49,073 bases of DNA from a virus (IMGVR_UViG_3300008266_000413:1-49073); one strand, 5' to 3'. Numbered from the stretch's first letter, positions 1 to 49,073 are shown. Made by a program: numbers and translations. Notes: generated by a model not told the origin, from the letters alone.

Positions 1-796
1 GACCTTGGTTCAACTTAACCAAGACTTCTGGGTACTGGGTGAATACGATTGTTGAACTTGCAACGAATGCTGTTGCAGGAGGCTGATTTAACACAACAGT
101 TGTTGCGCCAACAGCAGCAGCGGTATCAACAAACACACCTGAAGCAATAACCTGACCATTAGACGCCAGTGAAGCAACGTCCGTTCCAACAGGAAGAGCG
201 GTAGTCAACGCAGAAACAGTGATCGTGTTGGTAGAAATACTAGCGTAAGTTGCAGTACCTAACGAAACGGCTGTGTCCGGCACAACGCCAACGATGCGCA
301 AAGGCAAAGTTGTGGTTACTGGAGTATCAACAGGAGCCAAAACAGCGTTAGCCGAATTGCCCGTATTGGTGCTGCCAGTGTTATTAATTGCCGATACGTT
401 ACAGCCAACCATTGCGTTAGCAGCGGAGGCAATAACTACGCCAGAAGAACAAACAGCAGCTTTAAACACTGCATCTGGATCATCTGATACGTACGCTTGG
501 CAGTCACCAGCCAAAGTGCCGCCCGGCCAGTATTGACTAAAAGTTTTTTGCTTAGATACTGGGTTAGTGAAGGTGCAACCCAAGAAAATACCAACGGTTT
601 GGTTTAAACCTGTGCCAGTAGATACTGAGGCACGAGTTAGTTGGCCGCGATTAAGTACAACAAAATCACCATAGAAAATGTCGGTTGCATAACCGTAAAC
701 GATGGGGTACATGCGGGTTGAACCTGCAAATACTTGTCCACCGATCAAATTCGCTGGCTGTAGGCCGTAAGGGGCCGATACGACAGGATAAGCCAT
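1..796 (-). CDS. Virion structural protein, candidate major capsid protein (3' end cut by window edge)
   Basis: The reading frame opens at ATG 794-796 with a GGAG Shine-Dalgarno 8 nt upstream and stays open to the left edge, giving at least 265 residues. The protein starts MAYPVVSAPYGLQPANLIGG and is rich in Thr, Val, Ala and Gly with almost no charged clusters, as expected for a beta-rich shell or decoration protein. It is the second gene after the scaffold in a terS-terL-portal-scaffold order, which is where the capsid gene normally lies. I recognise the N-terminus as a type common in uncultured phage genomes, but I see no catalytic motif. It could instead be a head decoration protein. Confidence 0.6.
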   Translation of the reverse strand, partial: MAYPVVSAPYGLQPANLIGGQVFAGSTRMYPIVYGYATDIFYGDFVVLNRGQLTRASVSTGTGLNQTVGIFLGCTFTNPVSKQKTFSQYWPGGTLAGDCQAYVSDDPDAVFKAAVCSSGVVIASAANAMVGCNVSAINNTGSTNTGNSANAVLAPVDTPVTTTLPLRIVGVVPDTAVSLGTATYASISTNTITVSALTTALPVGTDVASLASNGQVIASGVFVDTAAAVGATTVVLNQPPATAFVASSTIVFTQYPEVLVKLNQG

Positions 797-814
797 AATT
801 TGCTCCAAAAAAAA

Positions 815-1270
815 TTAATTACCAGCACCAAATGTGGTCTTCGATTTGCGATCTGCGAACAGAGGCATACGAGGATCACTTGCTCTCAAAAACGTATTAT
901 CAACAGAATCAGCCTGAGCTTTGTTCATGTCTGCGTAGTACCGGTTACGCTGTTCCATAAACTCAGCAGGGATTCTGCATAACATCAGCCCGCCCACCTC
1001 AATATTGCCTTTAAAGCGTCCCTCGGTGAGTGCGTGCAACATCATTTCCGGATAGTCCTCTGCTTTGCAGAACTCATATCCTTCGCGCATGGAGGAAGAT
1101 ATATTTTTGGCATCAGCCGTACCCATCATGCTTACACGAATCCAACGATGTGCCCAACCCGAACGGGGGTTAGGAACCGGAAGTAAATCCGGCGCTCGCC
1201 ATTGTTGGGGGCGTACAGCTTTTTCACGTGAATCAAGTTCACGGTCGAGTCGATTTTGTGCGTTAGCCAT
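815..1270 (-). CDS. Hypothetical head-region protein, 151 aa
   Basis: Start chosen at ATG 1268-1270 (MANAQNRLDRELDSREKAVR) because AGGAG lies about 7 nt upstream. The in-frame ATG two codons earlier would leave almost no spacer. It overlaps the scaffold stop region and ends 18 nt before the capsid-type gene, so it is translationally coupled within the head operon. The N-terminal third is charged and probably helical, and the middle is rich in Trp, Arg and Met. No motif gives a function. Its place between scaffold and capsid suggests a head assembly or minor head protein, which is inference only. Confidence 0.75.
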   Translation of the reverse strand: MANAQNRLDRELDSREKAVRPQQWRAPDLLPVPNPRSGWAHRWIRVSMMGTADAKNISSSMREGYEFCKAEDYPEMMLHALTEGRFKGNIEVGGLMLCRIPAEFMEQRNRYYADMNKAQADSVDNTFLRASDPRMPLFADRKSKTTFGAGN

Positions 1271-1272
1271 CT

Positions 1273-2295
1273 TCATTCTCCTTGCTTAAGTAATGCAACC
1301 TGTTTCGCGTATTCTTCGTAAGGGACGCCAAGCTTTCGCGCAATGGATGCTTGAGACGCCTTTAACTTCATACGGTTAGGCGGGGTGCTACGTGAAGCCG
1401 GAGCCACAACGGTAGCTGATTTTTGAGCACGGCGAGGAGGTTCATCCTCGTAATCCGGTGTCGAAGCATTTCTGGAGGGCGCTTCATCCTCATCGCTCCC
1501 GAAGTAATCGGGGTATCGTCTCCGCATGGTAGCGTCAACAGTTTCATAGTACTCTCTCGACCCGATGAAATCAGACCCGTTCTGTTTTAGCAGCTTGCGG
1601 TGTAACCCAAGCGCAGTACTGGTCATTTCGTCGTCCGGGCCGAACCAAGTGTTCTTGTCCAGCCATTTTTTGTCCCTCTCCGAAAGATTATTAGCAGGAG
1701 TTGAACTTTGTGGTACTTGTACCTCGTTTTCTGCAACTTGTAAAGGCCTCATGTTTTCGGCTTTATCAAGCTTTAACATGGCACGGGAAATTTCCGTTTG
1801 GGCGTCGGTTATAAGATCAGGGTCGCCAGCCTCATAGGCTTCCTTGTATTGCTTCTTAGCGGCTTCCAATTCAATTTCGGCAACAGATTTCGCCTGCTCA
1901 ACATACTGCTCACTACCCGTAGCAAGCCGCTGCTGGAGACGCTTGTTCTCCTCATAGACCTGCTTGGCAAAGTCTTCTGCAGCTTGCCGTTCTCGAAAAG
2001 CCTCTTCCTTAGCTCTACGCTCCTCGTGGTAGCCGCGAGTGAAATGCCGAAGTCGGTTCTGAACTTTCTCATCGTACTGCTCCAGTTCGTCGTCAGACAG
2101 CTCTTTGGGTGGGGTAGCCATAGGCTTGCGGCCACGATCCGCAGGGGGCGTATCATCCTCGATCTCAACTTCAATCTCTACCCGCGCCTCTTTCTTACCT
2201 CGGGCGGGAGTCTGTACCTCTTCACCTACGGGCGTAACAGCAAAATCTTCGCCATCATCCCCATCCAGTTCATCTGGAAATTTAAAATTTGCCAT
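1273..2295 (-). CDS. Scaffolding-like head assembly protein, 340 aa
   Basis: A highly charged, acidic protein: the N-terminus has runs of Asp/Glu, residues about 65-190 are long amphipathic helix rich in Glu, Lys, Ala and Gln, and a Pro/Arg-rich linker follows. The last about 30 residues form a basic helix pair (LKASQASIARKLGVPYEEY). Such a helical protein with a compact C-terminal capsid-binding element, between portal and capsid genes, is the usual look of a phage scaffold. AGGAGA precedes the ATG by 6 nt. The stop overlaps the start region of the next gene. No protease domain is visible, so this is scaffold only and not a protease fusion. Confidence 0.7.
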   Translation of the reverse strand: MANFKFPDELDGDDGEDFAVTPVGEEVQTPARGKKEARVEIEVEIEDDTPPADRGRKPMATPPKELSDDELEQYDEKVQNRLRHFTRGYHEERRAKEEAFRERQAAEDFAKQVYEENKRLQQRLATGSEQYVEQAKSVAEIELEAAKKQYKEAYEAGDPDLITDAQTEISRAMLKLDKAENMRPLQVAENEVQVPQSSTPANNLSERDKKWLDKNTWFGPDDEMTSTALGLHRKLLKQNGSDFIGSREYYETVDATMRRRYPDYFGSDEDEAPSRNASTPDYEDEPPRRAQKSATVVAPASRSTPPNRMKLKASQASIARKLGVPYEEYAKQVALLKQGE

Positions 2296-2305
2296 TTATT
2301 TCTCC

Positions 2306-2719
2306 TTAAGCACGTGTAATACCACGGGGGTCTTCAACCACAGCCTCAATTGAATCATCGTTGATGATCCGGAACTCGCGGCCATGAATCTTCATACGGG
2401 TACCTGAGTTAGGGCGGACAATTACAAAATCGCCTTCTTTACAGGAAGGGCCGCTAGGGAACCGCTTCTCGTCTTTGTAAGCATCCGGACCTAGTTTCAT
2501 AACAAACAACACAGGGGTCAACACTTCTTCATAGTGGATGGTGCTATCTGCCTTAATCAAACCGCTTTCAAACTGATCCTCAGCATCAGGAACTACAGTC
2601 AGAATGTGGTACGTTTTAGGTTCAGGAACCTGCATCGCTTTACGCTCCGGTGAATCAGGCAAGGTCGTTGCTGAGTCAAGGTTGTACATGTCCTGCCCTA
2701 TCAGAATTTCAGTCGTCAT
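2306..2719 (-). CDS. GroES-like co-chaperonin, 137 aa
   Basis: The pattern is that of the chaperonin-10 fold: an early Val/Leu strand (residues about 35-45, YHILTVV), a mobile-loop-like stretch containing ESGLI, then VLFVMKLGPDAY, a Gly/Pro turn, GDFVIVRPNSGTRMKIHGREF and a final strand with INDDSIEAVV. The order matches the strand order of GroES and of phage co-chaperonins such as T4 gp31, at a slightly longer length. It probably caps the host GroEL to fold the capsid protein, which fits its place next to the scaffold. Start chosen at ATG 2717-2719 (MTTEILIGQD), 6 nt after GGAGA, and it overlaps the previous gene by 11 nt. The functional call rests on pattern reading without an alignment. 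Confidence 0.65.
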   Translation of the reverse strand: MTTEILIGQDMYNLDSATTLPDSPERKAMQVPEPKTYHILTVVPDAEDQFESGLIKADSTIHYEEVLTPVLFVMKLGPDAYKDEKRFPSGPSCKEGDFVIVRPNSGTRMKIHGREFRIINDDSIEAVVEDPRGITRA

Positions 2720-2906
2720 CATCAGTCTCCAGTCTTTGCACGAGGTCATTACATAGTTGCTCTGCGAGGCTTAGTCCCCGGATTACCCCGCAGGTATACC
2801 GATATTCGGCAAAATCAGCAGCGCGACCTTGAGCGATAAATGCAGCTTGGTCTGCGCGTAGTTCTTCCAGTTTGCTGGTGAGATGTCTTAATGCCCGGTC
2901 GTCCAT
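2709..2906 (-). CDS. Small hypothetical protein, 65 aa
   Basis: It starts at an ATG overlapping the portal stop by one base (TAATG) and runs into the co-chaperonin gene by 11 nt, so it is translationally coupled on both sides. The protein (MDDRALRHLTSKLEELRADQ) is mostly one or two helices with an acidic end of four Asp. No family recognised. A small coiled-coil head protein or assembly factor is possible. Confidence 0.7.
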   Translation of the reverse strand: MDDRALRHLTSKLEELRADQAAFIAQGRAADFAEYRYTCGVIRGLSLAEQLCNDLVQRLETDDDD

Positions 2907-5413
2907 TAGTCCCCTTTCTTAGGTTGTTGCTTCTGTCTTGACGCGTGTACTGCTTGCATCGCCTGCTGGCGAGATTGCTGGGATAACTGAGCTTTGTGCT
3001 TTGCAACATCCAGCCCCATCCGTGCTCCCTCGGTCTCTTGTTGACGAGCCAACTTGTCACGGGTTGCTGCCGCTGTAGCTCCTACTTGCATAGCTGCAAT
3101 TTCTTTCTGAGCTGCGATCCGTGCTTCCTCAACCCGGATGCGGTCAGCTTTTTCAGCCGCGTCGATCTGAAGCTTCTGCTGCTTCAACTGCATGTCGGCT
3201 TGCTTTAACTGAAGCTCCTGCTGTTGCATTTGGACGATTGGGTCTTGCTGGGCCTGTTGAGCTTGCTGCTGTGCGGCCTCGCCTTGGTTCTTAGCCAGCA
3301 ACTGCTTGGCGGCTTGAGCGGTGAGTTGAGCAACTTGAGCCGCAACATCTGGCTGCATGTTCTTGTTTTCTTCCTCGCTAGGCAGTGACAAGCCAATAGT
3401 CGCCTCGATCTGTTTGCGGTACTCGAAGGCAATGTGCTCACTAATATGCGCCGCCATAGCTGCTTGCATTGCTTGCGCGTTTGGAGACTGACTGACCAAC
3501 GCTTGGATTTTCGGGTCTTGCATCGCTGCCATGTGCACAGCAATGTGCGACTCGTGATCTTGCTCGATGAACGCCTTGACCGGCTTACCTGTTAGAACAT
3601 TCTGATTCTCTTGGACTGGGTCAACTGGCGTTGCATCGTCCTCGATGGGCACAAGCTTGTTAGCGTTCTTCACACCCAAGACCTCGATCATCTGACGGTG
3701 CAGAAGTGGTAAGTTGTAGAGTTGCGGTGCTTGTTGTGCCAACTGAAGTACTGCTTGATACTGCACAACCTTCTGCGCCATAGTTGCCGCGTTGGGGTCA
3801 CTGACTGGGATCACATCTACGCTGTCGTAGTCAGTTTTCTTAGCGCGACGCGAACCTTCTTCTGGCTCGTAGTCATAGTCGTCCGGTGTGTAGTCGGCAA
3901 TGATCACTTTAAGAAGCTTGAACTCTTGCTTCATCGAGTAATGCAGACGAGCTTGCACCGCAGACATTACTTTAAGCGTACGTTCCAGTATGGCTAGGGT
4001 CGTACCAACAGGCGCTTGTGCGCTCATGTCAGAGACCTTTATATCCCCACTAGACGCAAACGCCCGACCTTCTTGAACTATTTGGTTGAAGAGGGTGTAG
4101 AGAACTTGGCTTGGTTCTTTATATGGCAGGGGCAGGATGTTGTCCCGTATTGACCCACTGGGCACGTCCACGTCACGGAACTCACCGGGCTGGATCGGGG
4201 TGTCGTCGCCTTTAACACGGAGTCCACGTGATTTGAGTCCACCGGGAAGGTTACTGAGCGTTCCGGCATCGACCAACTGACGAATGAGCATCGTTGCGGA
4301 CTTTGCATAACCGCCGATAAGATGAATGAGTCCGTAGCCATAGAATCCAAACCCCGGTATGTACTGGTAATGGACGAAGTGCTGACGCTTCAAATGCAGC
4401 TTATCTTCCTCATACCAATTACGACGAATAGCCAGAACCTCATGGGTGCCCTTTTCTATTGTCACAATGTAAGGCAATGCTATACCAGTGAGGTTACCCT
4501 TTTTATCCTTGTGTTCGTAGCCGGGCAAATCCAACTCTACATTCATCTCAAGAAAACGGTAGCGGTTGTCTTGCGTAGCAATGATGCCTTGCTCTTCAGC
4601 CTTTTGCTTCTCGATGTCGTCCAACTCAATGTTTGGCTCGCCCAAGTCGATGTCGCGGTAGAACCCAGCTTCTTGTAACCTAATGACTTCGTTCTCGGTC
4701 TTGCGCATGACGTGAGTTACACGCTCTGCTGACTCCAAATTAGATGCACCATAAGGTACGACGATGTCTTCGGCTGGCACAAACATAGCGACTTGACGCC
4801 CCTTGCTTGGATCGTAATAGACTTTCTTAAATGCAGAACCTGCTAATGGCAACGACCACAACATCTTCTCGTGCTCTGGGCGATACTCAGGCATGGCTTC
4901 TGTCAGTTGGTAGTTCATGTCTTCCTGAACACGCTCTGCAGCATCCTTGCGCTCTACTGTTTCTTTGCCAATGATCTTGGTCTTAACTGGCCCCATCGCA
5001 GGGAAAGTCTCAGTGATTGCCTCAGACTGGAAACGCACAACAGACTCAGTTAGCATCGGGTGGAACACGCCACACGCACCTGCCCACGGTTCTGTCCTGT
5101 TCTCATATCTCAGACCCAAGAGCTTCAAGCCTTCAATGTAAGCCTGTATCCACTCCTTGCGGTCCCGCATGTCCTTCTCAAATTCTTCAACCAAGTCGCT
5201 TGCCAACGACTGCATCACGTTCTCGTCAATGTACTCAGCAAGGTTTGCGTCAAAGTCTTCATCACTCTTAGCTTTTGGGCGCAATTTAATCTCAACGCCA
5301 TCCGCCTCAATATTTACCTCATCAGGGTTTTCAATTTCCACTTCAATATCCGGAGCACTCATCATCTGCTCAAGTCCTATTGGGGCGGCGTACAAGCTTT
5401 TATCGATTGCCAT
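2906..5413 (-). CDS. Portal protein, 835 aa
   Basis: The large size, the position directly downstream of terL and the sequence character identify the portal. There is a mixed alpha/beta N-terminal half with the conserved-looking stretch GACGVFHPMLTESVVRF, a long central stem/crown region and a very long C-terminal helix (about residues 700-835) rich in Gln, Ala and Lys. That C-terminal coiled coil resembles the barrel of P22-type portals. Twelve copies would form the DNA channel at the capsid vertex and bind terminase and tail. AGGA lies 5 nt before ATG. An acidic N-terminal extension (residues 20-60) is notable. Confidence 0.85.
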   Translation of the reverse strand: MAIDKSLYAAPIGLEQMMSAPDIEVEIENPDEVNIEADGVEIKLRPKAKSDEDFDANLAEYIDENVMQSLASDLVEEFEKDMRDRKEWIQAYIEGLKLLGLRYENRTEPWAGACGVFHPMLTESVVRFQSEAITETFPAMGPVKTKIIGKETVERKDAAERVQEDMNYQLTEAMPEYRPEHEKMLWSLPLAGSAFKKVYYDPSKGRQVAMFVPAEDIVVPYGASNLESAERVTHVMRKTENEVIRLQEAGFYRDIDLGEPNIELDDIEKQKAEEQGIIATQDNRYRFLEMNVELDLPGYEHKDKKGNLTGIALPYIVTIEKGTHEVLAIRRNWYEEDKLHLKRQHFVHYQYIPGFGFYGYGLIHLIGGYAKSATMLIRQLVDAGTLSNLPGGLKSRGLRVKGDDTPIQPGEFRDVDVPSGSIRDNILPLPYKEPSQVLYTLFNQIVQEGRAFASSGDIKVSDMSAQAPVGTTLAILERTLKVMSAVQARLHYSMKQEFKLLKVIIADYTPDDYDYEPEEGSRRAKKTDYDSVDVIPVSDPNAATMAQKVVQYQAVLQLAQQAPQLYNLPLLHRQMIEVLGVKNANKLVPIEDDATPVDPVQENQNVLTGKPVKAFIEQDHESHIAVHMAAMQDPKIQALVSQSPNAQAMQAAMAAHISEHIAFEYRKQIEATIGLSLPSEEENKNMQPDVAAQVAQLTAQAAKQLLAKNQGEAAQQQAQQAQQDPIVQMQQQELQLKQADMQLKQQKLQIDAAEKADRIRVEEARIAAQKEIAAMQVGATAAATRDKLARQQETEGARMGLDVAKHKAQLSQQSRQQAMQAVHASRQKQQPKKGD

Positions 5414-5421
5414 ATTCGTCC

Positions 5422-6957
5422 TTAAATGTTGTAGTACTTCTCGTTAGCCCGACGACCTTTGAACCATTTAATTTCTTCAGGCTCGTCAGTTGGGAGGCGC
5501 AAGAAGCCACCCTGTCTAAACCGCATTAATGCCAATGTTGTCGCGTCAACTAAGTCGTCGTGCTCGCCGCTGGGGAAAGCTGCAATCTCGTCTACTAACT
5601 CTTCAGCCCAGCGCGTCTCAGGCACCCAGACTTTGCCGGAAGCAATGATGTCCGATACGGAATTTAACCGGCTGATCTTGTCGTTTCCTCGGCTAGGAGT
5701 GTACTCCTGTACAGGTATCCCCATGCTCCTAAGCTCATAGATCAACGGCGCTCCGGTTGCTTTCTTCTCTATAAGAATACCGTCTGGCTCCCACTGCCGG
5801 TACTGCTCCAGCACGTCGCGCTTTAAGTCCACCCACTCCACGCGCTTCTTATATGTGTCGAGCAAGATGATATTAGGGGAGCCGTTGTCCTCGTCGTTGT
5901 TCCAAATACCCCACGTTGTGCCCGCAGAATAGTCGGCACGGTTGTTCTTCTCAAACGCCGTATCCCACGTCTGGAGTATGTAGTCACATACTGGAGGTCG
6001 GTCGTTAGCCCACCATTTCCACCAATCCCGCTTAACAATAGCGGACTCGTTACCTACCGGATTCTGCTGATACTGGGCTTGCCACTTACTATTAGGAAGC
6101 TCCTCATGGAGGGCCTCTAACTCCTCTTTTGACCAAAATTCGGGCCAAAGTGGGCTTCCAGAGGGCAAAATAGCCGGGAATTCGATCACTTCCCACTCTT
6201 CACCACCACGAGCAGCCGCTGCCTTTAACACCTGACCCGTCAAATCTCTTTGTGACCAGCGAGTCATCACTACCACAATAGCTCCACCCGGCTGGAGACG
6301 CTGACGCGGACCCGATGTGTACCACTCGTAGACCTTGTCGTAGACCTCGGGGTTGGAAGCTGCCATCGCAGCCTCTTGTTCTGAGTGCGGGTCGTCAATA
6401 ATGAGTATGTCTGCACCCTTACCGGTCACAGCACCGCCCACGCCGATAGCGAAGTAGTCGCCACCCTTACTTGTGTTCCATCGACCGGCTGCTTTTGAGT
6501 CACTTTGCAGCGATAAACCGGGGAAAATCTCGTTATATACGTCCGAATCCACCAAATTTCGCACTTTTCGACCGAATCCAACCGCTAATTCAGCCGTATG
6601 GGACGTTTGGATGACCTTTTTGTGCGGGAACTTACCCAAAAACCACGCTGGGAGCAGATATGAGGCAAATTCTGACTTGGTATGACGGGGTGGCATGTTG
6701 ATAATGAGCCGTTTGCACTCCCCCCGAGCCACGCGCTCGAACGCCTCAGCCATTCTCTTGTGATGCCGCCCACCAATGAAGGTCGGCCATACCTTCTCCA
6801 CGAACTTTAAGAACTTATCCTGCGACAACTCCCGCGACTTTAGCTTTTCTAGCTTAACTAACTGAGCCTCTAGTACCCGTAGGTCCGACTCAGACAGCTT
6901 GTCCAAGACACTGGGTATGTCTTTCAGGCTAACGGAGTCCAAAATAGAGTCAGTCAT
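5422..6957 (-). CDS. terL: Terminase large subunit (DNA packaging ATPase/nuclease), 511 aa
   Basis: The ATPase domain carries a Walker A-like MPPRHTKSE (residues 88-96), typical of large terminases, and Walker B ILIIDDPHSEQE (184-195). The C-terminal RNase H-like nuclease shows an acidic strand LQTWDTAFEKNNRADYS and a later HDDLVDA metal-ligand motif. The length is usual for the family. The enzyme pumps DNA into the prohead and cuts the concatemer. The ATG overlaps the end of terS by 4 nt, and the portal follows after 8 nt. The identification is secure; I did not assign a packaging strategy. Confidence 0.95.
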   Translation of the reverse strand: MTDSILDSVSLKDIPSVLDKLSESDLRVLEAQLVKLEKLKSRELSQDKFLKFVEKVWPTFIGGRHHKRMAEAFERVARGECKRLIINMPPRHTKSEFASYLLPAWFLGKFPHKKVIQTSHTAELAVGFGRKVRNLVDSDVYNEIFPGLSLQSDSKAAGRWNTSKGGDYFAIGVGGAVTGKGADILIIDDPHSEQEAAMAASNPEVYDKVYEWYTSGPRQRLQPGGAIVVVMTRWSQRDLTGQVLKAAAARGGEEWEVIEFPAILPSGSPLWPEFWSKEELEALHEELPNSKWQAQYQQNPVGNESAIVKRDWWKWWANDRPPVCDYILQTWDTAFEKNNRADYSAGTTWGIWNNDEDNGSPNIILLDTYKKRVEWVDLKRDVLEQYRQWEPDGILIEKKATGAPLIYELRSMGIPVQEYTPSRGNDKISRLNSVSDIIASGKVWVPETRWAEELVDEIAAFPSGEHDDLVDATTLALMRFRQGGFLRLPTDEPEEIKWFKGRRANEKYYNI

Positions 6958-7592
6958 TTGCCGTCGTCGTCCTCATGGTTGCCTTCAAGTTCTTCTTCCG
7001 GTTCTTCTTCCGGTTCTTCTTCGGGTTCTTCTACCGGAGTGGATTGTGGTGCACCTAGCTGAGCATCCAGATCGTCCAAGGGAGTCACGTCCACCACATC
7101 ACTATTAAGTAGGCGTTTGATCCTATCCTTAATAGAGTTCTCCAGATCATTGGATGTTTTGTGGTGCACTGTAATCTCGCTGCGCTCCGTGAAGAGGCCG
7201 ATGTCGCTGTGCTTGCCCAGTAGTTCAAGCGCCTTGATCTCAATCTTGAAGTCGCCGCAGTCGGCAAGTTCGATCAGTTTATTTGTTATGAAACTTCGGG
7301 CTTGCTGGGAATCCGCAATCGCTTGGTAGTCGTACTTCTTCAAGATTGCTGCTGCGTACCTAGCCACTCCGGGCTGCGATACATGTTGGGGGGTCGCCGT
7401 CTTGGCAGTTCCAGTAATTAAACTACGGGCTTGCGCCTCGTCCTTCTCACTGAAGTCTATGCTTCCGCCGAGGGAGTCAATCAAGTCTGCCGTGTTTGCG
7501 GCAATAGCAATGCTATCCGCAAGAGTCTTGGGTTTCTCTTCGGACAAGTCAAACGGGACCGGGTGGTCCTTCGTAGGTTCTATATTGATCAT
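6954..7592 (-). CDS. terS: Terminase small subunit, 212 aa (probable)
   Basis: It lies immediately upstream of terL and overlaps it by 4 nt. The start MINIEPTKDHPVPFDL (ATG 7590-7592) is preferred to an upstream GTG at 7659-7661 because the extension is atypical, though no good Shine-Dalgarno precedes either. The middle is helical and could hold the DNA-binding and oligomer core. The C-terminus is an acidic tail made of 12-bp tandem repeats encoding Glu-Glu-Pro-Glu. Acidic tails that contact TerL are known in other small subunits. The assignment rests mostly on position. Confidence 0.75.
   Translation of the reverse strand: MINIEPTKDHPVPFDLSEEKPKTLADSIAIAANTADLIDSLGGSIDFSEKDEAQARSLITGTAKTATPQHVSQPGVARYAAAILKKYDYQAIADSQQARSFITNKLIELADCGDFKIEIKALELLGKHSDIGLFTERSEITVHHKTSNDLENSIKDRIKRLLNSDVVDVTPLDDLDAQLGAPQSTPVEEPEEEPEEEPEEELEGNHEDDDGK
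6988..7032 (-). repeat. 12-bp tandem repeat in terS acidic tail
   Basis: About three and a half copies of TTCTTCTTCCGG (plus strand) encode the repeated EEPE segment. The repeat is in frame (12 bp), so copy number can vary without breaking the gene. Confidence 0.85.
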
Positions 7593-7617
7593 AGCGCACC
7601 GCGTGAACGGGGGTAAG

Positions 7618-7640
7618 GCCCTCTGCGGGAACCGCAGGGC
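7618..7640. other. Stem-loop in the terS leader
   Basis: CTGCGG and CCGCAG pair around a GAA loop, and the stem can extend by one or two pairs through a G-T wobble. No T-run follows on either strand, so it is not a simple terminator. It lies 26 nt upstream of the chosen terS start, in the presumed late-mRNA leader. Confidence 0.5.
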
Positions 7641-7707
7641 CTGTATGACGGAATGTAACACAAGTATTCAGAAAAACAAGGGCGGGTTAATTGTACTTGA
7701 CTACTTT

Positions 7708-8091
7708 ACGGGGTTTTGACGTTGGGTTCTTGGCGGATTGAAATAGGTATTTCGCTCACTTGTTTTTCCCGGATTCTTACGTACGGCAAGGTAAGCAAGA
7801 TGCTCAAGTTGATCATCTTCCCGGATTCTTACGTCTGGCGTGTCCAAAACAAGTTTTTTGGACTTTTTGGATTTTTGGACTTACGGGATTTCAACGTCCC
7901 GCTTAACTCACTTTTTGCGCTAACTCCTTAATTTTTACGGGATTTTTACGCCCGGACCTTTCGTAGGTTCCGTGATTTTTACGTTCAGTTTTTGTAGACC
8001 ACGTTTATTTTTACTTATACCCCCCCCCTCTCCCTTTAAGTTCATGTTGTAAGTGGTGAATTTTGAACGTTGATTTACCGGAATTTAACGT
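7708..8091. repeat. Array of about eight imperfect 15-bp repeats (ACGTAARAATCCSG type)
   Basis: Read on the plus strand, copies of roughly CCGGATTCTTACGT or CGGGATTTTTACGT lie at 7708-7722, 7768-7782, 7820-7834, 7883-7897, 7937-7951, 7970-7984, 8056-8070 and 8077-8091. The copies at 7768 and 7820 are identical over 15 bp. The ACGT end is best conserved, the T-rich core varies and spacing ranges from about 21 to 72 bp. All copies have the same orientation. The array covers the leader of the late operon and could bind a late activator, an early repressor or an initiator. Confidence 0.7.
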
Positions 8092-8327
8092 TTGAACTTA
8101 CTCTGCATTTGCTAGCTAATTGCGTTTTTTGCGTGGGACTCCAAAGGGGGTGGGTTTCGCTATGTCACGTGTACGTAAATCGTACTGAAAATATATAGGG
8201 GGTGGGGGGTTTGCAATTTGACAAGGTACCGGGGGGTATTTTCAAAACGCGGTATCGTTTGAGCAAAACAGTGTGTAAGGGTGACTGGGAGTCCCATGCT
8301 GAAAATCGGGTGTATGGGGTGTCTCAC

Positions 8328-8340
8328 CTAACAATGTTAG
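8328..8340. repeat. CTAACANTGTTAG palindrome, copy 1
   Basis: Centre base A, flanked by C and G. It lies 24 bp upstream of the -35 box of the first early promoter. Confidence 0.9.
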
Positions 8341-8364
8341 GGTTAATTATTGTTTCCCTGAAAT

Positions 8365-8393
8365 TTGAGTTGGCTAGTATTTTGTGGTATAAT
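8365..8393 (+). promoter_or_regulatory. Early promoter P1 (sigma-70 type, extended -10)
   Basis: TTGAGT and TATAAT are separated by 17 bp, with TGG directly before the -10 box, giving TGTGGTATAATAT. The same -10 context recurs in two other promoters (9740 and 12166). The expected start is near 8400, where an ATG opens a nine-codon frame (MNIKQCSSG, stop 8427-8429) that might be a leader peptide. Palindrome copies lie upstream (8328) and downstream (8437). Confidence 0.85.
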
Positions 8394-8436
8394 ATGCTCA
8401 TGAACATAAAACAGTGTTCATCCGGTTAGGCGGTAC

Positions 8437-8449
8437 CTAACAGTGTTAG
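8437..8449. repeat. CTAACANTGTTAG palindrome, copy 2
   Basis: Centre base G. It begins 44 bp after the -10 box of P1, in the 5' leader of the first early gene, where a bound protein could block elongation or the leader RNA could fold. Confidence 0.9.
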
Positions 8450-8471
8450 GCTAATTCATAGGATAGCTATC

Positions 8472-9014
8472 ATGACAATCAATCAAGTTGTTTCGGCGGT
8501 TTCGGATATCGTTAAAGCGGCACGTGAAGCGGCTGCATCTGCGGCGTCCCGTACGTATGGCGCGGAACGTGAGTACAGTATTGCTCTCAATAGTGCGTTG
8601 CCCGAAGGATGGTACAAAGTAGAACACAAGGACACCGGCGCGGTTGCTGAGTTGGTTCACGCGGAAAAGAAACTGTACTTCAAAGCGTTGCACGATAAAC
8701 ACCCCGCCGGTAAGTATCCTAACCCTTCGGTGCCTTGGGGACGTGTACGTAAGTATGCACAAGAAGAAGCCACAGGCGTGACTGAGTCGGCGAACGAAGG
8801 CGGCGGTGCGGGTGATGGTGATGGTGAAGAGGGTGACGTAAATGCGCGACATACCCGTTCGTTGACTTTGCGCATGACTGAAGAACTTACTACTCTTTGG
8901 AAAGCTGGTCGCAAAGCTGAGAAGGACGGCACTATCCAAAGTCGCGAAGCTGAATCGTTGACGCATATTGGTGCGGCGTTGCAAGCAATGGGTCTTGACT
9001 TGGCAAGTTTGTAA
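8472..9014 (+). CDS. First early protein, unknown function, 180 aa
   Basis: First gene after P1. The start MTINQVVSAVSDIVKAAREA has only a weak AGGA signal about 9 nt upstream. The N-terminal part is an Ala-rich helix. The centre has Trp/Tyr-containing strands, then an acidic Gly/Asp/Glu linker (about residues 110-123), and a C-terminal helical region. I do not recognise the family. Position suggests an immediate-early host-takeover or regulatory role, which is inference. A GAAA-capped hairpin follows the stop. Confidence 0.8.
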   Translation: MTINQVVSAVSDIVKAAREAAASAASRTYGAEREYSIALNSALPEGWYKVEHKDTGAVAELVHAEKKLYFKALHDKHPAGKYPNPSVPWGRVRKYAQEEATGVTESANEGGGAGDGDGEEGDVNARHTRSLTLRMTEELTTLWKAGRKAEKDGTIQSREAESLTHIGAALQAMGLDLASL

Positions 9015-9020
9015 TCAACC

Positions 9021-9040
9021 GGCGGGGGGAAACCCCCGCC
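9021..9040 (+). other. GC-rich hairpin with GAAA loop
   Basis: GGCGGGGG and CCCCCGCC form a perfect 8-bp stem with a GAAA loop just after the stop of the first early gene. There is no T-run; instead palindrome copy 3 follows and shares the last C. It may stabilise the 3' end of the upstream message or act as an attenuator. Confidence 0.75.
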
Positions 9041-9052
9041 TAACAATGTTAG
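9040..9052. repeat. CTAACANTGTTAG palindrome, copy 3
   Basis: Centre base A. It lies between a GC-rich hairpin and the Shine-Dalgarno (AGGGG) of a 27-residue membrane protein gene, so the right arm runs into the ribosome-binding site. Confidence 0.9.
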
Positions 9053-9062
9053 GGGAAATGAA

Positions 9063-9146
9063 ATGAAACAATACGGATTCGAAATTCTAGCTGGTTTGTT
9101 TTTTGGTTTGATGGCGGCATGCGCTGTACTGATGATGATTGCCTAA
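9063..9146 (+). CDS. Tiny membrane protein, 27 aa (MKQYGFEILAG type)
   Basis: ATG 9063 with AGGGG 7 nt upstream; MKQYGFEILAG then a hydrophobic helix of about 16 residues. It closely resembles a second 27-residue protein at 10276 (MKNYGYEIL...), so the two are probably paralogues, which argues that both are real genes. Single-pass inner-membrane location is predicted. Such phage miniproteins can affect host membrane processes, but the function is unknown. Confidence 0.65.
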   Translation: MKQYGFEILAGLFFGLMAACAVLMMIA

Positions 9147-9166
9147 CCCTCACCACGTAACACTAA

Positions 9167-9188
9167 CCCCGCTTCGGCGGGGTTTTTT
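9167..9188 (+). terminator. Rho-independent terminator T1
   Basis: CCCCGC and GCGGGG pair around a TTCG tetraloop, followed by six T. This is a textbook terminator for the first early transcript. Confidence 0.95.
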
Positions 9189-9191
9189 ATT

Positions 9192-9225
9192 GCCTGTACC
9201 TAACAATGTTAGGGCAGGCTTTTTT
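9192..9225 (+). terminator. Second terminator, built around palindrome copy 4
   Basis: GCCTG and CAGGC form an outer stem enclosing CCTAAC/GTTAGG, which is the palindrome itself with an AAT loop, followed by a T-run (9220-9225). It sits 3 bp after terminator T1. The operator-like palindrome is thus part of an RNA hairpin here. Confidence 0.75.
9200..9212. repeat. CTAACANTGTTAG palindrome, copy 4
   Basis: Centre base A. It forms the upper stem of the terminator-like hairpin 9192-9225. Confidence 0.9.
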
Positions 9226-9240
9226 GTTGCCAAAAATTTT

Positions 9241-9358
9241 AGACCAACCAGTTCTCCGTGCGGCGGTAGCCACAAGCCCCGAGTTGGGCGCACCTAACAC
9301 TGTTAGGCATAATGTTACGAAAGTAGGCAGACCAACCAGTTCTCTGTGCGGGGATAGC
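9241..9358. repeat. 30-bp direct repeat pair
   Basis: The segments 9241-9270 and 9329-9358 match at all but a few of 30 positions (shared core AGACCAACCAGTTCTC), 88 bp apart. Palindrome copy 5 lies between them. No gene is apparent in this stretch. Confidence 0.8.
9294..9306. repeat. CTAACANTGTTAG palindrome, copy 5
   Basis: Centre base C. It lies between the two halves of a 30-bp direct repeat in non-coding DNA. Confidence 0.9.
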
Positions 9359-9716
9359 TTTTGTTACGGTTTTGGGCTTTGTTACGTTGCTTTGTTACGA
9401 AAAAACAGGCTTTGTTACGTTTTATTTTTCGTAAGTCATTGATTATTAAGCTATGTTATATGTTACGTTAATTTTCAAGATTGAGAGCGGCTGGCACAGA
9501 TCAATTACGCATGTCGGCAAGTGCAAAACATACCACACGCAAAATCCTGCAAACTTCATATAATATATAAATCACATAACATTATAACATTACATACCCA
9601 TTTCGTCTCAAAACCCGCGCCCACACTGCGTTTTAGATTGTTACGTTCTGCGTTACATTTTGAACTTTATCACGCTTTTCTCATAACAGATTTCGTAACA
9701 CAGCCCCGACTAAAGT

Positions 9717-9745
9717 TTGACTTTGCCATAACATTGTGGTATAAT
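9717..9745 (+). promoter_or_regulatory. Early promoter P2 (sigma-70 type, extended -10)
   Basis: TTGACT and TATAAT are separated by 17 bp, with TGTGG immediately before the -10 box. It drives the operon starting at 9841. Palindrome copy 6 begins 41 bp after the -10 box. Confidence 0.9.
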
Positions 9746-9785
9746 ATAATTACAGTGGGAAATGTAACAAAGCAAGTCATCCCAC

Positions 9786-9798
9786 CTAACAATGTTAG
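9786..9798. repeat. CTAACANTGTTAG palindrome, copy 6
   Basis: Centre base A. It lies in the leader between P2 and the gene at 9841, at about the same distance from the -10 box as copies 2 and 12 have from P1 and P3. Confidence 0.9.
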
Positions 9799-9818
9799 GC
9801 ACCACAAACGTAACAAAC

Positions 9819-9832
9819 CCATTAACAGAAGG
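9819..9832 (+). promoter_or_regulatory. Shared translation leader CCATTAACAGRAGG
   Basis: The same 14-base leader, including the Shine-Dalgarno, occurs before the genes at 9841, 10049 (10031-10044) and 12266 (12244-12257). It marks the start sites of these three genes. Confidence 0.7.
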
Positions 9833-9840
9833 GGAACACC

Positions 9841-10029
9841 ATGTTTTGCTACGCAGTCTTTCATAACGACAAACAAGTTCGTGTCTACTCTTACGAGGTC
9901 AAGGGTGACGATTGGAAACGAGCAAGATCACTCGCAATCGAGATGGCGCTACACGCCGAGGAAAACGGATACCGCTACACCGTAGAACACTTTGGCATTT
10001 CCGGTGTCGGCGTAATAGTTTGGCAATAA
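9841..10029 (+). CDS. Small hypothetical early protein, 62 aa
   Basis: First gene after P2, with a strong AGAAGGGG ribosome site 6-8 nt before ATG. MFCYAVFHNDKQVRVYSYEV suggests a compact alpha/beta fold with two strands, a helix (about residues 25-42) and C-terminal strands. No family recognised. A longer overlapping frame (9521-9985) is rejected because it would run through the promoter. Confidence 0.75.
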   Translation: MFCYAVFHNDKQVRVYSYEVKGDDWKRARSLAIEMALHAEENGYRYTVEHFGISGVGVIVWQ

Positions 10030-10048
10030 CCCATTAACAGGAGGGAAC

Positions 10049-10279
10049 ATGACAGACGAGGATAGCAAGTACTTGTGCGTAAGCTGCTACTGGGAGCAAG
10101 TACCACCCGCCCGAGCCAGACGCTGCATCGATGACAAGATGCCAATAACCTGTGCTCAGTGCGGGGAAGCGGCGGCTAAGAACGTCAAGCACACCATCGC
10201 ACCGATAAACAAGTCCAACTATATGTACATCAGCGACTTATCACAACTGAAACAACTCAACCCAAAGAGGACAACATGA
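10049..10279 (+). CDS. Zinc-ribbon-like protein, 76 aa
   Basis: Two CxxC pairs (CVSC at about residues 10-13 and CAQC at about 36-39) are spaced as in a zinc ribbon or zinc finger. The region between is basic (PPARARRC). It starts after the shared CCATTAACAGGAGG leader and overlaps the next ATG by 4 nt. A nucleic-acid or protein-binding role is plausible; the family is not recognised. Confidence 0.75.
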   Translation: MTDEDSKYLCVSCYWEQVPPARARRCIDDKMPITCAQCGEAAAKNVKHTIAPINKSNYMYISDLSQLKQLNPKRTT

Positions 10280-10359
10280 AAAACTACGGCTACGAAATAC
10301 TGTGCGCTATTTACTGCCTAACAATGTTAGGTACAGCAATACTAATCATGGGGGTTTGA
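10276..10359 (+). CDS. Tiny membrane protein, 27 aa, paralogue of 9063-9146
   Basis: MKNYGYEILCA followed by a hydrophobic helix, the same length and N-terminal pattern as the gene at 9063. Its ATG overlaps the stop of the zinc-ribbon gene. A full palindrome (10318-10330) lies inside it and encodes Leu-Thr-Met-Leu in the membrane helix, which the other paralogue lacks. Confidence 0.65.
   Translation: MKNYGYEILCAIYCLTMLGTAILIMGV
10318..10330. repeat. CTAACANTGTTAG palindrome, copy 7
   Basis: Centre base A. Inside the 27-residue membrane protein gene, read as CTA ACA ATG TTA. Confidence 0.9.
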
Positions 10360-10360
10360 T

Positions 10361-10465
10361 ATGAAACTAGACGAGAACGAGTGGCGAGCACTGGCCGCTG
10401 CATTATGGGGTGCCATTATCGGTACGCTGTTATCTGTACTGTTTTTCCTTTTTATCGGAGTCTGA
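10361..10465 (+). CDS. Tiny membrane protein, 34 aa
   Basis: ATG 10361 follows the previous stop almost directly. MKLDENEWRALAAALWGAII then a hydrophobic stretch ending FFLFIGV gives one transmembrane helix after an acidic amphipathic start. Only one base separates its stop from the next ATG. Unknown function; support comes from tight coupling and composition. Confidence 0.6.
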   Translation: MKLDENEWRALAAALWGAIIGTLLSVLFFLFIGV

Positions 10466-10466
10466 C

Positions 10467-10715
10467 ATGAACAACCAAACCATTAACGCTTTTGCAACAG
10501 GCTTGCAGTCATCCCTTTTCGCAACCCGCGACACCATTGAGGATGCTTACAAATACGCAGCCGACATCATCAACACGTTGCCTGTTGACCAACAGATTGC
10601 GGTACACACGGCTATGCAAGTGATGATCAACACCATCGCCGAGCAGGTCAAGCACCTAACAATGTTAGATGAGGAAGTATTGGTCAACTCTGATGGCGAG
10701 GAAATCGGAGGCTAA
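10467..10715 (+). CDS. Hypothetical helical protein, 82 aa
   Basis: Start MNNQTINAFATGLQSSLFAT at ATG 10467 directly after the previous stop. It is preferred to an upstream non-ATG start at 10410 that would overlap the preceding gene. GGAG lies upstream inside the previous gene. The protein is mostly helical and carries palindrome copy 8 as Leu-Thr-Met-Leu. Its stop codon is the TAA of copy 9. Confidence 0.7.
   Translation: MNNQTINAFATGLQSSLFATRDTIEDAYKYAADIINTLPVDQQIAVHTAMQVMINTIAEQVKHLTMLDEEVLVNSDGEEIGG
10656..10668. repeat. CTAACANTGTTAG palindrome, copy 8
   Basis: Centre base A. Inside the 82-residue gene, read as CTA ACA ATG TTA. Confidence 0.9.
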
Positions 10716-10724
10716 CAATGTTAG
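10712..10724. repeat. CTAACANTGTTAG palindrome, copy 9 (over stop and start codons)
   Basis: Centre base A. Its left arm supplies the TAA stop of the upstream gene and its centre supplies the ATG start (10718) of the next. GGAGG lies 6 nt before that ATG. Confidence 0.9.
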
Positions 10725-10870
10725 ATAACCTGCAACACAACATGACACCAAAGCAGCTAGCTGAAGTGCTGCCGATATTAAAGAAGCTACAAGAGTTACT
10801 GCAACACAACCCAGACTTGTACAACAAAGCGCACAACACACTGAAACAACTTGAGGAGGACAGATGTTAA
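10718..10870 (+). CDS. Small helical protein, 50 aa
   Basis: ATG 10718 lies in the centre of palindrome copy 9, with GGAGG 6 nt upstream. MLDNLQHNMTPKQLAEVLPI and the rest predict two or three amphipathic helices rich in Leu, Gln and Lys. It overlaps the next gene by 7 nt. No family recognised. Confidence 0.65.
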   Translation: MLDNLQHNMTPKQLAEVLPILKKLQELLQHNPDLYNKAHNTLKQLEEDRC

Positions 10871-11025
10871 AACCACGTAATCACGTAGCCCGTGCGCAGC
10901 AGTCGGGCGCGGGGAAACACAAGAGCAAGGCCGAGCAGGTCTTCAAAACGGCGATGCGGCAAGCACTTGAGGCTGCGTTACAAGAAAGACAACCTAACAT
11001 TGTTAGGGGGAAACATGGACATTGA
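10864..11025 (+). CDS. Small basic protein, 53 aa
   Basis: ATG 10864 overlaps the end of the previous gene, with GAGGA upstream. MLKPRNHVARAQQSGAGKHK begins a strongly basic N-terminus followed by a helix, then palindrome copy 10 read as Pro-Asn-Ile-Val-Arg, and a His-rich end. Nucleic-acid binding is possible from charge alone. Confidence 0.6.
   Translation: MLKPRNHVARAQQSGAGKHKSKAEQVFKTAMRQALEAALQERQPNIVRGKHGH
10994..11006. repeat. CTAACANTGTTAG palindrome, copy 10
   Basis: Centre base T. Inside the 53-residue gene in a different phase from copies 7 and 8 (CCT AAC ATT GTT AGG), and just before the ribosome site of the next gene. Confidence 0.9.
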
Positions 11026-11098
11026 CGAGGTGATCGGATACATCTGCGTGGTGCTGCTGTTCGCACTGCTAGTGCTTGTTTACGGAGGTTTGATATGA
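11015..11098 (+). CDS. Tiny membrane protein, 27 aa
   Basis: ATG 11015 follows AGGGGG by 4 nt. MDIDEVIGYICVVLLFALLV and seven more residues give an acidic start and one transmembrane helix. It overlaps both neighbours. It is the fourth miniature membrane protein in 2 kb, but its N-terminus is unlike that of the 9063/10276 pair. Confidence 0.6.
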   Translation: MDIDEVIGYICVVLLFALLVLVYGGLI

Positions 11099-12135
11099 GT
11101 ACGTTCGCAACAGTAGGCCGACTGGAACGGCTGAGGGATTATCGGGAAGCTGAGCTGTTCTATAACAGTGTGACACCCATACGTGGCAGGGATGTGGAGG
11201 TGCGACCACTGGGTGCGCGGCGTGATGCTGACCGGTACAAAATAGTTAAGTGCGGCAACGAGATCAAAGGCATTGAGTATCACGCGGTTCTGTACAACAC
11301 AGGGTGCGTGAGGTTCCTGCCTAACGGCGAGGTCATAGTCTCTGCCGGTGGATACAACACGGCGTTGACCATGCAGTTCATCTCTGAGGTGTTAGGGATA
11401 GGTGCGCATAGGCAACGTGGTAGCTGCGTATACTTGATCGGCCAAGACAAATACATAACAAAGGGCAAGGAAGAGCTGCGCATCAGGCATATCGGCAACG
11501 GACAGTACGAGATTCTGAGCGAGAACAAACACTTCCAGTACGTGATCAACCGCACTGGGGCTAACAATGTTAGGAAGCGCAGTGCTGCATTCCGAGGTTA
11601 CTTGAAGGGGTTCATATCCCTACGTACGCAGGATGTAACCAAGTGGAGCACGACCCAAGAGTTGGTGTGCGTACCGGTGACTGAGATGGCGGCTATGTTC
11701 GGCACGACTGCCCGAGACTACATGAACAGACCGGAGTACTTCGTGGACTACAAGGCATGGCAATACCTGCTAGACAAGCGGCGTAATGCTGACAAGTTCT
11801 ACGAAGCAAGCCGAGAGCTAGACCGACTGATTACATCGGAGAACACCGAGGACTATTACCGCGCTGCGTTAATACTGTTTGCCCGTGCGTCCAATACTCA
11901 GTACATGCGGATGTCACAGGCACAGGCGAACGGAACGGTAATTCACGCTGCCCCGCAAAACATAGTGGACACGCTGGACGAGTCACAGTTCAAGCTGTAC
12001 GCCAAGGACGTGCTGACACTGACCGAGGTGAAGCAAGGCAAAGTGCCCAACACTACCTATGACAGTTGGGCTGACATCAACGACAGTATGGGGGGCTATG
12101 ACAAGGAGGCGCAGGGTTTAGTCATCAAGGGCTGA
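11095..12135 (+). CDS. Hypothetical early protein, 346 aa
   Basis: The ATG overlaps the previous stop (ATGA). The N-terminal half is strand-rich (residues about 45-160, with YKIVKCGNEIKGIEYHAVLY), and the C-terminal half is helical with many Tyr, Asp and Arg. I do not recognise a catalytic motif. It lies directly upstream of the promoter for the AAA/VWA module and is the largest product of the P2 operon. Palindrome copy 11 is read as Ala-Asn-Asn-Val-Arg. Function unknown. Confidence 0.8.
   Translation: MSTFATVGRLERLRDYREAELFYNSVTPIRGRDVEVRPLGARRDADRYKIVKCGNEIKGIEYHAVLYNTGCVRFLPNGEVIVSAGGYNTALTMQFISEVLGIGAHRQRGSCVYLIGQDKYITKGKEELRIRHIGNGQYEILSENKHFQYVINRTGANNVRKRSAAFRGYLKGFISLRTQDVTKWSTTQELVCVPVTEMAAMFGTTARDYMNRPEYFVDYKAWQYLLDKRRNADKFYEASRELDRLITSENTEDYYRAALILFARASNTQYMRMSQAQANGTVIHAAPQNIVDTLDESQFKLYAKDVLTLTEVKQGKVPNTTYDSWADINDSMGGYDKEAQGLVIKG
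11561..11573. repeat. CTAACANTGTTAG palindrome, copy 11
   Basis: Centre base A. Inside the 346-residue gene, read as GCT AAC AAT GTT AGG. Confidence 0.9.
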
Positions 12136-12142
12136 CCAAAGC

Positions 12143-12171
12143 TTGAAGTAAGTATAACAATGTGGTATAAT
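12143..12171 (+). promoter_or_regulatory. Early promoter P3 (sigma-70 type, extended -10)
   Basis: TTGAAG and TATAAT are separated by 17 bp, with the same TGTGGTATAATATAAT core as P2 followed by AGTGGGAA. It drives the MoxR/VWA operon. Palindrome copy 12 starts 35 bp after the -10 box. Confidence 0.9.
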
Positions 12172-12205
12172 ATAATAGTGGGAATTCAGACCACAGCAGC
12201 AGAGC

Positions 12206-12218
12206 CTAACAATGTTAG
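12206..12218. repeat. CTAACANTGTTAG palindrome, copy 12
   Basis: Centre base A. In the leader between P3 and the MoxR-like gene. Confidence 0.9.
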
Positions 12219-12265
12219 GCATAACAAAGTAGTACAACATAATCCATTAACAGAAGGAGCTACAA

Positions 12266-13330
12266 ATGGCAGAAGTAAATTTCGGTAAAGCCGTCACGCT
12301 TGACCAAGCAGTAACCCTGATCACGACTAACCCTGATACCCGCTTCATGCTACGAGGTGAGCCGGGCATTGGTAAGAGCTGGATGCTCGAAGTCATTGCT
12401 TCCAAGCTGGGATACGGCCATGCCTATATTGACGTACCTAATCTCGACTTGGGTGACATTGCAATGCCGGTGATCAACCACGAGACCAAGACTACCCACT
12501 ACTACCCTAACGCTAGGTTCGGACTGCATACCGGTAAACCTATGGTAATCATGCTTGACGAGTTCAGTAAGGGTGCCGACCCAGTCAAACATATGCTTCA
12601 CCCAATGCTTGAGAAGGCTAACCCGCGACTGGGTGACATTGCTATCCCCAAGGAAACCATTGTGTTCATGACGGGTAACCTTGCCACTGATGGCGTGGGC
12701 GATACGTTGAAAGCACATACCCGCAACCGTATTGTCTCGGTGCGTGTACAAAAGCCTGACGCAGATCAGTGGATTAGTTGGGCGATGAACAACGATGTCG
12801 TGGCCGAGGTCATTGCATGGGTGTCACGCTATCCGCACGTATTGGCAAGCTATACCGATGGGGCACAAGCAGATAACCCGTACATCTTCAACCCGAGGAA
12901 AACACAGGATGCGTTTGTATCACCACGTTCGCTAGTCACGGCATCTAACATTGTTAGGACTAGACACCTAAATGATGCGGACGCAGTGATCGCAGCGTTG
13001 ACCGGTGCTATTGGCGAGAGCGGTGCACGTGATATGCAAGCATACCTAGAGTTCTCTGATCAGTTGCCGACATGGGAGCAGACCATTGAACATCCTATGA
13101 CTACGAAGATACCGACAGACCCCGGCGCTTGCGCAATCATTGTCTTCGGTGCAATCGCACGTGTCACTAAGGACAGTATCACGCCGTTCATGAAGTATCT
13201 GGAGCGCATGAGTGCCGAGTGGCAAGCGGTGTTCGCAATTAACATCGCCAAGTCGGACACCAAGCAAGAGATAGCGTTTAGCTGCAAGGCGTTCTCTGAC
13301 TGGGTAGCTAAGAATCAGGACTTGCTGTGA
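12266..13330 (+). CDS. MoxR-type AAA+ ATPase, 354 aa
   Basis: Walker A GEPGIGKS (residues 31-38), Walker B MVIMLDEF (93-100), a sensor-1-like FMTGN and a downstream Arg-containing AHTRNR finger define an AAA+ ATPase. The closest overall pattern is the MoxR/CobS group, which remodel protein complexes together with a VWA-domain partner. Such a partner lies 234 bp downstream. It starts after a CCATTAACAGAAGGAG leader. Palindrome copy 13 is read as Ser-Asn-Ile-Val-Arg. The substrate is unknown. Confidence 0.88.
   Translation: MAEVNFGKAVTLDQAVTLITTNPDTRFMLRGEPGIGKSWMLEVIASKLGYGHAYIDVPNLDLGDIAMPVINHETKTTHYYPNARFGLHTGKPMVIMLDEFSKGADPVKHMLHPMLEKANPRLGDIAIPKETIVFMTGNLATDGVGDTLKAHTRNRIVSVRVQKPDADQWISWAMNNDVVAEVIAWVSRYPHVLASYTDGAQADNPYIFNPRKTQDAFVSPRSLVTASNIVRTRHLNDADAVIAALTGAIGESGARDMQAYLEFSDQLPTWEQTIEHPMTTKIPTDPGACAIIVFGAIARVTKDSITPFMKYLERMSAEWQAVFAINIAKSDTKQEIAFSCKAFSDWVAKNQDLL
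12945..12957. repeat. CTAACANTGTTAG palindrome, copy 13
   Basis: Centre base T. Inside the MoxR-like gene, read as TCT AAC ATT GTT AGG. Confidence 0.9.
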
Positions 13331-13336
13331 TGGGGG

Positions 13337-13349
13337 CTAACAATGTTAG
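13337..13349. repeat. CTAACANTGTTAG palindrome, copy 14 (over a start codon)
   Basis: Centre base A. The ATG at 13343 of the next gene lies in its centre and GGGGG lies just upstream, the same arrangement as copy 9. Confidence 0.9.
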
Positions 13350-13567
13350 AGCCAAATGCGCATGTGTATTCATTCGCGTGGAATGACGAGGACAACCCAG
13401 ATCAACACTTGCGTATTGGTTTGGAGCCGAAGTGGTGGAGGGTGTTTCGGTACTACCCTAACCATAAGCACCCAAGTCATCCAGTCACTGAGCCTATGAG
13501 TAGAGCCGAAGCGAAAGCTAAGTGTGCGGATATTATTAAATTAACCGGAGGGAGGAAGTTGTTATGA
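13343..13567 (+). CDS. Small hypothetical protein, 74 aa
   Basis: MLEPNAHVYSFAWNDEDNPD is followed by Trp/Arg/Tyr-rich strands (EPKWWRVFRYYPN) and a C-terminal helix. It starts inside palindrome copy 14 and overlaps the VWA gene by 4 nt, so it belongs to the module. No family recognised. A small adaptor for the AAA/VWA pair is possible. Confidence 0.75.
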   Translation: MLEPNAHVYSFAWNDEDNPDQHLRIGLEPKWWRVFRYYPNHKHPSHPVTEPMSRAEAKAKCADIIKLTGGRKLL

Positions 13568-14754
13568 GCGAGGAACGCCGTTTGCAGAAGGCCAAGATAA
13601 CCCTGATGCGCAATGAGAAGTTCGCGTTGTTCAGCGGTATCTTGATGATTGGCCGTACGTCAGTAGACGATAACGTGCCGACTGCGTGTACCAATGGGCG
13701 CGATGAGAAGTATGGTCGTGCGTTTATTAAGAAGCTAAACGATAAGGAGCTAGCCTTTGTTGTGATGCACGAGGGTATGCACAAAGGGTATCGTCACTTG
13801 ACTACGTGGAAGAAGCTACATGCCGAGAATCCGGTGTTGGCTAATTGCGCGTGTGACTACGTGATTAACTTGGAACTCAAAGACCTAGACCCTGATGAGC
13901 GCGTCATTGCTATGCCTAAGTACCGAGATGGTGAGCACAAGGGCAAAGTCATGGGCTTGGTTGATGAGAAGTATCGCGGCATGAACGCTAAGCAGGTGTT
14001 CGACCTACTGAAGCAGGAGCACGGCGATGGTGAGGGCGGCGATGGATTCGATGAGCATGACTGGGAGGGTGCCAAGGAACTAACCGAGGAGGAGAAGAAG
14101 AAACTCGAACGTGACATCGATCAGGCTATGCGGCAAGGCGTAATGGCGCACCAGAAATTGGTGGGCAAAGGAACTGGTGGTCTTTCCCGCGAGTTGCAAG
14201 ATTTGCTTGAACCAAAGATCGATTGGCGTGAGGTGTTGCGTGAGTTCGTTAAGTCTACGTGCCGAGCCAAGGACACATCGTCATGGCGCAGACCAAACCG
14301 GCGGTATCTGTCTACCGGTACGTATATGCCGAGCATGATCGGTGAGCGCGTGGGGCACCTAGTTGTCGCTGTGGATACGTCAGGTTCCATTGGCGATGCC
14401 GAGCTTGCCGAGTTCTTGTCTGAGGTGAAAGGTATTGCCGAGGAGGTCAACCCTGAGAAGGTGGACTTGCTGTACTGGGATAGCGAGGTAGCTGCGCACG
14501 AGGAGTATAGCGATGCGGATGTGCCTAACATTGTTAGCTCAACCAAACCTGCGGGGGGTGGTGGTACTTCACCTAGCTGCGTATCGGCATACATCGCCGA
14601 GAAGAAGATCGAACCCGAGTGCATCATCGTGCTGACTGATGGCGTGGTGGGTAACGACTGGGGTAAGGACTGGAACGCACCGCTACTGTGGGTGATCACT
14701 GGAGGTAACCGAGTGATGGCTGAGATCGGCAAGACTATCCACGTGGAGCGATGA
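13564..14754 (+). CDS. VWA-domain protein with HExxH metallopeptidase-like domain, 396 aa
   Basis: The N-terminal half carries HEGMH (residues 69-73) after a hydrophobic strand, as in zinc metallopeptidase-like domains fused to VWA-like domains. The C-terminal half is a von Willebrand A-type domain with the MIDAS start VDTSGSIG (about residues 270-277) and later the aspartate strand IIVLTDGVVG. An acidic Glu/Lys/Asp linker joins them. It is the expected partner of the upstream MoxR ATPase. The zincin may be active or only structural. Palindrome copy 15 lies in the VWA part as Pro-Asn-Ile-Val-Ser. Confidence 0.85.
   Translation: MSEERRLQKAKITLMRNEKFALFSGILMIGRTSVDDNVPTACTNGRDEKYGRAFIKKLNDKELAFVVMHEGMHKGYRHLTTWKKLHAENPVLANCACDYVINLELKDLDPDERVIAMPKYRDGEHKGKVMGLVDEKYRGMNAKQVFDLLKQEHGDGEGGDGFDEHDWEGAKELTEEEKKKLERDIDQAMRQGVMAHQKLVGKGTGGLSRELQDLLEPKIDWREVLREFVKSTCRAKDTSSWRRPNRRYLSTGTYMPSMIGERVGHLVVAVDTSGSIGDAELAEFLSEVKGIAEEVNPEKVDLLYWDSEVAAHEEYSDADVPNIVSSTKPAGGGGTSPSCVSAYIAEKKIEPECIIVLTDGVVGNDWGKDWNAPLLWVITGGNRVMAEIGKTIHVER
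14525..14537. repeat. CTAACANTGTTAG palindrome, copy 15
   Basis: Centre base T. Inside the VWA-domain gene, read as CCT AAC ATT GTT AGC. Confidence 0.9.
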
Positions 14755-15011
14755 TGGCTATAACGAGAAAGCAACTACTTAAAGAGTTACTGCCGGGACT
14801 TAACAGACTATTCGGTATGGAGTATGAAAAGATAGTTACCGAGTATCACGCTAGGCGTACCAACCACGACCCAACGCTTTGGAAGGTAGTAGAGATACAT
14901 CGCAAAGGGAAAGTTGTAGTAGGGGAGAAGGAGCTTGCGACTGATTTGAAACGGAATCGGGCGGAAGCATTGGTGAGGTTATTACGTAGTAATCAACAAC
15001 AGGGGAGCTAA
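14754..15011 (+). CDS. Small basic hypothetical protein, 85 aa
   Basis: Start chosen at ATG 14754 (MAITRKQLLKELLPGLNRLF), 5 nt after GGAG; the ATG three bases earlier leaves too short a spacer. It overlaps the VWA stop. It is basic, with a helix-strand-helix pattern. It may belong to the same module; function unknown. Confidence 0.75.
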   Translation: MAITRKQLLKELLPGLNRLFGMEYEKIVTEYHARRTNHDPTLWKVVEIHRKGKVVVGEKELATDLKRNRAEALVRLLRSNQQQGS

Positions 15012-15013
15012 TT

Positions 15014-15868
15014 ATGAGCATAGCAGCTAGCGCAGTATTGGTAGAGCTAAACATTTCCGTTTGGCCTGCATCGAAGGTGGACAAAGAGATGACCGAGCAG
15101 GTCAACAACGATGCCGGTGCGGTACACGGCGCGGCACAGACTAAGAAGAACCTATTCGCAGGTACCAGTATGCGTAAGGACATCGAGAAGTTTGCTGCCC
15201 GAGTTCGCCTGTTTCACAATCAGCATACGTTGCCGTGGGCTGACAAGGGTGAGCGACTGTTGCCGACTAAGTTGTTCATGGACTACAAGCAAACGATGGA
15301 TGGCTACGCACAGACGTTTGACATTATGTGCGATAACTTCTTCAACTCTTACCCCGTACTAGTGGGGCAAGCACAGGCTAATCTAGGTTCGATGTACAAG
15401 GCTGACGATTATCCTGATATTGAGGAAGTACGAACCAAGTTTGGCTTTCGCCGTGCGGTGAACCCTATACCTGAAGCGGGGGACTTCCGACTCGATGTAG
15501 GTAACGATGCACTGGAGGAGATCAAGCAGGACTACGCCCGTAAGTTTGACGAGCGACTCGCCGATGCAATGAAAGCACCGTGGGAGCGGCTGCATAAAAT
15601 CTTATCCGACATGAGTACCAAGCTGACCGACAAGGAAGGCGAGGAGGGTAAGAAGCGGTACCACGAGACTCTGGTTACTAACGCACAGGAGATGTGTGAG
15701 CTGCTGACTAAGTTGAATGTCACCAACGACCCGAAGCTTGAGCAAGCTAGACGTAGCCTTGAGCTAACAGTGTTAGGCGTGGACATCGAGGACATCAAAG
15801 AAAGTCCGGTGGTGCGTAGCGATGTGAAGAACAAAGTCGATGACATCCTGAAACGTTTTGATTGGTAA
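15014..15868 (+). CDS. Third component of the AAA/VWA module, 284 aa (DUF3150-like?)
   Basis: Almost wholly helical and charged. The N-terminus (MSIAASAVLVELNISVWPAS) carries a strand and a Trp, followed by long helices and a final RSDVKNKVDDILKRFDW. Proteins of this kind (DUF3150) are, as I recall, found beside MoxR/CobS-like ATPases and VWA proteins in phages and conjugative elements. The assignment is from pattern and neighbourhood, not alignment. Palindrome copy 16 is read as Leu-Thr-Val-Leu. A role as a scaffold or regulator of the ATPase is inference. Confidence 0.55.
   Translation: MSIAASAVLVELNISVWPASKVDKEMTEQVNNDAGAVHGAAQTKKNLFAGTSMRKDIEKFAARVRLFHNQHTLPWADKGERLLPTKLFMDYKQTMDGYAQTFDIMCDNFFNSYPVLVGQAQANLGSMYKADDYPDIEEVRTKFGFRRAVNPIPEAGDFRLDVGNDALEEIKQDYARKFDERLADAMKAPWERLHKILSDMSTKLTDKEGEEGKKRYHETLVTNAQEMCELLTKLNVTNDPKLEQARRSLELTVLGVDIEDIKESPVVRSDVKNKVDDILKRFDW
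15764..15776. repeat. CTAACANTGTTAG palindrome, copy 16
   Basis: Centre base G. Inside the 284-residue gene, read as CTA ACA GTG TTA. Confidence 0.9.
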
Positions 15869-15877
15869 GGGGGACAT

Positions 15878-16753
15878 ATGAATTCATCAGATGTAATGAA
15901 GCTGCCGAACGTAAAGTACGGCGAGAAGTGGGCAGAAATTGAACAGGCTAACCTACCCGTAGTGTTACGCGCAGACCTTATGAAGGTAGTTTGGGAGCTA
16001 GCCACGACCCACCCACAGTGGGTGTTCTATATACACAAGTGTGACTTGTACAACAACGATGTCAAAACAGTGAGCGTGAATAGCTTCGAGGTGCGCATCG
16101 ATGGTGATGCAGTCGGGGTACTGTGGAATGTGTATTACCGTAACCAACATTGCATCGGTGTAAGCAACAAACGCATCAGTGCGCAGATGGATCGCGGCGA
16201 TATGAAACGCACAACCGATGTTTCCAAGGCGATACAGCTAGCGAAGAAGTACTTCGGTAAGAAGACTGCGATAGAGCTACTAGACGAAGGGTATGCAACC
16301 GCGAGGGATGTATTGAACGGTGCGGTGTGGGTTAAGGAGCGCAAAATGCGCAGCGAACTAGAACCCCTTCATATGATGGCGCATCAGTTCATGTTTGCTG
16401 ATGGCGCGGAGCAGTTCAAGGCGTACCTGAAACCCCAACCCGAGGGTGACAAAATGCTAGAGCATTACAACAAATACGTTGAGCTGACTAGGGAAAAAGA
16501 AATTGCCGAGTCGGTTAGTAATGGCTTCAAGGAAGATAAGACTTGCCTTGTTATACTAGATAGTGGTACATACATTGTCAAGCGGGGGCAGCTACGACCA
16601 ACTACGTATACCGATGCCGACCTACCCGATTACTTGCGTGGCAAGATCGGCTTACTCAAGTTAGTAAATGCAAAGCAGATCATAGATGGAGTGGGCTGCC
16701 GTGTAGATGATAAGTCTTTTGTTGTTATGTCAGAGGAGGAAGCACCATGCTAA
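15878..16753 (+). CDS. Hypothetical protein, 291 aa
   Basis: MNSSDVMKLPNVKYGEKWAE begins a soluble mixed alpha/beta protein. Residues about 40-100 look like a sheet domain (WVFYIHKC, FEVRIDGDAVGVLWNVYY). The middle is helical with many Lys, and the C-terminal part has strands again (CLVILDSGTYIVKRG). It follows the 284-residue gene by 9 nt and overlaps the next by 7. No family or catalytic motif recognised. Confidence 0.78.
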   Translation: MNSSDVMKLPNVKYGEKWAEIEQANLPVVLRADLMKVVWELATTHPQWVFYIHKCDLYNNDVKTVSVNSFEVRIDGDAVGVLWNVYYRNQHCIGVSNKRISAQMDRGDMKRTTDVSKAIQLAKKYFGKKTAIELLDEGYATARDVLNGAVWVKERKMRSELEPLHMMAHQFMFADGAEQFKAYLKPQPEGDKMLEHYNKYVELTREKEIAESVSNGFKEDKTCLVILDSGTYIVKRGQLRPTTYTDADLPDYLRGKIGLLKLVNAKQIIDGVGCRVDDKSFVVMSEEEAPC

Positions 16754-16929
16754 AAGATGGTCAGTTCATTAAAGAGGAGCCGCCCGCAATCGGGGCGCAC
16801 TGGGTACCAACGCACAGGGAGGACATGATTACGCCGGAGGAGCGGTTCGCTCAGGACTTGTTGCTAGGTGCACGTGACTCTAAGACTTCCGTACTGTCGA
16901 AGGTACTAGGTAGAGTTTTAGGTATTTGA
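16747..16929 (+). CDS. Small hypothetical protein, 60 aa
   Basis: The start overlaps the end of the previous gene, with GAGGAGGAAG upstream. MLKDGQFIKEEPPAIGAHWV is Pro-rich and acidic, and the C-terminal part is a helix with Leu, Lys and Arg. No family recognised. Support is from coupling and the ribosome site. Confidence 0.65.
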   Translation: MLKDGQFIKEEPPAIGAHWVPTHREDMITPEERFAQDLLLGARDSKTSVLSKVLGRVLGI

Positions 16930-16944
16930 TGAGGAGCATTACGA

Positions 16945-17166
16945 ATGACAGGGATTGAAGAACTAAAACCTATTAAAGAACGCAGAGGGCGGGGCACTGG
17001 CAAGAAACCCGCACTGTTTTGTACCAGCTTGCGACTGCCAAAGGAGGTGATGGAGTATTTCAACAAACACTTCCCGTACACAAAGCAAGCGAAGATAAGA
17101 GAAATTCTTGCCGATTACGTTAAACAACAAGGAGCTAGCAATGGTAGCAAAGAAGAAAGCAGGTAG
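16945..17166 (+). CDS. Possible ribbon-helix-helix DNA-binding protein, 73 aa
   Basis: After a basic start (KERRGRGTGKK), the segment LFCTSLRLPKEVMEYFN reads like the strand and first helix of an Arc/MetJ-type ribbon-helix-helix protein. A second helix follows (AKIREILADYVKQ). Such dimers bind short palindromes, so it is one candidate for recognising CTAACANTGTTAG. Its C-terminus overlaps the next gene. The fold call is tentative. Confidence 0.5.
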   Translation: MTGIEELKPIKERRGRGTGKKPALFCTSLRLPKEVMEYFNKHFPYTKQAKIREILADYVKQQGASNGSKEESR

Positions 17167-17683
17167 ACCCAAGGGTAGTAAGAGCATAAAGCAGCGTCCG
17201 TTCGAACTCATTGATAAAAATGGCAAAAAGGTATCTAAGTCCGAGCTTATCCGTAAGTACGCAACTACGTTCCCTAACGCAAAGCCAATGGAGATAGCTA
17301 ACCACTATCGGTTACCAACTAAATTTGTGTACCAAGTGCTATGGTTGTGGCGCAAGGCAAACGCAGGGGTTGTGCCAGTGAAGTACGTGCACGAGGTAAC
17401 CAAGGCCGAAGTAGATAACCACGTAAAAACACAGCACGATGTAGTTACTGAACGTGTGGCTGCTGACGCAGGTGTAGACATGGTGAATCACCCACCGCAT
17501 TACACCGTAGGCGGCATTGAGACTATCGACTTCATCGAGGCTAAGCAGTTTTCTTATAACTTGGGCAATGTAGTGAAGTACCTTACACGTGCCGACCATA
17601 AGGGAAATCACTTGGAAGATTTGATGAAAGCCCGATGGTATCTTGATCGTGAGATTACCCGCATCACCCCGCCACTACCCTAA
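17141..17683 (+). CDS. DUF3310-type protein with basic N-terminal extension, 180 aa
   Basis: The C-terminal part (about residues 115-176) has the DUF3310 signature: VNHPPHYTVGGIETIDFIEA, then a Gly-Asn-x-x-Lys-Tyr-Leu core, Arg-Ala, and a final DLMKARWYLDRE helix. DUF3310 is frequent in phage replication regions and its function is unsettled. The N-terminus carries an AT-hook-like GRPKGSK and a possible helix-turn-helix (MEIANHYRLPTKFVYQVLWL). Start at ATG 17141, 7 nt after AAGGAG, is preferred to an upstream frame start. The stop codon lies inside palindrome copy 17. Confidence 0.8.
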   Translation: MVAKKKAGRPKGSKSIKQRPFELIDKNGKKVSKSELIRKYATTFPNAKPMEIANHYRLPTKFVYQVLWLWRKANAGVVPVKYVHEVTKAEVDNHVKTQHDVVTERVAADAGVDMVNHPPHYTVGGIETIDFIEAKQFSYNLGNVVKYLTRADHKGNHLEDLMKARWYLDREITRITPPLP

Positions 17684-17692
17684 CATTGTTAG
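17680..17692. repeat. CTAACANTGTTAG palindrome, copy 17 (over a stop codon)
   Basis: Centre base T. Its left arm provides the TAA stop of the DUF3310-type gene. Terminator T2 follows 12 bp later. Confidence 0.9.
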
Positions 17693-17704
17693 GTGCAAGG
17701 TCAA

Positions 17705-17726
17705 GCCGCCTCCGGGCGGCTTTTTT
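17705..17726 (+). terminator. Rho-independent terminator T2
   Basis: GCCGCC and GGCGGC pair around a TCCG loop and are followed by six T. It ends the MoxR/VWA to DUF3310 transcript. Confidence 0.95.
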
Positions 17727-17741
17727 ATTCGTTGAATACTC

Positions 17742-17769
17742 TTGACAAAGTACAGTCCTATGTTATATT
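17742..17769 (+). promoter_or_regulatory. Promoter P4 for the replication operon
   Basis: TTGACA followed 16 bp later by TATATT (a TATGTT is also possible slightly upstream). It lacks the TGTGGTATAAT core of P1-P3 and has no full palindrome in its leader, only the half-like ATTATGTTAGGAG that includes the ribosome site. It starts the polymerase and nuclease genes, so it may be timed differently from P1-P3. Confidence 0.75.
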
Positions 17770-17799
17770 TAAGGCCTGAACATTATGTTAGGAGCAGCG

Positions 17800-18147
17800 A
17801 TGAAAGCAGAAGTCCAAGTCGATAACTACGGCACCAACCTAAGCAACCTGCTGTGCCCCTCATGCAACGATGGGTATCTGCACCAAGGTATCGTTGAAGT
17901 TTACAACCGTCAAGAAGATGCCGAGCAGGTTAGAGCTACTATTATAGACGGTAGCGATGTTCTTTCCCATACTATTCCCAACGAGAAGTCCAACAACCCA
18001 AGTTCCCGCCGCACTGGCGTAGTCATTCACTTTGAGTGCGAACACTGCGATGATATCGATTTGAAGCTACGCATTGCTCAGCACAAGGGCATCACTTTAA
18101 TGGATTGGGAGTACGACAATGGCAGCAACGCCCGAATCAAAAGTTAA
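17800..18147 (+). CDS. Zinc-ribbon-like protein, 115 aa
   Basis: Start chosen at ATG 17800 (MKAEVQVDNYGTNLSNLLCP), 6 nt after AGGAG. CPSC (about residues 19-22) and CEHC (about 84-87) could bind one zinc ion, with beta-strands between (GVVIHFECEHC). First gene after P4. It overlaps the VRR-NUC gene by 29 nt. The role is unknown; the fold suggests nucleic-acid or protein binding. Confidence 0.75.
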   Translation: MKAEVQVDNYGTNLSNLLCPSCNDGYLHQGIVEVYNRQEDAEQVRATIIDGSDVLSHTIPNEKSNNPSSRRTGVVIHFECEHCDDIDLKLRIAQHKGITLMDWEYDNGSNARIKS

Positions 18148-18418
18148 GAAGAAGGTAGTCGATATTCTCAAGGCTCACGGTGTGTACTACTTCTTTCCTG
18201 CTACCCACGGGTTTGGCAGGTCAGGGGTACCAGACATTGTGTGCTGTATCAACGGCAAGTTCGCAGCGTTCGAGATCAAGGCTGGCAACAATCAGCCGAC
18301 TGCATTACAAGAACGTGAGATACGCCGCATACAGGAGACTAGGGGTATCGCCGCAGTCATAAGAGAAGCCAACATAGATTTGGTTACGACAATCATCAAG
18401 GAGCTAACGAATGGATGA
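18119..18418 (+). CDS. VRR-NUC domain nuclease, 99 aa
   Basis: A minimal PD-(D/E)XK nuclease: helix with TPESKVKKKVVDILKAHG, then GVPDIVCCING with the metal-binding Asp, then FAAFEIKAG with Glu and Lys, and the Gln-containing helix ALQEREIRRIQ. This is the single-domain VRR-NUC form common in phages, probably acting on branched or damaged DNA during replication or recombination. GGGAG precedes ATG by 8 nt. It overlaps the next gene by 8 nt. Confidence 0.88.
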   Translation: MAATPESKVKKKVVDILKAHGVYYFFPATHGFGRSGVPDIVCCINGKFAAFEIKAGNNQPTALQEREIRRIQETRGIAAVIREANIDLVTTIIKELTNG

Positions 18419-18848
18419 AGAAATGAGCATAGGCGTAAAGATATTATTGGAACGCGCTAAGTCTAATCCTGAAGAAGTGATGGATGACTACGGCAAATGG
18501 GGGCAGCTACGCGAAGCTGTGTATGGCTATGTAGAAAAGGGTGAACGCCGTCCGTGGATACGTGGACTGCGGCCTGACGAGATAGACCTGCTGTATGAAG
18601 CGTTTAGCACTCATGCGCGGCAAATATTTGACGACTACGTGCTGAAGAACGTGCTAAGTACTGACGAGAAGAAGGAAGAAAAGTCATTGCTATTCCCTAC
18701 GCCTGTTAGAGACCCTAACTACAATCCATATCTAAACGTAGCCCAACCCGGTTCGTGGGAAGCCGTAAAAGTACAGACTTCAAACACATCCGTAGTAGCC
18801 CAGCAGTCTTTAGTTGCTAGGCTTAAGCAAGAATTAGGTATCAAATGA
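18411..18848 (+). CDS. Hypothetical protein, 145 aa
   Basis: MDEEMSIGVKILLERAKSNP begins a helical, charged protein with a Trp-containing middle (KWGQLREAVYGYVEKGERRPW) and a Pro/Asn-rich linker before a final helix. AAGGAG lies 8 nt before ATG. It overlaps the DNA polymerase start by 4 nt, so a role with the polymerase is possible. No family recognised. Confidence 0.75.
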   Translation: MDEEMSIGVKILLERAKSNPEEVMDDYGKWGQLREAVYGYVEKGERRPWIRGLRPDEIDLLYEAFSTHARQIFDDYVLKNVLSTDEKKEEKSLLFPTPVRDPNYNPYLNVAQPGSWEAVKVQTSNTSVVAQQSLVARLKQELGIK

Positions 18849-20665
18849 AAATAATCACAATCGACTTTGAGACGTACTACGACAAGGATTTCAGCCTCAG
18901 TAAAATGACTACTGAAGAATACGTACGAAGCGATAAGTTTGAAGTAATCGGAGTGGGGGTGAAGGATGGACACGAAGCCGCAGTATGGTTCAGCGGGACT
19001 GACGAGCAGATTAAAGATTTCTTGGATTCTTTTGAACTTGATAGGCATCTTGTTCTCGCTCATAACGCTATCTTTGATGCTGCTATTCTCACTTGGCATT
19101 ATGGTATCAGCCCTCGCGGTTGGCTCGATACTCTTAGCATGGCACGTGCTATCCATACTATTGAAGTGGGTGGTTCCCTTGCGGCTTTGGCAAAGCATTA
19201 CGAGGTGGGGGAAAAAGGAAACGAAGTTATCCTCGCCATTGGAAAGCACCGTGCTGACTTTACCCCCGAAGCGTTAGAAGCATACGGCGGCTACTGCCGT
19301 AACGACTGCGACCTTACGTATTACATCTTCCAACTTATGTCCCACCAGTTCCCACAAAAGGAACTGAGACTAATTGATCTGACCATCCGCATGTTCTCGG
19401 AGCCGGTGCTGCGTCTGGATACACTCGCCTTGCAGAGTCACTTAATCTATGTGAGGGCGAAGAAGTTACAGTTAATGGCGAACGTAGACATCGAACGTGA
19501 TCACCTAATGAGTAACGAAAAGATGGCGAACACGCTAACACTGTTAGGTGTAGTGCCGCCCCGCAAGATCAGCCCGACCACAGGCAAAGAGACGTGGGCG
19601 TTTGCCAAGAACGATGAGGAGTTCAAGGCATTACTTGAGCACGAGAAACCGGCGGTTCAGTGTTTAATCGCGGCCCGTCTTGGCGTTAAGTCTACGTTGG
19701 AAGAGACTAGGACTGAGCGATTGATCGGCATCGGGCAGCGTGGCGCGTTGCCGGTACCCCTACGTTACTACGCTGCACACACAGGACGCTGGGGCGGTGA
19801 CGATAAGCTGAACCTACAAAACCTGCCACGTGGATCACCGTTGAAGAAGTGCATCATTGCCCCGGCTGGCTACATGCTTGTGGACTCTGATTCATCGCAG
19901 ATTGAAGCGCGAACGCTGGCTTGGCTTGCAGGACAGGATGATCTGGTGTCAGCCTTTGAAAGGGGAGAGGATGTCTATAAGATTATGGCCTCAGCCATCT
20001 ACGGTAAACCGGAGGCGGCGATTACGAAAGACGAGAGGTTCGTTGGTAAGACAACGATTCTGGGCGCAGGGTACGGCATGGGCGCGGCCAAGTTTCAGGC
20101 GCAGCTTAAAACGTTTGGCGTTGAAACTTCACTGGATGAGTGCAAACGTATCATTGAGGTCTACCGCAGGACTTACCCATTTATCCCCGAACTTTGGAAA
20201 GAAGCTGCGAAGGGTCTTGAAGCTATTGAGCGTAACGCGTCAACGACACTAGGCCGAGACGGGATACTAAAAGTTGAAGGGTCACAGGGTGTCAGCCTTC
20301 CAAATGGTTTGTATATGAAGTACCCCAACCTGCGTACCCTTAGAGCAAACGGTAAAGCCGAGATGGTCTACGATACCAAGAAAGGCAAAGTCGTAATACC
20401 TAACCGCATATACGGAGGTAAGGTTGTCGAAAATGTTTGCCAAGCGTTGGCACGGATCATCATTGGTGAGCAGATGTTAGTGGTAGCGAAGAAGTACAAA
20501 GTAGCTATGACTGTGCATGATGCTATTTGCTGCGTGGTGCCTGAACATGAAGCGCAGACAGGCAAAGAGTTTGTTGAGTTGTGTATGCGGATACGCCCTG
20601 AGTGGGCACCGGAGTTACCGCTCAACTGTGAAGCGGGCGTTGCTGATACTTATGGAGATTGTTAA
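18845..20665 (+). CDS. Family A DNA polymerase with 3'-5' exonuclease domain, 606 aa
   Basis: The N-terminal proofreading exonuclease shows Exo I IDFETYY (near residue 6), Exo II AHNAIFDAA and Exo III YCRNDCDLTYY. The polymerase domain shows motif A DSDSSQIEAR (about 347), motif B KTTILGAGYG (about 401) and motif C VHDAICC (about 557). Motif C reads His-Asp-Ala where most relatives read His-Asp-Glu. The size fits T7-like phage polymerases without the 5'-3' exonuclease domain. This is the replicative polymerase. Palindrome copy 18 is read as Leu-Thr-Leu-Leu. Confidence 0.96.
   Translation: MKIITIDFETYYDKDFSLSKMTTEEYVRSDKFEVIGVGVKDGHEAAVWFSGTDEQIKDFLDSFELDRHLVLAHNAIFDAAILTWHYGISPRGWLDTLSMARAIHTIEVGGSLAALAKHYEVGEKGNEVILAIGKHRADFTPEALEAYGGYCRNDCDLTYYIFQLMSHQFPQKELRLIDLTIRMFSEPVLRLDTLALQSHLIYVRAKKLQLMANVDIERDHLMSNEKMANTLTLLGVVPPRKISPTTGKETWAFAKNDEEFKALLEHEKPAVQCLIAARLGVKSTLEETRTERLIGIGQRGALPVPLRYYAAHTGRWGGDDKLNLQNLPRGSPLKKCIIAPAGYMLVDSDSSQIEARTLAWLAGQDDLVSAFERGEDVYKIMASAIYGKPEAAITKDERFVGKTTILGAGYGMGAAKFQAQLKTFGVETSLDECKRIIEVYRRTYPFIPELWKEAAKGLEAIERNASTTLGRDGILKVEGSQGVSLPNGLYMKYPNLRTLRANGKAEMVYDTKKGKVVIPNRIYGGKVVENVCQALARIIIGEQMLVVAKKYKVAMTVHDAICCVVPEHEAQTGKEFVELCMRIRPEWAPELPLNCEAGVADTYGDC
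19535..19547. repeat. CTAACANTGTTAG palindrome, copy 18
   Basis: Centre base C. Inside the DNA polymerase gene, read as CTA ACA CTG TTA. Confidence 0.9.
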
Positions 20666-20667
20666 TT

Positions 20668-20889
20668 ATGTTGCCTCAAAAATACCGCCAGATGTTGATA
20701 GCCGCCGCTGCGACAAAGAGCTTCTCAAAGATTGAAGATGCTATCACGTTGGTTAAAACGTTAGCCCCAGAGTATTTTATCTCCGGCGACAGTCCGAACA
20801 GAGGTGTTGTGCCAAGGTTAAAGTCCCGTGCTGATAACTTTATGATTAGAAATGCACTGTGGCGCAGAGGGGAAAAAATTGATAATTGA
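20668..20889 (+). CDS. Small hypothetical protein, 73 aa
   Basis: Start chosen at ATG 20668 (MLPQKYRQMLIAAAATKSFS), with GGAG about 10 nt upstream. It is helical and basic and ends with RNALWRRGEKIDN. It overlaps the next gene by 11 nt. Unknown function. Confidence 0.65.
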   Translation: MLPQKYRQMLIAAAATKSFSKIEDAITLVKTLAPEYFISGDSPNRGVVPRLKSRADNFMIRNALWRRGEKIDN

Positions 20890-21082
20890 AAGCGTTAGTT
20901 TTAAGCGCGTATGGGATTGGATCAATGAAGTGTGGGCTAAGTCTCTTATTGCGTTTGGTTTGTTCTTGATTGGTATCAGTATTGGACAGATTCAAGCCGA
21001 GAGCCGCATTGTGTCCGACTGCAAGTTTGCAGGAGCTTTTCGCGTTGAGATTCAAGCGTTTAACTGTCACCGGAGAATCTAG
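20879..21082 (+). CDS. Small membrane protein, 67 aa (TTG start)
   Basis: No ATG fits. A TTG at 20879 lies about 6 nt after AGGGG and gives a protein with ESVSFKRVWDWINEVWAKSL and then a transmembrane helix (LIAFGLFLIGISIG). The C-terminal half has two Cys. Its stop overlaps the next GTG start. The exact start is uncertain, but the frame looks coding. Confidence 0.55.
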   Translation: MIIESVSFKRVWDWINEVWAKSLIAFGLFLIGISIGQIQAESRIVSDCKFAGAFRVEIQAFNCHRRI

Positions 21083-21264
21083 TGAAGCCCCTTGAAATCG
21101 TAGCCGTTGCGTTTTACGTAGCTATCGCTATGTTCAGTTTGTACTACGGCAGCAAGGTCATGACAGAGGAGCCGCAGCTAATGTGTGGCGTGGCAGAGAT
21201 AAGCCCTGACTTCAGGGAAGCAGATCGTATGCGATGCAGACAACAGAGAGGACATAAGTTATGA
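21082..21264 (+). CDS. Small membrane protein, 60 aa (GTG start)
   Basis: GTG 21082 lies 7 nt after GGAG. The N-terminus MKPLEIVAVAFYVAIAMFSL forms a membrane anchor or signal-like segment, followed by a polar tail with two Cys and a basic end. It is the second membrane protein in a row after the polymerase block. Function unknown. Confidence 0.65.
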   Translation: MKPLEIVAVAFYVAIAMFSLYYGSKVMTEEPQLMCGVAEISPDFREADRMRCRQQRGHKL

Positions 21265-21494
21265 CTTGCCCAGACTGCGAGCGATACAAAGAGAGTGCCA
21301 AGAATTGGCGGCACAAAGCATATGAGTTATCCGGTCACCCGTTGCCGTGGGAAGGTGGCGATACGTGGGTAGGGCTGACGGAAGATGAGATAGCGCAGTT
21401 GATGTTTAAGTGTGACGTAATTGTCACTGGCCCTACGCAGTTTGATTTTGCCAACGCTATCGAAGCCAAGCTAAAGGAGAAGAACTTTGGATAG
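21261..21494 (+). CDS. Small hypothetical protein with N-terminal CxxC, 77 aa
   Basis: MTCPDCERYKESAKNWRHKA has a CxxC pair and a basic helix. The rest is acidic with Trp residues (PLPWEGGDTWVGLTEDEI). It overlaps both neighbours by 4-8 nt. It resembles small phage proteins of unknown role. Confidence 0.7.
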   Translation: MTCPDCERYKESAKNWRHKAYELSGHPLPWEGGDTWVGLTEDEIAQLMFKCDVIVTGPTQFDFANAIEAKLKEKNFG

Positions 21495-21735
21495 ACAATG
21501 CTCAAGCTGCGGAGGTTTTTGTAAAAAGTCAGGGTGTGAAAGATTAGGAGTAAAACAAATGAACTTTCCATTTTTAGAAGCAAAAACACGGCTAATACGC
21601 ATCATGGGTACATTTGATTTAGCAACAGGTCATGCTGATACATTTGATGAATTACTTGATTCGTTAGAATCAGAATTGCGTGATGTGCTTGGACACTACC
21701 GTGAAGCCAAGCTAAAGGCCAAGAACCATGACTGA
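21487..21735 (+). CDS. Small protein, 82 aa from TTG or 58 aa from ATG 21559
   Basis: The frame can start at TTG 21487 (8 nt after AAGGAG), giving a Cys cluster CSSCGGFCKKSGC, or at ATG 21559 (8 nt after AGGAG), giving MNFPFLEAKTRLIRIMGTFD. Both sites have good ribosome signals, so two products could be made. The shared part is helical and acidic. No family recognised. Confidence 0.6.
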   Translation: MDRQCSSCGGFCKKSGCERLGVKQMNFPFLEAKTRLIRIMGTFDLATGHADTFDELLDSLESELRDVLGHYREAKLKAKNHD

Positions 21736-21886
21736 TTATTCAAACTACGAAACACAACGAAGCATTTTGATTGAGTACCTGCAAGTAATGATTGCTCGAT
21801 GCGATTGGCATGGGGTAGCTGATGTAGCTATGGACTTGCGCGAGATGGAGGCCGAGCGCCGCACGATGGAGAAGAACGATGGATAA
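21728..21886 (+). CDS. Small hypothetical protein, 52 aa
   Basis: ATG 21728 overlaps the previous gene by 8 nt. MTDYSNYETQRSILIEYLQV begins two amphipathic helices. The end is acidic and basic mixed (MEAERRTMEKNDG). It also overlaps the next start. Unknown function. Confidence 0.6.
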   Translation: MTDYSNYETQRSILIEYLQVMIARCDWHGVADVAMDLREMEAERRTMEKNDG

Positions 21887-22052
21887 AGAAATAAAGAGAA
21901 GGGTGGGCGAAGAGACTGCGCGAACAACGATCTCCATGATGCGCTCACTAGCTAAGAACATACCGATCAGCCCGTTTCACCTTGCCGCAGCCGACGACAT
22001 GGAAGCGTTGTTAAACGAAGTGTTACGGTATAGAAGGGAGGAGAACGAATGA
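21879..22052 (+). CDS. Small hypothetical protein, 57 aa
   Basis: ATG 21879 overlaps the previous gene by 8 nt, with GGAG upstream. MDKEIKRRVGEETARTTISM is a charged helical protein. Its stop overlaps the nuclease ATG by 4 nt. Unknown function; support comes from the unbroken chain of overlapping genes. Confidence 0.6.
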   Translation: MDKEIKRRVGEETARTTISMMRSLAKNIPISPFHLAAADDMEALLNEVLRYRREENE

Positions 22053-22711
22053 GCATTGTCTGGTCATTCAGTAGCCTCAAGACTTTTCAACAGTGCCCTC
22101 GCAAGTACTACCATGCAAAGGTTGCCAAGGATATAAAGGAATCAGATACCAAGGCAACGCTGTACGGTAAGCAGATGCACACGATTGCCGAGGAGTACAT
22201 CAGGGACGGTAAACCTATACCCCCTGCGTTCAACTACCTTGAGCCTACGTTGCAAATGTTAGCTGCTATCCCCGGCGAGAAGCTGTGCGAGGTGAAGCTT
22301 GGCCTGACCCGTGACATGAAGGCTTGTGACTTTGACGCCCCTGATGTCTGGTGGCATGGCATTGCCGACTTGGTAATTATTAACGAAGAGAAAGGCCTTG
22401 CACATTCAGTTGACTACAAGACTAGTAAGAGTGCACGATACGCGGATACCAAGCAGTTGGATTTAGTGGCGGCTGGCATCTTTGCCAAGTTCCCCAAGAT
22501 TAATAGAATCAAGTCCGCGTTGGTGTTTGTGGTTAGCAAGGAGTTTGTGAAAGCCGACCACGCCAAGGAGAAGGAGCTTCAGTACATAGCGCAGGTAATC
22601 CCTGACATTGACCGTATTGAAGCATCGCTAAGCACGAACGTATGGAACCCAGTCAGTGGGCCTCTTTGCAAGTTCTGTGCGGTAACAGCGTGTGAATACA
22701 ACAGGAGCTAA
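22049..22711 (+). CDS. PD-(D/E)XK exonuclease, Cas4/RecB-like, 220 aa
   Basis: The order of motifs is that of the PDDEXK_1 family: SSLKTFQQCPRKYYH at the N-terminus, GKQMHTIAEEYI with the catalytic His, GIADLVI with Asp, SVDYKTSKS with Asp-x-Lys, then a Gln-containing helix (KQLDLVAAG). The C-terminus CKFCAVTACEYNRS plus the N-terminal Cys could bind an iron-sulfur cluster as in Cas4 and AddB. It probably processes DNA ends in recombination or replication. GGGAGGAG lies 7 nt before ATG. Confidence 0.85.
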   Translation: MSIVWSFSSLKTFQQCPRKYYHAKVAKDIKESDTKATLYGKQMHTIAEEYIRDGKPIPPAFNYLEPTLQMLAAIPGEKLCEVKLGLTRDMKACDFDAPDVWWHGIADLVIINEEKGLAHSVDYKTSKSARYADTKQLDLVAAGIFAKFPKINRIKSALVFVVSKEFVKADHAKEKELQYIAQVIPDIDRIEASLSTNVWNPVSGPLCKFCAVTACEYNRS

Positions 22712-22713
22712 CA

Positions 22714-22917
22714 ATGCAAGAGATAACAGCGTATCAAACTAAAGACGGGAAAATCTTTTCTACTATTGAAGAAGCTGTTGGTTACGAAGATTCATTGAGA
22801 TGGGGCAAGGAGATTGATAGTTTTGCTAAGTCAACTTTCTGCCCGTACTCTGGGATGCAACTAAGTATGGTGCGTAAGACCATCATTGCTTGGGAGCGAT
22901 ACAAACTATCTGAATGA
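22714..22917 (+). CDS. Small hypothetical protein, 67 aa
   Basis: The start follows GGAGCTAACA, the same spacer as the left arm of the palindrome but without the right arm. MQEITAYQTKDGKIFSTIEE shows a two-stranded turn followed by a helix, a layout seen in many small phage proteins. Unknown function. Confidence 0.7.
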   Translation: MQEITAYQTKDGKIFSTIEEAVGYEDSLRWGKEIDSFAKSTFCPYSGMQLSMVRKTIIAWERYKLSE

Positions 22918-22925
22918 GGTGCACC

Positions 22926-23240
22926 ATGCCCTACGTAAATAAACCTAGGCCGTACAAGAAAGAGTATCAACAGCAGGTTACCCGAGGCGAAGCCGACGAG
23001 CGCAAAGAACGTGAACGTGCCCGAGCACTGATTGACAAGAAAGGCCGTGACGCAAACGGTAATGGCAAAGCTGATGCGCGTGAAGGTAAAGATGTTTCCC
23101 ACGTAAAAGCTCTGTCCAAGGGCGGTGCAAATAAAGATGGCTTGCGTGTGGAGTCAGCCTCCGCTAATCGTTCGTATCGCCGGGGTTCAAATCACAAGGT
23201 TGTATCTGAAACTAGCACCAAGGAACGGAAAAAGAAATGA
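22926..23240 (+). CDS. Basic HNH-like protein, 104 aa
   Basis: Start chosen at ATG 22926 (MPYVNKPRPYKKEYQQQVTR), 5 nt after AGGTG. The core DVSHVKALSKGGANKDGLRV followed by SANRSYRR looks like a compact HNH: His near a Gly-Gly turn, then Asn in the last helix. The rest is very basic. It may be a small HNH nuclease or a DNA-binding derivative; catalytic competence is unproven. Confidence 0.55.
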   Translation: MPYVNKPRPYKKEYQQQVTRGEADERKERERARALIDKKGRDANGNGKADAREGKDVSHVKALSKGGANKDGLRVESASANRSYRRGSNHKVVSETSTKERKKK

Positions 23241-23440
23241 AGTTAGGAGATGCAATGACGCTGGAGGAAGCTAGAACGATCTGGCTAACATTGTTAGGTA
23301 CTGAGCAGATGGGTTTTGCCGACATGATGAATCACCCGATGTACCAATACACCCTTGCAAATGCGTACGTAGTGCTTAGAGATGCTGATGCAGTGGCTAG
23401 AGATTACGACAGACAAACTGTGAAAATTAAATGCTATTAG
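23237..23440 (+). CDS. Small hypothetical protein, 67 aa
   Basis: MKLGDAMTLEEARTIWLTLL is a helical protein. The Leu-Thr-Leu-Leu-Gly is encoded by palindrome copy 19. It overlaps the HNH-like gene and the helicase gene. GGAGATG signals are present upstream and inside, so ATG 23255 is an alternative start. Unknown function. Confidence 0.65.
   Translation: MKLGDAMTLEEARTIWLTLLGTEQMGFADMMNHPMYQYTLANAYVVLRDADAVARDYDRQTVKIKCY
23285..23297. repeat. CTAACANTGTTAG palindrome, copy 19 (last)
   Basis: Centre base T. Inside the 67-residue gene, read as CTA ACA TTG TTA. It is the rightmost copy seen; none was noticed in the remaining 25 kb. Confidence 0.9.
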
Positions 23441-24696
23441 AAAATTACGATTGGCCGAGGCCGTACGGCTTTACCCCGTTTGACCATCAGAAGAAGACTG
23501 CTGAGTTCTTGATTAGCAACCGCAAGTCATTCTGCTTCAACGAGCAGGGCACAGGTAAGACCGCGTCCGTCATCTGGGCGGTGGAACACGGCTCAGCCGC
23601 TAAGCGCCGCGAGATCATTAACGGTGACGCCGACTTCGTTATCATTAACTTCGATGGCGTGAAGATTGTTAAGGATCAGCTAGCCGCTGCGGGGTTTGAC
23701 CTGCTGGTAGTTGATGAAGCGTCGGCGTATAAGAATGCCCAGACCGACCGGTGGAAAGCACTGCGTGACGTGAACAAAACCGTCAAGGGGTTGTGGATGT
23801 TGACAGGTACTCCTGCTGCGCAGTCCCCAGTAGATGCGTACGGGTTAGCTAAACTGATTAACCCCACAGGTGTGCCAATGTTCTTCGGGCAGTACCGAGA
23901 CATGGTGATGACAAAGGTTAGCGAGTATCGATGGATACCAAAACCGACTGCTAAGGATACTGTGCATCGTGTACTGCAACCTGCGATTCGTTTCGAGAAG
24001 GCCCAGTGTCTTGACTTGCCTCCGGTTACGCACGTAGATCGAGATGCACCCATGACGACGCAGCAGCTACAGTACTACAACACCATGAAGAAGCAGATGT
24101 TGATTGAAGCTGCCGGGGAGGAGATTAGTTCAGTCAACGCCGCTGCCAAGCTAAATAAACTTTTGCAGATTGCTGGCGGTGCAGTGTATTCAGATAAAAA
24201 GGAAGTCATTGAGTTTGACGTTAGCAACCGACTGAAAGTTGTACACGAAGTTATTGAAGAAGCCAGTCAGAAGGTGTTAGTGTTTGTGCCGTACACGCAC
24301 ACGTTGGAGTTGCTGAAAACTTATCTGGATGGCAAAGGTATTAGCTGTGAGATCATCAACGGTTCTGTGTCGGTCAACCGTCGAGCCGAGCTGGTAAAAG
24401 AATTCCAGACAAAACCAAACCCACACGTATTACTTATACAACCGCAAGCTGCATCACACGGTTTGACCCTGACCGCTGCCGACACTATTGTGTGGTACGC
24501 ACCAACTACTAGCGTAGAGACATACCTGCAAGCTAACGCACGTATTGATCGCCCCGGCCAGAAGCACAACATGACAATCATGCACATCGTTGGTAGTCCA
24601 GTGGAGTCCAAGGTGTATCAACTGCTACGTAGCAACATCGACAACCACGAAAAAATAATTGATCTTTATCGTCAAGAACTTGAAAATGAGTCTTGA
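23431..24696 (+). CDS. SNF2-type DEAD-like helicase, 421 aa, motif Ia region missing
   Basis: Motif I QGTGKT (residues 39-44), motif II VDEAS (94-98), motif III LTGTPA, a helicase C domain with VLVFVPYTHTLELL, QAASHGLTLTAAD, and motif VI QANARIDRPGQ are all present. This is the short SNF2 protein typical of phages. Between motif I and GSAAKRREI the protein is only about 10 residues long, whereas relatives have a strand with motif Ia (VLIVAP type) and about 45 more residues. The gene is otherwise intact and in frame. Activity as an ATPase is therefore doubtful. Confidence 0.85.
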   Translation: MLLENYDWPRPYGFTPFDHQKKTAEFLISNRKSFCFNEQGTGKTASVIWAVEHGSAAKRREIINGDADFVIINFDGVKIVKDQLAAAGFDLLVVDEASAYKNAQTDRWKALRDVNKTVKGLWMLTGTPAAQSPVDAYGLAKLINPTGVPMFFGQYRDMVMTKVSEYRWIPKPTAKDTVHRVLQPAIRFEKAQCLDLPPVTHVDRDAPMTTQQLQYYNTMKKQMLIEAAGEEISSVNAAAKLNKLLQIAGGAVYSDKKEVIEFDVSNRLKVVHEVIEEASQKVLVFVPYTHTLELLKTYLDGKGISCEIINGSVSVNRRAELVKEFQTKPNPHVLLIQPQAASHGLTLTAADTIVWYAPTTSVETYLQANARIDRPGQKHNMTIMHIVGSPVESKVYQLLRSNIDNHEKIIDLYRQELENES

Positions 24697-24720
24697 CATT
24701 GTACAAAGGTGGTGTATAGT
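24693..24720 (+). promoter_or_regulatory. Promoter P5 for the ssDNA-binding/primase operon
   Basis: TTGACA (overlapping the helicase stop) and TATAGT are separated by 16 bp, with TG directly before the -10 box. It is followed by a leader of about 165 nt. Confidence 0.85.
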
Positions 24721-24893
24721 GGGTTCACCAGTGCGAGAGTTCTGGGGAAGTGATCGATATTAGAGACCCAAGCTGTGTGTGGGGATAATAACTGCAGCGG
24801 CGGGGGCTGGGCTAAAACCGTAGGATTTTGTTTCGTTTCCCTACAGGTCTTCCACTCAGTGACCCCGCAATTTACTTTATTAGAGGAGATGAA
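24721..24893 (+). promoter_or_regulatory. Long untranslated leader after P5
   Basis: No gene or palindrome copy is seen here. Short stems are possible, such as CCAG/CTGG (24728-24745) and GTAGG/CCTAC (24820-24844), and a G-rich stretch lies near 24800. The frame of the next gene extends to 24828 through a TTG codon without a ribosome site. Leaders of this length are unusual in this compact region. Confidence 0.5.
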
Positions 24894-25313
24894 ATGGATG
24901 AAGTGTTAGACACCCCCGCCGACCCAGTCCCCCTTGATGTGCTTACCAAAGTCTACATAAAGATGCGGGATACACGTGCGCAAATGAAACGTGAGTTCGA
25001 GGCTAAGGATGCGGAGATAGAGCAGCAGATGGATCAGATTGAGTTGGAGATGTTGGACGTATGTAAGAAGAATGCAGCAAATAGTATTCGTACCGAACAC
25101 GGCACGATTATCCGTCAAGTGAGATCAAGATACTGGACGAATGATTGGGATTCTATGTATCGCTTTATCAAAGATAACGATGCGTATGGCCTGTTAGAGA
25201 AGAGACTTCATCAGACACACATGAAAGAGTTTCTTGTTGAGAATCCAGATAAGCTCCCTATGGGTTTAAACGTAGAGAGTGAGTACACCATAACCGTTAG
25301 ACGTTCTTCGTGA
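24894..25313 (+). CDS. Hypothetical coiled-coil protein, 139 aa
   Basis: Start chosen at ATG 24894 (MDEVLDTPADPVPLDVLTKV) after GAGGAGATGAA. Residues about 20-65 form a strongly heptad-like helix (RAQMKREFEAKDAEIEQQMD). The C-terminal half holds a short mixed domain ending in strands (SEYTITVRR). It lies next to the likely ssDNA-binding gene, with which such proteins often co-occur in phages. Function unknown. Confidence 0.75.
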   Translation: MDEVLDTPADPVPLDVLTKVYIKMRDTRAQMKREFEAKDAEIEQQMDQIELEMLDVCKKNAANSIRTEHGTIIRQVRSRYWTNDWDSMYRFIKDNDAYGLLEKRLHQTHMKEFLVENPDKLPMGLNVESEYTITVRRSS

Positions 25314-25320
25314 GGATGAT

Positions 25321-26205
25321 ATGAGTAACTTAGCACTTGTTTCCCAAGACCTGCCTGATTTCCTGCAAAACACAGGTATCAGTGATTTAACCAAGACCCT
25401 CGTCGGCAAGACCGGTGTAAAGCGTATTGTTCCTAAGAACGGTATCTTTAGCAAAACGGTTGGCGGCGAAGTTATGGGCAAAACCGGTGGCCCCCTGAAG
25501 GTTGTGATTGTTCACGCATCCCCAGCCGTTGGCCGTATTTTTTATGCGAAAGCATGGTCTCCTGATGCTGAACCTGCGGCACCTGACTGCTTCTCCAACG
25601 ATGGCCGTACACCCGATAAAGGTGCGCAGTCTCCTGCTGCAGATCGTTGCGATAGCTGCCCTAACAACATTAAGGGTTCTGGCATGGGTATTTCGAAAGC
25701 TTGCCGCTACTCGCGCCGACTGGCTGTTATGCTGCTTGATGATTTTGGTACCCCGCTGGAAGGCTCGGTCTACCAGATGAATTTGGCATCGAAGACCCTG
25801 TTCGGTGACAACGTGGGTGACCGTTTCACGTTTGAGAACTACGCCAAGTACCTTGCCAACAACGGCAAATCAGTGGATTGGTTTATCACCGAGATCAGCT
25901 TTAACGCAGACAACGACAATCAGTCAGTTCTGTTTGAGGCAGTCGGGCACATTAACAAAACCATTTACGAAGTATCACTGCCAGCATCGCAGCGTGATGA
26001 AGTAAAGAAGATGGTGGTAATGACTCCGTATCAAGCCGACGTTAGCGGTCGTGCGCTCCCTGCTCCTACTAAGGAAGACAAGGAAGAGTTCGAAACCGTT
26101 GCAGTAACAGAGCCAAAGAAGCGTGAAAGCAAAAAAGCTGTTGACGCACCTGCTGTTAAGCAGAGCCTTGACTCGGTAGTAAAAGCATGGAGTGATGAGG
26201 ACTAA
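25321..26205 (+). CDS. Probable ssDNA-binding protein, 294 aa
   Basis: A beta-rich core (about residues 50-240) contains a four-Cys cluster (PDCF ... RCDSCPNN ... KACRYSRR, about residues 95-135) that could bind zinc, as phage ssDNA-binding proteins such as T4 gp32 do. A charged linker follows and the last residues are acidic (KAWSDED), as in SSB-type C-terminal tails that recruit replication partners. It sits between the polymerase block and the primase-helicase. The identification is structural inference. Confidence 0.55.
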   Translation: MSNLALVSQDLPDFLQNTGISDLTKTLVGKTGVKRIVPKNGIFSKTVGGEVMGKTGGPLKVVIVHASPAVGRIFYAKAWSPDAEPAAPDCFSNDGRTPDKGAQSPAADRCDSCPNNIKGSGMGISKACRYSRRLAVMLLDDFGTPLEGSVYQMNLASKTLFGDNVGDRFTFENYAKYLANNGKSVDWFITEISFNADNDNQSVLFEAVGHINKTIYEVSLPASQRDEVKKMVVMTPYQADVSGRALPAPTKEDKEEFETVAVTEPKKRESKKAVDAPAVKQSLDSVVKAWSDED

Positions 26206-26206
26206 T

Positions 26207-26446
26207 ATGAGTTATGGGTACAGTCAGCGCCTTATTGAAGCTATACAAGCGGCAGACTCTAAGTCGCTGAGTGTTGCTCTTGGACGACTCTGTTTAAAAC
26301 TCGACATTCCAGTCAACGATGTTGCGCACGACTTGGGGGTGAGCCGGGCTACGGTTTACAACTGGTTTTGGGGAATCTCAAAGCCAGACCCCAAGAGAAG
26401 TGCTCGGATTACCGAGTACATCTATGAGCTTAAAAATAGCAAGTAA
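26207..26446 (+). CDS. Helix-turn-helix (Cro/CI-like) regulator, 79 aa
   Basis: Start chosen at ATG 26207 (MSYGYSQRLIEAIQAADSKS), 6 nt after AGGA. Residues about 30-58 form a helix-turn-helix: LKLDIPVNDVAHDLGVSRAT followed by VYNWFWGISKP, with Trp in the recognition helix. It is a compact transcription factor and a candidate binder of the dispersed palindromes or of the 7708-8091 array. A C-rich/G-rich hairpin follows. Confidence 0.8.
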   Translation: MSYGYSQRLIEAIQAADSKSLSVALGRLCLKLDIPVNDVAHDLGVSRATVYNWFWGISKPDPKRSARITEYIYELKNSK

Positions 26447-26459
26447 AACAACAAGCGTT

Positions 26460-26475
26460 GGGGGGCTTGCCCCCC
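26460..26475 (+). terminator. Hairpin between regulator and primase genes (weak terminator or attenuator)
   Basis: GGGGGG and CCCCCC pair around a CTTG loop. Only TTCT follows, so termination would be partial. It could reduce primase expression relative to the upstream genes. Confidence 0.55.
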
Positions 26476-26505
26476 TTCTAAGTGCCTCTTTACCTCTAAA
26501 ATTCT

Positions 26506-29355
26506 ATGTCCACTTTCGACCTACTCGACGCTGTACTTCCCCCCGAGGGGCGGTATTGCGTTCTGGGGTTAGGTAAGTATCCAGATCAGACGTTCTGGAA
26601 TACACGCGAAGAAGTTGAGACACAAACACAAAAGCTAGTTAAGGATGGTTTCGATGTGTACTTTGGATGTGCAAAGTACGGAGCCGCTAATAACCGCACA
26701 CACAACAATGCCCTGCATTTCCGCGCACTCTGGATTGATATTGACTGCGGACCGACTAAGGGCGTCCCAAACGAAAAAGGCATCGTCCAAGGCTACCTGA
26801 CCCAAGAGGAAGGGCTGGCTGAATTTCAGAAGTTCTGCAAGGCATACAAGCTGCCTCGACCCATACTGGTCAACTCTGGATACGGGATACATGCGTACTG
26901 GCTACTTGAAGAAACTATCAACCGCCAGATGTGGGAGCCGCTGTCAAACCGGCTGTGCGAACTTTGCGTTGAGCATGGGTTGATCATTGACCCGTCTGTG
27001 TTTGAAGCTTCCCGCGTCCTACGTATCCCCAGCACTAAGAACTTTAAGTACGACTCCGAAGCCGACGTGTCTGTAATGAGCGATAAGACTACTCGGTTGT
27101 CGTATGAGCAAATCAAGGAGTTGCTCGGTGCATCAGACCCAGCTCCGGAGAAGCCTGACTTTATCCCGTCCAAGCTAAGTCCTTTGATGGAATCAATGAT
27201 GGCAAACAAGGTCAAGCGGTTCAAGACCATTATGATCAAGTCGGCAGAGGGCACCGGCTGTAACCAACTGCTTCACTGCTACGAGAACCAAGAGAGTATC
27301 CCGTATGACTTGTGGCGCTCGGCGCTGTCGATCACTGCGTTCTGTATAGATAAGGATATAGCAGCACACCGCATGTCCGAGAAGTACCCAGACTACAACG
27401 CATCAGAAGTTGAGCGCAAGCTAGACGATCTGGTTCGCACTGGAGGCCCACATCGCTGTGTGACATTTGAGAAGTACAACCCCGGTGGTTGCGATGACTG
27501 CCCACACAAAGGCGTTATTACTTCTCCGATAGTACTAGGTGCAGAGATAGCTGAGGCCGACGAAGCCGACAACGAAGTTGCGGTTGAGGAAGAAGAGGGT
27601 ACGCAGACTTACCAGATACCATCCTATCCGTTTCCTTTCTTTCGAGGCAAGACCGGTGGCGTATACCGCAAGCCAATGGACGACGAAGACGACCCGCAGC
27701 TTGTGTACGAGAACGACCTGTATATCGTCAAGCGTATGCAAGACCCCGGTGCTGGTGAGACGCTGTTGTTTAGGCTGCACTTACCAAGGGATGGAGTTCG
27801 GGAGTTCTCTGTCCCGCTAGTCAACGCAGTCGTTAAAGAAAAACTGAGGGACTCACTTGCCCCGCATGGCGTTGCCCCTTCGGGCAAACAGGTAGATATG
27901 CTACTGATGTACGTCATGACGTTTGTGAAGAACCTACAACATCAAAACAAGGCGGAGATTATGAGAACACAATTTGGGTGGGTGGATAAAGACAGTAAGT
28001 TTATTATTGGCGACCGTGAGATTACCAAGGACGGAGTGTTCTACAGCCCACCGTCTGTAGCTACGAGAGAAGATGCAGCCTTGGTTTACGCGAAGGGCGA
28101 CTTCGAGAAGTGGAAAGAAGTGTTCAACATGTATTCCAAAGCAGGACTGGAACCCCATGCGTTTGCCGCACTCACAGCTTTTGGCTCACCTCTGCTGAAG
28201 TTTACTGGCTTGAGCGGTGCAATTATCAACGTAATCCATGAGAGTTCGGGATCAGGCAAATCGACCACACTGTACATGTGCAACAGCGTCTATGGGGAAC
28301 CGCAGAAACTGGCCTCAATCTGGAAGGACACGCTCAACGCCAAGTTACACCGACTCGGCGTATTGAATAACTTACCCAATACGATTGACGAAATTACAAA
28401 TACCACGCCGATGGAGTTTTCCGATCTGGCGTACAGCATTAGCCAAGGCCGGGGCAAGAATAAGATGAAGTCCCAGACCAACGAGATGCGCTTAAACAAT
28501 ACTTCATGGCAGGGCATAACCTTAGCATCGGCTAATGCTAGCTTTTACGAGAAGCTTGGTGCGGCTAAGAACTCTCCCGATGGCGAGTCTATGCGTCTGC
28601 TGGAATACGCAATCAGGCCGACCAACATCATCGGTGTCGCCGAGGGTAAACAGATGTTCGACCATCAACTGATGGAAAACTTCGGCCATGCAGGTGAGGT
28701 GTACGCGCAGTGGTTGGTCAACAACCTTGAGGATGCTAAAGCATTACTAGCCAAGGTACAGGCTAGGATCGACAAGGCCGTGCAGTTCACCAGCCGTGAG
28801 CGTTTCTGGTCGGCAGTGGCAGCTTGTAACATTACCGGTGGTTTGATTTCTCGAAGCCTTGGCCTGCATGACTACGACATGGCGGCAGTGTACGAGTGGC
28901 TGCTCCAGATGCTTGGCGAGATGCGTGAAGACATCAAACCCCCGCAGTCAAACCCTGCAATCTTTCTCGGTGAGTTTATCAATAGCCACATTAACAACGC
29001 TCTGGTGGTCAACGGCGAGGTAGATGCACGAAGCAATATGGAGGCTATGCCGTTGTGGGAACCCCGTGGGGAGTTGCTGATACGTTACGAGCCAGATAAT
29101 AAGCACCTGTACGTAGCGGCCAAGCAGTTCAAGGACTTCTGCGTGAAGCAGCAAATCAACTACAAGAACATGTTAAAAGAATTGCATGGCGCTAATGTGT
29201 TTGTCGAGGCTATGAATAAGCGCATGTCCAAGGGGATGAGTGTGGTTTCCCCCGCAGTCAGGGTGCTCAAGTTCGATGCTTCGTCGTCTGAGTTTATTCA
29301 GATGGATAGCCTGATCCCAACAAATGAAAATCGAGACGGTCAGCTACAACATTGA
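26506..29355 (+). CDS. Primase-helicase (AEP primase plus DUF927-type ATPase), 949 aa
   Basis: The N-terminal third looks like an archaeo-eukaryotic-type primase: ALWIDID (residues 74-80) supplies the two Asp ligands, NSGYGIHAYW (about 123-132) supplies the conserved His, and a third motif follows at about DPSVFEASRVLRIPST. An acidic linker lies near 350-365. The C-terminal half is a DUF927-type helicase ATPase with Walker A ESSGSGKST (about 580) and TIDEITN as the Walker B-like strand. It would prime and unwind DNA at the fork with the family A polymerase. No other replicative helicase is seen. Confidence 0.8.
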   Translation: MSTFDLLDAVLPPEGRYCVLGLGKYPDQTFWNTREEVETQTQKLVKDGFDVYFGCAKYGAANNRTHNNALHFRALWIDIDCGPTKGVPNEKGIVQGYLTQEEGLAEFQKFCKAYKLPRPILVNSGYGIHAYWLLEETINRQMWEPLSNRLCELCVEHGLIIDPSVFEASRVLRIPSTKNFKYDSEADVSVMSDKTTRLSYEQIKELLGASDPAPEKPDFIPSKLSPLMESMMANKVKRFKTIMIKSAEGTGCNQLLHCYENQESIPYDLWRSALSITAFCIDKDIAAHRMSEKYPDYNASEVERKLDDLVRTGGPHRCVTFEKYNPGGCDDCPHKGVITSPIVLGAEIAEADEADNEVAVEEEEGTQTYQIPSYPFPFFRGKTGGVYRKPMDDEDDPQLVYENDLYIVKRMQDPGAGETLLFRLHLPRDGVREFSVPLVNAVVKEKLRDSLAPHGVAPSGKQVDMLLMYVMTFVKNLQHQNKAEIMRTQFGWVDKDSKFIIGDREITKDGVFYSPPSVATREDAALVYAKGDFEKWKEVFNMYSKAGLEPHAFAALTAFGSPLLKFTGLSGAIINVIHESSGSGKSTTLYMCNSVYGEPQKLASIWKDTLNAKLHRLGVLNNLPNTIDEITNTTPMEFSDLAYSISQGRGKNKMKSQTNEMRLNNTSWQGITLASANASFYEKLGAAKNSPDGESMRLLEYAIRPTNIIGVAEGKQMFDHQLMENFGHAGEVYAQWLVNNLEDAKALLAKVQARIDKAVQFTSRERFWSAVAACNITGGLISRSLGLHDYDMAAVYEWLLQMLGEMREDIKPPQSNPAIFLGEFINSHINNALVVNGEVDARSNMEAMPLWEPRGELLIRYEPDNKHLYVAAKQFKDFCVKQQINYKNMLKELHGANVFVEAMNKRMSKGMSVVSPAVRVLKFDASSSEFIQMDSLIPTNENRDGQLQH

Positions 29356-29518
29356 TTGGTCAAAGTTCCACAAGGGGTACTCGTTTTTCGTACCCTGCGT
29401 AGACCACAAGGAAGCTTTGGCTGAAGTAACCCGTGTTACAAAAAGGTTAGGGATTCCTGTGGTGACCAAAATTGTTATCGAAGAAGGCGTAAAAGGGCTA
29501 CGAATTTGGAGGACTTAG
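29324..29518 (+). CDS. Small hypothetical protein, 64 aa
   Basis: ATG 29324 overlaps the primase gene by 32 nt. MKIETVSYNIDWSKFHKGYS followed by SFFVPCVDHKEALAEVTRVT and a strand VVTKIVIEEG reads as a small alpha/beta protein found at this place in several phages, as I recall. No strong Shine-Dalgarno is visible. The last gene before the terminator. Confidence 0.65.
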   Translation: MKIETVSYNIDWSKFHKGYSFFVPCVDHKEALAEVTRVTKRLGIPVVTKIVIEEGVKGLRIWRT

Positions 29519-29582
29519 GCTATACTGAAATCGCTATATTGCTGTAGCTCCTTCAAGGAAGCTTTCTCCTTCCTGATCTTTG

Positions 29583-29618
29583 CCCCCGGCACCCCCTCTT
29601 TGGCCGGGGGATTTTTTT
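29583..29618 (+). terminator. Terminator T3 at the end of the early region
   Basis: CCCCCGGC and GCCGGGGG form an 8-bp stem with a 12-nt loop, followed by seven T. It ends plus-strand transcription exactly where the minus-strand late genes converge; the T-run overlaps the stop codon of the giant gene. No matching T-run is seen for the other direction. Confidence 0.9.
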
Positions 29619-32600
29619 ACTTCCCTTCCTTTCGCCGACGTTCCAGCACTTCTTTGTTGCGCTTGTCTAGCTCTTTGGTACCACCCAGCGCACTCTCCGC
29701 AAACACAGGGATATTCTTCTCTGTCATCGGCATACCGCTCCATGCTTCTCTGTTAGCTGTTTCTTCTTGGCGCTTCTCAATAGACTTCTCTAGCTGGTCG
29801 TCATCGATACCTTTCTCAGGATATTTGATATTGAACTTATCTCGCTTGTCCAACTGCTTTAAATAGCCGTCGAAGTTTCCAGTGCGCTGACCGTTAAAGA
29901 ACTCCCGAGATATATTATTCATGAGCTTGGTGCGCTCATTATCTACTTTTTGATTTAAAGCATTTAACTTAAACGCCAACTTCTGTGTATTCGATAACAG
30001 ATCAGATCGGAAACCAATAGACTGACCAACTAGTTCACCCGCAGTAAAGCCACCTTCCAAAATAATCTGAGTACCTTTAGCATCCCGAGCACCTTCCGCT
30101 GCATACTTATGCGCCAACACAAAGTTACGGATCAGCGCAGGGGACATCTTCTCAACGCCCTTCTGGTAGTCACCGTTACCAAACGCTTCGTACGCGTCGG
30201 CGAGGGACAGGATCATTGCAGCCGAGGGGCCAGCTTTCTCCATTGCTAGAGCTACTACGCTCTCTCTAGCTGTCTTGGTTTCTTTAACATCCCGCAGCCA
30301 TATATCATTCAAGCTTGTACGAGATGAGATGTCCCAGCCAGTTAGTGCGTTAGCTGCACCACGATCTATAATGTCGGCGAGTGATTTACCGTTGATCTCC
30401 ATGTGCCCGATCTGCTTAGGCAACCACACAGTGCGCCACCAAGTCTCGTAGTCCATGTCTTTAAGTTCTTGGGGCTTCTCTTCATCGCGCCACATCCAGC
30501 CGAGCAAGCCCATGACTATGCTAAACATAGGCAAGCCTGCAGCACCTGCCAAGATCATAGTCGTGCCGAGTGTACCGAAGAAAATCTTGGTGGCTTCCCA
30601 CTTACCTTCTTTGTTAAGCAGCGGGAGCATACGCTTAAAGTTGCGCATCAAGAACAATGTCACGTGCAGCGGGTACATCGCAAACTGCAGCATTACTTTA
30701 CCCAACCCTTTTTGCATAAACAGCGGGCGGTTGTATTGACCGTAGTTACCAAGAGATTCGTTAGTATCAACAACGGCTTGGCTGACTGATTCTTCATGTG
30801 ACTTACCGGCTTTACGATTCAGTCGGTACGAAGCAAGATAAATCATTTCCCGCGATAGGCGCTCAGTCGTGTGCATCAAGCCGCCGGTTGCCATAGCAAT
30901 ACCACGTTTTGTCTTTTGCACCGCGCTGCTAATGTCTTCAGTCGGTATGCTCTTGTACCCAAACATGGCACTTGCATAGGTGGACTGCGACACGTCACGA
31001 CCTATCATTTCACGGATTGCTCGCTTCTCGTCAGGCGTCATCCCTTTAGCGTTAGCAATACTAGGAGGAACAAACGACATGGAGCCATCTGGGTTTGTAC
31101 GGAAGGTGCCGTATTGATCCCATACCCGTAACATTTTTGTTAGTTCACGAGCGCCATTGATCGGGCCGTAGCGGGACATAAGGATTGGTAGGCCGGTCTG
31201 GAATACGCCGAGTGGTTGTAGCAGAGCCGAAGATGCGCCCGACAAGTACCAGAGGAACGCCGAACGGTTGAGGAAGTCGCCAACCTTATCTGCTCCAGAA
31301 CGCTCGCCGGGGTTGAGTTGTTGCTTGACCCGCGCTTGCATCTCCGTGATAAACGGTTGCAACTCCTCTCGACCTACGATGGAATCCTGAGCTGCCGACA
31401 ACGAATTGCGTAGGAGTGGAGCGTACTTAATCTTAGCCAACTGGGTTGCCATCTTAACGCCAGTGGTGGAGAAGTTACGCAGTAAGTCGGTTGAAAAGCC
31501 GGTGATGTTTTTACGAGTAATAAATTGCCGACGGAAACTTTGCTCCGGCATCGTAGTCAGATAAAGCTGATAGATCGAGTCTTTCAGTTCTTCCCGTACG
31601 TTCGGGTCTCCAAAGTTTTCTGCGTCAATAACATCGAACAGACCCTTTAGGATTGAGCTAGAGTCAAACGATGCACGGCGCAGGGTACCGATGTCGTTGC
31701 CGAGCACAAAGTCTTGGTCTTCCTTTAACTGCTCCAGCGGAGTCCGACGCTCTTTTGCCATTGCTTCAGCAGCAGCATCTCGATCGTTCATTGTTGCAAA
31801 CGTAAAGAACTGCCGGTGCTTACCGGAGCCAACAGCCAGCCAGAAATCGCCTCGGCGAACCAACGGTATGTATGGCTTAATCTTCTGGCCTGTTTCGTAT
31901 ATCTCACGAATCTTAGCCATCAGGCGGTTCTGCGTATCGAGTGTGACGTTGGAGTTTGCTATCTGCTCATCCAGCAACTGAGCAAAGTAATCCGACATGT
32001 TCTGGTAGTGCTCCAGAATCAGCTTAAATATCTGCTGCCCCTTCTCACCTAAGTCCTTGTACATCTGGTCAAGCTTAGAACTACGCTCGGCTGAGTTAGG
32101 GTCGGACGGATCAATCTGTGCAAGTGTCGAGGCGTACGCTACATCTTCTAGTTTGCGTTGCAGGGTCTTATCTGCTTTGAATGCTTTGTGTATGGTCTTA
32201 GCCATAATCGCAGACGAGTGCAGAAGCTGCTGTGTCAAGCCGCCCATCTTCTCCAAAAGCACGTTGGTGTTGATTAGTTCAGGGATATACGAGCCGCCCC
32301 ACTTTGACAAGAACTCAGTCGTCGGCAGCTTAACCAGCAGTAAACGCTGGGCGTAGGTTGCGCTTTTCCATATTTGGCGCATGGCGGGCAGAATCTTGCG
32401 AGGGTCACGCAGCGCCTGAAGCAGTTTGGATTGACGTGCAACTTCTTCAGCATTACGGCTGATGCGCACTTTCTCAATAGCTATGTCTACCTCACGGTTG
32501 ATCGTAGCCTGAGTTCTTACTGGGTCCTCTCCATCTTCCGCAGCTTCGCCAGCATTTCCGGCACCGACGCCGACTTCTCCAGTACCTTGGTAGCTCGCTC

Positions 32601-35600
32601 CAATGCCCTCGGATACTCCGGGTCCGGCTGCTTCTCCTGTAGTGCCAGCGCCTTCCATTGCTCCAGTAAGGCCTTCATTTCCGGTTTCGATGGCGCTAGC
32701 GTCTTGGAAGCGGTTTCCACGAGGTTCGAGATTTCCATTTTTGAATTCTCCATTTAGGAAGTCAAAGATATTGATGTACTTTTGGATGTGATCAGTCATC
32801 CGTTTCTTAGCGTCGGCCAGATCAAACGAAGGATGTACTTCCAGCAAGTTCATAATACGCTGCATTTCGGACGCAAACACTGCGTTGTGCCCACGGACTC
32901 GATGGTGCGCCATCTCGTGAATCATGGTGCCAATCATAGACACTGCAATCTGCCGAGAGTTATCGGCCATCGAAGTACTAGCGGGGTTGATATACAACCC
33001 ACTGAACGGAATGCGGATACTTACACCGTAATACTCTTTGTCGATGCTAATACCAATTGCTTCGTTAAGGATACCTGTATAGGTACCGTTGTCTTGCGTA
33101 GAAAGCGCATTCCGTAGCTCCATGAAGATGCTACCGATACCCGCCAAATACTCATCGTACTTTTTGCCAAAGGTTTCACGGGCTACTTCAGATAACGATT
33201 TTAACCGTGGGGTTTCAAATGGAATCTGTACAAAAATACCTGTATTCGCAAGTTTGTCTATAATTTCTTGTTCTGATTTTGCGTAAAACCCGTTAGACCC
33301 ATCAGCGTTGGAAACAAAATACTCTACCCCTTCCCCCACAGTCATTTCTTCAACGCGCCAGCCGGGGGGTAGCTGTTCCAAAATGTTGTTAACAGCCCCA
33401 GCATCTGACCCTTTAACCAACGTATTGTCGTGCACCATCACACGGTTGGTGTCGATCTTGTCCTGCGGGATTGTCAGTTCATCAATACGAATAGCTGTGT
33501 TTTTTAAGTCGTCATCGGTAAGCTCCGGCACAGCACGACCATTGACGTACATAACCCCTTCACGGACTTCCACTTGGTCGTCCGGCTTGATCATTGTGAA
33601 CGCAGTCGGCGTTGCCGGTACTTCTGGTACAAGTTCCTCTGGCTTAGTTAAAGTACCATCAGAGTTCACATATTGAATCTGTCCAAAGCTCTTGCTCTCA
33701 TCCGCAAACTGTTGCTGCTGGTAGATAGCGGTTATGTACCTAAATATTTTGTCAAAGTCACCGCGTATGCTTGGCGCAAAACCTTGACGGTTCAAGTCAA
33801 ACGGGTAGCCTGCATCTTCAGGTTTTACTTTTGGGGAGACATCAACGTAAAAATTACGTTTAATTTTTTCGCCATCCCAAGTGGGGCGGTCTTTAATACT
33901 GGTATCAAACTGCCATAAACCGTTAGACAGTATGTGGGTGTTATCGCCGTATACGTAATCTTGAACTTTTTTCTGTACATAAACCCTTGCCGTACCCCAG
34001 TCAAAGTTTACGTTTGCAAATGGGGTGTATTCATCAATTGGGAAGTTCGCGCCAATTGGCAATGTATCTGGAGACCCGTACGCGTCAACAGTAACTTCAA
34101 TGTTGTCAAAGAGCGGGCTTTTTTCTAAGACCGGACTCTCTTTCAAACTATAAACTTTAAACGGAATATCCTTTTCTTCCCCCGTGGACGCATCTTTATA
34201 AGTTGGTGGAATCTTTACAACAATAGTTGTACCGTGCCCGTCAGGGAACAGCGTCTTAGTGTACTGCTCAATTACTTTAGGGTCTGTCGATGTTGTAATT
34301 TTTGGGGCTAGACTTGGATCGTCTAGCGCAGCCATAACTTCTTCGCCAGTGGTAACCATACGCGCCAGCACACCGTTGCGCAGAGATACTACTTCCAGCT
34401 TTTCGTTACCAAACAGGAACAGCATCTTTGCGATGCCCAGACCACCTGATGCGCGATCTGTTTCTTTTACTGTACCCGCAATCGTGAGGAACTCATTACC
34501 CATCACCGACGCAGGCATACCAAGGCCATTATCAGTAACTGTGATCGTACGTGCTTTTTCATCCAGTTTGATGTCGATCTTACCTTTGGCAAGCTGACCT
34601 TTTTCCAGTGCGCCTTTAATTGCATCAAACGAGTTCTGGAATATTTCCTTGATCGAAACCTTTGCAATGTCGGTTGGGTCCCCGTATAACTTAGCACCTA
34701 GCAGCGCAGCCAGACGCTTAGCATTAGCCGACGGCTTAGTAGATATAGTCTCACCCGCAAACTCAGTTGTGGTGTCTTTATCTTTACCAAACCCAAACAA
34801 ACCCATCGGCGAGACGCCTTCCATCAGGTCAAGCGTACCAACTGGGCGAGCGGTAAGGATGTTGTCGGTTGCATCGAGCAAGTCGGCAAGTGCGTTTGTC
34901 TCCGAGGGGTCCATGCCAATCAAGCGACGCAGTGCATCAACGAACGCTGACCAGTACGACGTAGTGCCGCCGAGCGAGCCAGCCGACTTTAGGAATTCTT
35001 GGAAGGCTTGGTCGGTCATGCCGTACGCAATGAACTCACGTGGGTCGTCGAAGATTTCGCCAAACTGAGCAAGACGAGAGATATGCGCAGGTAATTTGCC
35101 TTGGGATGCAAGTTCGTTGAACCGCTCGCCAGCGTTGTTCATTATCTGGATCAGGTCTTCTGTAGCGCGTACAAGTTGACTGCCCTTGTGCAGACCTTTG
35201 GTAATAGCCTGTCGGCCTAGCTCTACCTTCTTATTAGTAGCCGCGTGCCACAACTCGTGCAGCAGGGTGACGTTGTTAACTCCCTGAGCTTCCCCAAAGG
35301 AAGCACCGCGTACGTAGATAGTTCTAGCACCGGTTGCGTAGTTCTCGATGTACAGCGCACGTGCACGACCCCATTCACGTTGATACCGTGGATTCTTAGT
35401 CAAAGCATCGGGTGTTGGGTCGTTAGCTTCGACTACGACAATCTTGACGTTACTAACAAAACTACGCAGGCGTTTAGCCAGCATCTTTTGGAACTCAGTA
35501 CCCGTCTTAATAATCTGGGTGATTGCTTGTGCACCGTTAGTAGCTTTGCCGAGTTTCTCGTCGGCTACGGTCTCAGCCGCTACTTGTTCAACAGCCTTAG

Positions 35601-38382
35601 ATGTAGACTCGGTAGCCGCCCGTTGTTTGCGATACTGATGGCCTTCAGCAGCATTTTTAATTTCCGCCGTCGAAGCATTCTGACTTAGCAGTTCAAGTGC
35701 GCGTTGCCCCGGCTTACCTCGGTTGGCTTTGGATATATCGTAGAGCCGGTTGATTGCAGACTGCCGCTGTCTAGCCTTGTTGTCGTACATCTCATCGAGA
35801 TGCTCACCTGACGTAGCTTCATCTTCGTTTACAGGCTCGGCTGATTCTACAAGGTCCCGCTCGGCATCGTTGACCTGCTTGTCTACGGCCTTGTACGCGG
35901 TGCGTTGTTGCTTACGCTTCTCGTCGGCAGTTAGCTTATCTGCGGGTGCGAGCCTTGGCCTTCCCCTTTTACCGGCTGCGGTGGAAACACCGGTTTCTGA
36001 TTCCTCTGTTCCTTGCGCTTCTGTTTGCTCGGCTTCAATGGTTTCAACGCCACTTTCTTCCTCCTGTTGTTGAGCTTCAGCTAATTGATCTTGGGCTTGC
36101 ATAAGCGAAGCCCGCGCATTTGAAGTTTCCAGCAAGTCGCCGTTTTCTTGCGCAATTACTAGGTCTCTCTCCGCACGGGCAACTTGTTCCTGCGCCTGTT
36201 CTAGTGCACTTGGCTGTACCGTCGTTCCTTCAGTAAATTCTCCAGTAGCTGTTCCAGCAGAAACCAATCCAGTGGAGAGAGCTTCTGTAGCTCCTCCGGC
36301 AGGTACTTCAGCTCCTCGTTCGCCAGACACTCCAGTGCCAAGCTCACCTGTTGCAGTGATAGATTTTCCAGCATCTGTAGTTCCCCCTTGTTCTGCCGCT
36401 GCGTCATTCTCAGCTTCCTGTTGCGCCATCAGTACCGCACGTTGTGCAGCTTCAACTGGGGGCATCCCCGCGCCAATCAAGTCGTCCGTTATTTCCTGTA
36501 CTCGGTTTTCAGCCGGTGCAATTAGCGTTTCGCGCTTAGTAACTTCTCGCTGTAGCTTGTCTTGGCGTTTCTCATCTTGCTCTTCTTGAGCACGTACTCG
36601 CCCCTCGGCTATCCTTACCGCTACATCAGGGTCAATACCGCTTGTGTCTACGAGCCTACTAGCAATCTCGTCTACTTGAGCTTGGCGTTTGGCAACGCGT
36701 TCTTCTTTAGCTTCTGGAGTTTCAGGTGGTTTAGCTGCCGTTTCGGTTGTAGCTTTTTCCCCAGCTTTCTCCCCGGCTGCTTCTTCCAGCGCAGTTTCAG
36801 TCGTAGTCTTACCGGTTTCAGTGCGTTTGGGTTTAACTATGAAGCCCTTCTCCCGCATAAGCTGCTCGGCAGTGGGGATTACTTCTGTTAAAGGTTCAGT
36901 TGGGGCAAAACGATCACTGGCTAGCTGCGCGGTTTTACCTATAGCCGAAACAGTACCCCCCATTAACGCGCTTTGGCCTACGGTCTGCACTAGCGTATCT
37001 GCCATCATTTGCAGATATTGCTCGACACTTGGTGCTTGGTTAACGCCAAAAGGTAAAACCCCTTTGATGTCTCCAAAAGTTTGCATAGCAAGCGTAAATT
37101 GCTCGCCCGGCACTTCTTTTTTCGCAGTGTTAACTACCCACTGTTTTATCCACTCCAAGGGTTTAGTTTTAAAAAGCCCTTTTACTAGTTGAAGTTCTTT
37201 CCCAAATCCCGGTATTTCCCCTAGCACTTCCGCCAAGGCCATCCATGAAGCTCGTGCATTTGCCATTGTTGGGTCTAATCCCAGTTGGCGGGACTCGGAA
37301 TAAGATTTACCAAACTGTTGCACAAACATGCCAGCCATTGGAACCGTTGCACCGCCAGTTAAAACCCCAAGTGCCATAACAGGTGCGTTCTCAGCACTAG
37401 AAGCAATTATGTTTTCGGCTTGCCGTTTCCAATAATCTGGATTTTCACCTATAGAGTTTTGTAGTCTTTTTTTCTCTTTCGCAGATAACGCTTGTGCACG
37501 TGCAAACTTATCCGCCCCTACCATTTCGGCTACAAATTGATTAACACCGTATATGGATTCCAGTAGGCCAGCCTTTGCTTTACCTAACCCACGCTCCAGT
37601 TGGGAAGCTTTTTTGTATTCTGCGGCAACGGCTTCGTCTATATCGACGGGTTCGGCCAGACCTTCGTAGCGCATGTAATTAATTTCTTGGCCTACGGGAA
37701 CCCCTGCGGCGGCAGATCGTCGAGCCGCTACTTCAGCAAACTCAGGCTTTTCCCCTGCTGCAATCAATCGTGCAGTGCGGTCCTCAACACTACGACCAAA
37801 CTGTTCTTCAGCCCCAAACGAGAGTGGTAAACCGACACGCTGCCGTCTCTCAAACTCCGTTCTGCGCTTGGTTTGTTTTTCCTTGAACTTTTTTGCATAC
37901 TCACGTATTACGTCCCCTTTAACCCCCTCAAGCCTTTCTAATTTGGCACGTTCTGCTGGACTACCTGCGTCGTAGGCGTTAACTAACGCTTGGCGTACTT
38001 CAGGGCGGATTGGGAGGAATGCGTCTTTCTGGGGTGGCCTTGGGGGTACGTCATTCATAATTCCAAGGTCAGGCTTGGTGTCAGCCATAATAGCTGCACC
38101 TAGGTCGCTACCCATAGGGTCGCCAAATGTAAAGTCGTCGCTAGGAACTGGTGGTTTTTTTGTCCGCGTAGGTGCAGGAACAATAGGCGTTGTAAGCGCA
38201 GGTGCAGGCTCAGGCGGAGGCTGCTTTGTTACAGTTTTGTTGGAAGCGGGTTTCGCTTCGGCTTTTTTAACTGGGGCGGGGTTGCCAAAAAGCTCAGCGC
38301 CTAAGTTTCTGCCCTCGGATGGAGCCGGTTCAGGTTTGGCCGGGGTATCAAAAAGTTCTGCACTCAAATCACGCCCGGCCAT
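29617..38382 (-). CDS. Giant polyvalent virion protein with GHKL ATPase and two zincin domains, 2921 aa
   Basis: Domains seen in order: a Pro/Lys-rich N-terminus with two copies of a GRxLxAELFxxPA motif; a hydrophobic segment near 330-360; long charged Glu/Ala/Gln helices (about 520-950); a zincin motif LLHELWHAATNK (HELWH about 1042-1046); a GHKL ATPase with KEIFQNSFDAI (about 1245), VTDNGLGMP (about 1280) and GGLGIAKML; a second zincin motif MIHEMAHHRV (HEMAH about 1822-1826); a long helical region; and a C-terminal part with MYPLHVTLFLMRNFKRML and a membrane segment (about 2600-2630). This fits the 'polyvalent protein' type thought to be packaged and injected with DNA. Last gene of the late operon. 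Confidence 0.8.
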   Translation of the reverse strand: MAGRDLSAELFDTPAKPEPAPSEGRNLGAELFGNPAPVKKAEAKPASNKTVTKQPPPEPAPALTTPIVPAPTRTKKPPVPSDDFTFGDPMGSDLGAAIMADTKPDLGIMNDVPPRPPQKDAFLPIRPEVRQALVNAYDAGSPAERAKLERLEGVKGDVIREYAKKFKEKQTKRRTEFERRQRVGLPLSFGAEEQFGRSVEDRTARLIAAGEKPEFAEVAARRSAAAGVPVGQEINYMRYEGLAEPVDIDEAVAAEYKKASQLERGLGKAKAGLLESIYGVNQFVAEMVGADKFARAQALSAKEKKRLQNSIGENPDYWKRQAENIIASSAENAPVMALGVLTGGATVPMAGMFVQQFGKSYSESRQLGLDPTMANARASWMALAEVLGEIPGFGKELQLVKGLFKTKPLEWIKQWVVNTAKKEVPGEQFTLAMQTFGDIKGVLPFGVNQAPSVEQYLQMMADTLVQTVGQSALMGGTVSAIGKTAQLASDRFAPTEPLTEVIPTAEQLMREKGFIVKPKRTETGKTTTETALEEAAGEKAGEKATTETAAKPPETPEAKEERVAKRQAQVDEIASRLVDTSGIDPDVAVRIAEGRVRAQEEQDEKRQDKLQREVTKRETLIAPAENRVQEITDDLIGAGMPPVEAAQRAVLMAQQEAENDAAAEQGGTTDAGKSITATGELGTGVSGERGAEVPAGGATEALSTGLVSAGTATGEFTEGTTVQPSALEQAQEQVARAERDLVIAQENGDLLETSNARASLMQAQDQLAEAQQQEEESGVETIEAEQTEAQGTEESETGVSTAAGKRGRPRLAPADKLTADEKRKQQRTAYKAVDKQVNDAERDLVESAEPVNEDEATSGEHLDEMYDNKARQRQSAINRLYDISKANRGKPGQRALELLSQNASTAEIKNAAEGHQYRKQRAATESTSKAVEQVAAETVADEKLGKATNGAQAITQIIKTGTEFQKMLAKRLRSFVSNVKIVVVEANDPTPDALTKNPRYQREWGRARALYIENYATGARTIYVRGASFGEAQGVNNVTLLHELWHAATNKKVELGRQAITKGLHKGSQLVRATEDLIQIMNNAGERFNELASQGKLPAHISRLAQFGEIFDDPREFIAYGMTDQAFQEFLKSAGSLGGTTSYWSAFVDALRRLIGMDPSETNALADLLDATDNILTARPVGTLDLMEGVSPMGLFGFGKDKDTTTEFAGETISTKPSANAKRLAALLGAKLYGDPTDIAKVSIKEIFQNSFDAIKGALEKGQLAKGKIDIKLDEKARTITVTDNGLGMPASVMGNEFLTIAGTVKETDRASGGLGIAKMLFLFGNEKLEVVSLRNGVLARMVTTGEEVMAALDDPSLAPKITTSTDPKVIEQYTKTLFPDGHGTTIVVKIPPTYKDASTGEEKDIPFKVYSLKESPVLEKSPLFDNIEVTVDAYGSPDTLPIGANFPIDEYTPFANVNFDWGTARVYVQKKVQDYVYGDNTHILSNGLWQFDTSIKDRPTWDGEKIKRNFYVDVSPKVKPEDAGYPFDLNRQGFAPSIRGDFDKIFRYITAIYQQQQFADESKSFGQIQYVNSDGTLTKPEELVPEVPATPTAFTMIKPDDQVEVREGVMYVNGRAVPELTDDDLKNTAIRIDELTIPQDKIDTNRVMVHDNTLVKGSDAGAVNNILEQLPPGWRVEEMTVGEGVEYFVSNADGSNGFYAKSEQEIIDKLANTGIFVQIPFETPRLKSLSEVARETFGKKYDEYLAGIGSIFMELRNALSTQDNGTYTGILNEAIGISIDKEYYGVSIRIPFSGLYINPASTSMADNSRQIAVSMIGTMIHEMAHHRVRGHNAVFASEMQRIMNLLEVHPSFDLADAKKRMTDHIQKYINIFDFLNGEFKNGNLEPRGNRFQDASAIETGNEGLTGAMEGAGTTGEAAGPGVSEGIGASYQGTGEVGVGAGNAGEAAEDGEDPVRTQATINREVDIAIEKVRISRNAEEVARQSKLLQALRDPRKILPAMRQIWKSATYAQRLLLVKLPTTEFLSKWGGSYIPELINTNVLLEKMGGLTQQLLHSSAIMAKTIHKAFKADKTLQRKLEDVAYASTLAQIDPSDPNSAERSSKLDQMYKDLGEKGQQIFKLILEHYQNMSDYFAQLLDEQIANSNVTLDTQNRLMAKIREIYETGQKIKPYIPLVRRGDFWLAVGSGKHRQFFTFATMNDRDAAAEAMAKERRTPLEQLKEDQDFVLGNDIGTLRRASFDSSSILKGLFDVIDAENFGDPNVREELKDSIYQLYLTTMPEQSFRRQFITRKNITGFSTDLLRNFSTTGVKMATQLAKIKYAPLLRNSLSAAQDSIVGREELQPFITEMQARVKQQLNPGERSGADKVGDFLNRSAFLWYLSGASSALLQPLGVFQTGLPILMSRYGPINGARELTKMLRVWDQYGTFRTNPDGSMSFVPPSIANAKGMTPDEKRAIREMIGRDVSQSTYASAMFGYKSIPTEDISSAVQKTKRGIAMATGGLMHTTERLSREMIYLASYRLNRKAGKSHEESVSQAVVDTNESLGNYGQYNRPLFMQKGLGKVMLQFAMYPLHVTLFLMRNFKRMLPLLNKEGKWEATKIFFGTLGTTMILAGAAGLPMFSIVMGLLGWMWRDEEKPQELKDMDYETWWRTVWLPKQIGHMEINGKSLADIIDRGAANALTGWDISSRTSLNDIWLRDVKETKTARESVVALAMEKAGPSAAMILSLADAYEAFGNGDYQKGVEKMSPALIRNFVLAHKYAAEGARDAKGTQIILEGGFTAGELVGQSIGFRSDLLSNTQKLAFKLNALNQKVDNERTKLMNNISREFFNGQRTGNFDGYLKQLDKRDKFNIKYPEKGIDDDQLEKSIEKRQEETANREAWSGMPMTEKNIPVFAESALGGTKELDKRNKEVLERRRKEGK

Positions 38383-38392
38383 ACTTTACTCC

Positions 38393-40117
38393 TTATTTAA
38401 TTTTGTACCCCTTAGCTTTGGCAGCAGCTTCAACGTCGGCTTCACTTCTTCCAGTCGCTGTGGCAGTAGCTTGAATATCAGCACGTGTGATTACTTTACC
38501 ACTAGAGGCCTGTGCTGGGGAATTTTTGTTTCCTGACTGGCTTTTATCTGGAGCGGGGGCTGCAGGTTCATCCAACACCGGCTTTGGAATAGGAGGATAC
38601 CTAGCATCAATTTCTGCCTCCAGCTCTCTCTTCTTCTTTTCATCCCCTTTGATGTAGTCGCGGTTAAATGTTTTAAGCTTATTCTTCTCCTCAGCAATAG
38701 CTTTCTGCCGGGCAGTTTCAGCCTGCCCCCACTCGGTCACCGCTTTATCGTGGTTAATCTTCTTCTGGCGTCTGTCTTCCTCAAGCTTATCTTGTTCAAT
38801 CTTGTTCCGCTCTTTTTCCAGCCTGCGCTGTTCCTTCTTGTCCGCTTCGGTGGCCGTTTGAGACTTCTCGTCAGTCGTTGCTTCTCTCTTTCTAACGTCC
38901 ATAACCTCCCCAGCCGGGAGTTTAGCCCAGTCGCTCGCTGCCTCTTTGTAGGCAAGTTTTCTAACCGCCGTATCTGACTTGCGATCTTTTTCTGGCAGCG
39001 CATCATTTTCGGCTTTAGCGGCTTCGTAATAAGTAAGTGCTAACGCGTCAAAGTTCTTAGGTGTTTTGTCCCCTGTACCCACTGGTCTAGTAGCCCGAAC
39101 CATATTGGACATCAAAAGGCCCATATTTTTAACTTTATCCATGCCAAACTTCTGCGCAGCCAGATTGTCTTGACGTGCTTGATCAGCGGCAGCAATAGCC
39201 TCGCGGTTGAGACCCATCTTCTCTTTACGTTGTGCGTCGGCAAGGTTGAACTGCATAGACATCAGAGAACGTTTCTCAGCCCGATCTGCCTGCATAGCTT
39301 GGCCGTACACATTTGCAAAAGCTCCACCTGCTCTTCCAAGCCCCCGCGCTAAACCGCCCGGCTCCATAACAGCCCCAGCTGCCATTAGCATACCCAGACC
39401 TTTGGCCTGCCCTAAATTCTGTGCGCGTTCCCCCTCAAGTCCGGCTATTTGTTGTTTAAGTTCACCATAGGGGCTAGGCTCCGCGCCTTCTTCAAGCAGT
39501 GCTTTCCGTGTATTAAACGCCGTCTTGTACTCTTCAGGTTTAAACGCCGTGTACTGCATGTTCTCCATTCTCTGTAACACACCGGGCAATCTTGCAGCAA
39601 TGCTTTGGTTAGTGACGGGGTCGCCAAGCGACTCTTGCCCTGCTTGGGAGTCTTGAAAATCAGCCAGCATATCAGCGGTTAAAGAGTCTTCTTGTCCTTC
39701 TACCAAGCTTTGACCCTCCCCAGCAAACGCCACGATACCGCCACCTGCGTAATCTGCATCACTACCTTCAGGCACAGGCATACCCTCCAGACCGGCGCTC
39801 GGCTGTTGCTGAGCTTGCTGCATCCCCGGTAGTCCTTGTGGCTGTTGCATCTGTTGTGGCATTTGTGGCATTTGTGGCATTTGCGGCATAGTCGGCGAAA
39901 GCGCCTGCTCGACCATCGACGGTTGGTTCTGATACTGTTGCCCACGCATAGCAGCTTGCGCCATCTCATACCGCTGGGCTTCCTTTTGTAGCTGGAGTGC
40001 ACGTAGCGCCGCATACGGATTGATGTCCGTACTGCCTTGGCCGAGCACCGCTGCTTTAAGTGGCGAGGGGTCTTTCTGATAGCGTGCGGCTAATATAGCT
40101 GCTGTGTCGATAGTCAT
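38393..40117 (-). CDS. Gln/Met/Pro-rich virion protein, probable ejection protein, 574 aa
   Basis: Residues about 60-110 are rich in Gln, Met and Pro, including a tandem MPQ repeat. A motif DYAGGGIVAFAGEG follows (about 124-137). The middle is Ala/Gly-rich and helical (about 230-290), and the C-terminal 200 residues are highly charged helix ending with a small SAP-like helix pair (TRADIQATATATGRSEADVE). It lies between the giant protein and another Gln-rich protein. An internal virion or ejection role is inferred from composition and place. Confidence 0.6.
   Translation of the reverse strand: MTIDTAAILAARYQKDPSPLKAAVLGQGSTDINPYAALRALQLQKEAQRYEMAQAAMRGQQYQNQPSMVEQALSPTMPQMPQMPQMPQQMQQPQGLPGMQQAQQQPSAGLEGMPVPEGSDADYAGGGIVAFAGEGQSLVEGQEDSLTADMLADFQDSQAGQESLGDPVTNQSIAARLPGVLQRMENMQYTAFKPEEYKTAFNTRKALLEEGAEPSPYGELKQQIAGLEGERAQNLGQAKGLGMLMAAGAVMEPGGLARGLGRAGGAFANVYGQAMQADRAEKRSLMSMQFNLADAQRKEKMGLNREAIAAADQARQDNLAAQKFGMDKVKNMGLLMSNMVRATRPVGTGDKTPKNFDALALTYYEAAKAENDALPEKDRKSDTAVRKLAYKEAASDWAKLPAGEVMDVRKREATTDEKSQTATEADKKEQRRLEKERNKIEQDKLEEDRRQKKINHDKAVTEWGQAETARQKAIAEEKNKLKTFNRDYIKGDEKKKRELEAEIDARYPPIPKPVLDEPAAPAPDKSQSGNKNSPAQASSGKVITRADIQATATATGRSEADVEAAAKAKGYKIK
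39857..39892 (-). repeat. 9-bp tandem repeat encoding MPQ
   Basis: About four copies of GGCATTTGT (plus strand) encode Met-Pro-Gln repeats. The repeat is in frame. Confidence 0.85.
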
Positions 40118-40124
40118 TTTTACC

Positions 40125-41099
40125 TCAACCTAATTGATGCAGTGCAATCCCACCCAAGCCGTAGCTGGGAGTTTCATCTACGGAACCGCCTCCAGCAAAC
40201 ACACCCGCTTGCTTAAGACCCGCAGCGCCAAGTCCTAAACCCACAGCCGTTTGAGCCATTGTAGGTGGAGCTTGGTACATAGTCTGTGCTTGTTGGGCTA
40301 GGGGTAAACCGCGCAGCATGTCTGACATAAACGCCAACTGCGTATACGGATACTGGCGTTGTGATTGGAAGTCTCCGTATTGCTGTGCCAGCCGCTGCTG
40401 TTCTAGCGCCTGCTGCTGCGCACCCATGCTTGATTGGCCTTGGATAATGCCTTGCTGCTGACCAAACTGCGTCTGCCCCAATTGCCCCAGCGTGTTCGCC
40501 ATCTGCCCTGCTTGGCCGTAACCACGTAACCCTAAGTCAGCACCGAATTGCTGGGCTTGACGAGCTTGCTCAAACGCCGATTGCATACCACGCCCGTAAA
40601 TATCCCCCTGCTGCTGCGCTAGGTTACGCTGGCGTTCGGCTTCCATAAGGCCAAAACGCGAACCACCAAAAGCACCGGCTTTAACCGCCTGCCCCATGTT
40701 TTGCTGGCCTTGAATTGCTGAATTACGAGCCGCTTCACGCATCTGGGGGGCAAGTGCGTTTTCTATATACGGCGACATGTACGCTTGCATAGCGTAGGGG
40801 TTAGTAGCCTGTTGTGCAAACTGCTGACCTGCACCCAGTGACCCAAGACCGCCTATACCCGCAAGTTGTGTTGCAGTGCCTAGCTGCTTTGCGGGTTGGA
40901 GATTCGCCATGTTTTGCTGGGCTTGCTGCTGCATTGGCGTGAACCCAGCAATCCGCTCGCCCTGATATGCTTGGTAGGGGGCATTAGTAAGTGCCTCTGA
41001 CTTACCTAGCATCCGTTCCACATACGGTTGAGCGTACTCAGGGATCGACGTTTGGGTAACGTTTTGGCTAGTTGGCTGCGGTTGTGATGATGAGCACAT
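40125..41099 (-). CDS. Gln/Ala/Gly-rich virion protein, probable ejection protein, 324 aa
   Basis: MCSSSQPQPTSQNVTQTSIP starts a protein dominated by Gln, Ala and Gly with periodic Gln-Gln helices (AQQNMANLQ, QQQALEQQRL). The end has a Gly-rich motif (FAGGGSVDET, SYGLGGIAL) similar to motifs in both neighbours. The Cys at position 2 is not part of a clear lipobox. It sits 7 nt from the downstream gene. A virion ejection or tail-assembly role is inferred. Confidence 0.6.
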   Translation of the reverse strand: MCSSSQPQPTSQNVTQTSIPEYAQPYVERMLGKSEALTNAPYQAYQGERIAGFTPMQQQAQQNMANLQPAKQLGTATQLAGIGGLGSLGAGQQFAQQATNPYAMQAYMSPYIENALAPQMREAARNSAIQGQQNMGQAVKAGAFGGSRFGLMEAERQRNLAQQQGDIYGRGMQSAFEQARQAQQFGADLGLRGYGQAGQMANTLGQLGQTQFGQQQGIIQGQSSMGAQQQALEQQRLAQQYGDFQSQRQYPYTQLAFMSDMLRGLPLAQQAQTMYQAPPTMAQTAVGLGLGAAGLKQAGVFAGGGSVDETPSYGLGGIALHQLG

Positions 41100-41108
41100 A
41101 GTATTACC

Positions 41109-41570
41109 TCAAAATGTATATATCATTTGAATCGCTGCCTCTTTAAAACCCATTCGTTTCCAAAGTTTGGCAACCCTCAAATCTGTTAGCGCAGCAACCG
41201 ACGCTCTTTTCACGCCGCGCTCTTTTAACTCGTCCAGTATTACCCGCACAAACTTCTTACCTATACCGTTGCGGTGTTCTGGTAAAACATAAATCGTATC
41301 TTCCTGTGCAATCAAATCGCCGTTGTGCATATCGTTAGTAAGATACACATTACTGCACCCAACAGCCTTCCCTTCATGCCGCAAGATAAACGTCAGCAAA
41401 TCACCTCGATCCCCCGCCGCAAAGTACTGATCCCATCTAGGGTTGTACGGCGAGTACGGTATGCCATCTTTGGCAAGTCGCTCAACCATTTCCTCATAAT
41501 GCTGGCGATATAACGGCTCAAGCTCATCAAATGTTTCCCGATGTTTACCTAAATGAAACGTGTAGCTCAT
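41109..41570 (-). CDS. GNAT-family acetyltransferase, 153 aa
   Basis: The acetyl-CoA-binding motif A is clear: IYVLPEHRNGIGKKFVRVIL (residues 93-112), a strand with the HRNGIGKK loop and a helix. Motif B follows with ASVAALTDLRVAKLWKRMGF. The N-terminal part is helical. It would transfer an acetyl group to an amine on a protein or small molecule. It overlaps the neighbouring virion gene by 4 nt and is therefore made late, so a virion protein is a possible substrate; that is speculation. Confidence 0.88.
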   Translation of the reverse strand: MSYTFHLGKHRETFDELEPLYRQHYEEMVERLAKDGIPYSPYNPRWDQYFAAGDRGDLLTFILRHEGKAVGCSNVYLTNDMHNGDLIAQEDTIYVLPEHRNGIGKKFVRVILDELKERGVKRASVAALTDLRVAKLWKRMGFKEAAIQMIYTF

Positions 41571-43681
41571 GCGGGCAGAAGCTTATCTGCTTTAGTGTTA
41601 CGTGCCACTTGGTTTTTACCCACTGTTTTACGCCGGGCTTTCTGCACACGGTCCATCATGGCGTAGAGTTTTCTTGCTCCTGCCTCTGTGCTTCCATTTC
41701 CCAGTTCTGATACGATTCGAGCAGGCACCACAAACTCCCCATCAGCGAGACGAGCAGGCTGACGATTACCAATAGAAGCAGGGATAGAATCAGATACGCC
41801 ATCGCCGGGTCCTTTCAACAAACGCCCACCATCAGAATAGTCGCCCAGATGTGACACGCCACCACCCGCAGCATACCCAGCATATCCACCATAACCACCC
41901 AACTGCTGATTCATGTAGTCGTAGAATCCGCCCAGCCCCAATTGCTGTTCCGGTGTTTGGTAGGCCGGGATGTTGATGTTAGGCACAAATGGTTGCGCGG
42001 GGGACGCTGGTTGTCTTATTGGCTGCATAGCGGGTTGCATAGTGGGTTGGGTAATACCGCCTGTTACTGCGCCGTTAGCACCAGCTTGCGTGAACTGCAT
42101 AGTCTTTGGGTCGTATGAGTACTCGTACTTTGGCGCAGTTGGCGTTGTAATTGGTGCCCTTCTTCCCCCCGCAAGTTCGCTACGTGTGTAGTTCTCGTTG
42201 CTCATGCCGCTAGTATTGGGATTAAAAAATGGGCGAGTGTCAACAGGACCGCCCGGAGCAAACCTTGCTTCGCCAGTATACGGATCAACAGTAGTATCCC
42301 CCGTGCTGCTAATTACGTTTTCGGATATAGGACGTTCCATAGGTAATGCGTACGCGGGGGATCGAGTATTAGCCATTGGGTAACCGGTATTTGCACCAAT
42401 AGCATTTGCGTTTGACATTTGTTCAACAGGGTTATGAGTGGTCATTGGCATAGTACCACCTTCCGCAAAGCCCATTAACCCACCTGCTGCTGCATACTCT
42501 GGCCCCGGTGCTTTATAAGGGGTCTTTGCAGTAAACACAGGGTTAAAGTACGTACGCTCCGCACTGCCTGAGTATGGCTCGCTATCAACGTTTGTACTGC
42601 CGTAGTCAAACTCATACGGGCGAATCATTCCTTGGTTTGTCTTTGGCGTTTTATATTCAGGCTTCAAACCCTCTGCCAAGGTCAAACCGGACGCGATAAC
42701 CGAGCCAGTCGGCATAGCATCGTACAAACCTTTCAAGCCTTCAGTGCTAGTAAACGATCTTTCTGCACCACGGCCTATTTGTGACATGCGCTCAGAGAAA
42801 GCACTAGGTTGACTAGCTACATCCGAAGGCATAGGCGCGGGCTGCATACCGCGAGCAAACTGCTGGGTTGTTGTGGAATCAAGAACCCGAGCCGGTGCTG
42901 CTGCTGCTTGGTCTACCGGAATTCCTCCGGGGCCGTTAACATAAAATTTGCCACCCTGTGCCGTCCCCCAAGAACTATTCACAGTTTGTGGTGGTAGTCT
43001 TGAAAGGTCGGTGTAATTATTTGGAGCCACCGCCGTGTTTACCGTCGGCATCGCTGTGGGTACTGCCGAAGCTGTAGACGCGGACATTGCATTTAGCTGC
43101 GGGCTAGTTGCGTAGCCTGTGTTAAAGCCCATCCCTGCCCCAGTATTAGTTAACCCCACACCCGTACCTGAGCCAAAGCCAGTTTTAAGGGGCGATAAAC
43201 CTGAGTTGGCAAATACGGCATCGTCGGCAAAACTAGCTGGGCCAGCGAGCATATTAGCGTTAGCTTGAACTCCCATCTGACCTGCGTTAGCGGCGTTTAA
43301 GCCGTTCATCGTTCCAGTCGCGCCTTGCGCCATCAACCCAGTACCTAGGCCAGCACCGCCATAAGCACCGATACCGGCCATGACGCCCTTCTTCAAATCC
43401 CCTGTAATCATCGTGCCCAATGCAGCCGAAGTTAACCCTGCATTCATAGCGGTCATTCCAAGCCCGGCTGGGCCTAACGCAAAACCAGCAATCATTGGCA
43501 GGATAGAAGACAAAAAGCCCGCTTCAGGCAGGCCAGTCTCTGGGTTGATCGTGAGGGAGCCGCCATGTGCCATAGCTATGGATTGCAGACCTTTGACCTC
43601 ACCGGGGGTCATATGGACGAGGACTTTGTCGTCGCCGCGCCCTGCGCTCTGTACGTGGTGAGCTAGATTATGGAGGCTCAT
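41567..43681 (-). CDS. Gly/Ala-rich internal virion protein, 704 aa
   Basis: The N-terminus contains VLVHMTPGEVKGLQSIAMAH and then a hydrophobic Gly/Ala stretch (residues about 60-125, SILPMIAGFALGPAGLGM) that could cross a membrane during DNA ejection. The middle is Thr/Asn/Pro-rich, with EYAAAGGLMGFAEGG. The C-terminus holds DGEFVVPARIVSELGNGSTE and a basic helix. Both the 'TPGE' and 'DGEFVVPA' motifs recur in phage tail and ejection proteins. It is probably an injected protein; the exact role is unknown. Confidence 0.65.
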   Translation of the reverse strand: MSLHNLAHHVQSAGRGDDKVLVHMTPGEVKGLQSIAMAHGGSLTINPETGLPEAGFLSSILPMIAGFALGPAGLGMTAMNAGLTSAALGTMITGDLKKGVMAGIGAYGGAGLGTGLMAQGATGTMNGLNAANAGQMGVQANANMLAGPASFADDAVFANSGLSPLKTGFGSGTGVGLTNTGAGMGFNTGYATSPQLNAMSASTASAVPTAMPTVNTAVAPNNYTDLSRLPPQTVNSSWGTAQGGKFYVNGPGGIPVDQAAAAPARVLDSTTTQQFARGMQPAPMPSDVASQPSAFSERMSQIGRGAERSFTSTEGLKGLYDAMPTGSVIASGLTLAEGLKPEYKTPKTNQGMIRPYEFDYGSTNVDSEPYSGSAERTYFNPVFTAKTPYKAPGPEYAAAGGLMGFAEGGTMPMTTHNPVEQMSNANAIGANTGYPMANTRSPAYALPMERPISENVISSTGDTTVDPYTGEARFAPGGPVDTRPFFNPNTSGMSNENYTRSELAGGRRAPITTPTAPKYEYSYDPKTMQFTQAGANGAVTGGITQPTMQPAMQPIRQPASPAQPFVPNINIPAYQTPEQQLGLGGFYDYMNQQLGGYGGYAGYAAGGGVSHLGDYSDGGRLLKGPGDGVSDSIPASIGNRQPARLADGEFVVPARIVSELGNGSTEAGARKLYAMMDRVQKARRKTVGKNQVARNTKADKLLPA

Positions 43682-43683
43682 AG

Positions 43684-43995
43684 TTAAACCTTTATCTTTA
43701 TGACATTGTTTGCTGTTGTGTCACGGTATAAGTCACCGACTCGTATATTGGCTAAATCTGCCTCGGTAGGCAAGCTGGCAACCCTTACTCCTGTTGCTTG
43801 GTTTAGCACACTAAAGTTCATAGCGGATATGATTTGGTTCAAGTTTATAACCTGCGTGGACGCTGCGCTAGGGCCGGGGTTATCTAACTGCTGAAAGTAA
43901 AGCCTGAGAATGTTCAGTAGCTGATCCATATACTGCCGGTCATATTCTACTGGCGCATAAGGCAATGCTGGTGCTCTTGTTGTTCCGGTTGACAT
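43684..43995 (-). CDS. Small virion-associated protein, 103 aa
   Basis: MSTGTTRAPALPYAPVEYDR is followed by a helix (QYMDQLLNILRLYFQQL), a Asn/Gln-rich linker and a strand-rich end (EADLANIRVGDLYRDTTANN). It is packed between the beta-propeller-like tail protein and an internal virion protein with 2-nt gaps. A connector or tail accessory role is inferred from place. Confidence 0.65.
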   Translation of the reverse strand: MSTGTTRAPALPYAPVEYDRQYMDQLLNILRLYFQQLDNPGPSAASTQVINLNQIISAMNFSVLNQATGVRVASLPTEADLANIRVGDLYRDTTANNVIKIKV

Positions 43996-43997
43996 GG

Positions 43998-45938
43998 TTA
44001 TCTCCTGCCGTCTGGGCGCACATCTATACTAGGTGTGCCTAACTGCCACTGGGTGCCAAGTGTATTGGACTCAACCTTAAACGCCATCTGTCTGCCGCGA
44101 ACCCGTGTATACACAATCTCGGTAAACTCCTGAACTGGGTAAGAATTGGCTAGTGCGTAATTTTGGGGTGTTTGTACAACTGGATCATCCGCTGGACCAT
44201 AAGCCGAACCGGGGTTCCTACGTGGGAGAATTGTAAAGTTAACTTGTGGATACTCCCCTGCGGTTGTAATAGACCCGTTAAAGGTAATATCAGGAATAGC
44301 TCGCCAAACAAACCCGTAGTTATGCCCGTCACCAATATTAAAATCGGATGATTGAATATACGCATCAATTGGTTGCGGTACATTTGTTGAGCTATCGTTA
44401 ACCCCTGTCTCATGTAACACAAGACGACTAACGTCTGGGTCAGCAGCCATAGGGGCACTGCGCAACGGGCTATCCAACCAAGCCGTACGACTTAACGTAC
44501 CGTAATACCACACACGGTCAAGGTGGTTGTAGATGACGTATCTATCGTTAATAACATTTGGATTTTGGGGTGTATTAGTCCCATTCGGGCCAGTTATTGA
44601 CGGGTACTGCCACCAGACTTCGTTATACCCTTCGTTGGTACCCGCAGTTACTTGAAATAGCTGATCGCGGTTAATGTCACTAAACACATACTGACGAAGC
44701 GTAGAAGGCAAAGTCTCTACCCGGCCAGAGTACATGTAAAACTTATCAGTGCCCATCCAGTACACAACACCATTAACTGTGGTCGTGGCATTAGGGCCAG
44801 CAACCGAAATATTGTCCGCAAGAATATTAAAGTTCCAGACAAAAGGAGGCCCAGAATACTGCATGGAATACACCGCTGTATCTGTCCAAACTAAATTTTC
44901 TTGGCGTGTTTGCAAAGCACTAATAATTGAAGAGCCGTGAGATAGCCGGTAGCTACCCGCTTGATTAGTAATTGCTGGGTCCCAGTCGGCATAATCTTCG
45001 GCAACAGACCACCGAATAAGTAATGGGTCAAGCACGGAAGGGTCAGGGTCAAACGAATAAGGATTGCACCCAAACGCGATAGTAATACGCGTTGCATCCG
45101 AAATTAACATCTGTAAAATCTGTGTGGGGCATTCCGGTCCGGTAACAAGAGTACCTCTAGTATCATAATTAGGTTGAGGGGCATTACCCGGTTCCCATAC
45201 ATACAGAGCGCCGCCTCTTGGGGAAAACAAAAGGTCTTGCCCAAAATTAAACTGACTCCATAAGCGTAGTTGCTGCCCAAATCCAGTGGTAAAACCATCA
45301 CCCCAACCCAGTCGGCCCCAAGTGCCAGTGCCCCAGCCAGTGCCAATTGTATAGATAGGAAAGCCGGTGTTAATCTGATAAGCAAGCGTTATTGTTGCAG
45401 CGGAGTTGCTTCCGGTTGTAGCGGTAGTTAGCACTACCGTATAGGTTGTGCCGGTAGGCACAGTTACAATTTGATATTCACCGTTAACATTTACTCCGCC
45501 AATCGTACCGGCACCTGCTATGGTAACAAAGTCACCTACCTGCAAGCTATCTGCGGCGCTATCCGATACAGTCATCACCGTACCACTAGCGGTAAGGGTT
45601 ATCGTAGAAGCATTGACTACAGGTGGGCCAGCAGAAGGGGTGTTGCCGTTGATCTCGCGTATAGGCGTGATGTCGTAGTACTCGCCGCCGTCCTCAATGT
45701 AAAACTTTAAGTTTGTACCCAAGCCTACAAGGTTAAAACCTCTAAGCGTCACCCAATTCCATAACGAACGGCAAATGCCTAAAAAAGTGTTAAGCGAAAA
45801 CGCTGTCCAGCCGCCAATTTTTTCTGGGTAGCCAGAGCGGAAACGAACTTTGTCGCAAGCATACCAACCACCTTCGTTGGATAGCGTCGTGCCTTCGCGG
45901 TTTACACCGGGGCGGAATTGAAGTTTCTGTAACGGCAT
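43998..45938 (-). CDS. Beta-propeller-like tail accessory protein, P22 gp10-like, 646 aa
   Basis: The protein starts MPLQKLQFRPGVNREGTTLS and contains repeated beta-blade-like units with Trp/Tyr: WVTLRGFNLVGLGTNLKFYI, SVAEDYADW, NLVWTDTAVYSMQYSGPPFV, YWMGTDKFYMYSGRVETLPS and ERVWYYG-type strands. An Ig-like Thr/Val-rich insert lies near residues 110-180. Such proteins close or stabilise the packaged-DNA channel in podovirus tails (P22 gp10 type). The match is by pattern and place, so the name is tentative. Eleven residues around RVRGRQMAFKV near the end resemble the last strand of that family. Confidence 0.65.
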   Translation of the reverse strand: MPLQKLQFRPGVNREGTTLSNEGGWYACDKVRFRSGYPEKIGGWTAFSLNTFLGICRSLWNWVTLRGFNLVGLGTNLKFYIEDGGEYYDITPIREINGNTPSAGPPVVNASTITLTASGTVMTVSDSAADSLQVGDFVTIAGAGTIGGVNVNGEYQIVTVPTGTTYTVVLTTATTGSNSAATITLAYQINTGFPIYTIGTGWGTGTWGRLGWGDGFTTGFGQQLRLWSQFNFGQDLLFSPRGGALYVWEPGNAPQPNYDTRGTLVTGPECPTQILQMLISDATRITIAFGCNPYSFDPDPSVLDPLLIRWSVAEDYADWDPAITNQAGSYRLSHGSSIISALQTRQENLVWTDTAVYSMQYSGPPFVWNFNILADNISVAGPNATTTVNGVVYWMGTDKFYMYSGRVETLPSTLRQYVFSDINRDQLFQVTAGTNEGYNEVWWQYPSITGPNGTNTPQNPNVINDRYVIYNHLDRVWYYGTLSRTAWLDSPLRSAPMAADPDVSRLVLHETGVNDSSTNVPQPIDAYIQSSDFNIGDGHNYGFVWRAIPDITFNGSITTAGEYPQVNFTILPRRNPGSAYGPADDPVVQTPQNYALANSYPVQEFTEIVYTRVRGRQMAFKVESNTLGTQWQLGTPSIDVRPDGRR

Positions 45939-45940
45939 GA

Positions 45941-46162
45941 TTAGCCTATGTTAATAGTCAACCCTTGAATAGCGGGCATTGATGTAACAGTAACAGTTAC
46001 ACTTTGCGCGGCTTGCCACGGAGCGTTACAACTTGTACAAGTCCCCGTCTCAACTTCCTGTTCGCTCACTGGGTCTTGACAATTTAAGCAAACAACTTCA
46101 ATCTCATGTGCGGGGTCTATCGTGCCATCTGGCAAAACAACCGCTGGATTTTGTATTTTCAT
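45941..46162 (-). CDS. Small zinc-ribbon protein, 73 aa
   Basis: CLNC (about residues 25-28) and CTSC (about 42-45) form a two-pair zinc ribbon inside a 73-residue protein, with a hydrophobic Val/Thr-rich C-terminus (SVTVTVTSMPAIQGLTINIG). It lies 2 nt before the beta-propeller-like gene. A structural metal-binding virion part or assembly factor is possible. Confidence 0.7.
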   Translation of the reverse strand: MKIQNPAVVLPDGTIDPAHEIEVVCLNCQDPVSEQEVETGTCTSCNAPWQAAQSVTVTVTSMPAIQGLTINIG

Positions 46163-46194
46163 ATCCTACCCCTATATTTTGTAAACGCGTAAAA

Positions 46195-46797
46195 CTACCT
46201 AAACGCGGGGCCACCGACCCATAACACCAACGAACGACGGACACCCTTTGTTACAGGCGCTACCCTGTGCAGAGTATATGACGGAAAGAACCATGCCCTA
46301 CCCTTTAGGGTCTCCAGCGTCTGCACTGTGTCGTTACTAGTCTTTACTTGAAACTCACCGCCTTCGAAGTTAGACGGGTCAGACAACAGCATGGATAAAG
46401 ATAACTTTCGTGGAACGTTCCTATCCGTGGGGGAGGCATCTGTATGCCAATCGTAATGCCCCTGCTGCGCCTCTGTGTACAACCCTAACTGCATAGGCTC
46501 ATGGAATCCGGTCAAGTCAAAATGAAAAAACCGACTGTTAACTTCCGCAACAGCACCCGCCAATTTTTCCCATATGTGTTGTAACTCGGGCTTCGCGCCT
46601 ATCCATGCCACTTGACTTGCCCTAATTTTTTCGTCAACCGCGTTTTTATCACCAGAACCACCGACACAACCAGCCTGAAGATTTAACCATTCTGGCTGGG
46701 CAAGAAACAAGTTAATATCTTCGGGCGTAAGAAACCCTTCCCAATACGCGAGGTGGTCTTTGCCGGGTATAGCTCGTGGTGGTATCGGATAAATCAC
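46195..46797 (-). CDS. 2-oxoglutarate/Fe(II) oxygenase, prolyl-hydroxylase (PKHD) type, 200 aa
   Basis: The double-stranded beta-helix motifs are complete: HTD at 118-120 (HYDWHTDAS), a strand region SLSMLLSDPSNFEGGEFQV, the distal His177 (YTLHRVAPV) and Arg187/188 (GVRRSLVLWV) that would bind 2-oxoglutarate. This is close in pattern to bacterial PKHD-type hydroxylases. It would hydroxylate a protein side chain or small molecule. A GTG start overlaps the previous stop (GTGA). It is the last of three consecutive oxygenase-like genes. Confidence 0.9.
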   Translation of the reverse strand: MIYPIPPRAIPGKDHLAYWEGFLTPEDINLFLAQPEWLNLQAGCVGGSGDKNAVDEKIRASQVAWIGAKPELQHIWEKLAGAVAEVNSRFFHFDLTGFHEPMQLGLYTEAQQGHYDWHTDASPTDRNVPRKLSLSMLLSDPSNFEGGEFQVKTSNDTVQTLETLKGRAWFFPSYTLHRVAPVTKGVRRSLVLWVGGPAFR

Positions 46798-47363
46798 TTA
46801 GACTCCATCATATGGGTTCTATCTTTCCCGTAAGAATATATACTGCGCGTAGTGTTATCGCCAACTTCCCCTGCGTATTCCCCATGTTTACGTACAAAAT
46901 GCAAAAAGACTTGTCCTGCGTAATATCCTTCGGGGCCATTGCACTTGTCACGCCAATGCTCAATATCGCATCCGGGGTAAATTACACCATCCCCTTCAGC
47001 TAAATCAAACCGTTGCCCACCCATGTAAATAGGCCAAGCGTAGTGATGCGACCGCCCAAGCTGAATTGTTACACTCACCTCACACGCTGGCCTATCTTTA
47101 TGCCGTTCAAGCACATCACCGTTGCTGTACAACCTAGCGTAAGCATATGTTGGGATTAACTCCTCGCCAACAGCTTTTTCAATAACAGGCCACAACCGTT
47201 CGTGCAAAGTCTCAAACATATACTCGTGATCCAAAATACTCTTTGCACTTGGTACTTGGTCGTCACCTTTTGGGTTTAAATCCGCTTGACGCATGAGTAC
47301 GTGCGTAAAAAAATGGCAAAACTCAACAGGAATTACTTGGCGGAGAACAATTGGGTTTAACAT
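46794..47363 (-). CDS. 2-oxoglutarate/Fe(II) oxygenase, 189 aa
   Basis: HKD at residues 88-90 (LERHKDRPACEVSVTIQLG) and the distal His136 (DIEHWRDKCNGPEGYYAGQV) supply the iron ligands, and Arg138 may contact 2-oxoglutarate. The HKD...HWR layout is that of phage and bacterial 2OG-Fe(II) oxygenases of unknown substrate. It overlaps the next oxygenase by 4 nt and follows the third by 12 nt. The pair probably acts in one process. Confidence 0.85.
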   Translation of the reverse strand: MLNPIVLRQVIPVEFCHFFTHVLMRQADLNPKGDDQVPSAKSILDHEYMFETLHERLWPVIEKAVGEELIPTYAYARLYSNGDVLERHKDRPACEVSVTIQLGRSHHYAWPIYMGGQRFDLAEGDGVIYPGCDIEHWRDKCNGPEGYYAGQVFLHFVRKHGEYAGEVGDNTTRSIYSYGKDRTHMMESK

Positions 47364-47375
47364 GCAATAGTATTT

Positions 47376-47957
47376 TTAAGCTACTAATTCATCAAAACAT
47401 TCCGCTACTTTTTCGTATGGCAAGTCCATGTATGCTTGCACAATCAAACGCACATTATCGTTCTCTGGGACGTATTGCCATCCGCTAAATCGAGTATCGC
47501 TTTCAATAGCCACAGAATGTGGCTGTCTTGTGCTTAATACCCACACGTCGCCATTCTGCGCTGTAAAAGACTCGACCATTTTAATTTTGTCTGGATTAAC
47601 ATTAACGTAGCCTTTTCCATTATCAGTAGACCATCTATCGTCCCTCTCTACCTCGCCTTCCCAAAAGGAAGTTATTTCACCATTTACCTGCTGGTAAAAA
47701 TTAATGACGCAACCTTCTTCAACATGAATGTGGGGGGCAAGTAGTAAAACCTCCGAATAGTTAACGCCCATCAAATGTGGTTTAAGGTTTTCTGGTAAGA
47801 CATCACGCACCAATTCAACCTGCTTACGCGGGAGATACTTTCTAACAACGTGATGCTTATCATAACCCTCCCATGTACCATGCCTACCAAGAACAACAGA
47901 CGACTTGTTTAGGTAAGAGAACTCCGGAGAAAGCTGAATTTTTTTTGCGTATTTCAT
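47376..47957 (-). CDS. 2-oxoglutarate/Fe(II) oxygenase-like (cupin fold) protein, 193 aa
   Basis: H78-V-E80 (HIHVEEGCVINFYQQ) could be the HxD/E iron motif; His147 (RQPHSV) and Arg170 (RLIVQAY) fill the other usual positions, and FWEGE and NGDVWVLS fit beta-helix strands. The HxE rather than HxD makes this weaker than the two downstream. It overlaps the previous gene by 4 nt (ATGA). It may be a divergent oxygenase or a non-catalytic relative. Confidence 0.55.
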   Translation of the reverse strand: MKYAKKIQLSPEFSYLNKSSVVLGRHGTWEGYDKHHVVRKYLPRKQVELVRDVLPENLKPHLMGVNYSEVLLLAPHIHVEEGCVINFYQQVNGEITSFWEGEVERDDRWSTDNGKGYVNVNPDKIKMVESFTAQNGDVWVLSTRQPHSVAIESDTRFSGWQYVPENDNVRLIVQAYMDLPYEKVAECFDELVA

Positions 47958-48430
47958 TCAAATACCAATCCGTAGCAGTCAGTAACAGCCGTCACCAATG
48001 TATTACCGGAACTAATGTTGATCTGCGTTGGTTTGTCTATGTTGATGCTATTAACCGCAAGCTGCCCCGCGCACAAAAACAATTTTGTATTTTTTGGAAG
48101 GACAGTCTCGGACCCGCCTGTTAACACAAACGGCGCAAGCTCTATGTACTGGTTATTGTTAAGGCGCTGGTCAAAACAAAATACTTTGGATTCCCCTATC
48201 GACTTGTGCTCAAATGTGCCCGCAACATAATCAGAAGGGCGCAAAAACCACCCGGTTGTAAAATCATGAATATCGGTGCCTGTCGAAAGATTTTTGTTAC
48301 TAAACGCCCCCTGCACCCAAAAAGTTGTGCATTTAATATCCTCGCCAATTATGGCGATAAAGGTTTCCCCATCTTCATACGTGTTTTCGACTAACACGTA
48401 ACCAAAAGCAGCGTATGGGTTTCGTTTCAT
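47954..48430 (-). CDS. Hypothetical protein, 158 aa
   Basis: MKRNPYAAFGYVLVENTYED begins a strand-rich protein with alternating hydrophobic residues (IAIIGEDIKCTTFWVQG, TKLFLCAGQLAVNSINI). A cupin-like or small beta-barrel fold is plausible. It overlaps the next gene. Placed between the tail gene block and the oxygenases. Not recognised. Confidence 0.65.
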   Translation of the reverse strand: MKRNPYAAFGYVLVENTYEDGETFIAIIGEDIKCTTFWVQGAFSNKNLSTGTDIHDFTTGWFLRPSDYVAGTFEHKSIGESKVFCFDQRLNNNQYIELAPFVLTGGSETVLPKNTKLFLCAGQLAVNSINIDKPTQINISSGNTLVTAVTDCYGLVFE

Positions 48431-48432
48431 AA

Positions 48433-48774
48433 CTACACCACAATTACGTTAGATACACTAGGTGGGGGAATTAAATCATTTACAGGATACGAATTTTCTT
48501 GCCCAACCATGTCCTTGTATGACTGCACTTTTGCAGGGTCAGCAATAAACTTTTCTTCGCGCTCTTGTTGTTCAGCGTGGTAAACGCCAGCAACAGCCAT
48601 GCGTTTTTTAATTTCCACGGGGTCGGTTACATCAGGCCACATGTTCATAGGCTGGTAAGCATATTTTGGGTAATCGTCAGGATTCTGCGACTTAGTTGTA
48701 TCAGAAGCAAAAGATACAATTAGCGAATACGACGCTTCTTCAAAGGCGTGAATCTTCATATATAACGTGTTCAT
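48433..48774 (-). CDS. Hypothetical tail-region protein, 113 aa
   Basis: ATG 48774 lies 5 nt after AGGAG. The protein begins MNTLYMKIHAFEEASYSLIV, has a Pro/Trp-rich middle (YAYQPMNMWPDVTDPVEIKK), then a charged helix and a Pro-rich end. Position directly after the Gly-rich tail protein suggests a tail accessory or chaperone. No family recognised. Confidence 0.7.
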   Translation of the reverse strand: MNTLYMKIHAFEEASYSLIVSFASDTTKSQNPDDYPKYAYQPMNMWPDVTDPVEIKKRMAVAGVYHAEQQEREEKFIADPAKVQSYKDMVGQENSYPVNDLIPPPSVSNVIVV

Positions 48775-48785
48775 ACTAACTCCTA

Positions 48786-49073
48786 TTAAGCTACGCCACC
48801 CTGACGAGTACCATCAACGGGCCAAGTCACAAACGGATTTCCCACAATATAGTTACCACCAGCAGCACCGGCACCGGGGCCACCATTATTAGCAGTACCC
48901 GCAGACCCCGCAGCGCCACGACCACCACCTGCACCGCCGGGACCGCCTACTCCGGATGGTCCCGGACCACCACCTGCACCGCCTGCTGGAGATGTGCCCG
49001 GAGAACCCGGTTGTCCTTGCCCCGCACCGGGTGCAACCGAACCGCCCGAACCGCTCCACCTCATGCACGGGCA
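48786..49073 (-). CDS. Gly-rich tail protein, C-terminal part (5' end beyond window edge)
   Basis: The frame is open to the right edge, so the ATG at 49062-49064 need not be the true start. At least 62 residues are Gly/Pro/Ala/Ser-rich (GGGPGPSGVGGPGGAGGG), like Gly-rich tail-tip or fibre domains that pack as polyglycine-II-type helices. The C-terminus GNPFVTWPVDGTRQGGVA is a short Trp-containing module seen at the ends of tail proteins. It probably takes part in host recognition. The region is GC-rich and low in complexity. Confidence 0.65.
   Translation of the reverse strand, partial: CPCMRWSGSGGSVAPGAGQGQPGSPGTSPAGGAGGGPGPSGVGGPGGAGGGRGAAGSAGTANNGGPGAGAAGGNYIVGNPFVTWPVDGTRQGGVA

What the first reader, a model, noticed from the sequence alone, without database searches (positions are those of the whole stretch)
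29617..38382. 2921-residue polyvalent protein with GHKL ATPase and two zincins
One protein joins HELWH, a GHKL ATPase (N-box, DNGLGMP, GGLGIAK) and HEMAH, plus membrane segments at both ends. GHKL with zincin in a single injected protein suggests an effector that acts on host proteins just after entry, for example as a chaperone-like ATPase that feeds a peptidase. It takes 18 percent of the window.
Basis: partly seen in the sequence, partly recalled or inferred. Interest (0 to 1): 0.7.

Follow-up and report, generated by a model that had tools for sequence, protein, structure and literature searches.

The report
Phage giant protein with Hsp90-like peptidase module
A 2,921-residue phage protein, probably packed in the virion and injected into the host, carries an ATPase that resembles the chaperone Hsp90 joined to a zinc peptidase of the Wss1/SprT type, and this pair stays together with intact active sites in every one of 90 related viral proteins examined, so it looks like one ATP-driven protein-cutting device that, as far as the papers I could search show, had not been described.

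Summary
ORF 38382..29617 (2,921 aa, good Shine-Dalgarno) is intact and holds HELWH, a complete GHKL ATPase and HEMAH. It is a phage 'polyvalent protein': its last 700 residues match NCBIfam PLxRFG/tail-700 far above cut-off, and it lies just behind a DNA-ejection-type gene, an order kept in related phages. New here: the ATPase and the second zincin are one unit. In 90 of 90 non-identical viral proteins found by ATPase-only, zincin-only or whole-unit searches, both occur in the same order, 96-191 residues apart, always in giant proteins; catalytic residues are invariant in the 69 aligned. AlphaFold2 (pLDDT 87.5) plus Foldseek place the ATPase part nearest Hsp90/TRAP1/HtpG. The second zincin has the HExxHx5H ligand set of Wss1 (WLM type). 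The first is the ordinary HExxH...E polyvalent-protein MPTase, absent from many relatives. The unit was not found in 50,697 phage records, 72,556 plasmids or, one phage-like contig apart, GTDB genomes. I infer an ATP-gated protease delivered at entry; its client (host protein, DNA-bound protein or the giant protein itself) is unknown. 'Membrane segments at both ends' is weak. New variant of a known kind.

The parts
29617..38382 (-). giant polyvalent protein gene, 2,921 aa
   Evidence: intact ORF; Shine-Dalgarno AAGGAG at 38394-38389
38275..38382 (-). N-terminal tail with a repeated short motif (GRDLSAELFDTP ... GRNLGAELFGNP)
   Evidence: sequence; relatives have other short repeats at the same place
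37324..37380 (-). weak hydrophobic stretch aa 335-353
   Evidence: Kyte-Doolittle 1.55
34870..35589 (-). zincin 1 region aa 932-1171 (HELWH aa 1042-1046 at 35245-35259; candidate third ligand E1116 at 35035-35037)
   Evidence: conserved H,E,H and E in 26 sequences; absent in many relatives
33688..34767 (-). Hsp90-like GHKL ATPase, N and middle parts, aa 1206-1565; N-box 34624-34647, DNGLGM 34516-34533, GGLGIAKM 34423-34446, invariant R1532 at 33787-33789
   Evidence: Pfam HATPase_c/_3; invariant motifs; AF2 + Foldseek nearest to Hsp90 family
32695..33195 (-). zincin 2, WLM/YgjP/SprT type, aa 1730-1896; HEMAH aa 1822-1826 at 32905-32919, third His 1832 at 32887-32889
   Evidence: H,E,H,H invariant; YgjP-like in 54 and WLM in 37 of 69 members at E<=0.1
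32695..34767 (-). whole ATPase-zincin unit aa 1206-1896
   Evidence: co-occurrence in 90 of 90 viral proteins; AF2 pLDDT 87.5
31915..32340 (-). LPD39-like region aa 2015-2156
   Evidence: Pfam PF18858 26.9 bits, cut-off 27; well above cut-off in relatives
29743..31875 (-). C-terminal PLxRFG / tail-700 domain aa 2170-2880, with a weak hydrophobic stretch aa 2600-2618
   Evidence: NCBIfam NF032893 364 bits vs cut-off 100; phrog_10089 2e-61; 152 isolate phages
38393..40117 (-). 574-aa Q-rich protein, gene directly upstream
   Evidence: same neighbour upstream of the giant gene in related loci
40125..41099 (-). DNA ejection protein-like (phrog_4287)
   Evidence: E 4.8e-15; conserved upstream of the giant gene

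Best explanation
This is a giant cargo (polyvalent) protein of a podovirus-like phage, most likely packed in the virion by its N- and C-terminal parts and delivered with the DNA. Its enzymatic core is a single ATPase-protease unit: an Hsp90-like GHKL ATPase plus middle domain that opens and closes with ATP, followed by a WLM/SprT-type zinc peptidase. I think the unit binds a client in the ATP-driven clamp and presents it to the adjacent peptidase, and that it switches on only in the host cytoplasm, where ATP is available. The most likely clients are host proteins met just after entry. Shown: intact gene, motifs, pairing, gene context. Predicted: folds. Inferred: packaging, injection, ATP gating, proteolysis, clients.
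For: Pairing: 90/90 non-identical viral proteins carry both domains in one chain, same order, gap 96-191 aa; searches seeded by the ATPase alone and by the zincin alone found neither alone in viral contigs. All catalytic residues of both are invariant in 69 sequences. Evolutionary distances of ATPase and zincin correlate (r 0.83-0.84). AF2 model pLDDT 87.5 with the top 50 Foldseek PDB hits all Hsp90/TRAP1/HtpG/Grp94, E down to 4e-13; NCBIfam's best families for the ATPase are HSP90, then topoisomerase VI-B. The second zincin has HExxHx5H, the same spacing as the Wss1 zinc ligands His115/119/125 (PMC5557861). Polyvalent context: PLxRFG/tail-700; LPD39, LPD38, ART-PolyVal, NUDIX, LPD22 in relatives; ejection-type neighbour gene conserved upstream; the same slot in isolate phage MinM2 holds a 2,803-aa LPD38 protein.
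Against: No virion proteomics, no biochemistry, no client. Coupling was checked only on the best 80 loci per search (of 109, 150 and 180 relatives). The Hsp90 resemblance of the middle domain is structural only: profile comparison of that segment with HtpG found nothing, and no Hsp90 C-terminal dimerisation domain was identified. A GHKL clamp could as well act on DNA. Iyer et al. argue that zincins in such proteins largely cut the polyprotein itself (PMC5512222).
Confidence: 0.45

Rival explanations
1. Self-processing: the zincins cut the giant protein into its working parts, and the ATPase serves as an arrival sensor that releases the second zincin's activity only when ATP is met in the host.
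For: Processing is the main role proposed for zincins of polyvalent proteins and fits P1 DdrB (PMC5512222). A low-complexity Gly/Ala/Glu linker follows zincin 2 (aa about 1897-1960), where a cut would separate the C-terminal domain.
Against: A plain protease suffices for self-cutting; nothing explains why an Hsp90-like ATPase is always kept. The linker sequence looks variable between members, so no cut site is evident. N4 vRNAP is packaged uncut despite its zincin.
Confidence: 0.25
2. Genome clearing: the GHKL clamp closes on DNA, as its topoisomerase VI/MutL relatives do, and the Wss1/SprT-like peptidase removes host proteins bound to the entering phage DNA (nucleoid proteins, restriction or nuclease complexes).
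For: WLM/SprT peptidases Wss1 and SPRTN act on DNA-bound proteins and are DNA-dependent (PMC5557861, PMC5127644). Topoisomerase VI-B is among the next best sequence matches. Delivered with DNA, the protein would be near it.
Against: Fold matches rank Hsp90 first. No DNA-binding domain was recognised in the unit. The WLM match is weak (37 of 69 members at E<=0.1).
Confidence: 0.2
3. Virion assembly or ejection factor: the Hsp90-like part folds or threads the giant protein and its neighbours; the zincin trims virion proteins during maturation or ejection.
For: Conserved place behind the ejection-protein genes; GroES-like co-chaperonin gene in the same genome.
Against: Phages related by TerL and portal have a different protein in the corresponding place and no detectable unit (MinM2, HTVC027P, DSL-LC04), so assembly does not require it.
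Confidence: 0.1

Closest known systems
Phage polyvalent proteins (Iyer et al. 2017, PMC5512222), incl. PLxRFG/tail-700 giant proteins of podoviruses
   Same: Giant multidomain protein beside virion genes; HExxH...E zincin; LPD39/LPD38/ART/NUDIX domains in this or related copies; C-terminal PLxRFG domain
   Different: That paper's main text has no mention of GHKL, Hsp90, SprT or WLM; here an Hsp90-like ATPase and a WLM-type zincin form a core not seen apart
Hsp90 family (HtpG, TRAP1, Grp94)
   Same: GHKL ATP site and, by predicted fold, N plus middle domains; an invariant Arg in a loop reminiscent of the SRE loop of HtpG
   Different: No match to Pfam HSP90 PF00183, no C-terminal dimerisation domain seen, fused to a peptidase, inside a phage cargo protein
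WLM/Wss1, YgjP and SprT-like metallopeptidases
   Same: HExxHx5H zinc ligands with Wss1 spacing; weak profile matches
   Different: Below curated cut-offs; fused to an ATPase; no DNA-binding part recognised
T4 rIIA-type GHKL phage proteins
   Same: Phage GHKL ATPases of similar fold
   Different: No sequence support (hhalign probability 0.6%); no zincin; not in the virion cargo slot

Membership tests
phage polyvalent protein | several unrelated effector domains in one large chain | tested here: met
   GHKL ATPase, two zincin kinds, LPD39-like, PLxRFG domain
phage polyvalent protein | encoded among late virion genes | tested here: met
   behind phrog_4287 ejection and virion structural genes, conserved order
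phage polyvalent protein | packaged and delivered into the host | not testable with these tools
   needs virion proteomics
PLxRFG / tail-700 (NF032893) | score above curated cut-off | tested here: met
   364.3 bits vs 100
GHKL ATPase superfamily | N-box Glu/Asn, DxGxG, GxxG, GT motifs | tested here: met
   invariant in 69 sequences
Hsp90 family | Hsp90-type N and middle domains | tested here: inconclusive
   Foldseek nearest to Hsp90 but the middle segment has no sequence support
Hsp90 family | match to Pfam HSP90 PF00183 | tested here: not met
   no match in the window
Hsp90 family | C-terminal dimerisation domain | tested here: inconclusive
   none recognised; the chain continues into the linker and zincin
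WLM/SprT-type zincin | HExxH plus third His ligand | tested here: met
   H617 E618 H621 H627 of the unit invariant, spacing as in Wss1
WLM/SprT-type zincin | profile match above curated cut-off | tested here: not met
   best member E 9.9e-05 (WLM) and 2.1e-05 (YgjP-like); scores shown are below cut-off
polyvalent-protein MPTase (zincin 1) | HExxH and Glu in a later helix | tested here: met
   H111 E112 H115 E185 invariant in 26 sequences

The most novel reading that the evidence does not exclude
A virion-delivered, ATP-gated chaperone-protease: an Hsp90-like clamp welded to a Wss1-type peptidase that captures and cuts host (possibly defence) proteins at the moment of phage entry. To my knowledge no Hsp90-protease fusion has been described.
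Probability: 0.35. Interest if true: 0.82.

Novelty: new variant of a known kind. Interest (0 to 1): 0.62.

Why it matters
To my knowledge it would be the first Hsp90-like ATPase fixed to a protease in one chain, and a new way for a phage to act on proteins within the first moments of infection. The unit is compact (about 690 residues), carries all predicted catalytic residues and has a confident model, so ATP dependence, proteolysis and clients can be tested directly. It recurs in uncultured phages and is missing from isolate collections, so it could easily have been overlooked.

Tried and rejected
Chance motifs: rejected by conservation. T4 rIIA homology: structural GHKL similarity only, sequence comparison 0.6%. 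MutL or GyrB as closest relative: HtpG scores better than MutL, and MutL better than GyrB. Sequence proof of the Hsp90 middle domain: none. Isolate phages: the window's unit and two divergent members found no phage record over the unit. Plasmids: only stand-alone GHKL proteins. GTDB genomes: first scan none, second six, of which only L257 has both halves, separated by a run of N. The first AF2 run with six sequences was poor (pLDDT 51.9) and was replaced. Literature on phage Hsp90 or GHKL-metallopeptidase fusions: nothing found. 'PLxRFG' with virion mass spectrometry: no useful paper.

Full report
Observation. The ORF runs on the minus strand from 38382 to 29617, 2,921 aa, ATG, with AAGGAG and a 6-base spacer before it. 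Membrane segments are weak by hydropathy.

What surrounds it. The record is a 49-kb virus contig with TerL, portal, DNA polymerase, helicase and primase genes. TerL and portal are closest to Pelagibacter phages HTVC027P/HTVC023P, phage DSL-LC04 and MinM2/Pag-Yong1. Upstream on the same strand lie a 574-aa Q-rich protein, a DNA-ejection-type protein (phrog_4287), a GNAT and virion structural proteins. In related contigs the 574-aa gene abuts the giant gene (48 loci) and the ejection-type gene lies upstream of it (64 loci). In the isolate phage MinM2 the corresponding place holds a 2,803-aa protein with LPD38 and no ATPase match. So the slot looks like a cargo slot whose content is exchangeable.

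Architecture. N-terminal tail with repeated short motifs; a long variable region; zincin 1 (HELWH, E1116); the Hsp90-like ATPase (1206-1565); a linker; zincin 2 (1730-1896); an LPD39-like region; the PLxRFG/tail-700 domain.

The ATPase-zincin unit. A scan of viral contigs with six sequences gave 109 relatives. Separate scans with only the ATPase (180 relatives) and only the zincin (150) were made to avoid circularity. Over all loci fetched, 90 non-identical viral proteins have both domains, none has only one, the gap is 96-191 aa and complete ORFs are 1,895-4,248 aa stop to stop (a 5'-open one reaches 5,550 aa). Limits: only the best 80 loci of each scan are returned, and some of the 90 are near-identical. 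Across 69 sequences the ATP-site residues and the four zinc-site residues are invariant. Distances of the two domains correlate at r 0.83-0.84. The unit is therefore under joint constraint, whereas zincin 1 and other effector domains (ART, NUDIX, LPD22) come and go.

Fold. With 69 sequences AlphaFold2 gives mean pLDDT 87.5, pTM 0.71. Foldseek against PDB lists only Hsp90-family entries in the top 50, E to 4e-13; TM-scores are modest (0.32-0.35 of the query), as expected if only the ATPase part matches and its two domains sit in another relative pose. Against viral models the best hit is an unnamed viral protein with 32% identity over the whole unit, followed by GHKL proteins such as rIIA and viral Hsp90. 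An invariant Arg (R1532, YPFxLNRQ) resembles the loop LPLNVSRE in HtpG, but profile comparison did not support it, so I treat it as a suggestion.

Zincins. Zincin 2 is HExxHx5H; Wss1 binds zinc with His115, His119 and His125, the same spacing (PMC5557861). Zincin 1 is HExxH plus Glu, the configuration described for polyvalent-protein MPTases (PMC5512222; alignment).

Mechanism. Best supported: a virion-delivered, ATP-gated protease. Shown by sequence: intact sites, pairing, context. Predicted: fold. Inferred: packaging, injection, ATP gating, proteolysis, clients. Rivals are self-processing, clearing of DNA-bound proteins, and an assembly role.

Novelty. The protein is a member of a known kind (polyvalent/PLxRFG), but the Hsp90-like/WLM-type unit was not found in the literature searched nor in phage, plasmid and, one phage-like contig apart, genome collections. 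The literature library is open-access only, and supplementary tables of the polyvalent-protein paper were not read, so an earlier description elsewhere cannot be excluded.

Noticed in passing
38275-38382 (-) and N-termini of relatives: The N-termini of these giant proteins carry short, varied, tandem motifs (DLSAELF, FVPLSE, FFDTFD, WEVVSEAP, EYTPL, FSDLVP) or an FPDG-type segment; one relative (L007) repeats DLSSELF at its very C-terminus. They may be packaging signals.
   Followed up: partly
L257: A phage-like contig binned in a Neisseriaceae MAG (with genes resembling ribonucleotide reductase and DNA ligase) encodes both halves of the unit, interrupted by a run of N; its zincin reads HEINH with Glu, not His, at the third-ligand place.
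   Followed up: partly
L092 15886-24297 (phage MinM2): A 2,803-aa LPD38 protein annotated RelA/SpoT sits in the same place behind the same ejection-type genes; Pfam gives a weak ART-PolyVal match.
   Followed up: partly
41109-41570 (-): GNAT-like acetyltransferase gene among virion/ejection genes.
   Followed up: no
2306-2749 (-): GroES co-chaperonin-like gene next to the portal gene; HTVC027P and DSL-LC04 have one too.
   Followed up: no
46195-47363 (-): 2OG-Fe(II) oxygenase-like gene preceded by a gene of a PHROG named ferrochelatase.
   Followed up: no
L053 2-16651: A relative with an open reading frame of at least 5,550 aa, cut at the contig end, also carrying an ART-PolyVal domain.
   Followed up: no
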